Shown here piece after piece: positions 1 to 64,000 of a DNA stretch of 64,000 nt. The DNA is from Acinetobacter wuhouensis (lineage in GTDB: Bacteria > Pseudomonadota > Gammaproteobacteria > Pseudomonadales > Moraxellaceae). The notes under the pieces are model-generated. The model saw nothing but the letters and a program-made list of their open reading frames with translations, searched no databases and was not told the DNA's origin. Where the stretch lies: NCBI RefSeq assembly GCF_001696605.3, contig NZ_CP031716.1:2232001-2296000 (forward strand). The letters are read 5' to 3'. The translations under genes and the position numbers were made by a program. Each line of letters starts with the position of its first letter. Position 1 is the first letter of the stretch.

Positions 1-241
1 GAAGATTCGAGCTATCAACTGCATATTCATGAAAAATCGCACTTCTCTCAATTTCATTTTCCTGAAATTTCATTCGATCTATTTTCATTAAATAGGCACG
101 AAAACGACCACCAAACTTTTCAGCCTCAAGCCAATCTAGAAAAACGTCAAAACTTTTACGATTTTTCTTTTTGGGAATATCTCTTTGCTGCAACTCAGGG
201 AACCAATGTTGCAGGATTTTGAAAATTTTTTTATCGTCCAT
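1..241 (-). CDS. Hypothetical protein, N-terminal part only (cut by window edge)
   Basis: An open frame starts at an ATG at 239-241 on the minus strand and runs off the left edge, giving the first 80 residues. The visible part is charged and lysine-rich (MDDKKIFKIL..., KKKNRK near residues 24-29), with no signal peptide or membrane segment. I do not recognise the family. The start is inferred from the first in-frame ATG; the sequence upstream has no strong Shine-Dalgarno (SD). It is transcribed away from the ktrAB operon. Confidence 0.55.
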   Translation of the reverse strand, partial: MDDKKIFKILQHWFPELQQRDIPKKKNRKSFDVFLDWLEAEKFGGRFRAYLMKIDRMKFQENEIERSAIFHEYAVDSSNL

Positions 242-379
242 TTTTTCTACTTACATTCCGCCATGACTTGGCATAGATCTATTTTTGCTTTGATTTGTAT
301 ATTACGGGGCAAATTTTAAGTTTTTATGACGTCTGCTTGAGTTTTTTTACATTATCCAACTTTATTCTTCGTTTTCAGA

Positions 380-408
380 TTGGCGACGCAATCGTTTAAA
401 TATAAAAT
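380..408 (+). promoter_or_regulatory. Predicted sigma70-type promoter of ktrAB
   Basis: TTGGCG at 380-385 and TAAAAT at 403-408 are separated by 17 bases, a good match to a housekeeping promoter. Transcription would start near 415, leaving about 50 bases of leader before the ktrA ATG at 467. That ATG has AAGGA at 456-460 as ribosome binding site. This is inferred from consensus only. Confidence 0.4.
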
Positions 409-466
409 ATATAAAAATTGAATATGATAATGTCACACAAATCTTGTGCATTGATAAGGATTTAAA

Positions 467-1117
467 ATGGCACTGTTTGCTGTCATCGGTTTAGGTAGTT
501 TTGGCGAAGCGGTTGCATTAGAGCTTACTAACTTAAATCACGATGTGATTGGTATAGATACACTGAAAAAAAATGTAGAAAATATTGCAGATCAAATTAG
601 TCATGCGGTAATAGCAGATGCAACAGATGAACATGTCCTAGAAGAACTGAATGTCAAAAACTGTGATGCTGTTGTTGTTGCAATTGGTGATGACATTGAA
701 GCCAGTATTTTATGTGTACTTCATCTAAAAAACTTAGGCATTGATAAAATATTTGTGAAAGCAAAATCTAAGTCACATCATATGATTTTGTCACATCTAG
801 GGATTACTAAAATCATTCACCCTGAAGAAGACATGGGCATTCGCATCGCGCAGAATCTGAGTTATCCGATGGTTCGACGTTATATGGCGCTGAATAATGA
901 TCGCTATATTGTCAAAATTGAAATTGCGGCAAATCTGCAAGGTGCTCAGTTCCAAACGGTGATGGAAAATACACCTGAAATCAAAACACTATTACTACAG
1001 CGTGGCTCTCATGTACTTTATGAGATTGCACCTGGAACCATTTTACAAGAAAAAGATATTTTGATTTTGGAAGGCCCTGTAGAAATGTTAAGACAATTTT
1101 CAATTCGTTTCTTATAG
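467..1117 (+). CDS. ktrA: TrkA-family potassium uptake regulatory subunit (KtrA type)
   Basis: Cytoplasmic gating subunit of a Ktr-type K+ transporter. It has one RCK unit: an N-terminal Rossmann fold with the nucleotide-binding motif GLGSFG near residues 8-13, and a C-terminal RCK_C lobe from about residue 135. The 216-residue length fits the single-RCK KtrA form and not the duplicated TrkA of about 460 residues. AAGGA six bases upstream supports this ATG. The membrane subunit gene follows after 8 bases, so the two form an operon and presumably one complex, with a KtrA ring binding nucleotide to gate the KtrB pore. The family assignment is firm; KtrA rather than TrkA is inferred from length and pairing. 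Confidence 0.88.
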   Translation: MALFAVIGLGSFGEAVALELTNLNHDVIGIDTLKKNVENIADQISHAVIADATDEHVLEELNVKNCDAVVVAIGDDIEASILCVLHLKNLGIDKIFVKAKSKSHHMILSHLGITKIIHPEEDMGIRIAQNLSYPMVRRYMALNNDRYIVKIEIAANLQGAQFQTVMENTPEIKTLLLQRGSHVLYEIAPGTILQEKDILILEGPVEMLRQFSIRFL

Positions 1118-1125
1118 TTGTTACT

Positions 1126-2478
1126 ATGCGTCTATCTAGAAAAGAACTGATCAATAAAAATCATAATCGCATTAATCTCAGCCCACCGAGTTTACTTGCC
1201 TTAGGTTTTTTAAGCTTCATCGTCATTGGGACATTGTTGCTCAAACTCCCTTTTTCCCATAAAGGTGATTTGTCATGGCTTGATGCCTTATTTACCGCAA
1301 CTTCTGCTGTGACAATTACAGGCTTATCTGTGGTCAATATTGGCGACTCACTGACGACATTTGGACAAGTGGTGGTCATGCTCCTCATCCAATGTGGTGG
1401 TTTGGGTTTCATGACCTTTGCGATCTTGGCTGCACTAAGTCTTTCATCCAAAGTTGGACTTAAACAGCAAATTATGGCGCAAGAAACCATCGGGCAAACC
1501 AGTTTAGCCAGAGCAACATTTACCGTAAAAGGAGTTTTCCTCTACTCACTGTTCTTTGAAGCAATAGGTACAGGGATCTTAACCATGGCATGGTCAAACT
1601 ATTATGACCTTGATCGTGCTTTCTTTTATGCCTTGTTTTATAGTATTTCAGCGTTTAATAACGGTGGATTCTCTTTATTTCCCAATAGCTTAATGAGCTT
1701 CTCTGACCAATACATGGTCACATTGACGATTAGTTTGCTGTATATCATCGGTGGTATTGGTTTTGTCGTACTAATGGATATTAAACGTGCCAAACGTTGG
1801 AAAAAACTTTCAACAAATAGCAAGTTAATCCTCTCAACCATTGCAGGTTTAAACCTATTTGCATTCATTGTAATTTGGTCAATAGAAGCATCGAACCCTT
1901 TAACACTCGCACCAATGTCCGTGGGTGATCAGGCTTTAAATGCATGGTTCCATGCCACAGTACCACGTTCATCAGGCTTTAACAGCTTAGAAGTCAGTAG
2001 CATGACCAATGCCTCAACGCTTATCACGATGGTGTTGATGTTTATCGGTGGTGGATCGCTCAGTACCGCAGGTGGGATTAAAGTTGGTACATTTATCATC
2101 ATGATTTTAAGTGTGCGCTCTTTCCTAAAACGCTCATCTGAAATTACAGTATTCGGTCACTCTGTCTCACACCAAGCTACTTTTAAAGCTCTGGCGGTCA
2201 TTTCTATCACGTCATTACTCATTCTCATTGGTTTCTTTACCCTGTTGGTTTTAGAGCCGAATAAGAAATTTTTAGACTTATTATTTGAAGCCGTTTCCGC
2301 TGCTTGTACTGTTGGTTTATCACGAGGCATCACTGAAGATTTGCATGCAGGAAGTCAAATTGCGTTGATATGCTTAATGTTTGCAGGTCGTTTGGGGCCT
2401 TTAACGCTTGCATATTTGATTGCGACACCAAATAAAAGTCGTGTTAGTCATCCCAATACTGAAATTCAAGTGGGTTAA
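1126..2478 (+). CDS. ktrB: TrkH/KtrB-family potassium transporter, membrane subunit
   Basis: Integral inner-membrane K+ translocating subunit of 450 residues with four M1-P-M2 repeats. The four pore-loop filter segments can be read in order as TITGLS, NNGGFS, SSGFNS and TVGLSR; each carries the conserved glycine that forms the family's K+ selectivity filter. The late glycine-rich stretch (IGGGSLSTAGG) matches the conserved third-domain loop. The ATG lies 8 bases after the ktrA stop without a clear SD, which suggests translational coupling. Na+ dependence, known for some KtrB proteins, cannot be judged here. A strong hairpin terminator follows. Confidence 0.9.
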   Translation: MRLSRKELINKNHNRINLSPPSLLALGFLSFIVIGTLLLKLPFSHKGDLSWLDALFTATSAVTITGLSVVNIGDSLTTFGQVVVMLLIQCGGLGFMTFAILAALSLSSKVGLKQQIMAQETIGQTSLARATFTVKGVFLYSLFFEAIGTGILTMAWSNYYDLDRAFFYALFYSISAFNNGGFSLFPNSLMSFSDQYMVTLTISLLYIIGGIGFVVLMDIKRAKRWKKLSTNSKLILSTIAGLNLFAFIVIWSIEASNPLTLAPMSVGDQALNAWFHATVPRSSGFNSLEVSSMTNASTLITMVLMFIGGGSLSTAGGIKVGTFIIMILSVRSFLKRSSEITVFGHSVSHQATFKALAVISITSLLILIGFFTLLVLEPNKKFLDLLFEAVSAACTVGLSRGITEDLHAGSQIALICLMFAGRLGPLTLAYLIATPNKSRVSHPNTEIQVG

Positions 2479-2502
2479 TCTAAATCATTTATACATAAAA
2501 AA

Positions 2503-2526
2503 AGCGACCTGATTAGGTCGCTTTTT
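2503..2526. terminator. Bidirectional intrinsic terminator between ktrB and zapE
   Basis: An 8-bp perfect stem (AGCGACCT at 2503-2510, AGGTCGCT at 2515-2522) with a GATT loop is flanked by A7 on one side and T5 on the other. It can therefore end both the ktrAB transcript (+) and the zapE transcript (-). Confidence 0.85.
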
Positions 2527-2562
2527 AAATCAATTACTTAGCAATCCACAATGCTTAAGTGT

Positions 2563-3711
2563 TTATTCTACTGCCAACTCACTATCACCTTTGATCAAGC
2601 GATGTTCAGACTGTAAATACTCATCTGACTGCATTTCAAGTAAGCGCGAACGAGTACGCTCAATTTCAAAGGCAAGTTTTTCACCGTCGTAGATCTCAAT
2701 AATTGAATCTTCCGAAGTCAATAGTAACTTCACGCCACGATCATAAAACTCATCGACCAAATAAATAAAACGACGTGTTCCCTCAGAAAGTAAATCTGTT
2801 AAATGCGGTACATTACTCACTAAAACTGTATTATAAATATTAGCAATTTCAATAAAATCAGATGGGCTACGTGGTTTTAAGCACAATTCACGATAGTCAC
2901 ACCACAACACATCTTCAGTATGCCCGAGTGTTTCAACAACACGATTATTAATATTAATCGGTTCTTCAGAGACCACTTGAGAAGTGGTTAAAGCGGTAAA
3001 ACGTTTTGCCATCCACACTTTATTGTCATCACTTAATGGCGATTTAAATAACTGTGCTTGCTTCAAAACACGTAAACGGTAGTCCACACCTGCATCAACA
3101 TTCAAAATCGCGCAATGGGTTTTCACCATTTCAATGGTTGGAAGAAAACGGTCACGATGGATGCCATTTTTATACAAACCATCTGGTGCAATATTTGATG
3201 TCGCCACCAATGTAATGCCACGGTTGAATAACTTTTGGAATAAATCGCTGAGAATCATTGCGTCTGTCACATTCGACACAAAAAACTCATCGAAACAGAT
3301 CACCACAGCATCTTTATAAATTTGGTCTGCCACAATATCCAACGGATTACGCTGACCTGATAATTTATTCAACTCTTTGTGAACAAACTGCATAAAGTGA
3401 TGGAAATGCATACGGGTTTTACGACGAAATGGTATCGAATCAAAGAATTGATCCATTAACCATGTTTTACCACGCCCTACACCACCCCACATGTACACGC
3501 CTTTTGGTGCTGTTTGACGACGGAAACGACGAAATGCCTTTTTCGATGCTTTATAACGATTAATCAACTCTTGCCAGACACGCTCTAACTCATGCACAGC
3601 TTCAGCTTGCGCATCATCTGGTAAAAACTGCCCAGAGGATAAAGTTTTGGCATAACGCTCAGCAGGTGATACAGGAGTAAACGAGGTAGGATTTGAATTG
3701 TGATCAGACAT
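2563..3711 (-). CDS. zapE: Cell division protein ZapE (AFG1-like ATPase)
   Basis: P-loop ATPase of the AFG1/ZapE family, 382 residues. Walker A is GGVGRGKT at about 76-83 and Walker B is the VICFDEFF stretch near 138-145. Arginine-rich stretches flank the P-loop, as in family members. In E. coli, ZapE associates with the constricting Z ring under stress and alters FtsZ polymers in an ATP-dependent way; that role is carried over by homology. It is monocistronic here, convergent with ktrAB and divergent from nothing obvious. The start ATG at 3711 gives the expected N-terminus before the basic region. Confidence 0.88.
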   Translation of the reverse strand: MSDHNSNPTSFTPVSPAERYAKTLSSGQFLPDDAQAEAVHELERVWQELINRYKASKKAFRRFRRQTAPKGVYMWGGVGRGKTWLMDQFFDSIPFRRKTRMHFHHFMQFVHKELNKLSGQRNPLDIVADQIYKDAVVICFDEFFVSNVTDAMILSDLFQKLFNRGITLVATSNIAPDGLYKNGIHRDRFLPTIEMVKTHCAILNVDAGVDYRLRVLKQAQLFKSPLSDDNKVWMAKRFTALTTSQVVSEEPININNRVVETLGHTEDVLWCDYRELCLKPRSPSDFIEIANIYNTVLVSNVPHLTDLLSEGTRRFIYLVDEFYDRGVKLLLTSEDSIIEIYDGEKLAFEIERTRSRLLEMQSDEYLQSEHRLIKGDSELAVE

Positions 3712-3815
3712 ATGGTTTTGTTACTTTTAAAGGCTAATGGAAGTATAGCGAATATTCATTTTCGATAAATAAAACTTTGGCATTATTATGTACATAAATT
3801 ACATATCATCACCAA

Positions 3816-4826
3816 TTATTTACCATATTGACGTGGGCTTTGCCCAAACCAACGTTTAAATGCATGATTAAATGCTGCTGGTTCAGAATAACCCAACAAT
3901 TCAGCAATCACCTCAATTGAATATTCTTTATATTCAATTAAACGGAGTGCCTTGTTCATAATGAGTTGTTCGCGAATCTGTTTATAACTGGTGTTTAACT
4001 GTTGTAACTGATGACGTAAAGTTCGCTCAGGAATACTCAATGCCTGAGACACTTCTGCCATCGAAGGGATAATGCCCTGTTGTAATTCTAAATAATCATT
4101 TACACGTTGAATCAAAGGCGCAATCTTTTGTTCTTCTGCATTTAAACGCTCAATTTCAGCAATACACTTAGCTTCATAAACACGATGCGTAATCAGATCC
4201 GCAGATGGAATCGGCAGTTGCACTACATCTTCATTCATCCAAAAAGCTGCTTTACTGCAACCAAAATGTAGATCTGCACCATAATAGTCATGGAATTGCT
4301 TTAAGGTTTGAGGATCTTGTGGTTGCTGAAAAGGCAATTCAATCCGAATACTTGGAACTGTTAATCCCATCATTCTATAAATATCATCTAAGAACTTATA
4401 AGTCCCTGAAATTTCACATTGCGCTCGCAACAACCCCATTTCAGTGTCGAGATCAACAGGTGCATAAGTCAATGCAACTTGATGGTTCCCCTGTTCTAAA
4501 CCCAATACACCATATAAATAGGTCAAGCCTTGATATTGAATACCATTTTTAATTGCATCATTCACAGTACGACTAGTGACCAACAGCATAAGCAAAGGAC
4601 CATAACCTGCCAAAGAATAATGCTGCCCAATGAACAAACCTTTTTCAGGCGCAACATCAACACCAACAACTTTAAGAATATCCCATTCTAAACTTGGATG
4701 AATAATTGAGCTTGGATCAAGTGCATCAGCTTTAATTCCAATACTGGCAAGCCGTGAATCCACATCGATTCCTGCATTACGCATACCATGAATTAAATAC
4801 ATTAAACCGAGGATTGATCGCTTCAT
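3816..4826 (-). CDS. AraC-family transcriptional regulator (OruR-like)
   Basis: A 336-residue regulator with an N-terminal ligand-sensing domain of the arabinose-binding-like type found in OruR/ArgR-type AraC proteins (about residues 20-210) and a C-terminal double helix-turn-helix (about 235-334). The end matches the AraC signature: IEVIAELLGYSEPAAFNHAF followed by a FGQSPRQYG-like segment. It is transcribed divergently from the flavin monooxygenase at 4980 across a 153-base gap, the usual arrangement for a regulator controlling its neighbour. The inducer is unknown. Relatives often sit beside monooxygenase and dehydrogenase genes, which supports but does not prove control of the neighbour. 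Confidence 0.85.
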   Translation of the reverse strand: MKRSILGLMYLIHGMRNAGIDVDSRLASIGIKADALDPSSIIHPSLEWDILKVVGVDVAPEKGLFIGQHYSLAGYGPLLMLLVTSRTVNDAIKNGIQYQGLTYLYGVLGLEQGNHQVALTYAPVDLDTEMGLLRAQCEISGTYKFLDDIYRMMGLTVPSIRIELPFQQPQDPQTLKQFHDYYGADLHFGCSKAAFWMNEDVVQLPIPSADLITHRVYEAKCIAEIERLNAEEQKIAPLIQRVNDYLELQQGIIPSMAEVSQALSIPERTLRHQLQQLNTSYKQIREQLIMNKALRLIEYKEYSIEVIAELLGYSEPAAFNHAFKRWFGQSPRQYGK

Positions 4827-4979
4827 TTTTTCAACATTTCATTTTTACACAGATGTTTTACTACAAAGACCAAATATTGAAAATTGCCGAATATATCAAT
4901 TTTTCTGTCAGAGCTATCATATTCCAAATCAATAAAAGTCGATATTCTAGGCAAAATGAAAAATTAGAGTAAATAAAAA

Positions 4980-6503
4980 ATGGACGATATCTCGACGAAT
5001 GTTGTGAAAACACAAACCACTCAAGTCGCAATCATTGGTTCTGGTTTTGGTGGTTTAGCTATGGCTATTCGACTCTTACAGGCGAATATTCACGATTTTA
5101 TTATCCTCGAAAAAGCCGATGCGGTTGGTGGCACTTGGCGTGAAAATCAATATCCTGGTGCTGCCTGTGATGTGCAATCACACATGTACTCTCTATCTTT
5201 TGCACCTAAAACCGATTGGTCTAAGCGTTATGCGGAAGCACCTGAAATTTATGATTATATTCAAGATTTAATCCATGACTATGATTTAAAAAAATATATT
5301 CAGTTCAATCAAGAAGTCGTTTCAACCCAATATGACGAAGATCATTTCAATTGGCATTTAACTTTAAAAAATGGACAAAAAGTTGATGCTCAATTTGTTG
5401 TATTCGCCTCAGGGCCTTTACATGTGCCACAAATTCCAAACATCAAAGGCATAGAAAAATTCAAAGGTGAGGTATTTCATTCATCACATTGGAACCATGA
5501 TTATAATTTGAACCAAAAGAATGTAGCATCAATTGGTACAGGCGGCAGTGCGATTCAATATATTCCTGAAATTGCACCGAAAGTCGAAAATCTATATGTA
5601 TTTCAACGTACACCGGCATGGGTAATTCCACGTGACGAACGTGCCTATAATGCCCTAGATAAAAAATTATTTAATCGTTTTGAATGGTTTAGAAAACTAC
5701 ACCGTGCTCGTTTATATTGGTCAAATGAATCGAGAGTTGTTCCAATTGTCAAACCTGCCGCCATGAAATATATGCAAAAAGCAGGTGAACTCTTTATCCG
5801 CTATCAAGTCAAAGACAAAGCTTTGGGCAAAAAACTCACCCCAAATTATGTGATGGGTTGTAAACGTATTCTAGTATCAAATAAATATTTCCCAACTTTT
5901 AATCGTAAAAATGTCGAGTTAGTGACTGATGCAATCCAAGAGCTGACCGAGAATGGTATCATCACCAAAGATGGTAAAGAGCGTAAAATTGATTGCTTAA
6001 TTTATGGTACAGGCTTCATTACAGACCCTCGCATCTATTTAAAATCATTTGAATGCTATGGTGAAAACGGGCTTGAACTGAAAGATGCGTGGAAAGATGG
6101 AGCTGAAAGCTTCTATGGCGTATGTACCAAAGGTTTCCCTAATTTATTTCAACTATTAGGGCCAAATACTGTTTTGGGACACAACTCAGTTATTTTCATG
6201 ATCGAATCACAGGTCAATTACATTTTACAATTGATGCAAATGGTAGGAAAAACCAAGACCCAAGCCATCGCAGTCAAAGCGAATGTTCAAGACCAGTTTA
6301 ATGAAGATGTACAAAAAAAGCTTGAAGGCACAGTTTGGCAATCTGGTTGTGTCAGTTGGTATCAACAAGATGGAGGAAAAAACTTCTCACTTTGGCCAAC
6401 GTATACTTGGAAATTTTGGCTACAAACCCGTAAAGCCAATCCTGCTGATTATCGCCTACTAGGTACAATGTCACAAAACAAGAAAAAATCAAAAGCTGCT
6501 TAG
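4980..6503 (+). CDS. Flavin-containing monooxygenase, Baeyer-Villiger type
   Basis: FAD/NADPH-dependent monooxygenase of 507 residues. An N-terminal FAD-binding Rossmann motif GSGFGG spans about 20-25. The Baeyer-Villiger fingerprint FKGEVFHSSHW lies at about 161-171, with Asn following the Trp where Pro or Asp is usual. A second dinucleotide motif, GTGGSA, lies at about 186-191. Enzymes of this class insert oxygen next to a carbonyl (ketone to ester or lactone) or oxidise sulfides, and Acinetobacter members include cyclohexanone-type enzymes. The substrate here cannot be named. The AraC-type gene on the other strand is the likely regulator. A hairpin with a T run follows the stop. Confidence 0.87.
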   Translation: MDDISTNVVKTQTTQVAIIGSGFGGLAMAIRLLQANIHDFIILEKADAVGGTWRENQYPGAACDVQSHMYSLSFAPKTDWSKRYAEAPEIYDYIQDLIHDYDLKKYIQFNQEVVSTQYDEDHFNWHLTLKNGQKVDAQFVVFASGPLHVPQIPNIKGIEKFKGEVFHSSHWNHDYNLNQKNVASIGTGGSAIQYIPEIAPKVENLYVFQRTPAWVIPRDERAYNALDKKLFNRFEWFRKLHRARLYWSNESRVVPIVKPAAMKYMQKAGELFIRYQVKDKALGKKLTPNYVMGCKRILVSNKYFPTFNRKNVELVTDAIQELTENGIITKDGKERKIDCLIYGTGFITDPRIYLKSFECYGENGLELKDAWKDGAESFYGVCTKGFPNLFQLLGPNTVLGHNSVIFMIESQVNYILQLMQMVGKTKTQAIAVKANVQDQFNEDVQKKLEGTVWQSGCVSWYQQDGGKNFSLWPTYTWKFWLQTRKANPADYRLLGTMSQNKKKSKAA

Positions 6504-6527
6504 GCTACACTTTTAATTCAGCTATAA

Positions 6528-6557
6528 TAGATAGGTATTCATTGCCTATCTATTTTT
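6528..6557 (+). terminator. Hairpin with T run abutting the lysO start codon
   Basis: An 8-bp perfect stem (TAGATAGG at 6528-6535, CCTATCTA at 6545-6552) is followed by T5 at 6553-6557. It looks like the terminator of the monooxygenase gene, yet it ends one base before the next ATG at 6559. A TATAAT at 6523-6528 overlaps its left edge and could be a -10 element, but I see no convincing -35. Confidence 0.6.
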
Positions 6558-6558
6558 C

Positions 6559-7467
6559 ATGCAATCTCTTTGGCTTATATTCCAACTTTTATTCTGCCTT
6601 TTTTTAGGTTTTATCCTCGCTCGCCGTATTCCGCAGAGTGTTGAAAAAATTGCTTTTAAAATATTACCTTATTTTACTTATGTGCTACTTATTGCAATTG
6701 CGATTGAGTTTTCTCAAACTATTCATAATATTGCCAGCCCTGCGCAAATTTTAACAAGTTCAATCACGATTGCCCTAACAACGTCCATAGGCGCTTTTTT
6801 GTGCTGTTATTTGCTATTTAAAGCGATTGGTTACCAACCCTCTCAGGGAAAAGTGTCTGCTGAATTATTAATCGGCTCCTTACTGAATATCAGCTATGCA
6901 TTTATTGCTCTTGCCGCTGGCTATGGCGTGGCTGAACTTGCACACTCTTTCCAATTCCCATTACATGTCAGCACATGGCATTTATTATTGGTATATATGC
7001 TACTGATCGGGTTAGATTTAGCCTATTCACCTTTAGACAAGTCTTGGCTCAACTGGAAAATCATGCTTGTTCCTTTAGCATGTATCATCGGGTCTTTACT
7101 GGGTGCGGTTGCAGCATTTTTTATGTTAAAAAATATCAGCATGCAAGACCTTGTTATGCTTTCACAAGGTTATGGATTTTACTCAATGACAGGTATTGTG
7201 GTCACAGAGTTAAAAAATTCTCACTTGGGGAGTATCGCTTTGATGAATGATTTATTCAGAGAAATCTTTGCGATTTTATTTATGTATATTATCGGTTGGC
7301 GCTATCCACGCTCTGCAATTTCTTCTGCAGGAGCAACAGCCATGGACGTTACACTCCCTATGGTTAAACAAGCCTGTGGTAATGATTTTATTCCACACGC
7401 AATGGTCAGTGGCTTCGTGCTTTCAGTTCTTGCACCGATTGTCGTCAGTGTCTTGGCTGCCTTATAA
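6559..7467 (+). CDS. lysO: LysO-family lysine exporter
   Basis: A 302-residue, very hydrophobic inner-membrane protein with about eight predicted transmembrane segments, of the LysO/YbjE (DUF340) family that exports L-lysine in E. coli. Conserved family stretches include the FYSMTG segment and EIFAILFMY near residue 235. The ATG has no SD; the preceding bases are the T run of a hairpin, so translation may be leaderless or the start may be used inefficiently. E. coli lysO is controlled by ArgP; no such site is recognisable here. The gene ends in its own terminator. Confidence 0.85.
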   Translation: MQSLWLIFQLLFCLFLGFILARRIPQSVEKIAFKILPYFTYVLLIAIAIEFSQTIHNIASPAQILTSSITIALTTSIGAFLCCYLLFKAIGYQPSQGKVSAELLIGSLLNISYAFIALAAGYGVAELAHSFQFPLHVSTWHLLLVYMLLIGLDLAYSPLDKSWLNWKIMLVPLACIIGSLLGAVAAFFMLKNISMQDLVMLSQGYGFYSMTGIVVTELKNSHLGSIALMNDLFREIFAILFMYIIGWRYPRSAISSAGATAMDVTLPMVKQACGNDFIPHAMVSGFVLSVLAPIVVSVLAAL

Positions 7468-7487
7468 ATGCTGAAATAATAGAATGG

Positions 7488-7523
7488 AAAGGAATTATCA
7501 AAACTTGATCATTCCTTTTTTTA
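7488..7523 (+). terminator. Intrinsic terminator after lysO
   Basis: AAAGGAAT (7488-7495) pairs with ATTCCTTT (7511-7518), extended inwards by an ATCAA/TTGAT pairing around one mismatch, and is followed by a T run. It lies about 20 bases after the lysO stop. Confidence 0.75.
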
Positions 7524-7573
7524 TTCAAAATTTAGTGATTCAGAAGTTCTATAATCTCGTAAATATGACTGTA

Positions 7574-7783
7574 CTAAAAATCTATATCAAGACCACTCAG
7601 AAAATCCCCAACGGCATCTAAAACAGTTGAACCCAATTCAACAACATCAATTCCAGAAGTCCAATCACTTTGCTGATTTTGTTGCTCTTCCTGTTCCTGC
7701 TCTAAATTTTCTAATGGCACAACATGATCAACTTGATTAAGATCACTTTGTACTGGTATATTTTTTTCAGAATCAGTAGACAT
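7574..7783 (-). CDS. Small acidic hypothetical protein
   Basis: A 69-residue protein rich in Asp, Glu and Gln (LEQEQEEQQNQQS around residues 27-39), with a hydrophobic C-terminal segment containing LGSTVLDAVGDFL. GGTGA a few bases upstream of the ATG supports the start. No family is recognised and there is no signal peptide. It lies beyond the pyrF terminator on the same strand, so it is probably expressed on its own. It could be a small stress or regulatory protein, but the sequence gives no function. Confidence 0.5.
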   Translation of the reverse strand: MSTDSEKNIPVQSDLNQVDHVVPLENLEQEQEEQQNQQSDWTSGIDVVELGSTVLDAVGDFLSGLDIDF

Positions 7784-7837
7784 TATTCACCCAAGATTAG
7801 CTTATTATTAAAAAGTTATTCTGATCAGCACAATATA

Positions 7838-7877
7838 AAAAAGCTCTCCAATTGTCTACTCAATTGAAAAGCTTTTT
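7838..7877 (-). terminator. Terminator downstream of pyrF
   Basis: AAAAAGCT (7838-7845) pairs with AGCTTTTT (7870-7877). An internal 6-bp CAATTG pairing lies inside, separated by a small internal loop. Read on the minus strand it ends in a T run after pyrF, and it isolates pyrF from the small gene at 7574-7783. Confidence 0.75.
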
Positions 7878-7945
7878 AAGCAACCCGATACATCAACTTT
7901 AACGATGCATTTGAATTTTGAATGTCAAATAACAAGCAGACTAAA

Positions 7946-8626
7946 TTACAAAGTCGCTAAAATATCTTTCAAAGTCTGACTTGGATTTGCTGATTGTGTA
8001 ATCGGGCGACCAATCACCAAATGCGTAGAACCGTCTCGCATCGCTTGGTTTGGTGTCACAATACGCTTTTGATCATCTGCATTTGAACCTGCTGGACGAA
8101 TGCCTGGCGTTACTAAAGCAAAGTCTTGACCCAAATCTTGACGTAACATTTTCGCTTCTTGTGCGGAACATACAACACCATCCAAGCCACTTTCTTGAGT
8201 CAATTTAGCCAAGCGCTTAACTTGCTCAAAAGGTTCAATATCTAAACCAATATCGCGTAAATCTTCACGCCCCATAGACGTTAACACAGTTACAGCGATC
8301 AGTTGAGTCTTGTAATTTCCCGCTTTTAAACGTTCAACACAAGTTTCCATCATCTTACGACCACCTGATGCATGTACATTCACCATCCATACACCCATAT
8401 CCCCAGCAGCGCATACAGCTTGAGCCGTCGTATTTGGAATATCGTGGAATTTAAGATCTAGGAAAACTTCAAAGTTACGATCATGTAATGCTTTAACAAT
8501 AGAAGAACCTTCATGAGTAAATAATTCTTTACCCACTTTTAAACGACAAAGTGATGGATCAAGTTGATCAGCAATTGTTAGGGCGTCATATTGGCTTTTT
8601 GCATCTAAGGCAACAATAATACTCAC
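7946..8626 (-). CDS. pyrF: Orotidine 5'-phosphate decarboxylase
   Basis: Last step of de novo UMP synthesis: OMP is decarboxylated to UMP. The barrel protein carries the catalytic motif [10 protein letters not shown] in the first third and the phosphate-binding GIRP followed by VIGRPIT near the C-terminus. I place the start at the GTG at 8626 (MSIIVALD...), which begins at the first barrel strand and has GGAA upstream; an ATG at 8641 would add five residues. Length is normal at about 226 residues. The neighbouring regulator/azlCD block separates it from lapA, its likely ancestral partner in related genomes (inference). Confidence 0.93.
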
Positions 8627-8729
8627 AGATCTCAGTTCCATCACATAAAATTGGGCACATTATAAAGCGATTAACTTAAGCATAAAACCAACTTTGTCAA
8701 AAAACACAGGATTAACTCTACAAATTGTA

Positions 8730-9278
8730 TTAGCGTTGCTCAGAAATCAAAATTGCACGCGTATCAGGTTCTAAAGCTTCAAATATATGTGCTTGATCTG
8801 CAGGATAGGACATATAATCCCCCGCTTTTAAAGTTTCATAACTATTCGTTAAACCTACTTTGGCTGACCCTTGCATAATAATAATATGTTCTACACTACC
8901 CGTAGGATGTGGTTGACTACAGCGCGGTTCACCTGGCTGAGTCGTTAAAATGTAAATATCGCGTCTCGCATTGGGCGGGCAAGTCGCTAACAAAACAGCT
9001 TGATAATGTGCGACCTCAGAAGTAACCGAAGCTCCTTCTCCATAACGAATGACTTGTGCAGACTGAGTTTGTGTTTCTACTAATTTCGCAAAAGGAATAT
9101 TTAAGGCTACGCATAATGCCCATAAGGTTTCTAAACTTGGATTACCTTGTCCAGACTCAAGCTGTGAAAGCGTAGATTTGGCAACTCCTGCACGCCTAGC
9201 AACTTCTCCTAAAGATAATCCAGCATTTTTCCTTTCTCTCTGCAAATTTAATGCAATGGTTTCTATCGGTATCGACAT
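8730..9278 (-). CDS. XRE-family regulator with cupin sensor domain
   Basis: 182 residues. An N-terminal helix-turn-helix of the XRE/Cro type lies at about 12-66 (LGEVARRAGVAKSTLSQLES), and a C-terminal cupin_2 barrel at about 100-175 contains the PHPTGSVEH metal-type motif. HTH-cupin regulators usually sense a small molecule or amino acid and repress a neighbouring gene. It is divergent from azlCD, and the gap contains two copies of one inverted repeat, one of them covering the azlC -35. It therefore probably controls both itself and azlCD. The ligand is unknown; branched-chain amino acids would fit the neighbour. Confidence 0.88.
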   Translation of the reverse strand: MSIPIETIALNLQRERKNAGLSLGEVARRAGVAKSTLSQLESGQGNPSLETLWALCVALNIPFAKLVETQTQSAQVIRYGEGASVTSEVAHYQAVLLATCPPNARRDIYILTTQPGEPRCSQPHPTGSVEHIIIMQGSAKVGLTNSYETLKAGDYMSYPADQAHIFEALEPDTRAILISEQR

Positions 9279-9298
9279 TATTCTTCCAAAAAATACAA

Positions 9299-9318
9299 TC
9301 GTTCGATTTGACGAACAA
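9299..9318. promoter_or_regulatory. Putative operator 1 of the XRE/cupin regulator
   Basis: Inverted repeat GTTCG-N6-CGAAC at 9301-9316. The same arrangement recurs at 9348-9363 with one base changed. It overlaps the -35 of the predicted azlC promoter and lies about 20 bases upstream of the regulator ATG. Confidence 0.55.
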
Positions 9319-9336
9319 AAACAAACACTCTAATAT
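9308..9336 (+). promoter_or_regulatory. Predicted promoter of azlCD
   Basis: TTGACG at 9308-9313 and TAATAT at 9331-9336 are separated by 17 bases. Transcription would begin near 9343, between the two operator copies. A repressor bound to both would cover the -35 and the start of the transcript. Confidence 0.55.
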
Positions 9337-9345
9337 AAAAAACAC

Positions 9346-9365
9346 TTGTTTGATATAACGAACAA
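9346..9365. promoter_or_regulatory. Putative operator 2 of the XRE/cupin regulator
   Basis: GTTTG-N6-CGAAC at 9348-9363, extended by TT and AA to a 20-base imperfect palindrome. Its centre is 47 bases from that of operator 1. It lies just downstream of the predicted azlC transcription start. Confidence 0.55.
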
Positions 9366-9391
9366 TTCAACAAATAACTAGGTTGTGCCAG

Positions 9392-10054
9392 ATGAAGTAT
9401 AAAGAATTTATTAAATTACCCAAGCCCCTGATTAAATCAATTGCAATCATTTGTTTTGCAACTGCACTCATCGGTATGTCACTCGGTTCACTTGCTGTAA
9501 CGTACCATTTACCTATTTGGATACCACTACTACTTTCGAGTTTAGTTTTAGCTGGCGCTGCTGAATTTACCTTTATTGGCATGATTGCTTCTGGCAGTAG
9601 TCCTATTACGGCTGCCATAGCAGGTCTATTCATTAACTTACGTCATCTACCTTTTGGTTTAGCCATCCAGCATTTTATTGAAGATAATAAGTTCAAGTAC
9701 TTAGCAACACATATCATGAATGATGAAAGTGTATTATTCGGTTTAACGCAACCCACTGATGAGCTTAAACGGTGTGCTTATTGGTTATGTGGCATTGGAA
9801 TTTTATTCGCTTGGCCAATTGGTGTTTTAGCTGGCTACTTTGCTGGAAGTCATTTTGCTTATACAAAAATATTGGGAATAGACACCATTTTTCCAGTTGT
9901 ATTGTTTGCTCTAACCTTTAAGTCGCTAAAGCAAAAAGAGACTCGTCAATCAGCAATGCTTGGTGCTGTGATCAGCGTGGGTACAGTCCCATTTTTGCCT
10001 ACAGGTATTCCAATCTTAATGTCTCTTTTTGCTCTATTGGCAAGGAGAAAATAA
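9392..10054 (+). CDS. azlC: AzlC-family branched-chain amino acid exporter, large subunit
   Basis: Multi-span membrane protein of about 220 residues of the AzlC/YgaZ family, which exports branched-chain amino acids together with a small AzlD/YgaH partner. The conserved segment AGAAEFTFIGM and the following NLRHLPFG are the family signature. I chose the ATG at 9392, with AGG nine bases upstream; a TTG nine bases earlier is less likely. The azlD gene begins one base after the stop. Substrate specificity (Val, Ile, Leu or Met, as in relatives) is inferred. The divergent XRE/cupin gene is the likely repressor. Confidence 0.88.
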   Translation: MKYKEFIKLPKPLIKSIAIICFATALIGMSLGSLAVTYHLPIWIPLLLSSLVLAGAAEFTFIGMIASGSSPITAAIAGLFINLRHLPFGLAIQHFIEDNKFKYLATHIMNDESVLFGLTQPTDELKRCAYWLCGIGILFAWPIGVLAGYFAGSHFAYTKILGIDTIFPVVLFALTFKSLKQKETRQSAMLGAVISVGTVPFLPTGIPILMSLFALLARRK

Positions 10055-10055
10055 T

Positions 10056-10388
10056 ATGAATCAACACTTCATCATTTTTATTGGCATCATGATACTTGCT
10101 TTAGGCACTTATTTAATTCGATATTCTGGACTTGCCTTTCACCAATATTTCTCAATCAGTAAGCGACAAGAGCAGTTATTTAACGATGCAGCAACTACTT
10201 TACTTTTTTCTATTGCAGTATTAAGTACTTTTTTTGAAGGTCGCGTATTTACAGACTTTGCTAAAATTGCAGGTGTATTGGTTGCATTGTATTTGATCTG
10301 GAAGAACTATTCACTGATTAGTATTATTCTGATCGCAACATTGGTCACGACAATGTGTAGATTTATACAATTAAACTATAGCTATTAA
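10056..10388 (+). CDS. azlD: AzlD-family branched-chain amino acid exporter, small subunit
   Basis: A 110-residue protein with four hydrophobic segments, matching the AzlD/YgaH partner of AzlC. The family motif TYLIRYSGL appears near the N-terminus (about residues 17-25). The ATG at 10056 has a strong AAGGAG at 10042-10047 inside the end of azlC and starts one base after the azlC stop, so the pair is tightly coupled. A bidirectional terminator follows. Confidence 0.86.
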   Translation: MNQHFIIFIGIMILALGTYLIRYSGLAFHQYFSISKRQEQLFNDAATTLLFSIAVLSTFFEGRVFTDFAKIAGVLVALYLIWKNYSLISIILIATLVTTMCRFIQLNYSY

Positions 10389-10422
10389 ATTACAGCTTCT
10401 AAATTATGGCTTTTAAAAATGC

Positions 10423-10458
10423 AAAAAGCGCTTAACGATTACAGTTAAACGCTTTTTT
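10423..10458. terminator. Bidirectional terminator between azlD and lapA
   Basis: AAAAAGCG and TTAAC (10423-10436) pair with GTTAA and CGCTTTTT (10444-10458), with single-base interruptions on each side and a 7-base loop. A run on the left, T run on the right; it serves both convergent transcripts. Confidence 0.8.
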
Positions 10459-10468
10459 AGCATACAGA

Positions 10469-10834
10469 TTAAAGAGGATTAGAATTCTTACTTTCAGGTT
10501 GAATATCTAACACCGTCTTTTCATGACGTGCATTTGCAGCGGCTTCAGCGGCAGCCAACTGTGCAGTCTGAATTTGTTCTTTACGGAGATGATCAATATC
10601 TTTTCGTAAACGTTTAATTTCCCATGCATTTTGAAAAACACGGAAAATTTGTACACCTAACAATAATCCCAAAACAATTCCTAGGACTAAAGTTAATAAA
10701 AGCAATAATCCCAAACGCATTGCTGGTACTTGAGTAAACAATAGATCTACTGGCAGTTCAGCTGGATTTTGTAGGACTAATGCTAAAGCATAGCCAAAGA
10801 TTACTAAAAGTAATGCAACTAAGAAATAGCGCAT
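10469..10834 (-). CDS. lapA: LapA-domain (DUF1049) inner-membrane protein
   Basis: About 121 residues: an N-terminal membrane segment (about 3-20), a second at about 40-65, then a charged coiled-coil-like tail (about 70-105) facing the cytoplasm. This is the LapA layout; in E. coli LapA acts with LapB in controlling LPS synthesis through LpxC turnover. No lapB gene follows here. I chose the ATG at 10834 because GGGG lies five bases upstream; a GTG at 10840 would overlap that SD. It follows ihfB closely in the rpsA-ihfB-lapA order common in gammaproteobacteria. Confidence 0.8.
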   Translation of the reverse strand: MRYFLVALLLVIFGYALALVLQNPAELPVDLLFTQVPAMRLGLLLLLTLVLGIVLGLLLGVQIFRVFQNAWEIKRLRKDIDHLRKEQIQTAQLAAAEAAANARHEKTVLDIQPESKNSNPL

Positions 10835-10856
10835 AATCACCCCATTCGAATTTTAC

Positions 10857-11159
10857 TTATTGTGCAGATTCGTTTACTGCATCACGTAGTGCTTTACCTG
10901 GTTTAAAGTGAGGTACAGCCTTTGCTGCAACTTCAACTGATTTACCAGTTTTAGGGTTACGACCTACACGTGGTTCACGGTGGTGTAATGCAAAGCTACC
11001 AAATCCACGGATTTCAATACGATCATCAGCAGATAATGATGCAATCATTTGATCGATCATTATTTTAACAGCTTCTTCGACTAAAGGCTCTGCTAAATGC
11101 GGGTTTTTTAGAGCAATTCTTTCTATTAAGTCAGACTTATTAAGTGCTTCAGTTGTCAT
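10857..11159 (-). CDS. ihfB: Integration host factor subunit beta
   Basis: DNA-bending nucleoid protein of 100 residues that pairs with IhfA. The HU/IHF signature is plain: [22 protein letters not shown] at about 49-70, with the intercalating proline in the PRVGRNP arm. Length is standard. It lies downstream of rpsA, the usual position in gammaproteobacteria, but a terminator-like hairpin separates the two, so it may also have its own promoter. Confidence 0.95.
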
Positions 11160-11221
11160 TTAAGACCTCATTAATTTTAATGCTATTTGACATACACTAG
11201 ATAATATCCTTTTTAAATACA

Positions 11222-11259
11222 AAAAGGTAGCGCAGTCATCATATACTACGCTACCTTTT
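11222..11259 (-). terminator. Terminator or attenuator between rpsA and ihfB
   Basis: An 11-bp perfect stem, AAAAGGTAGCG (11222-11232) with CGCTACCTTTT (11249-11259), loop of 16 bases. On the minus strand it gives a T run after rpsA. Since ihfB follows in the same direction it may only partly stop transcription. Confidence 0.75.
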
Positions 11260-11318
11260 ACAGTATTTGAATAAAAAATATTAATTAATTACATTAAATA
11301 ATACTTCTTAACAATAAC

Positions 11319-12995
11319 TTAGTGGTTCATTTGAGCTTTAATCAAATCACCAATAGTCTTAGGACCATTGTCTTGACCGTTTGTAGCAACTTTAAGGTTA
11401 GCTACAGCTTCTTTCTCTTCAGCTTCGTCTTTCGCTTTGATCGACAAGTTGATAGAGCGTGATTTACGATCTACGTTGATGATTTTCGCTTCAACTTCTT
11501 GACCAACTTCTAAGAATTTAGTTGCATCTTCAACGCGGTCGCGGTTGATTTCAGACGCTTTCAAAGAAGCTTCAACTTCGTCAGCTAACTTAATCGTTGC
11601 GCCTTTAGCGTCAACTGCAGTTACTGTACCTTTAACCAACGCACCGCGTTCGTTAGCAGCTAAGAAGTCATTGAACGGATCGCTGTTCATTTGTTTGATA
11701 CCAAGGCTGATACGGTTGCCTTCAGCGTCAACAGACAAGATAACCGCTTCAACAGTGTCACCTTTCTTGTAACGACGAATTGCTTCTTCGCCTTGTTCGT
11801 TCCAAGAAATATCAGACAAGTGAACTAGACCATCGATACCACCTGGTAAACCGATGAAGATACCAAAGTCAGTGATTGACTTGATCGTACCAGAAACTTT
11901 TTCACCTTTGTCGTGAGCTTTAGAGAACTCTTCCCATGGGTTAGCACGAGTTTGCTTAATACCAAGAGAAATACGACGACGTTCTTCATCAACTTCAAGA
12001 ACCATAACATCAACTTCGTCACCGATCTGAACAACTTTAGATGGGTGGATGTTTTTGTTAGTGTGATCCATTTCAGAAACGTGTACTAAACCTTCAACGC
12101 CTTCAGCGATTTCAGCGAAACAACCGTAGTCAGTTAAGTTCGTTACACGCGCTTTAACGATAGAACCTTTAGGGTAACGGTTCATGATCGCTAACCATGG
12201 ATCTTCGCCAAGTTGTTTAAGACCTAGTGAAACACGGTTACGTTCTTTGTCAAATTTAAGTACTTTAACAGTAACTTCTTGACCCACTTCAACAACTTCT
12301 GAAGGGTGTTTGATGCGTTTCCAAGCCATATCTGTGATATGTAGAAGACCATCAATACCGCCAAGGTCAACGAATGCACCGTAATCAGTAAGATTTTTGA
12401 TAGTACCAGTAACTGTTTGACCTTCTTCCAATTGAGAAAGAAGCGCTTCACGGTCAGCTGAAGATTCAGCTTCCATAACAGCACGACGAGATACAACAAC
12501 GTTGTTACGTTTAGCATCAAGTTTGATTACTTTGAATTCTAACTCTTTACCTTCAAGGTGAGTTGTATCACGGATAGGACGAGTGTCTACCAATGAACCC
12601 GGTAAGAATGCACGAACTGGACCGATGTCAACAGTGAAACCGCCTTTAACCTTACCAGAGATAACACCAGTAACGATTTCGCCGTCTTCAAAGATTTTTT
12701 CAAGTTTAGTCCAAGTTTCAGCACGTTTTGCTTTTTCACGTGATAAAACTGTTTGACCCATACCGTTGTCAAGCGCTTCAACAACAACATCAACTTCGTC
12801 ACCAACGTTTACTTCAAGTTCACGTTGTTCGTTTAGGAATTCTGAGCGTGCAACAACACCTTCAGATTTAAGGCCAGTGTCAACAGTAACCCAGTCAGAG
12901 TCGATGCTAACAACGATACCTTTAATAACGGCACCTTTGTCGATATTGAGAGTTGATTCGCTTTCTTCAAAGAGGGCTGCAAAAGATTCGGTCAT
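11319..12995 (-). CDS. rpsA: 30S ribosomal protein S1
   Basis: 558-residue S1 with six successive S1/OB RNA-binding repeats of about 75-85 residues. The linking phrases recur, such as [16 protein letters not shown] and [16 protein letters not shown]. The first two repeats bind the ribosome; the later ones hold mRNA for initiation. Length equals the E. coli protein. Only AGG with 7-base spacing precedes the ATG, consistent with the known weak SD of rpsA genes, which are autoregulated at translation. The roughly 128-base leader after cmk contains small inverted repeats that could take part in this. The cmk-rpsA order is conserved. Confidence 0.97.
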
Positions 12996-13123
12996 GATAT
13001 ACCTAGTAAAGTCAGCGGTCTTGGATCAGACAAGGCCGGTTTAGTTAAGCATCTACATAGTCCATATAAAACTGATCAAGCTATGCTTTTGCTGATTTTA
13101 AATAAAATTTAAAACAAAAATAG

Positions 13124-13813
13124 TTATTTAGCTAAGTGTGCATCGACATAATCAGTCATCAGTTTAAACACTTCATCAATGTTCAATTCAGAACTATCAA
13201 TGATATAAGCATCTGCTGCTGGCTTGAGTGGCGCGACTGTGCGCTCCATATCTCGCTTATCTCGAGCTTGTATATTCGCTAAAATGTCGCCTATTTTAAC
13301 ATCCAGCCCCATCCCCTGCAACTGTTTTACACGGCGTTCGGCACGTGACTCTGCTGAAGCTGTCAGATAAATTTTAGCTTGTGCTTGAGGAAAAATAGAA
13401 GTTGCCATATCACGACCATCTGCAACCAAGCCAGGCGCTTGTGCAAATGCATGCTGACGATCAACCAAAGCTGCTCTAAGTGCAGGGATTGCAGCGACTT
13501 TTGAAGCAAACTCACCCACTCTTTCGGTACGAATCGTTTGCGTCACATCTTCACCATCGAGCAAAATTGTAGTTCCGCTTTCGGTGCTTTTAAATACGAT
13601 GTCTAAATTTGTTGCAATTGTAACGCCTTGTTGAAGCACAGACTCATCGTCTAATGTATCCAATAAGCCTTTTTGATGTAATGACAACCCAAGCAAGCGA
13701 TACAAAGCGCCTGAATCTAAAAGATGAAATTGATAATGGCTTGCAAGTTTCGCTGCAAGTGTACCCTTACCTGAACCACTTGGCCCATCAATTGTGATAA
13801 TTTGAATTGTCAT
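13124..13813 (-). CDS. cmk: Cytidylate kinase
   Basis: Phosphorylates CMP and dCMP with ATP. It is 229 residues long with the P-loop GPSGSGKGT at about 10-18, the substrate-binding DGRDMAT at about 138-144, and a lid rich in Arg ([12 protein letters not shown]). Length and motifs are standard. It lies directly upstream of rpsA, as in E. coli and Pseudomonas. The SRPBCC gene ends 11 bases upstream in the same direction. Confidence 0.95.
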
Positions 13814-13824
13814 TGAATTTCCAA

Positions 13825-14256
13825 TTAAACCGTCTTAGCAAGTTTCTTAAAGCCAAGTGTAATCGCTAGTTTAAGCTGTGCAAGTATTAATTTGCTTACA
13901 AATAGTGCGCGTGCTTGTAATTCGATCGTATAATCGACACGTGTTTTGTTCGGTGCAAGCTCAGTAAATTCAATAATACCAATATGATGCTTAATCAATG
14001 GGTTCTTAATGAGCTTATATTCAATGCGCTTATTTACATCTAAAAGTGTGATTTCTTCTTGAAGTGGCTTAATCGGCCCCAAGCCCATACGACGCACTGA
14101 GCCCAAACCATCCGGACGTTCTGGATCAGCCGAATCTTTAACACGTACCACTTGAATTGGCGCAAAAGCAACATTATAAGTTGCATGTTTAGATAACAAA
14201 TCAAAGACTTGATCAATTGGTGCATTAAACTCTTGTTTTACTTGAATCGAATTCAT
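13825..14256 (-). CDS. SRPBCC-family protein
   Basis: A 143-residue single-domain protein with the START/polyketide-cyclase-like pattern: an N-terminal strand with a helix ([18 protein letters not shown]), a central beta sheet ending in TRVDYTIEL, and a long C-terminal helix. Such proteins bind hydrophobic ligands, but the ligand cannot be told. No signal peptide. It lies between tadA and cmk in the same direction and may be co-transcribed with cmk. Confidence 0.75.
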
Positions 14257-14363
14257 TTTTTAATACCCTTAATTTTTAAGCTTTAAAATTACAAATCATA
14301 AAAGCATTCTTGTGAAACATTTTTGACAATACATATTGTCAATAAAATCATCTGTATTCTAGT

Positions 14364-14906
14364 TCATTTTTGAATCAGATTAAATTGCATTTGTTGCTTC
14401 TTCATCTGTTTTTTTTGTTCACGACGCATTTTAAAAAAATCTGAAAGTTGGCTTGAACATTGTTCATTTAAACATCCACCTTCAAATTGAAAAATATGAT
14501 TGTAATAACCTGTATCCAATAATTGACGACTACTGACCAATGAACCCGCCTTGGGTTCAAGTGCACCAAAAACCACACGTTTGATACGCGCATGAATCAA
14601 AGCACCAACACACATCGTGCACGGTTCTAAAGTCACATATAAGGTTGCATCATCAGGCAAACGATAATTTTCAATATTTTGGCATGTATTGCGGATTGCT
14701 TGAATCTCAGCATGTGCTGTTGGATCATGCTGACAAATCGGTTGATTAAAGCCCTGTCCGATCACTTTATTTTGACTGACTATGATTGCACCTACAGGAA
14801 TCTCCCCCATAGAAGCAGCAAATGCAGCTTGCTCGAAAGCTAGCTGCATCCATTGTTCATCAATTTGCTTTTGTTGATCTTGCGAATCAAACTCTTGTTC
14901 AGACAT
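14364..14906 (-). CDS. tadA: tRNA adenosine(34) deaminase
   Basis: Converts A34 to inosine in the tRNA-Arg anticodon. The zinc-deaminase motifs are present: HAEIQAI (catalytic His and Glu) at about 65-71 and PCTMC (two zinc cysteines) at about 95-99. It is 180 residues, slightly longer than E. coli TadA, with an acidic and Gln-rich N-terminal extension and a basic C-terminal tail (KMRREQKKQMKKQQ). Six bases separate it from the upstream enoyl-CoA hydratase-family gene, so they are probably in one operon with ung. Confidence 0.92.
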   Translation of the reverse strand: MSEQEFDSQDQQKQIDEQWMQLAFEQAAFAASMGEIPVGAIIVSQNKVIGQGFNQPICQHDPTAHAEIQAIRNTCQNIENYRLPDDATLYVTLEPCTMCVGALIHARIKRVVFGALEPKAGSLVSSRQLLDTGYYNHIFQFEGGCLNEQCSSQLSDFFKMRREQKKQMKKQQMQFNLIQK

Positions 14907-14911
14907 ATCGC

Positions 14912-16033
14912 CTAGATAACACCGTATTGACGAAGTAATTCATTCCAACTTTCAATCGTTGTTACAGGAGGATTTTTCGCAAGAATACCTGCTAAAGTGA
15001 GTGTTTCAACTTTATCCCATTCAGGAGATAGATCTTTATCAACCAAACGTGCACGAACACCCTCAACAAAATCAGGATGACGAATTTTCCAATCAGAAAT
15101 TTGACGTTCTAATTCAAACACTTCAGCCCATGAGTGTACTTGACGCCCCCATTGCCATAACAACCAAGTGATTGCCGCAGTACTCGGTGAACCTTTTTGT
15201 AAATTTTCACTTGCTTGACGTAACCAGTCACTACGCGCATCACTTAAACCAATAATGGCTTCATAATCGTGTTCAAAATTAACACCACGACAAACACTGT
15301 GAATCACATCCAAAGAGTTTTGTAATGGTCCCGGCGATACTGGTCGGTGCATACCATTCAAAGTATCATCCAAAGCACGGAAGTCTCCAGCTGGATAATG
15401 CCCCCAATCAATATCTAACAACTTTTGTAAAACAGTATCACGCTGTGCATCACAAATATGCGTCGCCCAACCAATTCCATAACCGCCTGCAGCAGTCATG
15501 ATTGAACCCGTTAATCCGGTAAATAAGCCAATCGGACCACGATCTGCTAAGAAGCGTGTTGCACCAACATCTGGATAAAGACCAATATTCACTTCGGGCA
15601 TAGCCAAACGAGAATAAGGTGTAACTAAACGGAACGGTGCAGCCATGAATAGCCCTAATCCACCGCCCATCACATAACCTTCACCCCATACGACGATTGG
15701 TTTTGCATAATTATGCAATAACAGATCTAAATCATATTCTGTAGTAAAGAACTTATTGGCTGTTTCAACTTCATTATTGATCACCAATTGGCGAAGCTTA
15801 CGTACATCCCCGCCTGCACAAAATGCTTTTGGTGTGGTTGAATCTAACCAAATTGCTTTGACCGTATCATCATGATGAAAATCCTCAAACAGTTTCAGCA
15901 ACGCTGCAACAATAGATTCATCAAGTGCATGAAGCGACTTAGGACGATTTAAGCGAATGATTCGCCATCCATTGTTCGCTTCTTCAATAATCAGATCTGG
16001 GTGATAGTCATTTGTATCGGGAGAATTTGTCAT
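14912..16033 (-). CDS. Enoyl-CoA hydratase/isomerase family protein (3-hydroxyisobutyryl-CoA hydrolase-like)
   Basis: A 373-residue crotonase-fold protein. FCAGGDV (about 71-77) is the first oxyanion-hole segment, MGGGLGL (about 121-127) the second, and [14 protein letters not shown] (about 145-158) carries the catalytic Glu and Asp expected of 3-hydroxyisobutyryl-CoA hydrolase. The length, about 100 residues more than plain enoyl-CoA hydratases, also fits that subgroup, which acts in valine breakdown. No other valine catabolic gene is nearby, so the function is inferred. Its first four bases overlap the end of ung (ATGA-type), giving translational coupling. Confidence 0.8.
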
Positions 16034-16743
16034 GCGTCCAGCTGCCAGTCAATCGGCTCAATGCCATTTTGTTTAAGGTAATTATTCGTTTTCGAAAAAA
16101 CTTTACAACCAAAGAAACCACCACGGTTTGCTGCTAAAGGAGATGGGTGTGCAGCTTTTAAAACCAGATGTTTAGTTTGATCAATGCGTTGTCCCTTTTT
16201 CTGAGCATAAGCACCCCAAAGTATAAATACAATATGCTCTTTACGCTCATTCAACACATCAATCACATAGTCAGTAAAATCTTCCCAACCACGTTTTTGA
16301 TGTGAAGTCGGTTGCCCTGCCTCAACAGTTAAAACACTATTCAGCAAAAGCACGCCTTGTTGTGCCCACTTGGTCAAATCACCATGACGAGACACAGGAA
16401 CACCTAGATCAGTGTTCAATTCATGAAAGATATTACGCAATGATGGAGGTAATGCAAGCCCTCTTTGCACAGAAAAACTCAAACCATGCGCTTGATCAGG
16501 TCCATGATAAGGGTCTTGACCCAAAATCACGACTTTCACATGGTTTAGTGGCGTGGTATCTAATGCATTAAAAATAAGTGAACTCGGTGGATAGATCGTC
16601 TTATTTGCATTTTTTTCTTCAAGCAAAAAAGATCGCAAAGCATCCATCTTTTGACCCAGTAAAAACTCAGCCAATTCATTTTTCCAACTTTGATCTAACC
16701 GAACTTGATTTAATTTTGTTTGTTCAGGTTCAGACAACTGCAT
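16030..16743 (-). CDS. ung: Uracil-DNA glycosylase
   Basis: Family-1 uracil-DNA glycosylase that removes uracil from DNA as the first step of base excision repair. The water-activating motif GQDPYHG (about 75-81) and the minor-groove loop [10 protein letters not shown] (about 200-209) are intact, as is the intermediate VEAGQPTSH. Length 237 is typical. It is followed by the crotonase-family gene with a 4-base overlap. Confidence 0.96.
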
Positions 16744-16815
16744 TAACTTTCATCCTAAATTTCTACATCCAATAAAACATATACAATATTTGTGAATTTA
16801 CGCAGAATTCACAAA

Positions 16816-17412
16816 TTAAATTTTAACTTGCAAATCCACTTCAGGGTTTTGAAATTGAATACCTTGTTTCAATTTTTCATACATCTCTGAATCAGACCAT
16901 TCTGCTTGAACTTGTTCAGAGAAAATAATTTGATCTAAGCTCAACAACCCCATTTGCTCATTTTCAATATCTTCAATAAAGCTTTGCGCATAACCTGTAT
17001 CCGTTTCATGCACAATTACAGAATAGACTTCAACATCGCCTTCACCATTTTGGGTAATGGTTGATTTGAGGACTTGTTGCGCTAAATAGAAGAAAACACG
17101 CGAAAATTGTTCTGCCGATGGTGAAACAGGTAAAGCCACCCAACGCGCACTAAACGTTTTACACGCTTGAATATATTCAGGGTTATCATCTTGCCAAAAG
17201 CAAATTGCATGATCAAAACTGTCAAAAATTTCTTTAATCACACCTTTCAACAGACCAAAGTCATACACCATTTGACCATGATCAAGTTTTGAAGCTTTGA
17301 GCAATAATTCAACTTTATAGCTATGCCCGTGGATAGATCGTTTGCAACGATCTGACGTGCAATTCCGCACGATATGTGCATTTTCAAACTTAAATAACTT
17401 ACGAATTAACAT
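16816..17412 (-). CDS. 6-carboxytetrahydropterin synthase-like protein (QueD/PTPS family)
   Basis: A 198-residue PTPS-fold protein. The zinc histidines can be read as His13 (ENAH) and His28/His30 (HGH). The nearby cysteines are Cys18 and Cys23, so the catalytic-type Cys stands four residues before HGH where E. coli QueD has three. It is also about 75 residues longer than E. coli QueD, with a C-terminal acidic extension. Standard QueD makes 6-carboxytetrahydropterin for queuosine and 7-deazapurines; whether this longer form does the same is uncertain. No other queuosine gene is in the window. Confidence 0.7.
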   Translation of the reverse strand: MLIRKLFKFENAHIVRNCTSDRCKRSIHGHSYKVELLLKASKLDHGQMVYDFGLLKGVIKEIFDSFDHAICFWQDDNPEYIQACKTFSARWVALPVSPSAEQFSRVFFYLAQQVLKSTITQNGEGDVEVYSVIVHETDTGYAQSFIEDIENEQMGLLSLDQIIFSEQVQAEWSDSEMYEKLKQGIQFQNPEVDLQVKI

Positions 17413-17635
17413 GAGCCAAATTTTATAAACAAATCGGTAATTAATTTCGATTATAAAGCAAAACTCAATTCCTGAGCATTAAATTTAGCGTTCAATGCAA
17501 TAGGCAAAAAGGATAATTCGATTTTCAGTTTAATTTGAGTCTATTTAATGCTAAAAGTAAAATAAACCTACCTTTCTACAACCCTGCATTAATAAATATA
17601 TTCTATATAAATTCAAATATTTACATGGATTTTAT

Positions 17636-18598
17636 TTAAAATGGCGCAAGACTCCGTGCATAGATATAGACTTGTCCTTGATCATTGCGCACTAAATGAC
17701 TGGTGAATTGACGCTTGCGTTCACTTAACATGACTTCAATTTTGGCTTGAAAATAATTTGTTTTCACATCAAATAAAGCATCTTTACTTTTCACTGCGAA
17801 AGATTCAGCGACCAATGTATCAAACGGTGACATTTTCATCAGATCATTTACATTTGCAAAGTATTCCATTTTTTCTTGTCTGGCATTTAATGCTGTTTGT
17901 ATTGTATTGACATCCAACTTTTCATCAATCGCAGCCAAAACCATGGCTGGTGCAGTATTGATATTAATTTTAGCCGCAATATCAGGTAAGGCTGAGATAT
18001 AGGGTGCAATTAAATCAAACTTTTCATTTTCAAAACCACGAACCAACTTTAACTCATCCACACTCATAAACTTACGATTTGCTACCAAATAAGGATTTGG
18101 TAAACCTTGATAGTAACTATCCTCAGCACCCATTGCACCTAGCGTGTCTTTATCTGGATCTTCCCAGTCAATCACCGCTTCAACAATCTCTGCGGGCAAT
18201 CCAACTCTGACCAACAGTTTTGAGAAATACGCCTGAGCTTGTGGATTTGGTTTTCCTTCTTTATCTACCAAACTATTTAAATTGAATTTTCCTGATTCAT
18301 CTTCAAGTGTGCCAGAAACATAACCATCTTCCACAGGAAATGCAGGCATTGGTTTTGCCCACGTTTCTTGCAAATAATCTGCTTCTTTACTGGTTTCTGT
18401 ATCTTGCGCTAATAATTCTGAATAAAATGCCTCTGCACTTTTCGCATAAAACAGTGCTTGGCTCTGACGTTTTAAAAATGCTGTATTTTCATTGGTTAAA
18501 TTTTGACGTTTTGCAATAGTTGCAGCAATAATGGTCGCCAGTGCGACCATCACCAAAATCGTAATGAGTGCGATACCTTTTTGCTGCTTAAACTGCAT
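17636..18598 (-). CDS. gspK: Type II secretion minor pseudopilin GspK (XcpX)
   Basis: 320-residue minor pseudopilin. A short basic leader precedes the prepilin peptidase site G/IALIT at residues 8-13, then the hydrophobic helix. The usual Glu at position +5 is replaced by Thr, a hallmark of GspK, which sits at the tip of the pseudopilus. The large globular domain includes the metal-site type DWEDPD. It is last in a four-gene run gspH-I-J-K on the minus strand; the GspI-J-K complex caps the pseudopilus. The core T2SS genes are not in this window. Confidence 0.9.
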   Translation of the reverse strand: MQFKQQKGIALITILVMVALATIIAATIAKRQNLTNENTAFLKRQSQALFYAKSAEAFYSELLAQDTETSKEADYLQETWAKPMPAFPVEDGYVSGTLEDESGKFNLNSLVDKEGKPNPQAQAYFSKLLVRVGLPAEIVEAVIDWEDPDKDTLGAMGAEDSYYQGLPNPYLVANRKFMSVDELKLVRGFENEKFDLIAPYISALPDIAAKININTAPAMVLAAIDEKLDVNTIQTALNARQEKMEYFANVNDLMKMSPFDTLVAESFAVKSKDALFDVKTNYFQAKIEVMLSERKRQFTSHLVRNDQGQVYIYARSLAPF

Positions 18599-18647
18599 AA
18601 ATATTTGACCTCAACAATCATCACCATCACATCAGTATGGAAAATAA

Positions 18648-19304
18648 TTAATTATCCTTTTTATCCTGCAAATAATCTGTATTGAGCAAACTCAATACCC
18701 ACTCATATTCAACATCCCGAATTGTGACTTTCATCAAAATCCCGCGTGGCAGTTGTCTCTCGTCTTTTATATCCGCATCAGGCCAGCGATCAGTCTCATT
18801 GGGATTTAAAATTTGAATTTGATATTGATCCACATCGGAAAGTAAAACACTCGACAAAGGCTGATCTGAACGGATTCGATTTAAATTTGAATATTTTAAG
18901 CGATATATTTTTTTATCCTGTCCATTATAGACATATTCCACACGCTCATAAGGCGATAAACCTTGCTTCAATGGATCTGAAACACCTGATTTACTAAAAG
19001 CTAACTTTTGGTTATCTAAACGCAATGCAGGTTCAATTTCATCACCATTTCGTGCAGAAACAGGCACAATTTGCAATGTATCACGTTGTATTTGTTGATA
19101 TGCGCCCTGTAGTTGCCCAAGATTTTCTTCATGCATTGCATTACGATCTTTGACTTTAATCAGATAATCAAACACTTTCCAACCGAGTGCAGAAAGTACA
19201 GCGAAAATAGCGATCGCAACCAATAGTTCAACCAGTGTAAAACCTGATTTTTTTTGCATCTTCATCATAGATGTCTTGGACGTCGACTGAGTTTTATTGA
19301 TCAT
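18648..19304 (-). CDS. gspJ: Type II secretion minor pseudopilin GspJ (XcpW)
   Basis: 218 residues with the class III signal sequence KKSG/FTLVELL at about 18-27, Glu at +5, followed by the hydrophobic assembly helix and a beta-rich periplasmic domain. The N-terminal leader before the cleavage site is long (about 21 residues); one of the Met codons at residues 13, 14 or 16 could be the true start. It follows gspI with 2 bases between stop and ATG. Confidence 0.88.
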   Translation of the reverse strand: MINKTQSTSKTSMMKMQKKSGFTLVELLVAIAIFAVLSALGWKVFDYLIKVKDRNAMHEENLGQLQGAYQQIQRDTLQIVPVSARNGDEIEPALRLDNQKLAFSKSGVSDPLKQGLSPYERVEYVYNGQDKKIYRLKYSNLNRIRSDQPLSSVLLSDVDQYQIQILNPNETDRWPDADIKDERQLPRGILMKVTIRDVEYEWVLSLLNTDYLQDKKDN

Positions 19305-19306
19305 TA

Positions 19307-19687
19307 TTATTCTTTAATCACATAATTAAAAAACACCATATTGGTAATTCCCGCTTCGACTTTGCCTGCATCAGCATCGAACAAACTGACTTGTACATCT
19401 ATTTTCTGCACCAAAGGGCTAATCGTCGCTTCTGCTTTTTTATCAATCTGCCACGTCTCGCCTTGTGCCGTAATTTGTTTTGATGCTGTCCCAGTTAACC
19501 TTTCACGGTTAATAATCATTCGAGAAATTTCATTCTGCGCAACAAATTGTGCTTTGGTTCTTAAAATCGAATTGGCGGTCGATTGGGTATATTGCATCGC
19601 CACTTTGGTTAATGCCATCGCCGCCACAGCAAAGATCGCCAAAGCGACCACAACTTCAATTAAGGTAAAGGCTTTATTTTTCTTCAT
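19307..19687 (-). CDS. gspI: Type II secretion minor pseudopilin GspI (XcpV)
   Basis: About 126 residues. The prepilin peptidase site is A/FTLIEVV, with Ala in place of the common Gly at -1 and Glu at +5. I chose the ATG at 19687 (MKKNKAFTL...), which gives the short basic leader normal for pseudopilins; an earlier codon would add eight residues. The start overlaps the end of gspH by 14 bases, so the two are coupled. GspI is the core of the tip complex with GspJ and GspK. Confidence 0.88.
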   Translation of the reverse strand: MKKNKAFTLIEVVVALAIFAVAAMALTKVAMQYTQSTANSILRTKAQFVAQNEISRMIINRERLTGTASKQITAQGETWQIDKKAEATISPLVQKIDVQVSLFDADAGKVEAGITNMVFFNYVIKE

Positions 19688-20240
19688 CGACTTTACCCAA
19701 ATAATCAACACGTATCACATCACCGACTGGCTTCTGCTGATAGTACATTTGAATCGTGGCTGGCTTCGCTTCACCATTTCCAAACCAAATCAACTTCGGT
19801 GCATTATTTCCCAACAATTCAGCATTATTGGCATTTTTAAATTGATGGTCTTCTGTTTGTACTGATACAGACACTTGATCAGGCAATGTCCGTTTTTGAA
19901 ATTCTGGTACAGCTTTCCACGGCGTATTATCAATCACACGTACGGGTTGTTGCGTATTTTGTTTTATCGGAATGTATTCAACAATACCATACTGCGCCTG
20001 TACAACATCAGTCGCATTTTGAAAGTCTAAAGCATAGATCCGTGATTGATCATTGGCCTCACGATTGATTTGTTTTAAATCCAATAATAACATTTCACGA
20101 GCTTGCATGGCTTTACGCTGATCTAAGCCATCTACATTCAAAACAATCAGTGAAGCAACGATGCTAATAATCACGATAACAACCATCACCTCAATCAAGG
20201 TAAAACCTTTTATATGATGAGGAAATGGCATGCGTTTCAT
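19674..20240 (-). CDS. gspH: Type II secretion minor pseudopilin GspH (XcpU)
   Basis: 188 residues with leader MKRMPFPHHIKG/FTLIEV, cleavage after Gly and Glu at +5, then a hydrophobic helix and a GspH-type globular domain. GspH joins the tip complex to the major pseudopilin GspG, which is not in this window. The gene starts 5 bases after the stop of the TetR-family gene and overlaps gspI, so the four gsp genes and the regulator probably share a transcript. Confidence 0.87.
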   Translation of the reverse strand: MKRMPFPHHIKGFTLIEVMVVIVIISIVASLIVLNVDGLDQRKAMQAREMLLLDLKQINREANDQSRIYALDFQNATDVVQAQYGIVEYIPIKQNTQQPVRVIDNTPWKAVPEFQKRTLPDQVSVSVQTEDHQFKNANNAELLGNNAPKLIWFGNGEAKPATIQMYYQQKPVGDVIRVDYLGKVDEEK

Positions 20241-20245
20241 CAGGC

Positions 20246-20866
20246 TTAAGCAACCTGCTCTGCGGCTTGTTGATGTTTTGGCATTGCCAAAGCTTGATCA
20301 ATCAAAGCAACTCGGAGAGTATCTCGACACCCTAAATAACGCTGATAAAAACTAGAATTGAGAATCGCTGCGCCACCATGGGTAATCGACCAAATCGAAG
20401 CTAAATAATCTCGAACCGACATCGCACTCTGAAGTGATTCTAAATAGCTTTCCGTCATGCGAATAATCAAACGTAGACGCTGTTTTCGTACTTGATATAG
20501 TTCATTAAATAAGAGATGAATGCCTACACCTGTGGTCGATAAACGCTCTTCAATCTGGTGAAATAACACAGCACGTTCAGGATGGTGTAAATGATGCAAC
20601 ATGAAAAATGCCAAATGCTCTGGAAAGGCTTTTTCTGAGTCGCGTACCATTTCCAATAACATACGCTCATTGCGAATGATCAATAAAATATAGAGTTCAT
20701 CTTTGCTTTGAAAATGCTTATACAATGTTCCTTTTGCGAGATCTAACTCCGCAGCTAGTGCATCCAAAGTCATTCCCGCTTCACCATTTTCCAGAAGCAA
20801 CTGCTCTGCGACTTGAAAAATTAAAGCTTCTCTTGCTCTAAATTGAGCCTGTCGATCCATCTTCAC
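20246..20866 (-). CDS. TetR/AcrR-family transcriptional regulator
   Basis: 206 residues. The N-terminal helix-turn-helix spans about 10-58, with the classic LDLAKGTLYKHFQSKDEL segment at about 40-57. The remainder is a helical ligand-binding domain with no recognisable specificity. It is read in the same direction as gspHIJK and ends only 5 bases before gspH, unlike the divergent layout usual for TetR repressors. It could regulate this operon or be there by chance; the upstream gap to tatD is 66 bases. Confidence 0.85.
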   Translation of the reverse strand: MKMDRQAQFRAREALIFQVAEQLLLENGEAGMTLDALAAELDLAKGTLYKHFQSKDELYILLIIRNERMLLEMVRDSEKAFPEHLAFFMLHHLHHPERAVLFHQIEERLSTTGVGIHLLFNELYQVRKQRLRLIIRMTESYLESLQSAMSVRDYLASIWSITHGGAAILNSSFYQRYLGCRDTLRVALIDQALAMPKHQQAAEQVA

Positions 20867-20932
20867 CAGTTAAACTCACTTATTTTATCCGTTAACGCGA
20901 TGTGTCTATATTCAAATACTGACTGGTCTTAA

Positions 20933-21706
20933 TTACTGTTGCTTAAGTAGATTTTCAAAATTTTGCGTGGTAATGAAAGCGATCTCCTCAAGCGTTTTAT
21001 CATATACATCACTTAAGGCTTTGGCTACATAGGGAACGTATTTTGGTTCATTAGACTTTCCTCTATAGGGCATCGGCGCCAAATAAGGACTGTCTGTTTC
21101 AATCAATAGTCGATCAAGCGGCACTTGCTTTGCCACATCACGTAAATCTTGCGCATTTTTAAAAGAAACAATTCCTGAAAAGGAAATGTAATATCCACAA
21201 TCTAAAACGGCTTTTGCCGTTTCCCAATCTTCGGTAAAGCAATGCAGAATCCCATGTGTAGATTTTTCAGCGCGGATAATATCCACTGTATCATTCTTCG
21301 CTGAACGGGTATGAACAACAACAGGTTTTTTAACAATTTGAGATGCGTAAATATGACGCGCAAAACATTGTTTCTGTTCTGGAATAAAATCAGTGCTATG
21401 AAAATAATCTAGTCCTGTTTCACCCAAAGCCCATGCCTTTTCAGCTTGAGCAAGTTCTACTAACTTCTCAACGCTTGCACGTCGCATCACCGCAGGATCT
21501 TCACACGGATGCACGCCCACGCTATAACCTACATCTGCATGACGCGAAGCAATTTCAGAAAGTGCGATATGATCATCCAAATCTACAGAAATACCCATAA
21601 ACTTAGATACACCACCTTCCCTCGCTTGTTGCAATGCAGCATCTAAATCACCTGCATAAGGTTCAAGGTTTAACATGGTCAAATGGCAATGTGTATCTAC
21701 AAACAC
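20933..21706 (-). CDS. TatD-family metal-dependent hydrolase
   Basis: 257-residue TIM-barrel metallo-hydrolase. Metal ligands are visible as DTHCHL (residues 3-8), GETGLDY (about 95-101), HTR (about 132-134) and ETDSPYLAP (about 204-212). Family members show 3'-5' DNase activity or related roles; the sequence resembles the YcfH subgroup, which often lies beside holB and pilZ as it does here. It is the last gene of the holB-pilZ-tatD run. Confidence 0.87.
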   Translation of the reverse strand: MFVDTHCHLTMLNLEPYAGDLDAALQQAREGGVSKFMGISVDLDDHIALSEIASRHADVGYSVGVHPCEDPAVMRRASVEKLVELAQAEKAWALGETGLDYFHSTDFIPEQKQCFARHIYASQIVKKPVVVHTRSAKNDTVDIIRAEKSTHGILHCFTEDWETAKAVLDCGYYISFSGIVSFKNAQDLRDVAKQVPLDRLLIETDSPYLAPMPYRGKSNEPKYVPYVAKALSDVYDKTLEEIAFITTQNFENLLKQQ

Positions 21707-21740
21707 GGTATTTCCTACTATTAAAAATTTAAATCACAAC

Positions 21741-22082
21741 TTACATGGTAAAGCTAGGTCGATCCAAAGACATACTACCTGCAAGCAATCTTTCTGCTTC
21801 GATCTTGTAAGCAATGCCTTTTTCACCAGACAATTGAATCGCAAAACCTTGTGGTTTCATCCCATTTTGCTTTGGAGAAATCCAAATCACTTTACCCGTC
21901 AATGGAATTTTTTGCGATTGATCAGGCAACCCCGCCAATATAAAAATTTCTTCACCCATTTTCACAGGGTTTTTAGAGGGTACAAACAAGCCACCGCCCG
22001 TAATATATGGCATATAACTGGCTTGTAATGTTGCACGATCTGCAATATTGACTTGAATCAAACCGCCCATACGTGGTTGCAT
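21741..22082 (-). CDS. pilZ: PilZ-domain type IV pilus protein
   Basis: 113 residues matching the Pseudomonas PilZ protein along its length: YMPYITGGGLFVPS, then GKVIWISPK, and the conserved C-terminus SLDRPSFTM. As in that protein, the c-di-GMP-binding RxxxR and D/NxSxxG motifs are lacking, so it probably acts through protein contacts (PilB/FimX in Xanthomonas) in pilus assembly. I chose the ATG at 22082, with GGGG nine bases upstream, over one at 22088. It sits next to holB, the usual place. Confidence 0.9.
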   Translation of the reverse strand: MQPRMGGLIQVNIADRATLQASYMPYITGGGLFVPSKNPVKMGEEIFILAGLPDQSQKIPLTGKVIWISPKQNGMKPQGFAIQLSGEKGIAYKIEAERLLAGSMSLDRPSFTM

Positions 22083-22119
22083 AATCATCTTCCCCTTAAT
22101 TCATTTTAATACGTCGTTT

Positions 22120-23100
22120 TTATGTCACATTCATTAATTGAATCGACAATTGATCAATAATTAGATTTGTTTGTACATTTTGATCAACTTTTAACTTGGC
22201 TTGTTGTAAATCAGCATAGATTGAAAATAATTTCTCTAAATTATATTGATCTACAATTCCACTAAAATCTAAATCTAGATTTTTTACAGCTTGATTCAGC
22301 TTGACACAAATTATATCTGACAACAAGTATTCAAACATCTGGATGAAATCAGAAAAATTGAGTTCTTTATTCCATTTCGTTGCAAACTGCAAAGGCATAC
22401 TTTTTTGATGGACTAGCTTTTGCCAATCTTGCAAAAATACTGCACGACGATTAATCCAATCCAAAGCCGCCAATTCAATCGCTTGCAATGGCATCTGATT
22501 GGATAAATTCATCAGTAAATTAATTTTGGCATGTTGTTCAACAGGTAAATGCTGTTGCAAATACCCTAAAGATTGCTCAGGTAAAATACGATCCATCGCA
22601 AAATGCTGTAAACGACTGCGAATCGTTGCTGGAAGCTTTAAATAATGATCCGCAAGAAGAATGATTAAGACCCGCTCACCTGGCTCTTCTAATGTTTTCA
22701 GCAACGCATTTGCCGAAGCAATATTTAAAGCTTCGGCAGGCTCAATCACAATCACGCGCCAACCATCTACCGTTTGTTGCACAAATGGTAATAAATCACG
22801 GATCTTCTCGATCTTAATTTTCGCGTTTTGCTTCTTATTCTCTTCATCGGTGGTGATATTGACATAGTTAGGATGGGTATCCGATTTAAGCCACTGACAA
22901 CTACTGCACTCACCACAAGCACCTTGTGGTTGCTTATTTAAACATAAAACCCATGACAAAAAGTGCTGTGCAAATGCATGTTTTCCACAACCTTTTTTAC
23001 CATAAAATAATAAGCCATGTCCAAGTTGCGGGAAGCGACCAGTTAAAGTCTCCCACGTCTGTTGTTGCCAAGGATAAACTTGAGAATTTTGAGCATCCAT
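22120..23100 (-). CDS. holB: DNA polymerase III subunit delta'
   Basis: Clamp-loader subunit of about 326 residues. It has a P-loop-like GKKGCGKHAF at about 34-43, the four-cysteine zinc module CxxxxxxxxCGECSSC around 53-67, and the sensor motif region LLKTLEEPGE near 134-143. Delta' opens the beta clamp together with gamma/tau and delta. The ATG at 23100 is preceded by an in-frame TTG that is better spaced from AGGG, so the exact start is uncertain by one codon. Confidence 0.92.
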   Translation of the reverse strand: MDAQNSQVYPWQQQTWETLTGRFPQLGHGLLFYGKKGCGKHAFAQHFLSWVLCLNKQPQGACGECSSCQWLKSDTHPNYVNITTDEENKKQNAKIKIEKIRDLLPFVQQTVDGWRVIVIEPAEALNIASANALLKTLEEPGERVLIILLADHYLKLPATIRSRLQHFAMDRILPEQSLGYLQQHLPVEQHAKINLLMNLSNQMPLQAIELAALDWINRRAVFLQDWQKLVHQKSMPLQFATKWNKELNFSDFIQMFEYLLSDIICVKLNQAVKNLDLDFSGIVDQYNLEKLFSIYADLQQAKLKVDQNVQTNLIIDQLSIQLMNVT

Positions 23101-23176
23101 CAACTGATTATCCCTACACCAAATTTAAAACCAAATACCAAAGTCAAAAAACACTCTATCAATGCACAACAATCTA

Positions 23177-23938
23177 TCATTCAAATACAGAAACATCTAA
23201 AGCATTTAAACGATCTAAATCCGCTTGCGTATCTACCCCTGGCGGTAAATTTACTTGTGCAATATCAATCGCAATACGATGACCATTTTCCAAAACACGT
23301 AATTGCTCAAGACTTTCTAGGCTTTCTAAAGTACCCATATCCCAAGTCACATATTCTTGTAGAAGTTGCACACGATAAGCATATAAGCCTAAATGACGAT
23401 ATGCATTTGAATGCAATTGAGGTTCAGCGAGTTTTGCACCCTCACGATCATAAGGAATCGGTGAGCGACTGAAATACAATGCCTCATTGAATTTAGACAT
23501 TACTACTTTGACAATGCTGTCACGTTGAAATTCGTCGATTTGATGAATAGATTCACATAAAGTCGACATTGAACAATTCGGCTTTTGCTCTAACAATTCA
23601 GCGACTTGTATCACCAACTGTGCAGGCAATAACGGTTCATCGCCTTGTACATTGACAATAATATCTTGTGCATCCCAACCTTTGATTCGAGCAACTTCAC
23701 TCAAACGGTCTGTGCCCGACGGGTGATTCGGATCAGTAATTACAACATCCACACCTTCTGCACGACACACCTCTGCAATACGCAGATCGTCGGTTGCCAC
23801 ACAGAGATCATCAAAACCTTGTACTTTACGGGCTTGATCAACCACACGTAAAATCATTTCACGACCATGAATTTTTAGTAGTGGTTTTGCAGGAAGACGT
23901 GAGCTTGCATAACGCGCTGGAATTACAATATGTTTCAT
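23177..23938 (-). CDS. kdsB: 3-deoxy-manno-octulosonate cytidylyltransferase
   Basis: Activates KDO as CMP-KDO for LPS inner core synthesis. The nucleotide-binding start [15 protein letters not shown] (residues 5-19) and the NVQGDEP motif (about 96-102) are intact. Length 253 is typical. The lpxK stop directly abuts its ATG region (gap of zero bases), so it is translationally coupled within msbA-lpxK-kdsB. Confidence 0.95.
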
Positions 23939-24958
23939 TTAATAACCTTGTATTAAATCAATACCAAGTTGGGTTAACTGTTGATTGAGTACTTGATAAC
24001 ACTCATCTGACAAAACTGCTTCGACTGGAACAACCCAGATTTCACGATTGAATTCAGGGTGCTTTTTCAATAAAGGTAACAGTTTAACTGCATCCTTTTC
24101 TGTCGTGATAATCGGATTGGTATCCTCAAACTGTAAATCATCAATTTCATAATCATAATGATCTGGAAATTCATGACATTGAAACTGATCGACACCCATT
24201 GATTCTAGTGTCGTATAAAAACGCTTCGGAAAACCAATCCCCACCACAGCATAATAATCTTGTTGAGGGTCAAAGGTTTCAGACTGATCAAAAAAAGGAT
24301 TCAGCAAGTATGGCTCAGCCACTTCTAAGTGCATATTGAGCGCTGATTTTGGAGCGTGCGCATGCTCAATCACTGTACCCTGCGCTAAACGGCTTACAGG
24401 TTCACGCAAATAGCCTTCTGGCAATAGTTTTTGATTACCTAAACCACGATTATTATCAAGAACAATCCATTCGATTTGACGATCCAAAGCCCAATGTTGT
24501 AAGCCATCATCACTGATGATCAAATCCAATTCATGTTGTTTTAATAATAACTCTATACTTTCTTGACGATTTGAACCCACTACCATAGGAACATCCGTCG
24601 ATTGCACAATCAAACATGGCTCATCCCCAACGGTATCTGGTACAGAATCTAAAGTAACGAAAGCAGGAAAAGGACCATTTCCGCCATAACCACGGCTGAT
24701 TACACCAACACGTACTTGATTGGCTTGTAGATATTTGACCAACTGAATTAACAATGGTGTCTTACCACTGCCACCCACAGTAATATTCCCAATGATCATG
24801 ACGGGTATTGGTGCTGTGTAAACGTTCTTAAAGCCTTTTTTAAAAAGTAGCTTGTTTACACTAAAACCGAATTGATATAACCATGACAATGGGCGCAAGA
24901 CAATCAACCACTTGGATTGTTTATTCCAAGCATCTTGAATGGTTTGCGCAATAGACAT
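23939..24958 (-). CDS. lpxK: Tetraacyldisaccharide 4'-kinase
   Basis: Phosphorylates the 4' position of tetraacyldisaccharide-1-phosphate to make lipid IVA, at the inner membrane. The Walker A GNITVGGSGKTP lies near residues 57-68, after an amphipathic N-terminal helix that anchors the enzyme. The DDGLQHW motif (about 156-162) carries the catalytic Asp. At 339 residues it is normal. It lies 6 bases after msbA, which flips the product across the membrane. Confidence 0.94.
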   Translation of the reverse strand: MSIAQTIQDAWNKQSKWLIVLRPLSWLYQFGFSVNKLLFKKGFKNVYTAPIPVMIIGNITVGGSGKTPLLIQLVKYLQANQVRVGVISRGYGGNGPFPAFVTLDSVPDTVGDEPCLIVQSTDVPMVVGSNRQESIELLLKQHELDLIISDDGLQHWALDRQIEWIVLDNNRGLGNQKLLPEGYLREPVSRLAQGTVIEHAHAPKSALNMHLEVAEPYLLNPFFDQSETFDPQQDYYAVVGIGFPKRFYTTLESMGVDQFQCHEFPDHYDYEIDDLQFEDTNPIITTEKDAVKLLPLLKKHPEFNREIWVVPVEAVLSDECYQVLNQQLTQLGIDLIQGY

Positions 24959-24964
24959 ATCAGA

Positions 24965-26695
24965 TTATTCCTCAAAATTGCGTTCATGCAATTGATAATA
25001 TGCTCCATGCTGTGCCAAAAGTTCAGCATGTGTACCTTGCTCTATGATACGCCCTTTATCCATAACCACAATCTTATCTGCATTTTCAATGGTCGAAAGA
25101 CGGTGTGCAATCACAATCGTGGTTCTATTTTGATCTTGCATCGCTTCATCAAAGGCTTTTTGAATAAAGTGTTCAGATTCATTATCTAAAGCACTGGTTG
25201 CTTCATCTAGAATGAGAATCGGTGCATTTTTCAAAATTGCACGTGCAATCGCAATACGTTGACGCTGACCACCTGAAATACTCTGACCTTGAGCACCAAG
25301 TGGCGTATCATAGCCTTGCGGTAAAGCCATAATAAAATCATGTGCATAAGCCGCTTTAGCTGCTGCGATAATTGCTTCATCGCTTGCACCTTCGGATTGC
25401 CCATAGGCAATATTCTCACGTACAGTACGATCAAACAGTACCACTTGCTGATTGACCATTGCAATTTGTTTACGCAAGCAACTCAATTCAATATCATGTA
25501 TCGGATGATCGTCCAAATAAATTTGCCCTGCGCTAAACTCTTGGAAACGCACCAACATATTGACCAATGAAGACTTACCTGCGCCTGATCTACCCACTAA
25601 GGCAATGGTCTGACCCGCTTGAATATTTAAGGTAAAATCATCAATCGCTTTCACTTGATTTTTATAAATCAAATCAACATGATCAAATTTAATATCACCT
25701 TTTAATTTCGGGGTCAAAGTGCCTGTATTGGATTCTTGAGGAAGATCCAATAATTCAAATACCGAATGCGCTGCCGCCATACCGCGTTGAAGCTTTTCAT
25801 TGATATCTGTTAAGTTCTTAATCGGCTTCGCAAGCAAACCCGCTGCGGTAATATAAGCAACAAACTCACCCGCAGTCGTATTACCTAGAATCTGTGGACG
25901 CAAAGCCAACCAAATAATAATACTTAACGCTACAGCCATGACCAATTGAACCAGTGGGCTATTGAGGTTTTGCACCACCACCATTTTTAGGCCACGTTTT
26001 AAATTCTCTTGCGAAGAGTCATAAAAACGCTTTTGCTCGCTCTCTTCACCTGCAAAGCTTTTAACCACAGCTTGACCATTCACGGTCTCTTGAACAATGT
26101 GGTTGACATCACCCATCGTGTTTTGCACTTGGATGGATAATTTACGCATGCGTTTAGAAGCTTTACGCACCAATAAACCAATGATCGGTAAAAAGATAAA
26201 AATACATAGGGTTAAACGCCAGTTGGTATAAAGCAAGAAGCCCAATAAACCAATTGTGATCGCACCATCACGGATCAATGTCTTTAAGGATTCAGATGAA
26301 GCTGCTGTTAACTGCTCCACGTTATACATGATTTTGGCTGTGATATGACCAGATGAATTATCTAAATAATACTGTGATGGCAATCGAATGAGCTTAGCGA
26401 AAACTTCTTGGCGAATACTAAAAATCAGATTTCGTGAAATAACTGCTGTATAATATCCTCCCATGAATAAACCTAAGCCACGGAAGAAAATCAACAAGAC
26501 AATTAAAACAGGAAACCAATCAAGATCTGCACGACTACCTTTTTGAATTGCATCAATAATAAACTGCAATAACTTTGCCACGGACATTTCTGTCACAGCA
26601 TTGATACCAAATCCAATAACAACGAGTAACGCAATTCCCCAATACGGTTTAAGGTAGGATAAAAGGCGTAGGTAGACCTTAAAGTCTTGATTCAC
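24965..26695 (-). CDS. msbA: Lipid A export ABC transporter MsbA
   Basis: 576-residue half transporter: six membrane helices (about 15-310) fused to an ATPase. Walker A GRSGAGKSS lies near 372-380, the ABC signature SISGGQRQR near 474-482, and Walker B ILILDEATSALD near 495-506. It flips core-lipid A from the inner to the outer leaflet of the inner membrane. It is followed directly by lpxK and kdsB and preceded by exbBD, three bases from exbD, so it is part of one operon. Confidence 0.94.
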   Translation of the reverse strand: MNQDFKVYLRLLSYLKPYWGIALLVVIGFGINAVTEMSVAKLLQFIIDAIQKGSRADLDWFPVLIVLLIFFRGLGLFMGGYYTAVISRNLIFSIRQEVFAKLIRLPSQYYLDNSSGHITAKIMYNVEQLTAASSESLKTLIRDGAITIGLLGFLLYTNWRLTLCIFIFLPIIGLLVRKASKRMRKLSIQVQNTMGDVNHIVQETVNGQAVVKSFAGEESEQKRFYDSSQENLKRGLKMVVVQNLNSPLVQLVMAVALSIIIWLALRPQILGNTTAGEFVAYITAAGLLAKPIKNLTDINEKLQRGMAAAHSVFELLDLPQESNTGTLTPKLKGDIKFDHVDLIYKNQVKAIDDFTLNIQAGQTIALVGRSGAGKSSLVNMLVRFQEFSAGQIYLDDHPIHDIELSCLRKQIAMVNQQVVLFDRTVRENIAYGQSEGASDEAIIAAAKAAYAHDFIMALPQGYDTPLGAQGQSISGGQRQRIAIARAILKNAPILILDEATSALDNESEHFIQKAFDEAMQDQNRTTIVIAHRLSTIENADKIVVMDKGRIIEQGTHAELLAQHGAYYQLHERNFEE

Positions 26696-26698
26696 TGA

Positions 26699-27121
26699 TT
26701 AATAACCTCGAGATGGAACTTTAGTACTGATATTGATATTCACAAAACCAAGCTGCCCAGCCACATCCATGACACGAATAACATCTTGATGGGTTGCTTT
26801 CGCATCAGCAGCAATCACAAACATGAGATCCCGCTTATCATTAGATGCTTGCTTAATCGCAGTACTTAAATCGACAGTTTCTTTGCTTGAAAGCGCCTGT
26901 CCGTTTACAGCATAGTGACCCGTTGAGTCTACCATGACTTCGATTTTATTTTTATATTCTTTTGGTGGTACACCTTGTGCATCGGGTAAAGATAGATTAA
27001 TACGACTTTGCTGATTAAACGTCGTCGTTAATAATAAAATCACCAAGATAAACAATAAACAATCAATCAGAGGTGTGAGATTGATATGAATATCTTCTAC
27101 CGTTTTTCGTTTAAATTTCAT
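26699..27121 (-). CDS. exbD: ExbD/TolR-family biopolymer transport protein
   Basis: 140 residues: a cytoplasmic basic start, one membrane helix (about 15-36) with the conserved Asp in NLTPLIDCLLFIL, the proton-pathway residue of the family, then a periplasmic domain. It pairs with the ExbB homologue 16 bases upstream to form a proton-driven motor. No tonB or tolA gene is nearby. Its placement before msbA is typical of Acinetobacter and some other gammaproteobacteria, where the partner is not established. Confidence 0.88.
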   Translation of the reverse strand: MKFKRKTVEDIHINLTPLIDCLLFILVILLLTTTFNQQSRINLSLPDAQGVPPKEYKNKIEVMVDSTGHYAVNGQALSSKETVDLSTAIKQASNDKRDLMFVIAADAKATHQDVIRVMDVAGQLGFVNINISTKVPSRGY

Positions 27122-27137
27122 GTGACACCCCGAGTGC

Positions 27138-27770
27138 TTAACCCACTTTCTTCTTATTTTGATCTAGGTGCTTTTGAAAAAATAATGCTGCATGAAACAA
27201 GGTTGATTGTTGTTCCAACTCAGCCACATACTCTTGTACCAAACGCTGAAAATAACGATAAGCAAATAACGCAGGAATCGCAATCAGCATCCCCGCTGCT
27301 GTAGTAATTAACGCTTTAGAAATCCCTGGAATCATCATGGTTGGGTTACTCGCAGAACCCAAGTCAATCATTAAAAATGACTCAATAATCCCGATCACCG
27401 TTCCTAACAAGCCCAATAAAGGCGCAACCGCACTTAATGTCCCTAAAAAGTTGATATTTTTTTCTAAATAACCAATCTCACGAGAAGCTGTTGCTTCCAT
27501 CTGCGCACGTGCATATTCTTCACCTTGTGAGTAGCTATCAATACCATCCTTGAAGATATAGCCTAATGATGATGAACGAGCAGATGAATTACGCTCTAGC
27601 TCATCTAAGACATCATCAACACTGCGCCCTTTTTCTAACATTAGTGATTTAGGAAGAACTAAGGATCGTTTTAACCGTATAAATCGTTCAATAGAAATCG
27701 CAACGGTAAAAATTGAACATAAAACCAATGGCAGCATCAACCAACCGCCAGCTTTGACAAGTTCCCACAT
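27138..27770 (-). CDS. exbB: ExbB/TolQ/MotA-family proton channel protein
   Basis: About 210 residues with three membrane helices: one near the N-terminus (about 8-28) and two in the C-terminal half. The conserved motif LLGLLGTVIGIIESF lies between about 118 and 132, and TAAGMLIAIPALFAYR around 155-170. I chose the ATG at 27770, with TAGGG and GGGGG upstream; a TTG start at 27785 would add five residues and overlap the SD. It forms the channel part of the motor with the downstream ExbD. Confidence 0.88.
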   Translation of the reverse strand: MWELVKAGGWLMLPLVLCSIFTVAISIERFIRLKRSLVLPKSLMLEKGRSVDDVLDELERNSSARSSSLGYIFKDGIDSYSQGEEYARAQMEATASREIGYLEKNINFLGTLSAVAPLLGLLGTVIGIIESFLMIDLGSASNPTMMIPGISKALITTAAGMLIAIPALFAYRYFQRLVQEYVAELEQQSTLFHAALFFQKHLDQNKKKVG

Positions 27771-27804
27771 CCCTAGTTCCCCCAAAAAAAATATTTATTA
27801 AAAA

Positions 27805-28695
27805 TTATTGTTCTGCTAAACAGATATTTAAGATTCCATCCAACTCATCCAATGAGTTATAACTAATCACAAGTTTTCCTTTTCCTTGCTTATTATAATC
27901 CAACTTTACACTTGCACTAAAACGCTCAGACAGTTTTTGCGTCAATTGCTGTACATCGGGTGCTTGCGGATCTTTGGCCTTTTCTTGCTTAGGTGTATTC
28001 CAATCGCGCACCAATTGTTCGGTTTGACGAACTGATAAACTTTTTTCAATCACGATTTTTGCAATTTGCAATTGATCTTTGGCTTTCAAAGTCAAAATTG
28101 CACGTGCATGCCCCATGTCCAACTGACCTTGTTGCATCAAATCTTTAATTTCATCTTCAAGACTGAGTAAACGCAATAAGTTACTCACCGTGGTACGGGC
28201 TTTACCAACAGTATCCGCTATTTCCTGATGACTTAAACCAAACTCTTCATGAAAACGTTGTAAAGCCAAAGCTTGATCAACTGGGTTTAAATCTTGACGT
28301 TGAATATTTTCAATCAATGCCAAAGCAATCGCAACTTGGTCGGTCAAATCACGCACAATTGCAGGAACTTCCGTCAAGCCGGCTAACTGTGCAGCACGCC
28401 AACGTCGCTCACCCGCAATAATTTCATACGGTGTTTCATCATTCTCGATTGGACGAATCACAATCGGCTGCATCACACCATGCTTTTTAATCGACGCTGC
28501 GAGTTCTTGTAAATCTTGCTCATTGATAAAACGGCGCGGTTGATATGTACCACGTTTTAATTGATTGACATCAATTTGTTTGAGCTGACCATGATCTAGC
28601 GCCTGAACTTCAAGCTGTAATTTTTCTTTTTGGATTGACCCTAATAACGCATCTAAGCCACGACCTTTAGCCAAGCCTCTTTTTTTTACGGTCAT
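27805..28695 (-). CDS. parB: Chromosome partitioning protein ParB
   Basis: CTP-dependent DNA clamp that loads at parS sites near the origin and spreads. 296 residues: the N-terminal start KGRGLDALL, box II as GERRWRAAQLAG (about 97-108), the HTH with QEIADTVGKARTTVSNLLRLL (about 158-178), and a C-terminal dimerisation region. Its first bases overlap the parA stop by four. I searched the window by eye for parS and found only an imperfect match inside rpsA. Confidence 0.94.
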   Translation of the reverse strand: MTVKKRGLAKGRGLDALLGSIQKEKLQLEVQALDHGQLKQIDVNQLKRGTYQPRRFINEQDLQELAASIKKHGVMQPIVIRPIENDETPYEIIAGERRWRAAQLAGLTEVPAIVRDLTDQVAIALALIENIQRQDLNPVDQALALQRFHEEFGLSHQEIADTVGKARTTVSNLLRLLSLEDEIKDLMQQGQLDMGHARAILTLKAKDQLQIAKIVIEKSLSVRQTEQLVRDWNTPKQEKAKDPQAPDVQQLTQKLSERFSASVKLDYNKQGKGKLVISYNSLDELDGILNICLAEQ

Positions 28696-29474
28696 GCTTT
28701 ATTTCCTTTTTTCACTTTACTCTTTTTCAACATTTCAGCCGCTAAATTTAAATATGCAATTGCACCTTTAGAGCTTTTCTCAAAATAAATAATCGGTAAA
28801 CCATGTGCAGGCGCTTCAGCCAAACGCACATTACGCGGAATCACTGTATCATAAAGCTTCTTGCCAAAATACTGCTCTAACTCTTCAGAAACATCACGTG
28901 TCAAAGCGTTTCGAGCATCGTACATGGTACGAAGCACACCAATAATTTCAAGTTCAGGATTTAAAGCTTGCTGAATTTTATCAATGGTTTGAGTTAAATC
29001 TGCCAAACCTTCCAAAGCATAATATTCACACTGCATCGGAATCATCACGCCATCTACAGCAGCCAAAGCATTAACAGTAATTAAGCTTAAACTTGGTGCA
29101 CAATCGACGATTATATAATCAAAATCTTTTTCAACTTCACGCAAAGCTTTACGCAAAATGAATTCACGCCCTTCTTGCTCAGCGATTGCCAATTCAACAC
29201 CCGCCAAATCACGGTTTGAACCTAAAACTTTATAACCAACTTCAGCTTTGGTGATTGCTGTTTCAATCGGCACTTCACCCAATAACACATCTGTTACAGA
29301 ATAAAGCAAATCATTCTTTTGAATGCCTGACCCCATCGTGGCGTTACCCTGGGAGTCCATATCAACCAATAAAACACGCTTTTTTAATACGGCTAGAGAG
29401 GCAGCCAAATTTACTGCTGTCGTGGTTTTACCTACGCCACCTTTTTGGTTCGCGATTGCTATAATTTGAGCCAT
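28692..29474 (-). CDS. parA: Chromosome partitioning ATPase ParA (Soj)
   Basis: Walker-type partition ATPase of 260 residues. The deviant Walker A KGGVGKTT lies at residues 11-18, preceded by IANQ, and Walker B is YIIVDCAPSLSL near 115-126. It binds DNA non-specifically as an ATP dimer and moves ParB-parS complexes. It sits in the common rsmG-parA-parB order with a 22-base gap to rsmG and a 4-base overlap with parB. Confidence 0.95.
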   Translation of the reverse strand: MAQIIAIANQKGGVGKTTTAVNLAASLAVLKKRVLLVDMDSQGNATMGSGIQKNDLLYSVTDVLLGEVPIETAITKAEVGYKVLGSNRDLAGVELAIAEQEGREFILRKALREVEKDFDYIIVDCAPSLSLITVNALAAVDGVMIPMQCEYYALEGLADLTQTIDKIQQALNPELEIIGVLRTMYDARNALTRDVSEELEQYFGKKLYDTVIPRNVRLAEAPAHGLPIIYFEKSSKGAIAYLNLAAEMLKKSKVKKGNKA

Positions 29475-29496
29475 GGTAACCCCAACCTTCTGGTTT

Positions 29497-30129
29497 TTAA
29501 ATCTGTTTTAATAAAAGTAAATGACGTTGTTCGTCTAATCTTGGCACATGCAATTCAACGATGTCACAGCTGAACTTGGCTTTCAATTCAGCAATTTCAT
29601 CAGAAGGAACTAAACCTTTCATTGACGCAATAATACTTTTTTCATGCATATAGGGTTGTGACGCTGCAACAAAATCTGTGAGTGAGGCAAATGCACGACT
29701 GGTAATGACATCGAATTGCCCGAGTTCATTGATGCTATCTTCATTTTCTACACGCGTCTGAACTGCGACGACATTTTTTAGTTTTAAATCTGCAATAAAT
29801 TGTTTAAGAAAACGAATTTTCTTACCATTTGAGTCTAATAATACACATTGGCGCTCAGGTTGACACAATGCAATGATCATCCCTGGCATACCACCACCAG
29901 TACCAATATCGAGCAAACGACCTTGTGGTAAATCATTTAAAATACTTAAGCTATCCAATAAATGCTTGACTAACATTTCTTTCGGGTCACGAATGGCTGT
30001 TAAGTTATAGGCTTTGTTCCACAGCACGAGCGCATCTTGATACTTCAACAGTAAACCAAGTGCTTCATCACTCAAATTTAAGCCAAGCTTTATACTACCT
30101 TGCTTTAACTCTTGAAAAAATGGATGCAT
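29497..30129 (-). CDS. rsmG: 16S rRNA (guanine(527)-N7)-methyltransferase RsmG
   Basis: SAM-dependent methyltransferase (GidB) of 210 residues that makes m7G527 in 16S rRNA. The SAM motif is LLDIGTGGGMPG at about 72-83, followed by VLLDSNGKKIRFL. I chose the ATG at 30129 (MHPFFQEL...) over one four codons earlier, since family proteins begin there; neither has a good SD. It heads the rsmG-parA-parB run. Confidence 0.93.
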   Translation of the reverse strand: MHPFFQELKQGSIKLGLNLSDEALGLLLKYQDALVLWNKAYNLTAIRDPKEMLVKHLLDSLSILNDLPQGRLLDIGTGGGMPGMIIALCQPERQCVLLDSNGKKIRFLKQFIADLKLKNVVAVQTRVENEDSINELGQFDVITSRAFASLTDFVAASQPYMHEKSIIASMKGLVPSDEIAELKAKFSCDIVELHVPRLDEQRHLLLLKQI

Positions 30130-30255
30130 GATCAATAACATCTCAAAAAAATTTGTATGAAGTATACCGATTTCTAGCGCGTGGAACAGTAGTTAATGAT
30201 GAGTTAATATGCACTTAAGCATGCAGATTCATACTTAAATGCACAGTTTCATACA

Positions 30256-30948
30256 TCAATTGGCATAAACACCCTGTCTAATTTGCAAATCTAAAGCGGT
30301 TAGACGCTCAGGTGTGCCGACATCAACCCATGCAGCCTGCATTTTTTCGGCTGAAATTTTTCCATCCAACATGCCTTGTTTAAACAAAGGCAACATTGGA
30401 CGTTTACCACCTTCTAAACCTTTAAACATTTTTGGAGAATAAACCGCAACACCACTATAGGTCAGGTTTTCACCCTCAACGTTTTGATCAAAGGTATAGG
30501 CACGACCATTGGCAAGTGTGAAATCACCATTCGGATGCTGTTCAGGATTTTGCACAAAAACCAAGTGGGCTAAATCATCACCTAATTTCACATCAAGTAA
30601 TGTTGCAAAATCAAAGGTTGTCCACACATCACCATTGATCAGAATAAACGGTTCATCACCTAATAATGGCAATGCATTGATGATACCGCCCGCAGTTTCT
30701 AAGCCTTCTTCTTCACGTGTCCAGCGAATGTCGACCCCGAATTGTGAACCATCACCCAAAGTGCCAATCAGAATATCTGCCAACCATGCAGAGTTGATGA
30801 CAATCTCAGTCACACCAATATCTTTTAATTTTTCAATGTGCCACACGATCAGGGCTTTACCACCCACTTCTAATAAAGGCTTTGGCTTGTATAAAGTGAG
30901 TGGACGCATGCGATTGCCCAAACCTGCTGCCAATATCATTGCTTTCAT
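30256..30948 (-). CDS. murU: N-acetylmuramate alpha-1-phosphate uridylyltransferase
   Basis: 230-residue nucleotidyltransferase with the signature LAAGLGNRMRPLT at about 6-18 followed by KPKPLLEVGGK, and the metal-binding NGDVW near 109-113. With AmgK it forms the peptidoglycan recycling bypass known from Pseudomonas: MurNAc-1-P plus UTP gives UDP-MurNAc, avoiding the fosfomycin target MurA. Its ATG shares a base with the amgK stop, so the two are tightly coupled. Confidence 0.9.
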   Translation of the reverse strand: MKAMILAAGLGNRMRPLTLYKPKPLLEVGGKALIVWHIEKLKDIGVTEIVINSAWLADILIGTLGDGSQFGVDIRWTREEEGLETAGGIINALPLLGDEPFILINGDVWTTFDFATLLDVKLGDDLAHLVFVQNPEQHPNGDFTLANGRAYTFDQNVEGENLTYSGVAVYSPKMFKGLEGGKRPMLPLFKQGMLDGKISAEKMQAAWVDVGTPERLTALDLQIRQGVYAN

Positions 30949-31961
30949 TAAGCTACAACCTCATATTTACCATATTTTTGCTCAAATTTCGGCAAGACTC
31001 TAGCATGAATAAATTGCATGAATGGTTGTAGTTCTGCATACGGTTTTGATTCTTCAAGCAAATACCACATCACTCGTGGTAAGTCTTTGAGATAACCTGA
31101 TTTTCCATCACGTTCAAACAAACGCACGAAGATACCGAGAATCTTGATATGACGTTGAATTGCCATGAAGTCAGCATCACGTTTAAATTGTTCAAAATCA
31201 CGACCATCTTTAGCAGAAGCAGGCAATAAGTCATAGAACACTTTAAACCATGAATAAACACGTTCAGGATTCCATTGCACATACGCATCACGCGTAATCG
31301 AGATCAAATCATAGGTATCTGCACCAATCACTGCATCTTGAAAATCAATTACACCTTGATCCGTTTCACCATTGAGAATCATCAAATTACGGCTATGAAA
31401 ATCACGATGTACGATCACTTGTGGTTGTGCCAAAGCAGCATTAGCAAGAATTGCAAAGCTACGCTTGATTAATGCTGACTCTTCATCTGTGGTTTGAATG
31501 TTTAAAGATGGTAATAACCAGTCTGTGAGTAACTCCATTTCTGAAATTAGCTTTTCATAAGCATAGGCTGGTAAATGCGATTCCCCTGCAATGCTTTGAA
31601 GTTGCACTAACTGTTTAAAACTTTGTGCATAATGTGTATCTACTGTTTCATCAGTCAATTTGGTAGACAATAAAACATCGCCAAAATCTTCCAACAATAG
31701 GAAGCCTTGATCTAAGTCTTTTGCGATAATGTGCGGTACACGTACACCATTTACATCAAAGAATTCATCAATAGCAACAAAAGGACGACAATCTTCCTTC
31801 TCAGGAGGTGCATCCATCAGCATAAATGTTTTATTATTCAAGATAATTCGTGCATAACGACGGAAACTCGCATCGCCTGCTAAAAAATTGATTTCAAATT
31901 GATCTGAACTGAGTACAGATGTTAACCATGTTTGTATCAATTGTTCACGTTGTGTATTCAT
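30948..31961 (-). CDS. amgK: N-acetylmuramate/N-acetylglucosamine kinase (aminoglycoside phosphotransferase fold)
   Basis: About 337-residue APH-fold sugar kinase that makes MurNAc-1-phosphate. The catalytic loop reads VIVHRDFHSRNLMIL (about 191-205) and the metal site VIDFQDAVIG about 210-219. I chose the ATG at 31961 (MNTQREQL...) over a TTG two codons earlier. It is followed by murU with overlap and is divergent from lptD-surA across about 120 bases, the arrangement seen in Pseudomonas. Confidence 0.9.
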   Translation of the reverse strand: MNTQREQLIQTWLTSVLSSDQFEINFLAGDASFRRYARIILNNKTFMLMDAPPEKEDCRPFVAIDEFFDVNGVRVPHIIAKDLDQGFLLLEDFGDVLLSTKLTDETVDTHYAQSFKQLVQLQSIAGESHLPAYAYEKLISEMELLTDWLLPSLNIQTTDEESALIKRSFAILANAALAQPQVIVHRDFHSRNLMILNGETDQGVIDFQDAVIGADTYDLISITRDAYVQWNPERVYSWFKVFYDLLPASAKDGRDFEQFKRDADFMAIQRHIKILGIFVRLFERDGKSGYLKDLPRVMWYLLEESKPYAELQPFMQFIHARVLPKFEQKYGKYEVVA

Positions 31962-32080
31962 TTGCAATTTAATCTAATTCAGGCTGAATTTTTGAAGTGC
32001 TAAGTGTAGCTACTTATCAACTTTTTCTCTATGATGCGACAATAATTAATTGCGATTAGCAGATTTGGTTAGTGATACAA

Positions 32081-34531
32081 ATGAAGCATCAGTTTAAATT
32101 TAATCCTTTGGCTACCGCTGTTTTGACTCTACTTTGTGGAAGCTCAATATCAAGCTATGCTGAAACAGCAAACAATGTTTCAGATGTTGCGACATCCAAA
32201 GTAAATAATACGCAACTTAATGCTGCAATTAAGGAAAGTTTTGCGGGACAAAACTTTTTTGAACAATATTATGTCGATAAAAATTCTGCTGAAGCGCAAG
32301 TCCGTGATTCAAAGAATCCAAGCAATCGTTATTGTGAAGGTGTCTGGGTTACGCCGTTTAGCACTCAATCTACATCTGTAAAACCCGAAGAAGCATCCTC
32401 CATCATTACAGCGGATAATGGCTACTACAACCCGAATGGGGACTCAATCCTTTCTGGTGATGTGGTCATCGACCAATCTGGTCGTATGATCCGTGCTGAT
32501 GAAGTGACCATTGATCAAACTCAAACCTTTGCCAAAGCCAAAGGTAATGTGCAAATGGCGCAAGGTGGGATCATTGCACAAAGTGATCAAATTGATTACA
32601 ACTTGAAAGATGAAACTGGGCAACTCAATAATAGTTTTTATATTGCCGAACTCACACATGCACATGGTCATGCTCAACGTATTGAACGTCCATCACAAAA
32701 TAAAATCATTTTAGAAGATGCAAGCTATACCACTTGCCCACCTGATGAAAAACCGACGTGGAACATCAAAGCGGATCAAATCACCCTTGACCAAGAAACA
32801 GGTCGTGGTGTTACACGTGGCACAAAACTGTATGTCAAAGATGTTCCTGTACTCGCAGTTCCCTATTTCAACTTTCCGATAGATGATCGTCGTACTACGG
32901 GTATTCTGAATCCAAATTTCGGCTTTACCAATGACGGTGGTTTTGAACTTTCAGTTCCTGTCTATTTAAATCTTGCACCAAATTATGATGCAACGATTAC
33001 ACCAAGAATGATTACGGATCGCGGTTTAGTCGCACAAGGAGAGTTTCGTTATTTAACAGAGAATTTCGGTCAAGGCAGTATTTGGGGAACCTATTTACCG
33101 AATGATCGTGAATATAATGATGAAGATCGTAAAGACCTACACTTCCTGCATAACTGGAATATTAATCCGCAATGGTCGACGAATTTAGAATACAACTATG
33201 TATCTGATAAAGATTTTTTCTCTGATCTAGACAATAATCCAAGTACACGAACTGAATTAAACCAACGTCGTGCATGGGAACTTAACTATGCCCACGGCAT
33301 TCCTGGTCTAAAAGCACAATTAAAAGTTGAAGACTTCCAAACACTCGACGAAACCATACCCGATGTTGATAAGCCATACGCACGTCTGCCACAATTTTTA
33401 CTTAATTATGTCGGTGGCAACCCACAAGGTTGGGAATACGAGTTTAATAACGATACCGCTTACTTTAAAAAAGACATCAATGATGCAGGCTTAGCACTCA
33501 GCCAACCAAGCGGTACTCGTTTATATAATCAATTTGCAACGCGTTATAATTTTAGAAACCCGTGGTCATTTGTGATTCCTGAAGTTTCTGTTCGTAGTCT
33601 GAACGTTTACTACGACCAGGACACACAAAATAATGGTTCTGATTCCAGAACAAAATCAGTAATCGTGCCACAATTTACATTGGATACAGGGTTAACCTTT
33701 GAGAAAGATGGCAAATATCTCCAAACAATAACACCTCGTGCTTTCTACGCATACGCACCTTATGAGAATCAAAATCTAAACCCGAATTTTGACTCAACAA
33801 CGGCATCGATCAGCTATGACCAGTTATTTAGTCCGTATCGTTTCTATGGGCATGACCGCCTAGAAGACAATAATTTCATGTCTTTAGGTGTGAGTTACAG
33901 TTTGTTTGATACAGTTGGCTTAGAGCGCTTAAGAGCAAGTGTTGGGCAAAGCTATTACTTCTCTGATCGTAAAGTGGGACTACGTAGTGGTCTAGATGAA
34001 ATCGATCGTGAAAAGCATACCGGCCCTGTTTTAAGCTTATCCAGTCAACTTTCACAAAACTTTACCATCAGCACCAACTCCGCATGGATGTCGAATGGAG
34101 ATAGTGCTCAACAAGACTTGCAACTGTACTACACAGGTGCAAAAGGTAATTTATATAATGTAGGTTACTTCTACAGAAAAGACTTGCCAGATCGTCAAGA
34201 TAAATATGATCAAGCAGTTGCATCATTTATACAACCTGTAAAAGACAACTGGCGTATCATGGGTCATGCACAATATGACCTTGATAATCGTGTTGCTCGT
34301 GAATATTTACTCGGTGTAAATTATGAATCTTGTTGTTGGGGGATTTCTGTCTATGGTCGTTCTTACTACAACGATCTAGATGATGTTTCTTCTCCAGATA
34401 CCAAACGTAAAAATGCGGTAATGGCTGAAATCACATTAAAAGGACTTGGTGGTTTAAACAACAAGTTAAGTTCATTACTTGAAAATCGTATTTTAGGTTT
34501 TGATAAAGCTAATCAATCTTGGACACATTAA
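32081..34531 (+). CDS. lptD: LPS-assembly outer membrane protein LptD
   Basis: About 816 residues. A signal peptide ends near SSYA/ETA. The N-terminal OstA/LptA-like jellyroll (about 105-215) receives LPS from the periplasmic bridge, and the C-terminal 26-strand barrel inserts it into the outer leaflet with LptE. Four cysteines for the two interdomain disulfides can be placed: one in NRYCEGVW, one in TTCPPDE, and the pair CC near residue 750. I use the ATG at 32081 rather than a GTG three codons earlier. Its stop overlaps the surA ATG by one base. Confidence 0.93.
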   Translation: MKHQFKFNPLATAVLTLLCGSSISSYAETANNVSDVATSKVNNTQLNAAIKESFAGQNFFEQYYVDKNSAEAQVRDSKNPSNRYCEGVWVTPFSTQSTSVKPEEASSIITADNGYYNPNGDSILSGDVVIDQSGRMIRADEVTIDQTQTFAKAKGNVQMAQGGIIAQSDQIDYNLKDETGQLNNSFYIAELTHAHGHAQRIERPSQNKIILEDASYTTCPPDEKPTWNIKADQITLDQETGRGVTRGTKLYVKDVPVLAVPYFNFPIDDRRTTGILNPNFGFTNDGGFELSVPVYLNLAPNYDATITPRMITDRGLVAQGEFRYLTENFGQGSIWGTYLPNDREYNDEDRKDLHFLHNWNINPQWSTNLEYNYVSDKDFFSDLDNNPSTRTELNQRRAWELNYAHGIPGLKAQLKVEDFQTLDETIPDVDKPYARLPQFLLNYVGGNPQGWEYEFNNDTAYFKKDINDAGLALSQPSGTRLYNQFATRYNFRNPWSFVIPEVSVRSLNVYYDQDTQNNGSDSRTKSVIVPQFTLDTGLTFEKDGKYLQTITPRAFYAYAPYENQNLNPNFDSTTASISYDQLFSPYRFYGHDRLEDNNFMSLGVSYSLFDTVGLERLRASVGQSYYFSDRKVGLRSGLDEIDREKHTGPVLSLSSQLSQNFTISTNSAWMSNGDSAQQDLQLYYTGAKGNLYNVGYFYRKDLPDRQDKYDQAVASFIQPVKDNWRIMGHAQYDLDNRVAREYLLGVNYESCCWGISVYGRSYYNDLDDVSSPDTKRKNAVMAEITLKGLGGLNNKLSSLLENRILGFDKANQSWTH

Positions 34532-35850
34532 TGAAGACGCAAAATTTTAAAAATTTATTTAAAGCAACAACTTTAGCTTTACTCATTGCTACATCCATAT
34601 CTACAAATGCGAATATCCCTAAAGATCAAATTATTGCAGTCGTAGGTTCTACTGCAATTTTAAAAAGTGATTTAGATCAAAGTATTGCTGAAGCAACACA
34701 TAAGCTACAAGCACAAAAAAAACCAATTCCACCACAAAATATTTTAGAACAGCAAGTACTCAGCCAACTCATCACACGTGATACACAACTTGAACAAGTT
34801 AAAAAATATGGTCTAAAGGCTGATGAGAAAAGCTTAAATGATGCTGTATTAAAAGTCGCACAACAATCAGGCTCGAGTTCGCTCGAAGCTTTTCAACAAA
34901 AATTAGATGCAGTCGCACCAGGAACTTATGAATTGCTTCGTGGTCGTGTGTCTGAAGATCTACTGATTCAAAGACTCAGCCAACAGCAAGTAATGTCTAG
35001 AATTAAAATTACAGATCTAGATGTAGACAATTTCCTTAAATCCCCAGAAGGTCAAGCAGCTGTAGGCAGTCAAGCTCGAGTATTGCACATGCGTATTGCT
35101 GGAAATGCACCAGTAGCCGAAATTGAAAATATTGCTAAATCAGTGCGTGCGGATTTAAAAAATAGTAATGATGTAAAAGCAATTGAAAAAAAATATAGTA
35201 CTGCTCAAATCAAAGTTGATGGTGCAGATATGGGTTTCCGTCCTCTTTCTGACATCCCTGCTGAACTCGCGGCACGTGTTAGCTCCATCGAAATAGGTCA
35301 AACAACAGACTTGATTACTGCAAAAGACGGTATACATGTTTTAAAATTATTAGAAAAAAAATCGAATGATCAAAAAGCACTTGTACCACAATTTGAAACT
35401 CGTCATATTTTGATCAAAACATCAGAAGTTGTGAGTGCTGAAAATGCCAAACAAACCATTAACAGTATTTATAATCGTTTAAAAGCAGGTGATGATTTTT
35501 CTACACTTGCAGCAACATATTCAAGTGATCCAGGCTCCGCACGTGACGGCGGTAGCTTAGGTTGGGTAAGTCCAGGCATGATGGTGCCTGAGTTTGACAA
35601 AGTAATGCAAAACGCAACTGTCAATGACATCAGTCAACCATTTGAAACTCAGTTTGGTTGGCACATTCTCCAGGTCACTGGCAAGCGCCAACAAGATATG
35701 ACTTCAGAATACCAAAAACGTATGGCTCGTCAAATCCTTGGGGAACGCCAATTCGAATCTGAATATGATAGCTGGATCAGAGAATTGCGCGCCAACACAT
35801 ATATTGAAATCAAAGATCCAAATCTAGACCCGAAACAAGGCAAAAGTTAA
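34531..35850 (+). CDS. surA: Periplasmic chaperone and peptidyl-prolyl isomerase SurA
   Basis: 439 residues: a signal peptide cleaved near STNA/NIP, an N-terminal SurA chaperone core, and two parvulin domains (about 180-275 and 285-390). The second has the complete motif HILIK ... DPGSARDGGSLGWVSPGMMVPEF and is probably the active one. It helps LptD and other barrels reach the BAM complex. The ATG at 34531 overlaps the lptD stop (TAATG); an in-frame TTG upstream is unlikely. In many genomes pdxA and ksgA follow, but here a terminator does. Confidence 0.93.
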   Translation: MKTQNFKNLFKATTLALLIATSISTNANIPKDQIIAVVGSTAILKSDLDQSIAEATHKLQAQKKPIPPQNILEQQVLSQLITRDTQLEQVKKYGLKADEKSLNDAVLKVAQQSGSSSLEAFQQKLDAVAPGTYELLRGRVSEDLLIQRLSQQQVMSRIKITDLDVDNFLKSPEGQAAVGSQARVLHMRIAGNAPVAEIENIAKSVRADLKNSNDVKAIEKKYSTAQIKVDGADMGFRPLSDIPAELAARVSSIEIGQTTDLITAKDGIHVLKLLEKKSNDQKALVPQFETRHILIKTSEVVSAENAKQTINSIYNRLKAGDDFSTLAATYSSDPGSARDGGSLGWVSPGMMVPEFDKVMQNATVNDISQPFETQFGWHILQVTGKRQQDMTSEYQKRMARQILGERQFESEYDSWIRELRANTYIEIKDPNLDPKQGKS

Positions 35851-35865
35851 GTTTTAGAGTTGATA

Positions 35866-35893
35866 AAAACCAGTGCAAGATCACTGGTTTTTT
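35866..35893 (+). terminator. Intrinsic terminator after surA
   Basis: A 10-bp perfect stem AAAACCAGTG (35866-35875) with CACTGGTTTT (35882-35891), a 6-base loop and T6, placed 15 bases after the surA stop. Confidence 0.88.
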
Positions 35894-36011
35894 ATGCGTG
35901 AAAACTAAATAACGTCAGTTCGATAAGTTATTTTAATAATTTCAGTAGGGTAAGGTTTTTGTAAGGTTTATTGTGACGGAGTCTAATCGGTTTTGTTCAT
36001 ATATTAGGATT

Positions 36012-36124
36012 AGCCTTCGGCTCGAGGCACTCTTACGAAACGATGTTTGTCATTCGGCAAAATGAGCAGTTAAACTGCGCAAGAAAACCATCTTGCGGAC
36101 TCAAAGTATATTTTGAGGATCCTC
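36012..36124. other. Chain of short inverted repeats in the 590-base gap between surA and hfq
   Basis: The gap 35851-36443 has no convincing gene. Between 36012 and 36124, short perfect or near-perfect hairpins follow each other almost without spacers: 36012-36022, 36041-36056 (one bulge), 36066-36078, 36078-36097 (7-bp stem, 6-base loop), 36100-36117 (6-bp stem, 6-base loop) and the palindrome GAGGATCCTC at 36115-36124. Another, CATGA/TCATG, lies at 36195-36209. A 104-codon frame at 36043-36357 crosses the region without an SD. A structured RNA or a repeat-family element are the two explanations I can see; neither is proven, and the strand is open. Confidence 0.35.
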
Positions 36125-36368
36125 ATCGCAGTACTCGTCAGCTACCGAAATATATCAAAATTATCGCAAAAACATTAACTTATAAATCTTGCGCCATGAC
36201 TGACTCATGCCTCAAACAATTGCGAAGGACGTTTCCGCGTATCAATTTTTTGGAAGAAATCAACTTCGAACTCAGGTTAAATAGATCATTATTTTCAAAT
36301 TCCAGCAAAAAAATTAAAATCACAATAATTAACACCTCACTTATAAACACTGGCTAAACTTTAGCCAT

Positions 36369-36395
36369 AAAAAAAGACGCCCTAGAGCGTCTTTT
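36369..36395 (-). terminator. Terminator downstream of hfq
   Basis: A 9-bp stem AAAAGACGC (36372-36380) with GCGTCTTTT (36387-36395) and a 6-base loop. Seven A residues on the left give a T7 tract on the minus strand. It lies about 50 bases after the hfq stop. Confidence 0.8.
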
Positions 36396-36443
36396 AAGAA
36401 TCTATTTAATTCATAGATCATCAAAGATGAATTTATCTACAAA

Positions 36444-36956
36444 TTAACGATTGTTTTCATCTTCAGATGAGTCCTCAAATTTAGTTTCACCACCGAAATC
36501 ACTTTGACCACCGAAGCCACCTTGACCACCGAAGCCACCTTGACCACCGAAGCCACCTTGACCACCGAAGCCACCTTGACCACCGAAGCCACCTTGACCA
36601 CCGAAGCCGCCTTGACCACCGAAGCCACCTTGTTGACCGCCGAAGCCGCCTTGTTGACCGCCGAAGCCACCAGCTTGACCACCAAAGCCACCAGCTTGAC
36701 CACCGAAGCCACCAGCAGCGCCTTGAGCACCAGCAGGAGCACCAGCAGGACGTGGATTACGTGCAGGTACAACTGTAGAAATCGCATGTTTGTAAACCAT
36801 TTGGCTTACTGTATTTTTCAAAAGAACTACATATTGGTCAAAAGATTCAATATGACCTTGTAATTTGATACCGTTTACAAGAAAGATAGAAACTGGAATG
36901 CGTTCTTTACGGAGAGAATTTAAGAACGGATCTTGTAAAGTTTGACCTTTAGACAT
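36444..36956 (-). CDS. hfq: RNA chaperone Hfq with long glycine-rich tail
   Basis: 170 residues; E. coli Hfq has 102. The Sm core (1-66) is standard: Gln8, rim residues R16-K17-E18-R19, and the Sm2 motif YKHAIS at 55-60. After residue 75 the tail is eleven GGFGGQ units, some followed by Ala or Gln, then an acidic end ([11 protein letters not shown]) that may imitate the autoregulatory acidic tip of E. coli Hfq. The ATG at 36956 has GGAG six bases upstream; an upstream extension lacks support. Long Gly-rich tails are a known Acinetobacter/Moraxella feature. It follows miaA by 91 bases. Confidence 0.95.
36505..36710 (-). repeat. Tandem 18-bp (with 21-bp variants) repeat encoding the Hfq tail
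   Basis: Seven near-identical 18-bp units, each encoding the hexapeptide GGFGGQ, occupy roughly 36505-36630. Four 21-bp variants with an extra Ala or Gln codon continue to about 36710. Differences are mostly third-position (gccacc versus gccgcc). Every unit length is a multiple of three, so copy-number change would keep the frame. Confidence 0.85.
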
Positions 36957-37047
36957 TTTATACTCCAAAAAAAAATTAAAATCAGCGCAAAAACTATCTT
37001 TATTTTTCAATTAAAATTTATAAAAAAGATAGTTGTTAAATTTTGCT

Positions 37048-37992
37048 TTATCCGTGTAAGTTTCGCAAGTCTTCTTGAGCCTGCTTTATCGTTAAAAAAG
37101 TGTTGAATTGGTGTAATTCTTGCAAAGAACGTAACCAAGTGTATTGACGTTTAGCCAATTGTCGTGTCGCGAACAAAGATTTATCCTTCATTTGCCGCTC
37201 ACTTTCATGACTAAAATCACAATTTTTCAAAAATTCAATTGCTTGTCGGTAACCCACCGAGCGGAATGCTGGCAAATTTTCATTGAGATCGTATTTTTCA
37301 ATCAGGTATTTTACCTCATTTAAAAAACCAATATCCCACATTTTTTCTAAACGCAATTCAATACGTTTATGTAATTCTAACCGATCTGGTACCAATGCAT
37401 AATTATGAAAATTGTAACGATATGGTTGCTTTTTGGGTTGTTCCGCCTGTAGTTGTGTAATTGGGCGACCTGTAATTTTATAAACCTCCAATGCACGGAT
37501 GATTCGCTGTTTATCAGTCACTTTAAATTTCTCACCAGCTAAAGCGTCAACTGATTTCAGCTCATCATAAACGGCTTGCCACCCTTCTTGTTCACCTTTG
37601 TGCTCGATTTCCGCTCGAATATTGTAATCAGCACTCGGTAAATTTGAAGAAAGCCCCTCTAATAGCGCTTTGAAATATAGCATCGTTCCACCAACCAGAA
37701 TCGGTGTTTTACCACGTGCATGTATATCGTCGATCAATCCACATGCATCTTCAACAAATTCAGCCGCAGAATACACGTCAAGTGGCGTAATAATGTCGAT
37801 TAAATGGTGCGGATAGCGCGCCTGTTCCTCTTTGGTCGGTTTTGCTGTACCAATGTCCATTTCTTTATAAACCAGCGCAGAATCGACGGAAATCAGCTCA
37901 TAGCCACCGCGTTCATATAGTTCACATGCCAAAGCGGTTTTCCCACTCGCAGTCGGTCCCATTAAATTGATGACAGGCTTTTGATTTGACAT
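37048..37992 (-). CDS. miaA: tRNA dimethylallyltransferase
   Basis: Adds the isopentenyl group to A37 of tRNAs that read UNN codons. P-loop [11 protein letters not shown] at about 12-22, then the [17 protein letters not shown] motif (about 37-53) and the substrate loop VGGTMLYF near 99-106. About 314 residues, normal. I chose the ATG at 37992; a TTG two codons earlier is better spaced from GAGGAG and remains possible. It lies directly after mutL, before hfq, as in the conserved mutL-miaA-hfq order. Confidence 0.94.
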
Positions 37993-37998
37993 GTACAA

Positions 37999-40041
37999 CT
38001 ACTCTCCTCGAGCAAATAATTTATCTAATTGATTAAGTGGAAATGCACGCCATGTTGGACGACCATGATTACATTGACTGGCGAATTCAGTCTGTTCCAT
38101 TTGGCGCAATAAAGCATTCATTTCAGACAAACTGAGCATCCGATGTGCACGCACTGCACCATGGCATGCCATACCTGCAAGAATTTGATCACGTTTCTGT
38201 TGTAAAGCCTGTGCCTCATCATTCGGATCTAAATCGTTCAGAAGCTCAGGGACAAGTGATTCAAAATCTGCTTTATGCAAAATCGCAGGCACGCCACGTA
38301 CAATCACTTGATCATCGCCATATTGGTCGATGTCTAAGCCCAAACGTTCTAATTGCGGTTTTAATTCATCAATCCGAGTCGCTTGCATACGGGTAATAGA
38401 AATCACTTTAGGAATCAATAATTGCTGTGATGTCCAAAATTCAGGTTTATCCCAAGCTGACTTCATTTGTTGCAACAAAATACGTTCATGTGCCGCATGC
38501 ATATCAACAATAATCAAGCCTTCGGTATTTTGAGCAAGAATATAAATACCGTGCAATTGTGCAATCGCAATACCTAATGGATGCTCATCAACATAATTAC
38601 TCTGCTTATGTTCAAGATTTTGCACCGAGCGTTCATAAGAAGCCTGATCGGATAGATTTTGTGAATCAGCATGATTATTCAAATCTGAATCGTCTTGCTC
38701 ACGTAAAGGTGCTAAATAACTTTTCAATGCATTATTGAGCTGTTGCGTTCCACGATATTGTTGTGATGATTGTGAATAATTGATGGTTTGCCCTTGTGGC
38801 TGACTAAAGTCAGTTAAACCATCATTCAACATCTGAGAATCAGCATTGCTTAGGCTATTTTGATCATTCGAAATATGCTGATGATCATGAGAATCTTGTA
38901 TTGCATTTCGATGTAACTGAAATTGCTCTTGATAACGAGGTTGAGCCTGTTGCCATTGCTGATTGGTGTCATTTTGATCTTGCTTCATTGCAGAAGACAA
39001 TTCAGCACTTGCTGTTTGAAATTGCGATAAAGTTTCTTTGGCATAATGACGTACAAATTCATGCACTTCACGCTGATTTAAAAAACGAATTTCATGCTTA
39101 GTCGGATGCACATTGACATCAATATTTTCAGGATCGACTTCTAAAAATAGTAAATAAGCTGAATATTGATGCCCATGTAAAATACCATCGTATGCCATGC
39201 GCAACGCATGAGAAATGGTTTTATCTTTGACAATACGACCATTCACATAAACGTATTGCAAATCTGCCTGCGCGCGTGCATCTGAGGGATGACCTAACCA
39301 ACCCGATAATCGCATACTGATACTGTCCGCATCAATCCAATAAGCATTTTCAGTAAATTGACGACCCAATAATTGTTGCACTCGCTGATAACGCAATTCA
39401 CCACTATCTGCAATCGGTAAATTCAGGCGAATATTATCATTATGTTCTAAGACAAAACGAATATCGAAATGCGTCAGTGCCATACGGCGCACAATTTCTT
39501 CAATATGTCCAAATTCTGTGGTTGGTTTTTTCAGAAATTTACGACGTGCAGGCACATTAAAGAATAAATCTTGAATGCGAATATGTGTGCCTTGCTGTGC
39601 AGCTACTGCTTGAATATCCTGATGATCAAAAGCCGTGCCATTCACTTCCAACTGATAACCCACGCCTGAATCATCTTGACTACTGGTCAATGTCAAACGT
39701 GATACAGCAGCAATCGAAGCCAAAGCCTCACCACGGAAACCTAAACTGACAATGGCTTGCAATTCTTCAGCATTTTGAATTTTACTGGTGGCGTGGCGCG
39801 TCACTGATAAGGCTAAATCTTCTGGATGAATCCCGCGACCATTGTCGATGATCTCAATCAAAGTACTCCCACCATTTGCCACACGAATAATCAGTTCAGT
39901 CGCCCCCGCATCAATCGAGTTTTCTAGTAGCTCTTTGACCACAGACGATGGGCGTTCAATCACTTCACCTGCCGCGATTTGGTTGGCAAGAGCAGGATTT
40001 AAAGTTTGGATACGTCTTAAACTGATGTCTTCACGTTGCAT
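37999..40041 (-). CDS. mutL: DNA mismatch repair protein MutL
   Basis: GHKL ATPase that links MutS mismatch recognition to downstream repair. Motifs: IAAGEVIERPSSVVKELLENSIDAG at about 22-46 (Mg/ATP site), DNGRGI near 65-70, and FRGEALASI near 100-108. The C-terminal dimer domain (about 490-680) lacks the DQHAxxE(x)4E endonuclease motif of many bacteria and shows VDMHAAHERI instead, near residue 515, so endonuclease activity is uncertain. The linker (about 340-480) is very Gln/Asn/Ser-rich. 680 residues in all. It follows tsaE by 96 bases. Confidence 0.94.
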   Translation of the reverse strand: MQREDISLRRIQTLNPALANQIAAGEVIERPSSVVKELLENSIDAGATELIIRVANGGSTLIEIIDNGRGIHPEDLALSVTRHATSKIQNAEELQAIVSLGFRGEALASIAAVSRLTLTSSQDDSGVGYQLEVNGTAFDHQDIQAVAAQQGTHIRIQDLFFNVPARRKFLKKPTTEFGHIEEIVRRMALTHFDIRFVLEHNDNIRLNLPIADSGELRYQRVQQLLGRQFTENAYWIDADSISMRLSGWLGHPSDARAQADLQYVYVNGRIVKDKTISHALRMAYDGILHGHQYSAYLLFLEVDPENIDVNVHPTKHEIRFLNQREVHEFVRHYAKETLSQFQTASAELSSAMKQDQNDTNQQWQQAQPRYQEQFQLHRNAIQDSHDHQHISNDQNSLSNADSQMLNDGLTDFSQPQGQTINYSQSSQQYRGTQQLNNALKSYLAPLREQDDSDLNNHADSQNLSDQASYERSVQNLEHKQSNYVDEHPLGIAIAQLHGIYILAQNTEGLIIVDMHAAHERILLQQMKSAWDKPEFWTSQQLLIPKVISITRMQATRIDELKPQLERLGLDIDQYGDDQVIVRGVPAILHKADFESLVPELLNDLDPNDEAQALQQKRDQILAGMACHGAVRAHRMLSLSEMNALLRQMEQTEFASQCNHGRPTWRAFPLNQLDKLFARGE

Positions 40042-40137
40042 TCAATTAACCTAAAATTAAAATGAATAGAATGTTGATTGGGCACGATTCTCAATACTCA
40101 TTTCGCATGATTGAAATGATAATGAATAAAATAAAAA

Positions 40138-40596
40138 TTAACTCAGCGCCTGAATAAGTGTTTCCGAAACACTTTCAATGATCACTTCACGCACGCTTTC
40201 ATCTTCTGCTTTGAGAATTGTAATGACATGATCTGCTTGAGGAATTTCATCACCACCTTTCGATGGCCATTCAAATAAAAATAAAGCATTCGGTACATCT
40301 AAATAATCACGAATACCCATCAATTCAAGTTCATAAGGATCATTTAAACGATACAAATCAAAATGAAAGACTACTGTTCCATTGATGGTATAAGGCTCAA
40401 CCAAGGTATAAGTTGGGCTTTTTACCGCACCTTGATGACCTAAATTTTGTAGCCAATATCGTGTTAATGTGGTTTTTCCTGCGCCTAAATCACCGATTAA
40501 ATAAATCACGCCTTGGGCAATATGTTGCGCCAACTTTTGCGCTAACTTTTCGGTCTCTTGTTCATTGCTTAGACTTAATTTACATGAATATTGCAT
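40138..40596 (-). CDS. tsaE: tRNA threonylcarbamoyladenosine biosynthesis ATPase TsaE
   Basis: About 152 residues. Walker A GDLGAGKTTLTR lies at about 36-47 and the family motif SPTYTLVEPY about 60-69, with FHFDLYRL near 78-85. With TsaB and TsaD it makes t6A37 in tRNA. I chose the ATG at 40596 (MQYSCKL...) rather than upstream TTG/GTG codons. It heads tsaE-mutL-miaA-hfq; amiB, which lies between tsaE and mutL in E. coli, is absent. Confidence 0.9.
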   Translation of the reverse strand: MQYSCKLSLSNEQETEKLAQKLAQHIAQGVIYLIGDLGAGKTTLTRYWLQNLGHQGAVKSPTYTLVEPYTINGTVVFHFDLYRLNDPYELELMGIRDYLDVPNALFLFEWPSKGGDEIPQADHVITILKAEDESVREVIIESVSETLIQALS

Positions 40597-40726
40597 AGTG
40601 CTCACGACAGGATTCAAACAAGACGTTATGATAGCATTGCAAGCACATAAAACCTATGTTGCTTTGCCTAGAAATAGCGCTTTGATCCGCTCAACTGTAA
40701 CACATTTATTTTAATTCACTGTTCTT

Positions 40727-41644
40727 ATGAAAAATACCTCACCCATTTTAGACTATGTTCCCCCAATGCGAGATGGCGTGACCGCTTCAAAGGTTTTTTT
40801 ACAAAAATCAGAACAAACCTTCAAAACTGTATTGGAATATTTAACAGTGCAATTTGCGCATATTTCAGAAACTGAGTGGCGACAGCGTTTTGATGATCAT
40901 TTGATTATTGATATGACTGGGCAATGCTTAAATATCAATAGTCCATTCCAAGCCAATACGCATATTTATTATTATCGCTTTCTCGCTCATGAAACCCATG
41001 TACCATTTCAAGAAGAGATTTTATTTGAAAATGACGACTTATTGGTGGTGGATAAACCGCATTTTTTAACCATCAGCCCAACTGGACAATATGTTCAAGA
41101 AACCCTTTTGGTCAGGCTTAAAAAAGCCACTGGCAATCCAGATTTAACTCCGATTCATCGCTTAGATCGTGAAACTGCTGGCATTGTATTGTTTTCAAAG
41201 CGACCTGAAACACGTAGTCTGTATCAGCAAATGTTTGCAGAGCGTAAAGTGGATAAAACTTATCACGCGATTGCACCTTATCAAGCTGACTTGAAATTTC
41301 CATATTCTTTAAGTTTGAGAATGGATAAGGGGGAACCCTTTTACACCATGCGAGTGATTGAAGGTGAAAGTAATTCACATACAGATATTGAAGTTCTTGA
41401 ATGTAACGGGCAATGGGCAAAATACTTACTCAAGCCCTCTACAGGTAAGCAACATCAATTACGTGTGCATTTAAATTGGCTCAACATTCCAATCAAAAAT
41501 GATCCATTCTATCCAGTAGTTCAGCATAAAAACGATGCAGACTTCACCCAGCCTTTACAACTTTTAGCCAAAGAAATTCATTTCAAAGATCCGATAATAG
41601 GGGAGAATTTGCATTTCTGTTCTGAATTTGAACTCACACTGTAA
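40727..41644 (+). CDS. RluA-family pseudouridine synthase
   Basis: 305 residues. The catalytic motif HRLDRETAGIVLFS lies at about 143-156 with Asp147 as nucleophile. The preceding stretch DDLLVVDKPHFL is the family's second motif. The N-terminal part lacks a clear S4 domain, as in the RluA/TruC-like members. The substrate (rRNA or tRNA position) cannot be settled from sequence; the neighbours do not help. It is divergent from tsaE. Confidence 0.85.
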   Translation: MKNTSPILDYVPPMRDGVTASKVFLQKSEQTFKTVLEYLTVQFAHISETEWRQRFDDHLIIDMTGQCLNINSPFQANTHIYYYRFLAHETHVPFQEEILFENDDLLVVDKPHFLTISPTGQYVQETLLVRLKKATGNPDLTPIHRLDRETAGIVLFSKRPETRSLYQQMFAERKVDKTYHAIAPYQADLKFPYSLSLRMDKGEPFYTMRVIEGESNSHTDIEVLECNGQWAKYLLKPSTGKQHQLRVHLNWLNIPIKNDPFYPVVQHKNDADFTQPLQLLAKEIHFKDPIIGENLHFCSEFELTL

Positions 41645-41749
41645 TTTTGACGTAATGACAATATACGACTTTTTGATGATTAGACATTGAAATTACTTAA
41701 GCTTTGATTAAAATAGGCACTCAAACTCAAATATTGTTTGGTTTTATTC

Positions 41750-42061
41750 ATGAGAAAAACTGAAGTCTATCAAGTACGCCTTGATTCACAAGAAAAAAAA
41801 TTAGCTTTTGCTGTTTTTAAGCAATTGGGAATTACCCCTGCTCAAGCAGTTCGTCTATTTTTTAAACAAGTCGTGATCACCAAATCGATCCCCTTCGCGA
41901 TTGAAAATCAAAATATCAATATGGATCAATTGTTAAAATTAAGAAAATTGAAACAAGAACAACAAAATGGGCAAGCCAATCCTACTGTTGAATTGAGTGA
42001 TGACGATGAAGATTTATTTGCAGAGTTGAATGCGATCTTGGGTGAAAGTGACAAAACTTAA
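41750..42061 (+). CDS. RelB/DinJ-family antitoxin-like protein, no toxin partner
   Basis: 103 residues. The N-terminal ribbon-helix-helix pattern reads VYQVRLDSQEKKLAFAVFKQLG and continues TPAQAVRLFFKQVV, followed by the RelB/DinJ phrase SIPFAI. The C-terminal part is acidic and should bind a toxin. Normally a RelE/YafQ toxin gene follows within a few bases; here the next gene, 97 bases away, is a GNAT acetyltransferase, and I found no RelE-like frame around it. I chose the ATG at 41750; it has no visible SD. It may be a relic, a solo regulator, or act on a distant toxin. Confidence 0.75.
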   Translation: MRKTEVYQVRLDSQEKKLAFAVFKQLGITPAQAVRLFFKQVVITKSIPFAIENQNINMDQLLKLRKLKQEQQNGQANPTVELSDDDEDLFAELNAILGESDKT

Positions 42062-42158
42062 CAGTGTCGCATTTTTAAACAATTCTTTGAGTTCACTTTT
42101 CACTTTTTTGGTTATGCTCTATTGCAAGGATAATAATTTACTTTGCAAGGAGTGATAA

Positions 42159-42602
42159 ATGATCGTTCGTCGTGCGACCAAAGAAGATTTAAACCAACTT
42201 GCTATTTTATTTGATGAATACCGTCAATTTTACGGTGCATCCTCCAATATCAAACAATCTCTCAGCTTTCTTACTCAACGTTTTGAGAATAAAGAAAGTG
42301 TCATTTTTATTCACGTTAAAGATGATGTATTTACAGGCTTTGTATTGCTGTATTTAGGTTTTTCCTCTGTTGCCTGTTTAAAATATTATATTTTAGATGA
42401 TGTCTATGTCACACCAAGCTATCGCAGGCAAGGTTCAGCCAAACAATTGATTGATACTGCAATACTTTTTGCACGTCATGAAAATGCGCAACGTATTAGT
42501 CTAGAAACTCAAAAAAGCAATTACCAATCCCATCAGCTTTATGAACAAATGGGCTTCGTTAAAGATAATGAGTTTCAAACTTTCCACTGCTTCTTAAAAT
42601 AA
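42159..42602 (+). CDS. GNAT-family N-acetyltransferase
   Basis: 147 residues. The acetyl-CoA-binding motif A is YILDDVYVTPSYRRQGSAKQLI (about 81-102) with the R/Q-x-x-G-x-A/G loop RRQGSA, and the end has the usual LYEQMGFVKD near 125-134. AAGGAG precedes the ATG. The substrate is unknown. It lies after the RelB-like gene; known toxin GNATs pair with DUF1778-type antitoxins and not RelB, so this looks like an ordinary small-molecule or protein acetyltransferase. Confidence 0.85.
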   Translation: MIVRRATKEDLNQLAILFDEYRQFYGASSNIKQSLSFLTQRFENKESVIFIHVKDDVFTGFVLLYLGFSSVACLKYYILDDVYVTPSYRRQGSAKQLIDTAILFARHENAQRISLETQKSNYQSHQLYEQMGFVKDNEFQTFHCFLK

Positions 42603-42661
42603 AAGTATCTTTAAGCAGATAGATAAGGTCGATATTTTAAGTCTCAATGTATTTTTTAAAC

Positions 42662-43378
42662 TTAAATTTGATCTGCAATCAGTTTTTTCGCAGCATTAGC
42701 CTGATTTTCAGTTAGATAAATCCATTCACCTTCAGCTAAATCAGTTAATTTTAATTGTCCAATTTGTGCACGATGTAAATTTTCCACTTTATTTCCAACT
42801 GCTGCAAGCATTCGTTTAACTTGATGATAAACACCTTGATGCACGGTCATTTGCAATTTAAATTCATCTAAACGGATAACATCTGTTGCCGAAAATATAC
42901 CCTTTTCATTTCGTAATTCAACACCTTGCTCAAGTTGTTGAATCTGTTCGTCAGTCACTGGATCAGCAGTTTGCATCTGATAAACTTTAGGCACATGTTT
43001 TTTAGGATGTGTTAAAGCCTGTAAAAATTGTCCATCATCCGTGAGCAATAACAACCCTGTTGTATCTTGATCGAGTCGCCCTACACATTGCATGCCGCGA
43101 TTCATCAATACATCATCAAATAAATCAAACACACTAAAGTGATGTGTCGCCTGATGTGAGCATTCGTAATTTACGGGTTTATTGAGTGCTATATACACTT
43201 TTTCACGATATTGAAAAGACTGACCATGCACGGAAAATTCTAAATCTTGCAGATTCAATTTAAACTTAGGCTCTGTAATAACTTCATTTTGGATAGCAAC
43301 CGCCCCATTCTTAATGAGTTGTTGACAATGCTTACGTGAACCAAAGCCTTGTGATTGCAACATTTTTTCCAAAAACAT
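42662..43378 (-). CDS. rsuA: RsuA-family 16S rRNA pseudouridine synthase
   Basis: 238 residues: an N-terminal S4 RNA-binding domain (about 1-60), then the catalytic domain with GRLDQDTTGLLLLTDDG at about 100-116, where the first Asp is the nucleophile. The conserved HQGVYHQVKRML near 180-191 is intact. The size and the S4 plus RsuA layout fit the enzyme that makes pseudouridine 516; RluE or RluF types are alternatives. It is convergent with the GNAT gene. Confidence 0.85.
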   Translation of the reverse strand: MFLEKMLQSQGFGSRKHCQQLIKNGAVAIQNEVITEPKFKLNLQDLEFSVHGQSFQYREKVYIALNKPVNYECSHQATHHFSVFDLFDDVLMNRGMQCVGRLDQDTTGLLLLTDDGQFLQALTHPKKHVPKVYQMQTADPVTDEQIQQLEQGVELRNEKGIFSATDVIRLDEFKLQMTVHQGVYHQVKRMLAAVGNKVENLHRAQIGQLKLTDLAEGEWIYLTENQANAAKKLIADQI

Positions 43379-43595
43379 AAAACAGAACCTAAATAAATTG
43401 ACATGTATTTTAATGGATCTCGGCTTAAAAACCTAACTGATATTTAAAGCAATCCCCATGTCACATCAATATTCAATCAATCCTCAAGTAAGCTTAATAA
43501 TGCAATGATTTAGAATATTCCAATGCTGCGCCCTATCCTTTCTATCTTTTCAGTATAATGTTCAGGTGTATTGAAATAAAAAATGTTGAATCAAA

Positions 43596-44054
43596 ATGAG
43601 TCTTAGCAGTTTAGACCTAAACTTAATGGTGCTGATTGTATTACTTGCATGTGGCGTATTCAGTCATAACACAGCAGTGACTATAGCGGCAGCAGTATTG
43701 ATCGTCTTTCGCATCACACCGCTGAGTGAGTTTTTCCCACTCTTACAACGTCATGGTTTAGAAGTCGGCATTATCATCCTCACCATTGGTGTACTTACAC
43801 CCATTGCCAGCGGAAAAATTGCAGGTGAAGAGATTCTCAAATCATTTATGCACTGGAAATCACTTTGCGCTATTGCGATTGGCTTATTGGTAGCATGGTT
43901 AGGTGGACGTGGTGTGTCGCTCATGACCAATCAACCCAATGTTGTGGCTGGTTTACTCATTGGTACAGTCGCTGGTGTTGCTTTACTACGCGGTGTTCCT
44001 GTAGGTCCACTCATTGCAGCAGGAATTTTATCATTGCTGATCGGAAAGTCTTAG
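43596..44054 (+). CDS. UPF0756 (DUF441) membrane protein
   Basis: 152 residues, mostly hydrophobic with about four membrane segments. The family's conserved central stretch [11 protein letters not shown] and the late segment [18 protein letters not shown] are plain. The function of this family (E. coli YeaL) is not known. A TATAAT about 40 bases upstream of the ATG may be its -10. A terminator hairpin follows. Confidence 0.85.
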
Positions 44055-44095
44055 TTTGTAATAATGAGGCTTCTTATAAATGTCGAATAGAAAAA

Positions 44096-44134
44096 CAGCC
44101 TGTTAGACTCATCATCTAAACAGGCTGATTTTAT
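44096..44134. terminator. Terminator between the DUF441 gene and the nitroreductase gene
   Basis: CAGCCTGTTAGA (44096-44107) pairs with TCTAAACAGGCTG (44115-44127) with one bulged base and a 7-base loop, then ATTTTATTT. A5 on the other side allows use by the minus-strand gene also. Confidence 0.78.
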
Positions 44135-44189
44135 TTCAAATCAAGCCAATCATATTGTTAATTGGCTCAAACTTTTAAAATATTTTCTA

Positions 44190-44783
44190 TTAGTTAAAAG
44201 TTTTGAAACGTGCAGCATCATCAATAAATGCTTTTTCACCAGCAGGCGCTTCGATAGAACCGAATACCAATTGTGCACGAAGTTTCCAATCCGCAGGTAC
44301 GCCAAATACTTCAGCCACTTCTTCATCTACGATTGGATTATAGTGTTGTAATGATGCACCGATACCCGCTTCAGACAATGCTGTCCAAGTTGCAAATTGC
44401 GCAATTGCTGTAGAATGTTCAGCCCAAACTGGGAAGTTGTCTGCATAAAGCGCAAATTGTTCTTGTAAACCTTTGATCACGCTCATGTCTTCATAAAACA
44501 ATACTGAACCCGCACCAGCGATAAAGCTGTTGATTTTACCTGCAGTGCCTTCGAAAGCTTCAACAGGAACAATTTTACGTAAAGTTTCTAGTACGATTGT
44601 CCAGAATTTAACGTGTGAATCACCAAATAAAATCACTGCACGTGAAGATTGTGAGTTAAACGCTGATGGACTTTGTTTCACAGCTTCTTTGATGATTTCT
44701 TCAATTTTCGCTTGATCTAGACTTACATCTTTACCAATTGCATAAATTGTACGACGTTGTTTGATTTGATTTAAAAATGACAT
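44190..44783 (-). CDS. Nitroreductase family protein
   Basis: 197-residue FMN-dependent oxidoreductase of the nitroreductase fold, similar to YdgI/Frm2-like short members. The FMN phosphate-binding start RRTIYAIGKDV (about 10-20) and SPSAFNSQSSRAVILFG (about 38-54) are present. It is a clear paralogue of the next gene (44972-45655), sharing SPSA/SALNSQS, the SVLFYED/TVLFFED stretch, and the LRAQLVFGSI/LKAQLVFGSI end. The natural substrate is unknown. The 188-base gap to the upstream paralogue suggests its own promoter. Confidence 0.85.
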   Translation of the reverse strand: MSFLNQIKQRRTIYAIGKDVSLDQAKIEEIIKEAVKQSPSAFNSQSSRAVILFGDSHVKFWTIVLETLRKIVPVEAFEGTAGKINSFIAGAGSVLFYEDMSVIKGLQEQFALYADNFPVWAEHSTAIAQFATWTALSEAGIGASLQHYNPIVDEEVAEVFGVPADWKLRAQLVFGSIEAPAGEKAFIDDAARFKTFN

Positions 44784-44971
44784 ATCTATATTCCTTCTGT
44801 GACCCTGTTGGCCGTTTTCTTTAACATGGTCTCAGTGTATTGCATATTCCGTTACTTCGTCAGGTTTATATCAATAACAAAGTGTTCCATATTTAGAACA
44901 ATATAATAAATCAAATCTTTTCAAGGCTTTAAATTTAAAGCACTCACTATAAAAATTTAAAAAAATTACGC

Positions 44972-45655
44972 TTATGAAAGCACCCTGAATATAACCTCAT
45001 CATTTAATTCATTTTTATTTACAGCAGTTTCAAGAATACTGCCAAAAACCAACTGTGCTTTGAGTTGCCATTGTTTCGGTAAATCCAGTAAATCTGTGGT
45101 TGCTTGATCTATAGATGGATTGAAATGATGAATCGAAGCACCTAGACCTGTACTCGCAATTGCAGTCCACACCGCATACTGTACCATTCCAGACGTTTGT
45201 TCAGACCACAATTGAAATTCTTCTGCTTGCAAAGGTTTACGCTTTTGTAGGCTTTGGATAATGTCTTGATCTTCAAAAAATAAAACTGTACCAAAAGCAG
45301 ATGCACAACGATCAACTTTAACATCCATACTTTCCCAAATGGCTTCAGCCACGGCGTGATGTTGTACCTCTTTCACCATTTGCCAAAATTTATAATGAGA
45401 ACCTTGCAACAGAATGACGATTCGAGCACTTTGCGAATTCAAAGCCGAAGGACAACAACGCGCAGCATCTTTAATCAATTGGGTAAGATATTCAGGGCTT
45501 AAACTCACACGATTACTGAGTTCATAATAACTTCTGCGTTTTTTCATATCTTCCAAAAAACTATAGGTATTTTCTTCTAATTCTTTCTTTTTAAAAATTA
45601 AATCTTTGGAAATTTCAGTGTTCAGTACTTGCCCTATTTTCGCTAAAAATGCCAT
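44972..45655 (-). CDS. Nitroreductase family protein, paralogue of the neighbouring gene
   Basis: 227 residues: the same domain as the downstream gene with an extra N-terminal segment of about 30 residues (AKIGQVLNTEISKDLIFKK). FMN-site segments RRSYYELSNRV and CPSALNSQSARIVIL are conserved. It presumably arose by tandem duplication followed by strong divergence, since only short blocks remain identical. Substrate unknown. The extension has no signal peptide. Confidence 0.83.
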   Translation of the reverse strand: MAFLAKIGQVLNTEISKDLIFKKKELEENTYSFLEDMKKRRSYYELSNRVSLSPEYLTQLIKDAARCCPSALNSQSARIVILLQGSHYKFWQMVKEVQHHAVAEAIWESMDVKVDRCASAFGTVLFFEDQDIIQSLQKRKPLQAEEFQLWSEQTSGMVQYAVWTAIASTGLGASIHHFNPSIDQATTDLLDLPKQWQLKAQLVFGSILETAVNKNELNDEVIFRVLS

Positions 45656-45800
45656 AAATCCCCCAAAGATTAAACCAAATAAAAACCATAAATTTTATAT
45701 GGGTATTCTAACCACTAAAGTTTTTTTATTCTCAGTGTGGTCAGGTTATTCTGCTGTTTTTTAAAACAATTAAACATTTCTCAGAATCCAAATGAATAAA

Positions 45801-45824
45801 AACTCCGCATAAGCGGAGTTCTTT
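45801..45824. terminator. Terminator downstream of ftsY
   Basis: An 8-bp perfect stem AACTCCGC (45801-45808) with GCGGAGTT (45813-45820), ATAA loop. On the minus strand it is followed by a T5 tract just beyond the ftsY stop. Confidence 0.85.
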
Positions 45825-45858
45825 TATTTAATATTGAATGATTAATAAATAATATGAA

Positions 45859-46968
45859 TTATTTATCTGTCTCAAAAAGCGCTGCAACAAAGGATTTCGC
45901 AGAGAACGGACGTAGATCGTCAATCTTCTCCCCCACACCGATAAAACGAATTGGCACATGCGTACGACTGGCAATATTAAACAACACACCACCTTTTGCC
46001 GTACCATCCAATTTAGTAATGGTTAGACCTGTTAAACCAACAGCTTCATCGAACATTTCAACTTGGTTAATGGCATTTTGACCTGTACCCGCATCTACAA
46101 CTAACATCACTTCATGTGGCGCAGTTGCATCAATTTTTTGCATTACACGCTTAACTTTGGTCAACTCAGTCATTAAGTTGCTTTTATTGTGCAAACGCCC
46201 TGCGGTATCGGCAATCAGTACATCTACACCTTTGGCACGCGCACTTTCAAAAGCATCAAAAATAACTGAAGCACTGTCTGCACCATGACCTTGAGCAACC
46301 ACTTGAATATTGTTGCGTTCACCCCAGATTTGTAATTGCTCAGTAGCTGCTGCACGGAAAGTATCACCTGCCGCAAGCATGACTTTCTTGCCTTCACCTT
46401 GTAAACGTTTTGCCAATTTACCAATGGTCGTGGTTTTCCCAACACCATTGACACCAACAACAAGAATCACAAACGGATTTTTGTTCGGGTCAATATGTAA
46501 AGGTTTTACACGTGGCGCAAGTAAAGCAACCAATTCTTCTTGTAATGCCTTATACAGTGAATGTGAATAGATCAAATCACCACGCGCAGTACGTTCAGTT
46601 AAATTGGTAATAATGGTTTTCGTCGCTTCTACACCAATATCAGCAACCAAAAGTTGCTCTTCAACTTCTTCAAGTAACTCATCATCAATCTCTTTACCAC
46701 CGATCAGGATATTCACCATCCCATCAGCAAGGTTTTTACGAGATTTAGTTAAACCTTCTTTCATACGACTGAAGAAGCCACCTTTGGCTTTTTCTTCAGT
46801 TTGGGTAGTTTCCTCTGAAAGACTTTCTTCAACTACTGTTTCAGTCTTAGGTGTTTCTACTTTTTCATTTTCAATAATAGGCACATTGACTGCGGGTAAA
46901 CTCGGTAATGTGACATCATCATCACCAATATCCGCATCAATCAAGAATTTATTTTGCTGTTCCTGCAT
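45859..46968 (-). CDS. ftsY: Signal recognition particle receptor FtsY
   Basis: 369-residue SRP GTPase that docks ribosome-SRP complexes at the membrane. It has an acidic N-terminal region (VEESLSEETTQTEEKAK around 46-62), the NG domain with G1 GVNGVGKTTTIGKLA near 173-187, DTAGR (G3) near 256-260, and TKLDGTAKGG (G4 onwards) near 318-327. The acidic region is shorter than in E. coli. It is divergent from the M16 peptidase pair across about 177 bases, a common order in the genus. Confidence 0.95.
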   Translation of the reverse strand: MQEQQNKFLIDADIGDDDVTLPSLPAVNVPIIENEKVETPKTETVVEESLSEETTQTEEKAKGGFFSRMKEGLTKSRKNLADGMVNILIGGKEIDDELLEEVEEQLLVADIGVEATKTIITNLTERTARGDLIYSHSLYKALQEELVALLAPRVKPLHIDPNKNPFVILVVGVNGVGKTTTIGKLAKRLQGEGKKVMLAAGDTFRAAATEQLQIWGERNNIQVVAQGHGADSASVIFDAFESARAKGVDVLIADTAGRLHNKSNLMTELTKVKRVMQKIDATAPHEVMLVVDAGTGQNAINQVEMFDEAVGLTGLTITKLDGTAKGGVLFNIASRTHVPIRFIGVGEKIDDLRPFSAKSFVAALFETDK

Positions 46969-47145
46969 GCCGATTCCTTGAAAAGCATAGCGTTAAAAAA
47001 GAATGAGTTTAGCATATTTTAAGGCAATTTTTAGTGTTAAAGCAGTGATAAAACATCTCAACCAAAATGCAACATTCCTGCCTTGCTTTAAATCTTTAAT
47101 TTTTTGAGAATAGTTATACGTTTAGAATAAATATTCAGGCAATTT

Positions 47146-48555
47146 GTGCGTATTTTAAAATCCAAATCTTTTAAAATTCTTGTCCGTTCCCGAACTCAAT
47201 TATGGAGAATGCTAATTGCGCCTGTATGCTTTATTTCATTGAATTTTATACAAACATCACTTTATGCAGCGCCCGAAAGTCAACTTGCTCGCACTACCTT
47301 TGAAACCACACTAAAGAATGGGCTAAAAGTGATTATCCGTGAAGATCATCGTTCCCCCATTGTCATGACCCAAATTTGGTATGGTGTTGGCAGCAGTGAT
47401 GAATCTGGCAATCTATTGGGTATTTCCCATGTACTTGAACATATGATGTTTAAGGGCACGCAGAAAGTTCCAGATGATGAATTTACGCGTCTTAGCCGAA
47501 TCTATGGTGGACGAACCAATGCTGCAACATTTACCAACTACACCAATTATTATCAACTTTATCCAAAAAAATACTTCCCTCTCGCTTTAGAACTTGAAGC
47601 AGACCGAATGTCTAACTTGGTTTTAAAACAACAAGACTTTGATCCTGAAATTAAAGTAGTGATGGAAGAACGTCGCCAAAGAACCGATGACAATCCACGC
47701 AATCTTGCCTATGAACGTTTTAAATGGATTGCCTATCCAACCAGTCACTATCGTCAACCCGTGATTGGTTTTATGAAAAATTTACAAAATATTCGTTTAG
47801 AAGACCTCAAGCATTGGTATCAGACATGGTATACCCCCAATAATGCAACACTTGTGATCGTGGGTGATGTCAATGCTGAGCAGGCATTAAAACAAATCGA
47901 AAAGTATTTTGGTGGTATTGCTAAAAAGCAACTTCCGGATCGCAATGATGTTCTCGAATATGACCGCGTCGGTTATCGTCACATGCAAGTACATTTACCT
48001 GTACAAGTACCAAGCTTATTTATGGCGTGGAATGTACGTTCCATTGCCACGGCGAAAAACCCACAAGATGCCTATGCACTTACGATTATCCAATCCTTAC
48101 TCGATGGTGGAATTTCAGCTCGTCTACAAGATCGCCTTGTCCGCGATAAGAAAACGCTGACCGCAATTAGTGTCAGTTATGACCCATATAATCGTGGTGA
48201 CAGTATTTTCATGATCTCAGCTCTTCCGAGTGAAGGCGTTTCATTAGAAGATGCACAAAAAGCCATTGAAAAAGAAATGAGTTTATTTAAAACAGAATTG
48301 GTCAATCAAAACGAACTTGATCGAGTGAAGAATAATTTCGTTTCAAATTTGATCTATAGCCAAGATGATATTGCAGGGCAAGCCAATATGATTGGCAATT
48401 TAGAGGTCAATGGTTTGAGTTTTCGCTTGATTGATGAATTACCAAAGCATTATGACAAAGTTACCCCACAAGATTTACTCAGAATCGCCAATATTTATTT
48501 CGTCAAAGATAACTTAAGTAGTCTTTATCTCCTGCCTGAAAACACAAAAGAATAA
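47146..48555 (+). CDS. M16-family zinc peptidase, active subunit
   Basis: 469 residues. A long basic N-region and hydrophobic segment end in a likely signal peptidase site near LYAA/PES, so it is periplasmic. The inverted zinc motif HVLEH is at about residues 92-96 (GISHVLEHMMFKG), with the downstream Glu in the ELEADRM segment completing the site. Start is a GTG with CAGG seven bases upstream. It is followed by a second M16 gene lacking the motif; such pairs form an active/inactive heterodimer in other bacteria. Substrates would be short periplasmic peptides (inference). Confidence 0.88.
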   Translation: MRILKSKSFKILVRSRTQLWRMLIAPVCFISLNFIQTSLYAAPESQLARTTFETTLKNGLKVIIREDHRSPIVMTQIWYGVGSSDESGNLLGISHVLEHMMFKGTQKVPDDEFTRLSRIYGGRTNAATFTNYTNYYQLYPKKYFPLALELEADRMSNLVLKQQDFDPEIKVVMEERRQRTDDNPRNLAYERFKWIAYPTSHYRQPVIGFMKNLQNIRLEDLKHWYQTWYTPNNATLVIVGDVNAEQALKQIEKYFGGIAKKQLPDRNDVLEYDRVGYRHMQVHLPVQVPSLFMAWNVRSIATAKNPQDAYALTIIQSLLDGGISARLQDRLVRDKKTLTAISVSYDPYNRGDSIFMISALPSEGVSLEDAQKAIEKEMSLFKTELVNQNELDRVKNNFVSNLIYSQDDIAGQANMIGNLEVNGLSFRLIDELPKHYDKVTPQDLLRIANIYFVKDNLSSLYLLPENTKE

Positions 48556-48567
48556 ATAAGGTGAATT

Positions 48568-50166
48568 ATGCGTCTGTCTATATTTTCAAAAAAACATTTA
48601 AAAACATCGCTTTTACTTATTATCACACTCTCTACGGCTAGTTTAAATCATGCAGAGGTCGAATTCGATGATCGTGATACGGATGAAATGATAGATAATA
48701 CTGTTTTAAAATCCTATTCCACATTACAAAGCCTGAAAAATTTAGAAAAAAAGCAAAACTATCAGACACCTTTTGTTCAAGATTTAGAGAATAATTTAAA
48801 AGTTCGCACACTCTTTGTTTCAGCACCAGATCTACCCATTGTCGATATTCAACTGACTTTTAATGCAGGATCTTCACAAGATGAAGCGATAGGTAAAGGC
48901 TTGTTTGGTATTTCAAATATGGCTGCAAGACTGATGACTGAAGGTACAGAGCAATATACAGCCAAACAAATTGCTTCGACCTTCGAGGGGTTAGGCGCAC
49001 AATTTAGTGTCAATGCGTATCGTGATATGTTTACCGTACGCTTAAGAGTTTTGTCCGATCCAGACAAACTCAACCCTGCTGTAAATATGATGATGCACAT
49101 TTTAAATCATGCACAATTCAATCCTTCGGGTTTAAATTTAGTCTTAAACAACACTAAGATTGGTCAAAAACAAGTCCAAGAAAACCCAAGCCGAATGATG
49201 AATATTCGCTTTTATCGCGCACTCTATGGACAACATCCTTATGCTGAACCCACGACAGGAACCAATGGTAGTTTAAAGAAGATAACCCCCGAATTACTCA
49301 GAACATTTCGTCAAAAGTTACTCGTCGCTCAGAATATGAATATCGCAATCACGGGAAATTTAAGCGCCAATGATGCAATGAAAATTTCGAATACAATCAG
49401 CCAAAATATCACCCAAGGTGAAGCCGTTGCGCCTCTACCAACACCTGAAGATCAACAAGATTTTAATATTCATTACATTCCTTTTAACTCAAGCCAAGCC
49501 CATGTCATGATGGGACACTTAGCCATTCAACGAAATGATCCTGATCGTGTTGCTTTAGAAGTTGCCAATCAAATCTTTGGTGGTAGCGGATTCAACTCGG
49601 TACTGATGAAAGAATTACGAGTCAAACGTGGCTATACTTACGGCGCATATAGTTCGTTGGTCAGTACGCTCTCACAAGGTTTTTTTAGTTTGAGTTATTC
49701 AACTGAAGAAAAACAGCTGATTGATAGTATCCAGGTTGCGCATCAAGCTTTGCGTGACTTTGTCAAAAAGCCAATTCAAAAAAAACAATTGGAAGAAACC
49801 AAAGAAGGACTTTTGCGATCATTTCCAATGACATTTAGTTCAAATGCCAATATCAATGCACAGATTGCAGCGATTGGATTTTATCAATTACCTGCAGATT
49901 ACTTAAATCAATATCAAAAACAACTAAGTAGCATTACAGCCAAACAAGTCCAAACTGCCATCCAAAAACACTTACGTGCAGATCGTTTAACCCTTGTTGT
50001 TGTTGCGCCTACACTTGATCAAGTCGCTTTAAAAGAAATGCTAATCAATGATCTTGAAGTACCGAATCAGCTAGAAAACAAAGATTTAAACTTAAAACCT
50101 GACACTCAGACAATGCCAGATATTCCAGCCCTGATCATTAAAAAGACCATTAGACCTGCTTCGTGA
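48568..50166 (+). CDS. M16-family peptidase-like protein, inactive partner
   Basis: 532 residues with a signal peptide ending near NHA/EVE. The position of HxxEH holds GISNMAARLMTEGT (about 111-124), so the zinc ligands and catalytic Glu are missing. The C-terminal half keeps the M16 R/Y pair region (KELRVKRGYTYGAYSS). It follows the active subunit by 12 bases and should act as its structural partner. Its stop codon is embedded in the first copy of a 14-fold heptamer repeat. Confidence 0.88.
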   Translation: MRLSIFSKKHLKTSLLLIITLSTASLNHAEVEFDDRDTDEMIDNTVLKSYSTLQSLKNLEKKQNYQTPFVQDLENNLKVRTLFVSAPDLPIVDIQLTFNAGSSQDEAIGKGLFGISNMAARLMTEGTEQYTAKQIASTFEGLGAQFSVNAYRDMFTVRLRVLSDPDKLNPAVNMMMHILNHAQFNPSGLNLVLNNTKIGQKQVQENPSRMMNIRFYRALYGQHPYAEPTTGTNGSLKKITPELLRTFRQKLLVAQNMNIAITGNLSANDAMKISNTISQNITQGEAVAPLPTPEDQQDFNIHYIPFNSSQAHVMMGHLAIQRNDPDRVALEVANQIFGGSGFNSVLMKELRVKRGYTYGAYSSLVSTLSQGFFSLSYSTEEKQLIDSIQVAHQALRDFVKKPIQKKQLEETKEGLLRSFPMTFSSNANINAQIAAIGFYQLPADYLNQYQKQLSSITAKQVQTAIQKHLRADRLTLVVVAPTLDQVALKEMLINDLEVPNQLENKDLNLKPDTQTMPDIPALIIKKTIRPAS

Positions 50167-50258
50167 ATCGTGAATCGTGAATCGTGAATCGTGAATCGTG
50201 AATCGTGAATCGTGAATCGTGAATCGTGAATCGTGAATCGTGAATCGTGAATCGTGAA
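50161..50258. repeat. Fourteen exact tandem copies of TCGTGAA
   Basis: Positions 50161-50258 hold 98 bases, 14 perfect copies of the 7-base unit TCGTGAA with no substitution. The first copy supplies the final Ser codon (TCG) and the TGA stop of the upstream M16 gene. The array ends three bases before the stop codon of the convergent gene at 50262. The perfection of the copies suggests recent or ongoing slippage. Confidence 0.97.
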
Positions 50259-50261
50259 AGC

Positions 50262-50588
50262 TTATTTAGAATTAGCCACATCTACAGCAGGATATTGTTT
50301 AATACGTTGTTTTTCATAATAATAAGCGCGCAACAACCGAAAATACTCGGCAACCGAAATAAGCTCTTGTTGACTTAAATGTTTTGCGAGGACTTGCGTT
50401 TTCGGATAAGCCGCTTGATCAGAATATGCAAGGACATTTTTATACTGCGTCGGACTGATCGGACGCAAAAGCGCCAATGTTGCAAGTGTTATCATTCCAA
50501 CAATCATACACGCCACAAAAAAATTCAAAAAACGCTCTAAAGGAAAAGAACGATACAACTTTTGAAAATAATCTTTGAATTTAAGCAT
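50262..50588 (-). CDS. Hypothetical single-pass membrane protein
   Basis: 108 residues. A basic N-terminus (KFKDYFQKLYRS) precedes one membrane helix at about 20-41, and the rest is a polar, Tyr/Gln-rich region predicted to lie outside the cytoplasm. No family is recognised. The ATG at 50588 gives a natural start. It is convergent with the M16 pair across the heptamer array. In many gammaproteobacteria rsmD follows the M16 pair; this is not that gene. Confidence 0.65.
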   Translation of the reverse strand: MLKFKDYFQKLYRSFPLERFLNFFVACMIVGMITLATLALLRPISPTQYKNVLAYSDQAAYPKTQVLAKHLSQQELISVAEYFRLLRAYYYEKQRIKQYPAVDVANSK

Positions 50589-50758
50589 GAACTACCTCGA
50601 ATTGCAGATAGTCTATCATCCTAGAGATAAAAAAATAGCGCTTTATCCAGACTTTTAAATGCCTAAACCGTTTATTGATCATTTTAAATGTACAAACCCA
50701 TCTTTCGATTTATTCCACCAACAAATAAAAATACACTTCAACAACAAGATCTAAAAAG

Positions 50759-50791
50759 AAAAACTCCCATCAGCAATTGATGAGAGTTTTT
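50759..50791. terminator. Terminator hairpin in the 50589-50878 gap
   Basis: AAAAACTC (50759-50766) pairs with GAGTTTTT (50784-50791), continued by CATCA with TGATG inside around single unpaired bases. It most likely ends the minus-strand gene at 50879-51235. Nothing else is recognisable in this gap. Confidence 0.75.
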
Positions 50792-50878
50792 AGTAAATAA
50801 GCATGATACATAACACCGATAATTTGACCTTGACCACTGAACTTTTAAATCTCTAAGAAAATCAGTTTAAATTAACTT

Positions 50879-51235
50879 TTATAAAACTGCCCTTAGAAAT
50901 GCAAAATATAAAATTCCAGCAATAATCACCAACGCGATCACCACTGCGAAGATACTCACACCACCTTCCGCATGTACAGGATGTAAGTCATCATCATCTG
51001 CAAGGCGTCGCAATTCGTTATCATAAACACGGTAAAAACCTTTTTTTTGCGTTGCGTCAAGATTTTTGGTATAATCGTAAACACGCTTACGTTGGGCTAA
51101 ACAGTAATCACCAAGATGTATTTCTTGATGGTAAATTGCTTCGTCCAATTGTTTTCGATGATACTGAGCTAATTCAACAATCTGAGACTCAGCAGCGGGT
51201 ACATCAAAAGTAAATCCATCTATTGTATTAGTCAT
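50879..51235 (-). CDS. Hypothetical tail-anchored membrane protein
   Basis: 118 residues. The first 85 or so are soluble, with a helical charged stretch (about 14-65) and an acidic DDDD cluster near 79-82. A single membrane helix at about 93-115 ends the protein, leaving only a few residues outside: a tail-anchor layout. No family is recognised. It may act at the inner membrane with its body in the cytoplasm. Confidence 0.7.
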   Translation of the reverse strand: MTNTIDGFTFDVPAAESQIVELAQYHRKQLDEAIYHQEIHLGDYCLAQRKRVYDYTKNLDATQKKGFYRVYDNELRRLADDDDLHPVHAEGGVSIFAVVIALVIIAGILYFAFLRAVL

Positions 51236-51405
51236 TTTTACTCTCCCTTTGTCATAATTCTCATATTGATTTTAATAAATATTATTTCTGATTATTGTTT
51301 AATCATGTAATCTTATATTCGTTAAGCAATCCCAGTAGATTACTTGACAAGTGAAGCATTTTGTAATATTAGTTTAATAAAGTTAAGTTAGATTAGTTAA
51401 GTATA

Positions 51406-51422
51406 AGCTCCGTTGGGGAGCT
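51406..51422 (+). other. Leader hairpin upstream of the Sel1-like gene
   Basis: AGCTCC (51406-51411) pairs with GGAGCT (51417-51422), 5-base loop, 38 bases before the ATG at 51461 and followed by GTAGTTTT. It could be a weak attenuator or an mRNA 5' stabiliser. The rest of the gap 51236-51405 is AT-rich with no clear motif. Confidence 0.4.
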
Positions 51423-51460
51423 GTAGTTTTAAAGATCATAATTACAATAAGGAGTTATAT

Positions 51461-51694
51461 ATGATTCATCAAATCTCTCAACAAGACCTAGAACATGTTT
51501 ATGCAGACGCTGTAAATACGATTCAATGTGAAATGAACTTTGTAGAAGCTGTAAAGGCATTAGAAGACGCAGCAAAAGCAGGGCATGGTAAAGCAGCAAC
51601 GTTCCTTGCAGAACTTTATTACCAAGGTTTCCGTGTAGAACGTGATTCGCTAAAAGCCCAATACTGGGAAAAGATGGCAACCATGCAAGCATAA
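51461..51694 (+). CDS. Small protein with a single Sel1-like repeat
   Basis: 77 residues. The C-terminal part has the Sel1 (SLR) pattern: ALEDAAKAGHGKAATFLAELY followed by a KAQYWEKMA end, about 36 residues, one repeat only. Such repeats bind proteins; one unit alone may act by dimerising or as part of a complex. AAGGAG at 51449-51454 fixes the start at 51461. Monocistronic with its own hairpin leader and terminator. Partner unknown. Confidence 0.75.
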   Translation: MIHQISQQDLEHVYADAVNTIQCEMNFVEAVKALEDAAKAGHGKAATFLAELYYQGFRVERDSLKAQYWEKMATMQA

Positions 51695-51695
51695 T

Positions 51696-51721
51696 AAAAC
51701 GTCACCTCGGTGGCGTTTTTT
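51696..51721 (+). terminator. Intrinsic terminator after the Sel1-like gene
   Basis: AAAACGTCACC and GGTGGCGTTTT form an 11-bp near-perfect stem (one T/G pair) with a two-base centre, then T6. It begins directly after the tandem stop codons. Confidence 0.85.
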
Positions 51722-51886
51722 AATGCCGCTTGTTTATTCTTTTATAGCGTAATACTCACAAAACGTTTCCCAAACAGACATTCTTATAACATTCTTTGCT
51801 AATTTTAATAATTGCTTACGATTCAGTATAAAGCGCCAACGGTTCTTAACGCTTTTTCAATTACAATAGAAATGTACTAAAAATGA

Positions 51887-52273
51887 ATGCCCATTATGAA
51901 AAAGTATATTCATCTACAGCCGATTTCAAATGAGTTTTTTATCAAAATTTCTATTTTAAAATCACTGATGTATTGTGGTGTTCTTTGGGGACTTTACCAT
52001 GAAGGTTGGGCAATGAAGTCTGGCTCAGATGAAGTATATTTCCCCTTTTGGCTGAATGCCGTTCAAGCACATCAGTATGCAAAGATTCACTGGCCCAACT
52101 ATACACCACGAAAAATCACACCAAAGGATTTTAAAGATTCTCTACTCCCGACATTGACACGTTTAAATATTAAACCGGCTTTGTTTAACTCATCTTCTCG
52201 TAAATTTAAACTTTCAACTTTGCAAATGGATCATTTCTTTTTTGCAAATTCACCCCAATTTCAGGCGATTTAA
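51887..52273 (+). CDS. DUF2750-domain protein
   Basis: 128 residues, soluble. The DUF2750 pattern is visible: WGLYHEGWAM around 35-44, then FPFWLNAVQAHQYA around 53-66 and LLPTLTRLNI around 87-96. The function of this domain is not known; relatives are often described as immunity-like or of unknown role. Starts at residue 1 or Met4 are both possible and no SD is visible. No toxin-like gene lies beside it. Confidence 0.75.
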   Translation: MPIMKKYIHLQPISNEFFIKISILKSLMYCGVLWGLYHEGWAMKSGSDEVYFPFWLNAVQAHQYAKIHWPNYTPRKITPKDFKDSLLPTLTRLNIKPALFNSSSRKFKLSTLQMDHFFFANSPQFQAI

Positions 52274-52409
52274 TTTTTATTTTCCATTGATTTAAGAAAG
52301 CTGTAAAAAACAAGCACTATAATTTGTGACTGTAAAGTATTTGCAAAGTTTTAAAATACAGTTAATTTAAAGGTGTGCAGTAGAGGCACACTCAATAAGG
52401 AAAATAATT

Positions 52410-52841
52410 ATGACTACAGTAGCACAAGTAATCCAAGATAAAATTGGTCGTGAAGTTTATACGATTTCGCCGTCTGCCACGGTTTTAGAAGCAATTACGC
52501 TTATGGCAAATAAAGGTATTGGTGCAGTAGTCGTAACAGAAGACAGTAAGCTGGTCGGCATCCTTTCAGAACGTGACTATACCCGTAAAATTGCATTGAT
52601 GCAGCGTACATCTGACCATACCACTGTCGCTGAGATTATGACATCTAAAGTTATTTCTGTGACGCCAAGCCATACTGTAGAACAATGTCTAGAATTAATG
52701 ACTGACGGTCATCTACGTCACCTCCCTGTACTTGAAGAAGGTGTCTTGGTCGGCTTTGTTTCGATTGGTGACTTGGTCAAAGCCACAATGGAAGATCAGA
52801 AAAAACTGATTGATCAGTTACAGCAATATATTTCAGGTTAA
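52410..52841 (+). CDS. CBS-domain pair protein
   Basis: 143 residues made of two CBS motifs (about 12-65 and 78-133), each with the strand-helix unit VLEAITLMANKGIGAVVV or CLELMTDGHLRHLPVL. Pairs like this bind adenine nucleotides and sense energy state. It stands alone without an enzyme domain. AAGGA precedes the ATG by nine bases. The terminator at 52858 follows. Similar stand-alone CBS proteins are common in proteobacteria; the target is unknown. Confidence 0.88.
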   Translation: MTTVAQVIQDKIGREVYTISPSATVLEAITLMANKGIGAVVVTEDSKLVGILSERDYTRKIALMQRTSDHTTVAEIMTSKVISVTPSHTVEQCLELMTDGHLRHLPVLEEGVLVGFVSIGDLVKATMEDQKKLIDQLQQYISG

Positions 52842-52857
52842 TTTTTTAAATTGATAG

Positions 52858-52879
52858 AACCCTCTTTTGAGGGTTTTAT
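52858..52879. terminator. Terminator between the CBS gene and the MoeA-like pair
   Basis: AACCCTC (52858-52864) pairs with GAGGGTT (52869-52875), TTTT loop, then TTATTTTG. It lies 16 bases after the CBS stop and about 25 bases beyond the stop of the convergent MoeA-like gene. Confidence 0.75.
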
Positions 52880-52902
52880 TTTGTGTTAATTTTTTAGTAT
52901 GG

Positions 52903-54327
52903 TTAAATTTCCAAATAATATAAATAGTCGCCTGCTTTTAACGGATTATCCTCACCTGAAATAGGAATAAAACAATTACAATCTTTCATAAAAGAAAGCA
53001 TATCTGGGCGTTCATTTTCTACAGTTATTATTTTTAGTTCAGGAGTGCTACCGATTCTCATTTCATTAAACTTACCATCATAATGAACATCAGATACAAA
53101 TGCCCATAAAACTTGAGTATCGTGCGTATTTTTTAAGGTTAAATTATAATTATGTGTCAATATACCTATTTTCCAATCAGGTTGAAATGGTCGAGCATAT
53201 AAACGATTTAATATATTTGGTTTTACAATAACGTGCATATTTATAATAATGTCAAGAATATTACCTGGTAAATAAGTTATCACACAAAAATCATCAAAAC
53301 TCTTTTGTATCTCTGCTCGAACCATTCCTTTTTCATCAGTAAATTTTATTTTTTTTCGTATAGTTGGAGCTTTCAATTCACCACAATACATTCGATATGA
53401 ATTGCCAATTAAGGAATCCGAAGAAATATCATTATGAAAAAAACGGTTCGTTGCCATTAATCCTAAACGACTAAGTGTTTTATTATTAACCAACCCACAT
53501 GCGACTATATAATCATAGCTGTTTGCGATGTCTTTCAATTTTTTTACATAAGTCTTTACATCAATTGTTGAAATTAAATCATCTTCGTTATCAATCTTAG
53601 TTTCACTTTCGAAAAAAGGCTTTATTTTCACAATTTCTGCTTCAAATCCCCAAAGTTTCATACATTCTTGAATATATCTAAACTCTGCATTACTGTTTAA
53701 ATCTTCCAAGTCATAATCAACACAAAGTAAAGCAAATTTTGTGGTTTTATATGCAGTAACGTGTGTAATTTCAGCCTGTTCAAGTAACATTTTCTTGGTT
53801 AGTGTTATTATAGTATCTTTGTTTAATATAATTTCTCTTTTTTTATAATCCGAACCAACTGAAATTAAACCTTTACCAATTTGTATTGGTTCCAGTCGTT
53901 CTCCTCCTTTCAGTGAAAAATCTCCTCGTACCCCCAACCATGCGGAATATTGTTCCGTTGGAATTACTGTATTTGCAATATTTCCAATTTTCATATAGCG
54001 TGAAATACTAGATGTATATTCTTTATTTAAAAACAGTCGAAATGGGTTTTCAGACCTCGACAAAGCACCATAAAAATTCACTATATCAATGCTTTTGATT
54101 TGTTCAGGAGTTGATACTTCATGTTGAATATTGAACATTTCTCCATCTATTGCGGATAATGCAATAGATGGGTAATCTGTATTGGCTTGAACATCTTCCG
54201 CCAATTTTCTGCCTAAACACTCTTCGATAGAAATCATTTCTGTAAAATTAGGGTTTGGCATTCTTTCATTAATTTTGGTTAATTGACGAAATATTTGATC
54301 TACAATTTTTTTGTTTTTTATATTCAT
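52903..54327 (-). CDS. Divergent MoeA-like protein, second of a tandem pair
   Basis: 474 residues with the outline of molybdopterin molybdotransferase. N-terminal part: SIEECLGRKLAEDV at 33-46, then SAIDG at 58-62 in place of the usual SAMDGYA, with the Asp kept. IGNIANTVIP (114-123) stands where MoeA has the TGA-P-P-GAD loop. Middle part: ACGL (276-279) replaces the TGG-S-G motif, and YLPGN (352-356) matches the LPGNP end. C-terminal part ends NCFIPI...LKAGDYLYYLEI. It is about 70 residues longer than typical MoeA. It lies 12 bases after its paralogue. No molybdenum gene is near. Activity as a true MoeA seems doubtful. Confidence 0.65.
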   Translation of the reverse strand: MNIKNKKIVDQIFRQLTKINERMPNPNFTEMISIEECLGRKLAEDVQANTDYPSIALSAIDGEMFNIQHEVSTPEQIKSIDIVNFYGALSRSENPFRLFLNKEYTSSISRYMKIGNIANTVIPTEQYSAWLGVRGDFSLKGGERLEPIQIGKGLISVGSDYKKREIILNKDTIITLTKKMLLEQAEITHVTAYKTTKFALLCVDYDLEDLNSNAEFRYIQECMKLWGFEAEIVKIKPFFESETKIDNEDDLISTIDVKTYVKKLKDIANSYDYIVACGLVNNKTLSRLGLMATNRFFHNDISSDSLIGNSYRMYCGELKAPTIRKKIKFTDEKGMVRAEIQKSFDDFCVITYLPGNILDIIINMHVIVKPNILNRLYARPFQPDWKIGILTHNYNLTLKNTHDTQVLWAFVSDVHYDGKFNEMRIGSTPELKIITVENERPDMLSFMKDCNCFIPISGEDNPLKAGDYLYYLEI

Positions 54328-54339
54328 ATATAATGCTTC

Positions 54340-55770
54340 TTAAATTTCCAAATAATATAAATGATCACCTGCTTTTAAATCTCCATCAATCTTTTTGATT
54401 GGAATAAAGCAATTACAATTCCTGAAAAAAAATATATTATCGGGTCTTATATCATCCGTATCAAAAATAGTAATTTCTGCATTTTTTTTCATAGAAAACT
54501 TATCTGCATCTTGTGGTTCGAATTGCGTAACAAATGCCCATCTAATTGTATTTCGCTTCCCTTCTTTCCAATCAATATAATAGTCATGAGTCAAAACAGC
54601 CACTTTATAATCAGGAGAATGAAACTTCTGCTCTTTAAAACTTTTCAGCATGGGTTTAATCCACATAGTCATATTAATTATAATATCTTGCATACAACCT
54701 GGTAAATAACACACTACTGCACGATTTTCCAATCTAAAAACTCTGTTTCCTTTTACCATATTGTTTTCATAGTATTTTTTTTGAAAGTTAGATATAGGTT
54801 GCCGTAAATCTCCAAAATAAATATAAAACTTATTGTCATCAATATAATTATTTAAAATAGAATAAGTTTGTCTAAAACCTCTTTTTAAACCTAAATTTCT
54901 TGTACTATATGAATCAGATAACCCACATGCCACTACAAAATCATATTCTTCTGTAATTTTTGAAATTTCTTTTTTAAATTGTTCAAATTCATTGGCTATG
55001 CCAGCATCAACAGCTTCAACATTCATTCTATTTTCTTTGACTGGTTTAATTTTAATAGTGTCAAAAATATACCCCCAATCTGTTAAACAATCTTGGATAT
55101 ATTGAAATTCAAGATTTTTATTATAATATTCAATATCATAATCTGCATACAAAACTACGATTTTAATATCTTTATAAACCAGTATTTTATCTACCCCTGC
55201 CTGACTCATAAGTGCTTTTTTAACACTGTTAATAATTTCATTTTGTTTTAGCAGTAACTCACTTTCTTGATAATCTTCTCCTTTAAGGAACAGCCCCTGT
55301 CCCTTAGTAATTGGTACTAATTCATTATCTTCGCTACTTATGATTTGTTCACAATGCCATGGATGTGCGTGTGACCTAGAAATTACTGTGTTCGCAATAG
55401 CGCCTATTTGTATATATTTATCTATAAATGATTGGATTTTGATATTTTTATCTAAAGCATAAGGATTTTCACCTAATTCTAATTTATTAAAAAAATTCTG
55501 TTTATCATGTTTTTTGAATTGATCAATCGTAGTGATATCTTCATCTAAATTAAACATATAGCCTTCTATGGCAGAGAGCGCTACTTGTGGATAGCAACGA
55601 GACGCTAATACATCCTGTGCAAGCTTTCGACCAACACTATCACTTACTTTGACCAATTCTTTTTCAAATAATGAATAATCTTTTTCTACCACTCTTCTGA
55701 ATTGATGATCCATTAATTGGTAAATCATTTCTAGTACGCTATTGGCTGCATATATGTTTTTAATATTCAT
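54340..55770 (-). CDS. Divergent MoeA-like protein, first of a tandem pair
   Basis: 476 residues, paralogue of the following gene. Shared blocks include SVGRKLAQDV (45-54), YPQVALSAIEG (60-70; Glu replaces the MoeA Asp), IGAIANTVI (122-130), YADYDIEYYN, EFQYIQDCL (221-229), YDFVVACGL (276-284), YLPGCMQDIIINM (355-367) and the C-terminal NCFIPI and LKAGDHLYYLEI. The third base of the LPGNP motif region is changed to LPGC. SD AAAGG lies upstream of the ATG. It starts a two-gene unit beginning after the trpB terminator. The gene is rich in Lys, Ile, Asn and AT, more so than its neighbours, which may point to transfer. Confidence 0.65.
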   Translation of the reverse strand: MNIKNIYAANSVLEMIYQLMDHQFRRVVEKDYSLFEKELVKVSDSVGRKLAQDVLASRCYPQVALSAIEGYMFNLDEDITTIDQFKKHDKQNFFNKLELGENPYALDKNIKIQSFIDKYIQIGAIANTVISRSHAHPWHCEQIISSEDNELVPITKGQGLFLKGEDYQESELLLKQNEIINSVKKALMSQAGVDKILVYKDIKIVVLYADYDIEYYNKNLEFQYIQDCLTDWGYIFDTIKIKPVKENRMNVEAVDAGIANEFEQFKKEISKITEEYDFVVACGLSDSYSTRNLGLKRGFRQTYSILNNYIDDNKFYIYFGDLRQPISNFQKKYYENNMVKGNRVFRLENRAVVCYLPGCMQDIIINMTMWIKPMLKSFKEQKFHSPDYKVAVLTHDYYIDWKEGKRNTIRWAFVTQFEPQDADKFSMKKNAEITIFDTDDIRPDNIFFFRNCNCFIPIKKIDGDLKAGDHLYYLEI

Positions 55771-55826
55771 GAAAGACCTTTTTTGAGTAATAGTATATTG
55801 TTAAAATTTCTTATAGTGTCCTTAAG

Positions 55827-55840
55827 TTCTTATTTAAGAA
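55827..55840. promoter_or_regulatory. Palindrome upstream of the MoeA-like pair
   Basis: TTCTTATTTAAGAA is a perfect 14-base palindrome (6-bp arms, TT centre), 57 bases upstream of the first MoeA-like ATG and directly beside CTTAAG. On the minus strand a TATACT-like -10 lies between it and the ATG with a weak GGACAC -35. It could be an operator; AT-rich palindromes also occur by chance. Confidence 0.35.
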
Positions 55841-55940
55841 TACTTTGTTCCAAAGCACTACAGATTTTACAAATTCAAACCGATTTACTATTAATATGCA
55901 TAATACAAAGTTTTAATTTATGATTATTATATCAAACAAT

Positions 55941-55968
55941 AAAAAACCTAGCCGTAGCTAGGTTTTAT
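55941..55968 (-). terminator. Terminator downstream of trpB
   Basis: A 10-bp perfect stem AAAACCTAGC (55943-55952) with GCTAGGTTTT (55957-55966), CGTA loop. On the minus strand a T6 tract follows. It separates trpB from the MoeA-like pair. Confidence 0.88.
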
Positions 55969-55988
55969 CAAATCAGATCGTTAGAAAA

Positions 55989-57200
55989 TTAGTTCAAACC
56001 CAATTTTCCAGCAACATAATCTGCATCTTTATCGCCACGACCAGAAAGGTTCACAACAATCTTAGTGTCTTTAGACAGTTTCGGCGCTTCACGAATCGCC
56101 CATGCCACCGCATGTGAGCTTTCTAGTGCAGGCACAATACCTTCAACACGAGAAAGTGTCATAAATGCATCTAAACATTCTTGGTCTGTCGCTGTTGAAT
56201 ATTCCACACGACCTAAATCTTTCAAGAAGCTATGCTGAGGACCTACCCCCGGATAATCCAATCCAGATGCAATCGAATGCACAGGTAAAGGTTCGCCCTG
56301 CTCATCCTCAAGCACATAACACGCCATACCATGAATTTGGCTTGGTTTACCCAAAGTCAAAGTCGCAGAATGCATATCTGTATCTAAACCATGACCCGCA
56401 GGCTCTACACCCACCAACTTCACATCAGCATCATTTAAAAATGCTGTGAATGCACCGACAGCATTTGAACCACCACCAACACAGGCAACCACATAGTCTG
56501 GATGCGCACCAAAGCGATCTTGAGTTTGGACTTTAATTTCATTACCAATGATTGATTGGAAATCACGTACCATTTTCGGGAACGGATGTGGACCGACGAC
56601 AGAACCAATCGCATAGATAAAGTTCTTCGGATCTTTTAAATATTCTTCAAATGCGCTATCTACAGCATCTTTTAATGTTGCAGTACCTTGAGTCACAGAA
56701 ACCAGTTTTGCACCCAAAATCTTCATTTTCACAACATTTGGATGTTCTTTTTCAATATCCACTTGTCCCATATGAATTTCACATGGAATACCCACCAAAG
56801 CACATGCTGTCGCCAAAGCCACACCATGTTGACCCGCGCCAGTTTCTGCAATCACTTTGGTTTTATTCATATACTTGGCAAGTAATGCTTCACCTAAGCA
56901 GTGATTGATTTTGTGTGCGCCCGTGTGATTTAAATCTTCACGTTTCAGATAAATTTGCGCACCGCCCAATTGATCAGACAAACGCTTTGCATGGAACAAA
57001 GGACTTGGGCGTCCTACATAATGGGCAAATAAATCAGCGAGTTCATTTTGAAATTCTGGTGTTTTACGAATCGCTTCATAAGCCACATTAATTTCATCCA
57101 TCGCTTCTTTTAGATGTGGAGGAATAAACTGACCGCCGTACTCACCAAAGAAACCGTCTTCATTGGGTAAAGCTATTCCGTTAATTTGATGTTCCATCAT
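55989..57200 (-). CDS. trpB: Tryptophan synthase beta subunit, stand-alone copy
   Basis: 403 residues, PLP-dependent: joins indole and serine to make tryptophan. The PLP lysine is in [14 protein letters not shown] (about 89-102), the catalytic Glu in AETGAGQHG (about 118-126), and the phosphate loop is GGGSNAVG (about 242-249). No trpA or trpF is beside it, and the N-terminus ([19 protein letters not shown]) and the [18 protein letters not shown] segment differ from the usual Acinetobacter-type TrpB I would expect in the trpFBA operon. It may be a second TrpB acting on free indole. Followed by its own terminator. Confidence 0.85.
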
Positions 57201-57248
57201 ATTTCCATTTTTAAATTGGTTGCTGGATAGATCTTCAAGTATTCCAAA

Positions 57249-58436
57249 TCAACGTGATAAATACTTGGTCATGTCTTCAATGCCTTTCAGTGTCATTGGA
57301 AACATGTGATCTTCGAAAATTTGTTTGATCGCAGCAACGGTTTGAGTGTAGTGCCAATAATTCTGTTCTTCAGGATTCAGCCAAGCCGTTTTTTCAAAAT
57401 GATTGCGCAAACGACGTAGCCAAACTTCACCCGCTTCTTCATTATTATATTCCACTGAACCACCGACTGATCTTAGTTCATAAGGTGCCATACTGGCATC
57501 GCCCACGACAATTACACGATAGTCTTTACCATAGGTATTAAATAAATCCCAAGTATTCATACGGCTTGATGAGCGACGGAAATTGTCTTTCCACACATAG
57601 TCATATAAGCAGTTATGGAAATAGAAATATTCTAAAGTTTTAAATTCAGTTTTGGCTGCGCTGAATAATTTTTCACATTGGGCAATATGTGCATCCATCG
57701 AACCACCAATATCAAATAACATCAAAACTTTGATACGGTTACGACGCTCAGGCACCATTTGCACATCTAAGATGCCCTGCTTTGCTGTTTCATAAATGGT
57801 ACTGTTAATGTCCAACTCTTCAGCAGCACCTTGACGGGCAAACTTACGCAAACGACGCAATGCCATTTGCATTTGTCGTGTACCTAAAATCTGTTCATCA
57901 TCAAGATTTTGGTATTTACGTTGTTCCCAAACTTTGACTGCTGAATTTTTACGGCTTGGACCACCTATTCGAACACCTTCAGGATGATCACCAAATGCAC
58001 CAAAAGGTGAAGTACCACCTGTACCAACCATGCGGTTGCCACCTTGATGTTTTTTATGCTGTTCACGTAGACGCTCTTCCAGCATTTTCATCAATTCTTC
58101 AAGCGAACCTGCTTTCATCAATTCAGCACGTTGCTCTGGTGTTAGATGCTTTTCTAATAATTCGAGATCAAACCAATCTTTCGGTAATTTTTGAACTTTA
58201 TTGAGCAGATCATCAATATCAAAGGTATGAATACCTTCGAAATAATCTTTCATAGCACGATCAAATTTGTCAAAGAAGCGCTCATCTTTGACCATCACCG
58301 TTTTCACCAATTGATAGAAATCTTCTTGATCTGCAAACACCAAACCTTCACTGACAGCTCGGTTTAAGTCTATCAATTCTCGGGTCGAAACAGGGACACC
58401 ATATTTTCTGAGGGTATAGAACAATCGCACAAACAT
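57249..58436 (-). CDS. VWA-domain protein (CoxE-like)
   Basis: 395 residues: a helical N-terminal region (1-200, with a Glu/Lys-rich stretch of helices and a flexible Gly-rich segment near 133-160), then a von Willebrand A domain from about 230. The metal-site motif reads LMLFDIGGSMDAH (about 234-246), with Gly where the classic site has Ser (DxSxS). It lies 15 bases after the MoxR-type ATPase, its standard partner. MoxR-VWA pairs act as chaperones that load metals or assemble complexes; the client is unknown here. Confidence 0.85.
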   Translation of the reverse strand: MFVRLFYTLRKYGVPVSTRELIDLNRAVSEGLVFADQEDFYQLVKTVMVKDERFFDKFDRAMKDYFEGIHTFDIDDLLNKVQKLPKDWFDLELLEKHLTPEQRAELMKAGSLEELMKMLEERLREQHKKHQGGNRMVGTGGTSPFGAFGDHPEGVRIGGPSRKNSAVKVWEQRKYQNLDDEQILGTRQMQMALRRLRKFARQGAAEELDINSTIYETAKQGILDVQMVPERRNRIKVLMLFDIGGSMDAHIAQCEKLFSAAKTEFKTLEYFYFHNCLYDYVWKDNFRRSSSRMNTWDLFNTYGKDYRVIVVGDASMAPYELRSVGGSVEYNNEEAGEVWLRRLRNHFEKTAWLNPEEQNYWHYTQTVAAIKQIFEDHMFPMTLKGIEDMTKYLSR

Positions 58437-58451
58437 ATTGCGATCTCCCCA

Positions 58452-59303
58452 TTAACGACGCGACATAAAGGCTAAGCGTTCAAGCAATTGAACATCTTGC
58501 TCATTTTTAATCAGTGCACCATACAATGGTGGAATGGCTTTAGATTTATCATGATTGCGCAATACATCTTCTGGCATATCATCTGCCATCAATAAGCTTA
58601 ACCAATCAATCAATTCAGACGTAGATGGTAGTTTCTTTAAACCAGGCACTTGGCGTAACTTAAAGAACACTTGTAAAGCTTCAGAGACCAAAGTACCAGA
58701 AATACTTGGGAAATGCACTGCGATAATTTCACGCATCGTCGCTTCATCTGGAAATTCAATATAATGGAAGAAACAACGACGCAAGAATGCATCTGGTAAT
58801 TCTTTCTCATTATTTGATGTAATGATCACGATTGGGCGTTGCGTCGCAGTAATCGTTTCACCTGTTTCATAAACATAAAACGACATTTTATCGAGTTCAT
58901 GCAATAAATCATTTGGAAACTCAATATCTGCTTTATCAATCTCATCAATTAACAGTACACAGCGCTCTTCGCTGGTAAATGCTTCCCACAACTTACCTGG
59001 TTTGATGTAGTTTTTAATGTCATAAACACGATCATCACCTAACTGGCTGTCACGTAAACGAGAAACTGCATCGTATTCATACAAACCTTGCTGTGCTTTG
59101 GTTGTAGACTTAATATGCCAAGTAATCAGTTTTAAACCAAGGCTTTCAGCAACTTGCTCTGCAAGCAAAGTTTTACCTGTACCAGGCTCCCCTTTGACCA
59201 ATAATGGCTTTTGCAATGCACGCGCTGCTTTTACAGCCAGTTTCAGACTATCCGTCGCGATATACTGTTCAGTACCTGTAAATTGTTGAGAATCAACAGA
59301 CAT
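58452..59303 (-). CDS. MoxR-family AAA+ ATPase
   Basis: 283 residues. Walker A GEPGTGKTLLAE lies near 38-49, Walker B VLLIDEIDKAD near 115-125, sensor 1 IITSNNEKELPD near 160-171, and the Arg finger in FLRRCFFH near 173-180. This is the MoxR class of AAA+ ATPases that work with VWA proteins such as the one downstream. The pair probably remodels or activates a membrane or metal enzyme that is not encoded beside it. Confidence 0.9.
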   Translation of the reverse strand: MSVDSQQFTGTEQYIATDSLKLAVKAARALQKPLLVKGEPGTGKTLLAEQVAESLGLKLITWHIKSTTKAQQGLYEYDAVSRLRDSQLGDDRVYDIKNYIKPGKLWEAFTSEERCVLLIDEIDKADIEFPNDLLHELDKMSFYVYETGETITATQRPIVIITSNNEKELPDAFLRRCFFHYIEFPDEATMREIIAVHFPSISGTLVSEALQVFFKLRQVPGLKKLPSTSELIDWLSLLMADDMPEDVLRNHDKSKAIPPLYGALIKNEQDVQLLERLAFMSRR

Positions 59304-59323
59304 AAATAACCTTTATTTTTTAT

Positions 59324-59740
59324 TTAAAGTGGTGAAGTATTTTTTGCTACTGTGCTTTTTTGGGTAATTTTATTGGCTTTGTAATTTGACCAAAAGTAAC
59401 CGATGACCAATCCAATCCCGATGACAAAACTGATCAAAGCAAGATTAGACCAAACCAATGGTGTGTCTTTAGTTAAAATACCAAATAACAATCCGAAAAT
59501 TGCAGGCGCAATTTCAGAGTTAGGTCCTTCAGAAATTGTTGGGGTTGCAAGAACTGCAAATACAATAATCCATGTAATACCGCCAAGCAGTGCTGGTAGG
59601 CGTTTTGCAATACCGTACCAACACCATAAAATAATCAGTGTCCCAAGAATATAGACTGTAACTGCAATACTATCTTCTGGGATAGAATCAAATAAACCTA
59701 AAAAGTTTGCCCATATTCCTGATAACTGCTCAAGCACCAC
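59324..59740 (-). CDS. Hypothetical membrane protein with four or more helices
   Basis: About 138 residues and hydrophobic, with helices at roughly 23-42, 52-70, 76-95 and 104-125 and a short polar tail. No family is recognised. I place the start at GTG 59740, with GAGGG spaced normally upstream; an ATG at 59764 lacks an SD and would overlap ycgL by 35 bases. With GTG the overlap is 11 bases. Sits between ycgL and the MoxR gene in the same direction. Confidence 0.65.
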
Positions 59741-60035
59741 GTAGTCCCTCTGGTTCAACCGCATTCGGATTAATTAAACCTTCTGGCGGCATTTGAATAA
59801 AGAAGCCTTTTGTTTGTAACGAATCTATTACATGTGACACATTCACACGTGCCAATTTACGAGATTCAGATAACTCAAGATGCATCACATATGTCGCACG
59901 ACCAAATGCAACACGTAGCGCGTCTGACAAAACCGCTAAAGGATCAGCATTTTCATCTTCATTTGGATGATCTGGACGAGCCACATAAAGATACATTTCG
60001 TCTTTTTTGCTCGATTTGTAAATATCACAATGCAT
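59730..60035 (-). CDS. YcgL-domain protein
   Basis: About 101 residues of the YcgL family, recognised from [18 protein letters not shown] at the start, the [12 protein letters not shown] block (about 55-66) and the GFFIQMPP segment near 77-84. The function is unknown; it is often encoded next to rnd, as here. I chose the ATG at 60035; a TTG six codons earlier is less likely. Overlaps the next gene. Confidence 0.83.
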
Positions 60036-60215
60036 TTTAAACAACAGCTTCAATAAAACTCATGTCACAGCATACATGAAAAAAACGACAGATACATTAT
60101 CGAAAGTTTACGCAGCAGTCGTTATTTATCGTCATTTGTAAATCTTTGATCAGAAATAGATCACTTTATGTATCTAAAAGTTCGATGAATCAGTCATGCC
60201 ATGAGCCACTTTTAT

Positions 60216-61358
60216 TCAATCATTCACTTTCATCTGTTTTGATAAATATTGCTCATCTTCACGTAGTAAGCGAATTAATGGTTGCGTTAAAAGATCATAG
60301 CGCCAACCCAATAAATAGCCTGGCAAATCTTGCTCATCACCATGAAAGACCACATGCTGATACAAGGCATTCAACCATTTTTTACGCATCAATACTTCTT
60401 TCGGTACTTGTGCATCTTGTGATATTTGCGTAATTAAATGGTCTAATTCAGCCGTAATCCCTTGTGATGAATGCTTAATTGGACGTGCAATACGCAATGG
60501 CCACTCATCCATTTCAGGTAAAAACTTCAATAAATCCAAAATCGTCTTGCCATGCTCTCGCACCACATTTGGACGAATGCCTTTCACACTCGAAAGTTGA
60601 AACATATTCTTTGGATTGACTTCAACCAAATCAATCATTGTCGCACTTTTTAGAATAAAGCTACGTGGTTGATTGAGCGCTTTCACCATCTCTTCGCGCC
60701 ATACACTCAATTGTTGCAATTGCATCAACTGTTTACGTGAATGTCGATAATTCCCAATATCACTATATAGCCTTTCTTTTGGTGTTTCAGACGCAATTTC
60801 AATAGTCAAATTTTGACAATCTTCAAGTACGTGTTGATATAAACTTTTTTGTTCTAATTCTACTTTCAACTTATCTGCTAGATTCATAATGTATAAAACA
60901 TCATTAGCAGCATAATTCATTTGGTCAGATGTTAAAGGGCGCGCTAACCAATCTGAGCGTGTTTGATCTTTATCAATATCAATATCTAACACTAACTTTA
61001 ACGCATTCTGATAACTGACTTGTAGACCATGACCAAGAAATGACAAAGCGACTTGGGTATCAAAAACATTGGAAAGATTTTTCTGGTCAGCATAATGAAA
61101 AATCAAATCAATATCTTCACCACAGGCGTGAAAGATATTTTGTTGCGCTTGGAATAACTGTGCCCAAAATTTATCTAAATTTAATGTTGTACCATCGAGT
61201 AAAAAAACCTGACCATTGACATTGATCTGAAAAACACCGAGCTTTGGCCAAAGTGTATCGACTTTTATAAATTCAGTGTCTAAGCCATAAATCGATGCTT
61301 GCTGCATTAAATGCAACACTTGATCAAGTTCAGCCTGTTGATTGATAAATTGAAACAT
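60216..61358 (-). CDS. rnd: Ribonuclease D
   Basis: 3'-5' exoribonuclease for tRNA maturation, 380 residues. DEDD motifs: exo I GLDTEFIK (about 20-27), exo II ACGEDIDLIFHY (about 78-89), exo III YAANDVLYIMNLA (about 148-160). HRDC domain at about 210-290. It lies beside ycgL in the classic order. The region upstream (61359-61749) should hold its promoter, but AT-rich candidates are too many to choose one. Confidence 0.93.
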   Translation of the reverse strand: MFQFINQQAELDQVLHLMQQASIYGLDTEFIKVDTLWPKLGVFQINVNGQVFLLDGTTLNLDKFWAQLFQAQQNIFHACGEDIDLIFHYADQKNLSNVFDTQVALSFLGHGLQVSYQNALKLVLDIDIDKDQTRSDWLARPLTSDQMNYAANDVLYIMNLADKLKVELEQKSLYQHVLEDCQNLTIEIASETPKERLYSDIGNYRHSRKQLMQLQQLSVWREEMVKALNQPRSFILKSATMIDLVEVNPKNMFQLSSVKGIRPNVVREHGKTILDLLKFLPEMDEWPLRIARPIKHSSQGITAELDHLITQISQDAQVPKEVLMRKKWLNALYQHVVFHGDEQDLPGYLLGWRYDLLTQPLIRLLREDEQYLSKQMKVND

Positions 61359-61749
61359 GTCAGTTGAGTCAAATGTGATATTCGAAAGTGTCTTCGATTT
61401 TACCTGAATATATAATATATAAATATAATATTTTTAAACTATTTCCATATAAATACTTTATTTTACAGTAAATTTAAGAAATCAATTTAAATTTAAATAT
61501 AGTTTTTACAACTTACTCAACACATTGTTTAGAATATATGATGAATAGATTTACAAATCATAGATGTAGCTGAGTTTACCTAAAAAAATAACGGATTAAT
61601 GTAAATATATTTAAACAAAATAGGGTTTATTTCACTTCTATGCTTCTAATTTCAAAAATTAAAAACAAAAAGATCCATAAACCCTAAAGCTAAACTGTTT
61701 GAATGCAGTTTAAATCAATTTATTTAAATAAAATATTTACAACAGTAAA
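61359..61749. other. Gene-free AT-rich gap between rnd and recR with a long inverted repeat
   Basis: No gene is supported here. Positions 61621-61630 (TAGGGTTTAT) and 61677-61686 (ATAAACCCTA) form a perfect 10-bp inverted repeat with 46 bases between. A smaller AAACTG/CAGTTT pair lies around 61693-61712. No direct repeats flank the long pair. It could form a long hairpin near the end of the recR transcript or be a remnant element. Confidence 0.45.
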
Positions 61750-62346
61750 TTACTTCATTTTCATACGATTATGTACAGCCTGACTCAGCGTATGGCTATC
61801 CACATATTCCAACTCACCACCTTGCGGCACACCTTGAGCAATACGCGTCATTTGTAATGATAGATGCTTCGTCGCCTCTACCAAATAATGCGCAGTCGCT
61901 TGCCCTTCTACTGTTGCATTGGTTGCAAGAATGACTTCTGTGACCTTTCCATCACTCAAGCGCTGAACCAAATAAGGGATACCGATTTCTTCAGGACCAA
62001 TACCATCCAAGGGTGACAAATGCCCACCCAAAACATGATATTTCCCTTTAAAACTACCACTTTGTTCAATTGCCATAACATCAGCCGGCGACTCAACCAC
62101 ACAAAGCAACTGGTCATCACGCTCTGTAGAACAGCAAATATCACAGACTTCATTTTCAGTCAGTGAATGGCAAATACCGCATTCATGAATATAAGAAGTT
62201 GCTTCATTCAACGCATGCGCCAAACCAATCGCACCTTCTTTATTCTTCATGATTAAATGCAATGCCATACGTTGAGCCGATTTTGGCCCAACACTTGGCA
62301 ATATTCGTAAGGCTTGTACGAGCTGATCGAAACGGTCGCTAAACAC
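61750..62346 (-). CDS. recR: Recombination mediator RecR
   Basis: 198 residues. An N-terminal HhH motif (LRILPSVGPKSAQRMALHL), the C4 zinc motif CGICHSLTENEVCDICC at about 56-72, and a Toprim domain (VVESPADVMAIE near 83-94). With RecF/RecO it loads RecA at gaps. It follows ybaB by 10 bases, the conserved dnaX-ybaB-recR order, though dnaX is not present here; metZ takes its place. Confidence 0.95.
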   Translation of the reverse strand: MFSDRFDQLVQALRILPSVGPKSAQRMALHLIMKNKEGAIGLAHALNEATSYIHECGICHSLTENEVCDICCSTERDDQLLCVVESPADVMAIEQSGSFKGKYHVLGGHLSPLDGIGPEEIGIPYLVQRLSDGKVTEVILATNATVEGQATAHYLVEATKHLSLQMTRIAQGVPQGGELEYVDSHTLSQAVHNRMKMK

Positions 62347-62356
62347 CTATACTTCC

Positions 62357-62686
62357 TTAGAATAAACCTGAAAGACCTGGTGGTAAGCCCATACCTGAAT
62401 TTGCAGCCTTCATTTTTTCTTCTGAAATCGCTTCAGCTTGACGTGCAGCATCATTCATTGCTGCAGCGATCAAATCTTCGATCATATCCGCATCATCTTG
62501 CAAAAGTTCAGGATTGATTTCGATACGTTTAACCACGTTACGGCAAGTCATTGTTACTTTAACTAAACCGCCACCCGCTTCAGCATGAACTTCAGTTTGT
62601 GCAAGCTCTTCTTTGGCTTTTTGTACGTTTTTTTCCATGTCTTTTTGCATGCGTTGAGCTTGCTGCATGAGCATATTAATGTTCAT
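62357..62686 (-). CDS. ybaB: YbaB/EbfC-family nucleoid-associated protein
   Basis: 109 residues: the N-terminal helix rich in Met, Gln and Lys ([15 protein letters not shown]), central LVKVTMTC strand and a C-terminal helix with [19 protein letters not shown]-binding tweezers-like dimer in E. coli and Haemophilus. Length and layout normal. Co-transcribed with recR. Confidence 0.93.
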
Positions 62687-62797
62687 AAATTACTCCGAAC
62701 AAAAGTCCTTTGATTCAAATACTAACTCAATGGTTTAGATCAGACTCAATCCGATCTAAACCATTTTCTAAAATTAATTCGTCAATTCGTGCCTATC

Positions 62798-63985
62798 TTA
62801 AATTAAATCTAGGCCATGAGAAAGGTCACCAATAATATCATCGATGTTTTCCAAACCAACTGATACACGAATCAACCCTTCAACAATACCCGCTGCTTGT
62901 TTAGCTTCCGCTGACATACGACCATGTGAAGTTGTCGCTGGATGTGTAATTGTTGATTTAGCATCACCTAAGTTACTAGTAATTGAAAGGAAACGAGTAT
63001 TATCAATGACGGTCCAAGCACCTTGACGTTCACCTTTTACAACAAATGATACAACACCACCAAAGCCTGATTGTTGCTTTTTAGCCAATTCATGACCTGG
63101 ATGATGTGGCAAGCCAGCAAAATAAACTTTTTCAACTTTTTCATGTTGATCTAGCCATTCTGCTAATTTTTGTGCACTTTCACAATGCGCTTTCATGCGC
63201 AGATTGAGAGTTTCTAAACCTTTTAAGAAGATCCATGCATTAAATGGACTCATCGAATTACCTAAGGTACGAATTACCCCGTTAATTTCTTCTACAAGCT
63301 TGTCTTTACCAACAACTGCACCACCAAGCGCACGACCTTGACCATCAATATATTTTGTTGATGAATATACGATTAAGTCTGCACCAAACTTAATCGGCTG
63401 CTGCAGCACAGGCGTACAGAATGTGTTGTCTACAGCGAATAATGCATCGTTTTCATGGGCAATATCCGCAATTGCCTGCATATCACCCACTTGAGCCAAT
63501 GGATTTGATGGCGTTTCAATAAACAATAAGCGTGTATTTGGACGAATCGCCTGTTTCCATCCTTCAAGATCATCTAAATCTACAAAAGTAACATCAACAC
63601 CAAACTTAACGACATATTTTTCAAATAATGAAATGATTGAACCAAATACAGCACGTGAACAGATTACATGATCACCAGCTTTTAAATATGCCATACACAC
63701 TGCATGCACAGCCGCCATACCTGAACTTGTTGCCACGGCACGTTCTGCGCCATCCATAATCGCCAAACGTTTTTCAAAAGTTTGAACTGTAGGATTGGTA
63801 TAACGTGAATAGGTATTCCCTTGAATTTCACCAGAAAATTTAGCAGCAGCATCAGCAGCGCTTTCGCATACAAATGATGAGGTTAAATAGATCGGCTCAC
63901 TATGCTCACCCTCAAAACCACGGGTATGCCCTGTACGAATGGCTAAAGTATCAAGTTGGTATTCAATGTCGTCGTGCTGGCTCAT
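62798..63985 (-). CDS. metZ: O-succinylhomoserine sulfhydrylase
   Basis: 395-residue PLP enzyme of the Cys/Met metabolism family. The PLP lysine lies in YSSTKYIDGQGR near 207-218, with the conserved YSRYTNPT (about 58-65) and ETPSNP (about 156-161). It makes homocysteine from O-succinylhomoserine and sulfide, as in Pseudomonas MetZ. Cystathionine gamma-synthase is a close relative, but the N-terminal and central motifs fit MetZ better. SD-like GAG lies upstream of the ATG. It is 112 bases upstream of ybaB on the same strand. Confidence 0.88.
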   Translation of the reverse strand: MSQHDDIEYQLDTLAIRTGHTRGFEGEHSEPIYLTSSFVCESAADAAAKFSGEIQGNTYSRYTNPTVQTFEKRLAIMDGAERAVATSSGMAAVHAVCMAYLKAGDHVICSRAVFGSIISLFEKYVVKFGVDVTFVDLDDLEGWKQAIRPNTRLLFIETPSNPLAQVGDMQAIADIAHENDALFAVDNTFCTPVLQQPIKFGADLIVYSSTKYIDGQGRALGGAVVGKDKLVEEINGVIRTLGNSMSPFNAWIFLKGLETLNLRMKAHCESAQKLAEWLDQHEKVEKVYFAGLPHHPGHELAKKQQSGFGGVVSFVVKGERQGAWTVIDNTRFLSITSNLGDAKSTITHPATTSHGRMSAEAKQAAGIVEGLIRVSVGLENIDDIIGDLSHGLDLI

Positions 63986-64000
63986 TTCAACTACTCAGTC

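Follow-up and report, generated by a model that had tools for sequence, protein, structure and literature searches.

The question raised by this locus is what two consecutive genes for diverged relatives of the molybdenum-cofactor enzyme MoeA may do at a site with no other cofactor gene beside them. The window, i.e., the whole stretch of 64,000 nt that was analysed, carries them as a two-gene unit on the minus strand. The first gene of the unit is B476 (positions 54340..55770, minus strand), with a 476-aa open reading frame (ORF), and the second is A474 (52903..54327, minus strand), with a 474-aa ORF that starts 12 bp after B476; both are treated here as MoeA-like putative immunity proteins. 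Their translated aa sequences are 35-36% identical to each other, and B476 has no hydrophobic N-terminus. An earlier note on this DNA had described two very divergent MoeA-like paralogues with altered motifs and about 70 extra residues, and this description stands. The two ORFs are intact and MoeA-derived, the motifs read as claimed (SAIDG in one and SAIEG in the other, ACGL in both, LPGN in one and LPGC in the other), and the host's true MoeA, at 408 aa, is shorter than the two proteins by 66 and 68 residues. The true moeA of the genome and its single MoaC match are about 1.0 Mb from A474/B476 on the same contig.

The unit lies between a trpB-like gene (Pfam PALP; 55989..57200, minus strand) and a convergent CBS-domain gene (52410..52841, plus strand), taken from Pfam matches and site occupancy as the two borders of a putative insertion site. 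Terminator-like hairpins are found 3′ of the trpB-like gene, upstream of the unit (55943..55966, minus strand), and in the gap between the unit and the CBS gene (52853..52880, plus strand). The claim that the unit is enclosed by terminators holds to the extent that one such site is present on each side, but the hairpins are weak evidence, since 3 terminator-like sites were found against 1.8 expected by chance. The G+C content of A474/B476 is 25-33% in 500-base windows; it is 37-45% across the flanking trpB, VWA and AAA genes and, on the opposite side, 32-38% across the small genes. The low G+C is consistent with import, without proving it.

Both proteins pass the cut-off of the Pfam MoeA_N family (41.1 bits for A474 and 36.3 bits for B476, against 30.8), and neither matches PF00994 or PF03454, the middle and C-terminal MoeA families, at E ≤ 1. 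Comparison of profiles with MoeA and gephyrin, a check put forward in the earlier note, reveals homology to true MoeA over the whole length. Against 13 true Acinetobacter MoeA sequences, the family aligns over 378 columns (probability 99.8%, E 5e-29) and the window's own branch over 369 columns (probability 98.3%, E 3e-14), with homology from domain I through the whole of domain IV. The NCFIPI…LKAGD end shared by A474 and B476 aligns with the end of domain IV of true MoeA, ANCLVRIPA…AGQ. Thus the common C-terminus is inherited; it had been thought a gain of the pair, and profile comparison shows it to be the usual terminus of domain IV. Solved chains of MoeA, gephyrin and CNX1 are matched by the family profile too, chiefly in domains I-II, with weak matches in the domain IV stretches. 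Descent of the A474/B476 family from MoeA may be regarded as settled as far as sequence allows. The window pair scores 40.2 and 43.3 bits on the NCBIfam MoeA equivalog, below its cut-off of 440, and the MoeA-like proteins scanned match no NCBIfam model other than MoeA or Glp, in each case below the cut-off.

In 175 Acinetobacter genomes, a profile with relatives included finds 23 genes of this family in 20 genomes, at 408-705 bits; the next match is a true MoeA at 79 bits. A474 and B476 score 554 and 541 bits against the family profile A5, of which both are members. A search with the window pair only finds 22 genes in 19 genomes, the additional gene of the wider search being a truncated copy in genome G095. 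Judged by these scores, the MoeA-like family is discrete from true MoeA. In a tree rooted on true MoeA, all 39 MoeA-like rows form one group (100/100) with three branches: one of Burkholderia (3 rows), one of a 468-aa type (16 rows) and one of the window's 477-aa type (20 rows); as long branches meet in this tree, the deep order inside the group is unsure. Public records name relatives from A. baumannii, A. pittii and others MoeA. A scan of genome contigs gives one locus, in Sulfurospirillum, at 23% identity, and no MoeA-like relative was found on viral contigs.

When neighbouring genes are clustered over 20 loci and the window, one recurrent partner has a telling domain. This protein of 353-398 aa, encoded next to the MoeA-like gene at 8 loci, begins with a signal-like segment and ends in a DNase_NucA_NucB domain; the remaining common neighbour clusters reflect conserved chromosomal surroundings of shared sites. 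Searched with a DNase profile, 9 of the 175 Acinetobacter genomes give a match, as 8 full-length genes and one DNase tail in a 3071-aa ORF. Each of the 8 full-length genes is directly followed, after 12-76 bp, by a MoeA-like gene in the same orientation; they do not count as 8 independent cases, since 6 of the DNases are 75-99% identical. A tblastn search of a plasmid collection gives 54 DNase records, 52 of which, mostly from Streptomyces, have less than 80% cover, and the linkage count there rests on the other 2 (at least 80% cover), from B. cenocepacia and B. stagnalis; in both, the DNase gene is directly followed by a MoeA-like gene. B. arboris has a MoeA-like gene without a DNase in the 13 kb examined. 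Across the three branches the DNases are 38-47% identical. None was detected in 390 genomes drawn from the order or 369 from the class, a negative of no weight as neither sample holds a genome known to match, and a viral contig carries a more distant DNase relative with no MoeA-like ORF in the stretch at hand.

Three DNases scanned match PF14040 at 47-51 bits, and NCBIfam gives no match for three DNases. At a conserved stretch, the DNase profile matches solved NucB (PDB 5omt and 6ejs; E 7e-6), which we take to be a secreted DNase of the Bacillus type. The N-terminal ~250 residues have no Pfam match, and no entry domain is recognised in the DNase. A hydrophobic N-terminus is seen, by eye and hydropathy, in all 5 DNases measured and in none of 9 MoeA-like proteins. 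Thus the DNase, by its signal-like N-terminus, probably leaves the cytoplasm. An alignment of 7 DNases shows ten invariant cysteines, which suggests that the enzyme may fold only outside the cytoplasm, and a cytoplasmic inhibitor would then be less obviously needed by the producer. The placement of the DNase directly before a MoeA-like gene at all full-length DNases found in Acinetobacter, and at both found in Burkholderia, points to immunity.

The Burkholderia partners carry a further domain. All 3 that were tested (680-691 aa) consist of MoeA_N and a C-terminal SMI1_KNR4 (SUKH-1) domain (E 8e-20, 1e-20 and 5e-19), and 8 more protein clusters of 669-680 aa display the same combination in precomputed domains. 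Pfam finds no SUKH domain in the window pair or in the other Acinetobacter proteins scanned. In excerpts of a survey of polymorphic toxins, SUKH proteins are placed among the immunity proteins of the Tox-NucA class (PMC3482391), and excerpts of a preprint describe diverged orphan SUKH proteins that protect against a nuclease effector (PMC12247911).

Rates of change were compared over the 45 pairs of ten linked loci. The identity of the MoeA-like proteins is lower than that of the DNases in 42 pairs (e.g., 63 vs 84%, 41 vs 58% and 88 vs 99%), equal in 1 and higher by 2-3 points in 2. In 21 pairs set against the true MoeA of the same hosts, the MoeA-like protein is less conserved in 15, equally conserved in 1 and more conserved in 5. 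Thus, on pairwise identities, the MoeA-like protein outpaces the DNase in divergence; it also outpaces true MoeA, though mostly where the loci compared are more distant. A fast-changing immunity side would be expected in pairs of toxin and immunity protein.

Many copies stand without a DNase. This is so for 15 of the 23 Acinetobacter genes, i.e., the window pair, the tandem of G031, the single gene of G059 and ten others, and 14 of these 15 are open over their full length. DNase-linked and orphan rows are interleaved in the tree, as read on the rows of known context. The interval between the trpB-like and CBS genes presents several states: G087 has a DNase gene and a MoeA-like gene there, G059 has one MoeA-like gene, and G031 and the window have two each. 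The leader in the window, from the stop of the trpB-like gene to B476 (55771..55988, minus strand), is without a DNase gene and similar in length to the 229 bp leader that precedes the DNase gene of G087. Nor is a DNase gene found elsewhere in the window genome with the DNase profile at E ≤ 1e-10, and A474 and B476 are therefore assigned through DNase-linked relatives, which are 21-45% identical to A474. Both borders lie close together on one contig in 83 genomes, chosen by eye from the 175. The gap is shorter than 300 bp in 67 of the 83 and larger in 16, and 4 of these 16 contain the family; 2 of 3 other large gaps that were read hold transposase-like genes (by eye). Thus the MoeA-like unit looks like an insertion.

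Loss of the DNase with its partner kept is seen in a comparison of G006 with G014: G006 retains the MoeA-like ORF and the intergenic hairpin, but all that is left of its DNase gene is a decayed tail of some 60 bases. In the same neighbourhood, an A. baumannii record carries a MoeA-like gene of 98% identity and no DNase ORF. The truncated copy of G095, which lacks its N-terminal part, lies beside transposase-like ORFs (by eye) at the place where G173 has a DNase/MoeA-like pair.

Taken together, A474 and B476 are probably immunity proteins of the MoeA fold, forming an orphan two-gene array in the window, with relatives that are paired with a secreted DNase of the NucB type. Three features of effector-immunity systems bear on this assignment. 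A MoeA-like gene directly after the nuclease gene is found in relatives and not at the window locus; the partner has a nuclease domain and an export signal (the PF14040 and NucB matches and the hydrophobic N-terminus); and the genes persist as orphans and arrays (the 15 orphan copies, the two tandems). The DNase, as an antibacterial toxin, would be exported by its producer, reach related cells and enter them. The cytoplasmic MoeA-like protein would bind the DNase and block cutting of the chromosome of the producer and its kin, and in the window strain A474 and B476, as diverged tandem orphans, would protect against the DNases of neighbours. The enzyme could also be an ordinary extracellular nuclease; in a milder form of the same reading, it would be a nutritional or matrix DNase accompanied by a safety inhibitor. 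About 470 aa is large for an immunity protein, and this size counts against the assignment. With moderate confidence we extend it to the family: before its Acinetobacter and Burkholderia branches parted, the MoeA fold may have been reshaped into a new class of large immunity proteins directed at secreted DNases of the NucB type, one that with SUKH would make up a double inhibitor in Burkholderia and in Acinetobacter would be spreading as fast-diverging orphans and arrays, including the window pair, under the name MoeA in many public records.

The MoeA-like protein, cytoplasmic by its sequence and encoded strictly next to a DNase that has a signal-like N-terminus, could also be a chaperone or export helper, holding the DNase in an unfolded or inactive state before it is exported. 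However, a helper without cargo should decay, and the orphan copies have mostly stayed open; the fusion to SUKH-1 also fits immunity, and we consider such a helper unlikely. Still less probable is an anti-phage or defence module with the DNase as effector and the MoeA-like protein as sensor or regulator. It draws on the SUKH part of one Burkholderia partner, which corresponds to the phage-defence candidate PDC-M40A of PADLOC (5.9e-54), but the signal-like N-terminus probably places the DNase outside the cytoplasm, the orphans have no effector, and PADLOC has no match for the window pair, one further Acinetobacter partner or two DNases.

Homology over the whole length, the database names of relatives and the persistence of some MoeA positions could indicate a diverged molybdenum-cofactor enzyme with an unusual cofactor or substrate. 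Against this stand the conserved positions, compared in a joint alignment of the 39 MoeA-like and 13 true MoeA sequences; we take these positions to be conserved active-site residues, with roles from work on E. coli MoeA. D139, R141, K283, K286 and R356 are invariant in the 13 true MoeA and are found in none of the 39 MoeA-like sequences, and T189 and D191 are likewise absent from all 39. T253 and S257 are kept in 1 (the region around S257 is poorly aligned and its count uncertain), S376 in 2, D61 in 5, E192 in 11 and E118 in 18. Fold positions that persist are G62 and G308 (39/39), G144 (38/39), S58 (34/39) and P307 (33/39). The earlier claim that key motifs are lost thus extends to the family, as most positions invariant in true MoeA are gone in most of the 39 sequences, and loss of the cofactor role is supported at the level of sequence. 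In addition, a single true MoeA, with E no worse than 1.3e-30, is found together with a MoaC match in 19 of the 20 host genomes. The twentieth, the draft genome G059, carries a MoeA-like gene and has no match to MoeA_N or MoaC at E ≤ 1e-3. It is a searchable genome, because 13 radical-SAM matches are found in it; the MoeA_N negative is to be taken with caution, and that of MoaC less so, because PF03453 also misses the MoeA-like gene of G059 itself. An enzyme of this kind is very improbable, and the suggestion of a separate, shared function for these proteins is supported.

In the tree, A474 pairs with P0003 (100/100) and B476 is a lone row at the base of its branch, while the two genes of the G031 tandem group with P0010 and P0006 in separate places; thus the two tandems are not one inherited pair. 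The earlier note's dedicated A474/B476 heterodimer with split roles in a new pathway, to which the block conservation of the tandem pair and the dimeric state of true MoeA lend some appeal, is rejected on copy number and tree, with hardly any probability left to it, since tandems occur in 2 of the 20 family genomes (the window and G031) and from different branches, so that the pair does not travel together, 17 genomes have single copies, and the two copies of G173 are on different contigs.

If A474 and B476 are immunity proteins, a central metabolic enzyme seems to have been recruited for this role, and the family would be a case of a metabolic enzyme that lost catalysis and gained binding. 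The DNase gives this family, labelled in public records as a molybdenum-cofactor protein, a partner open to testing, and it suggests a secreted DNase arm of Acinetobacter competition that was not found described in the literature searched. Known immunity proteins are typically unrelated to enzymes, according to excerpts of the toxin survey (PMC3482391). Among the matches listed in a literature search that covered few subscription papers and preprints, no title or abstract connects MoeA to immunity or to this DNase. The main text of a study of A. baumannii T6SS effectors has no occurrence of MoeA, molybdenum, NucA or NucB in a term search (PMC6833914), and excerpts of another paper report an unrelated DNase with two immunity proteins (PMC13392607). 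The statement that no system with such a pair is described agrees with the searches of the literature, NCBIfam and PADLOC, which found none. Paired effector and immunity genes are familiar, as are arrays of orphans; the literature searched yielded no immunity family with a MoeA fold.

Compared with MoeA and the gephyrin E domain, the family has homology over the whole profile length, the same domain order and the invariant G62 and G308, but it lacks most conserved positions, lies away from moa genes and, in 19 of 20 genomes, coexists with a true MoeA. Glp (NCBIfam NF045515), presumably a MoeA-like divisome protein of actinobacteria, is another use of the MoeA fold outside cofactor synthesis; the window pair scores 21.5 and 23.3 bits against its cut-off of 475, and the partner here is a DNase. 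The partner DNase aligns with Bacillus-type NucB at the conserved stretch, and differs in having ~250 more N-terminal residues and a linked gene. Excerpts on esaG describe rows of immunity genes that differ from one another, found in toxin-free strains as well (PMC9484751), an arrangement like that of the MoeA-like tandems and orphans; esaG belongs to Gram-positive type VII secretion, and the likeness is one of gene arrangement. As far as excerpts of PMC12247911 and PMC3482391 describe them, SUKH immunity proteins and orphan SUKH genes share with this family the combination of a nuclease toxin with an immunity gene and the occurrence of diverged orphan copies, with the difference that the Acinetobacter proteins scanned have the MoeA part only, whereas the Burkholderia partners carry SUKH-1 as well.

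The intergenic gap between the NucB-type DNase gene and the MoeA-like gene contains a hairpin in seven of the eight Acinetobacter loci at which the two genes adjoin (L029, L032, L033, L034, L039, L041 and L042). The stems are 9 to 14 pairs long, with energies of -12 to -21 kcal/mol, and their bases vary from locus to locus. At locus L031 the DNase gene has been lost and the hairpin sequence remains visible. The hairpin may set the ratio of the DNase product to the MoeA-like product.

Comparison of L034 and L039 shows that their DNases are 99% identical, while the MoeA-like partners are 88% and the true MoeA proteins of the two hosts 79% identical. Thus a recent transfer between species has probably taken place, judging from these sequence identities. 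In two other species (loci L121 and L122) transposase-looking genes occupy the same gap between the trpB-like and CBS-domain genes in which the window pair sits, and this gap may therefore be a recurrent insertion place. MoeA-like genes are also carried on plasmids as orphans: a 463-aa MoeA-like protein is encoded, in identical form, on a 9-kb and a 14-kb plasmid from Acinetobacter (L056:4258-5649 and L057:6034-7425), and neither plasmid has a DNase match. Public records label many Acinetobacter members of the family (e.g., P0080) as molybdenum cofactor biosynthesis protein MoeA, and 819 sequences belong to one such cluster; this is likely a wide misannotation.

A 3071-aa ORF (L062:5023-14238, minus strand) has a DNase-domain-like stretch near its end, and the gene that follows it (4179-5042) displays a weak SUKH match, below the cut-off (E 0.002). 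A DNase relative, about 31% identical, is encoded on a contig classed as viral (L063:4707-5777); no MoeA-like ORF was found within the sequence stretch around it. In the Burkholderia partner at L058:5890-7965, the SUKH part (residues 523-687) matches PDC-M40A, a phage-defence candidate of PADLOC, at 5.9e-54.
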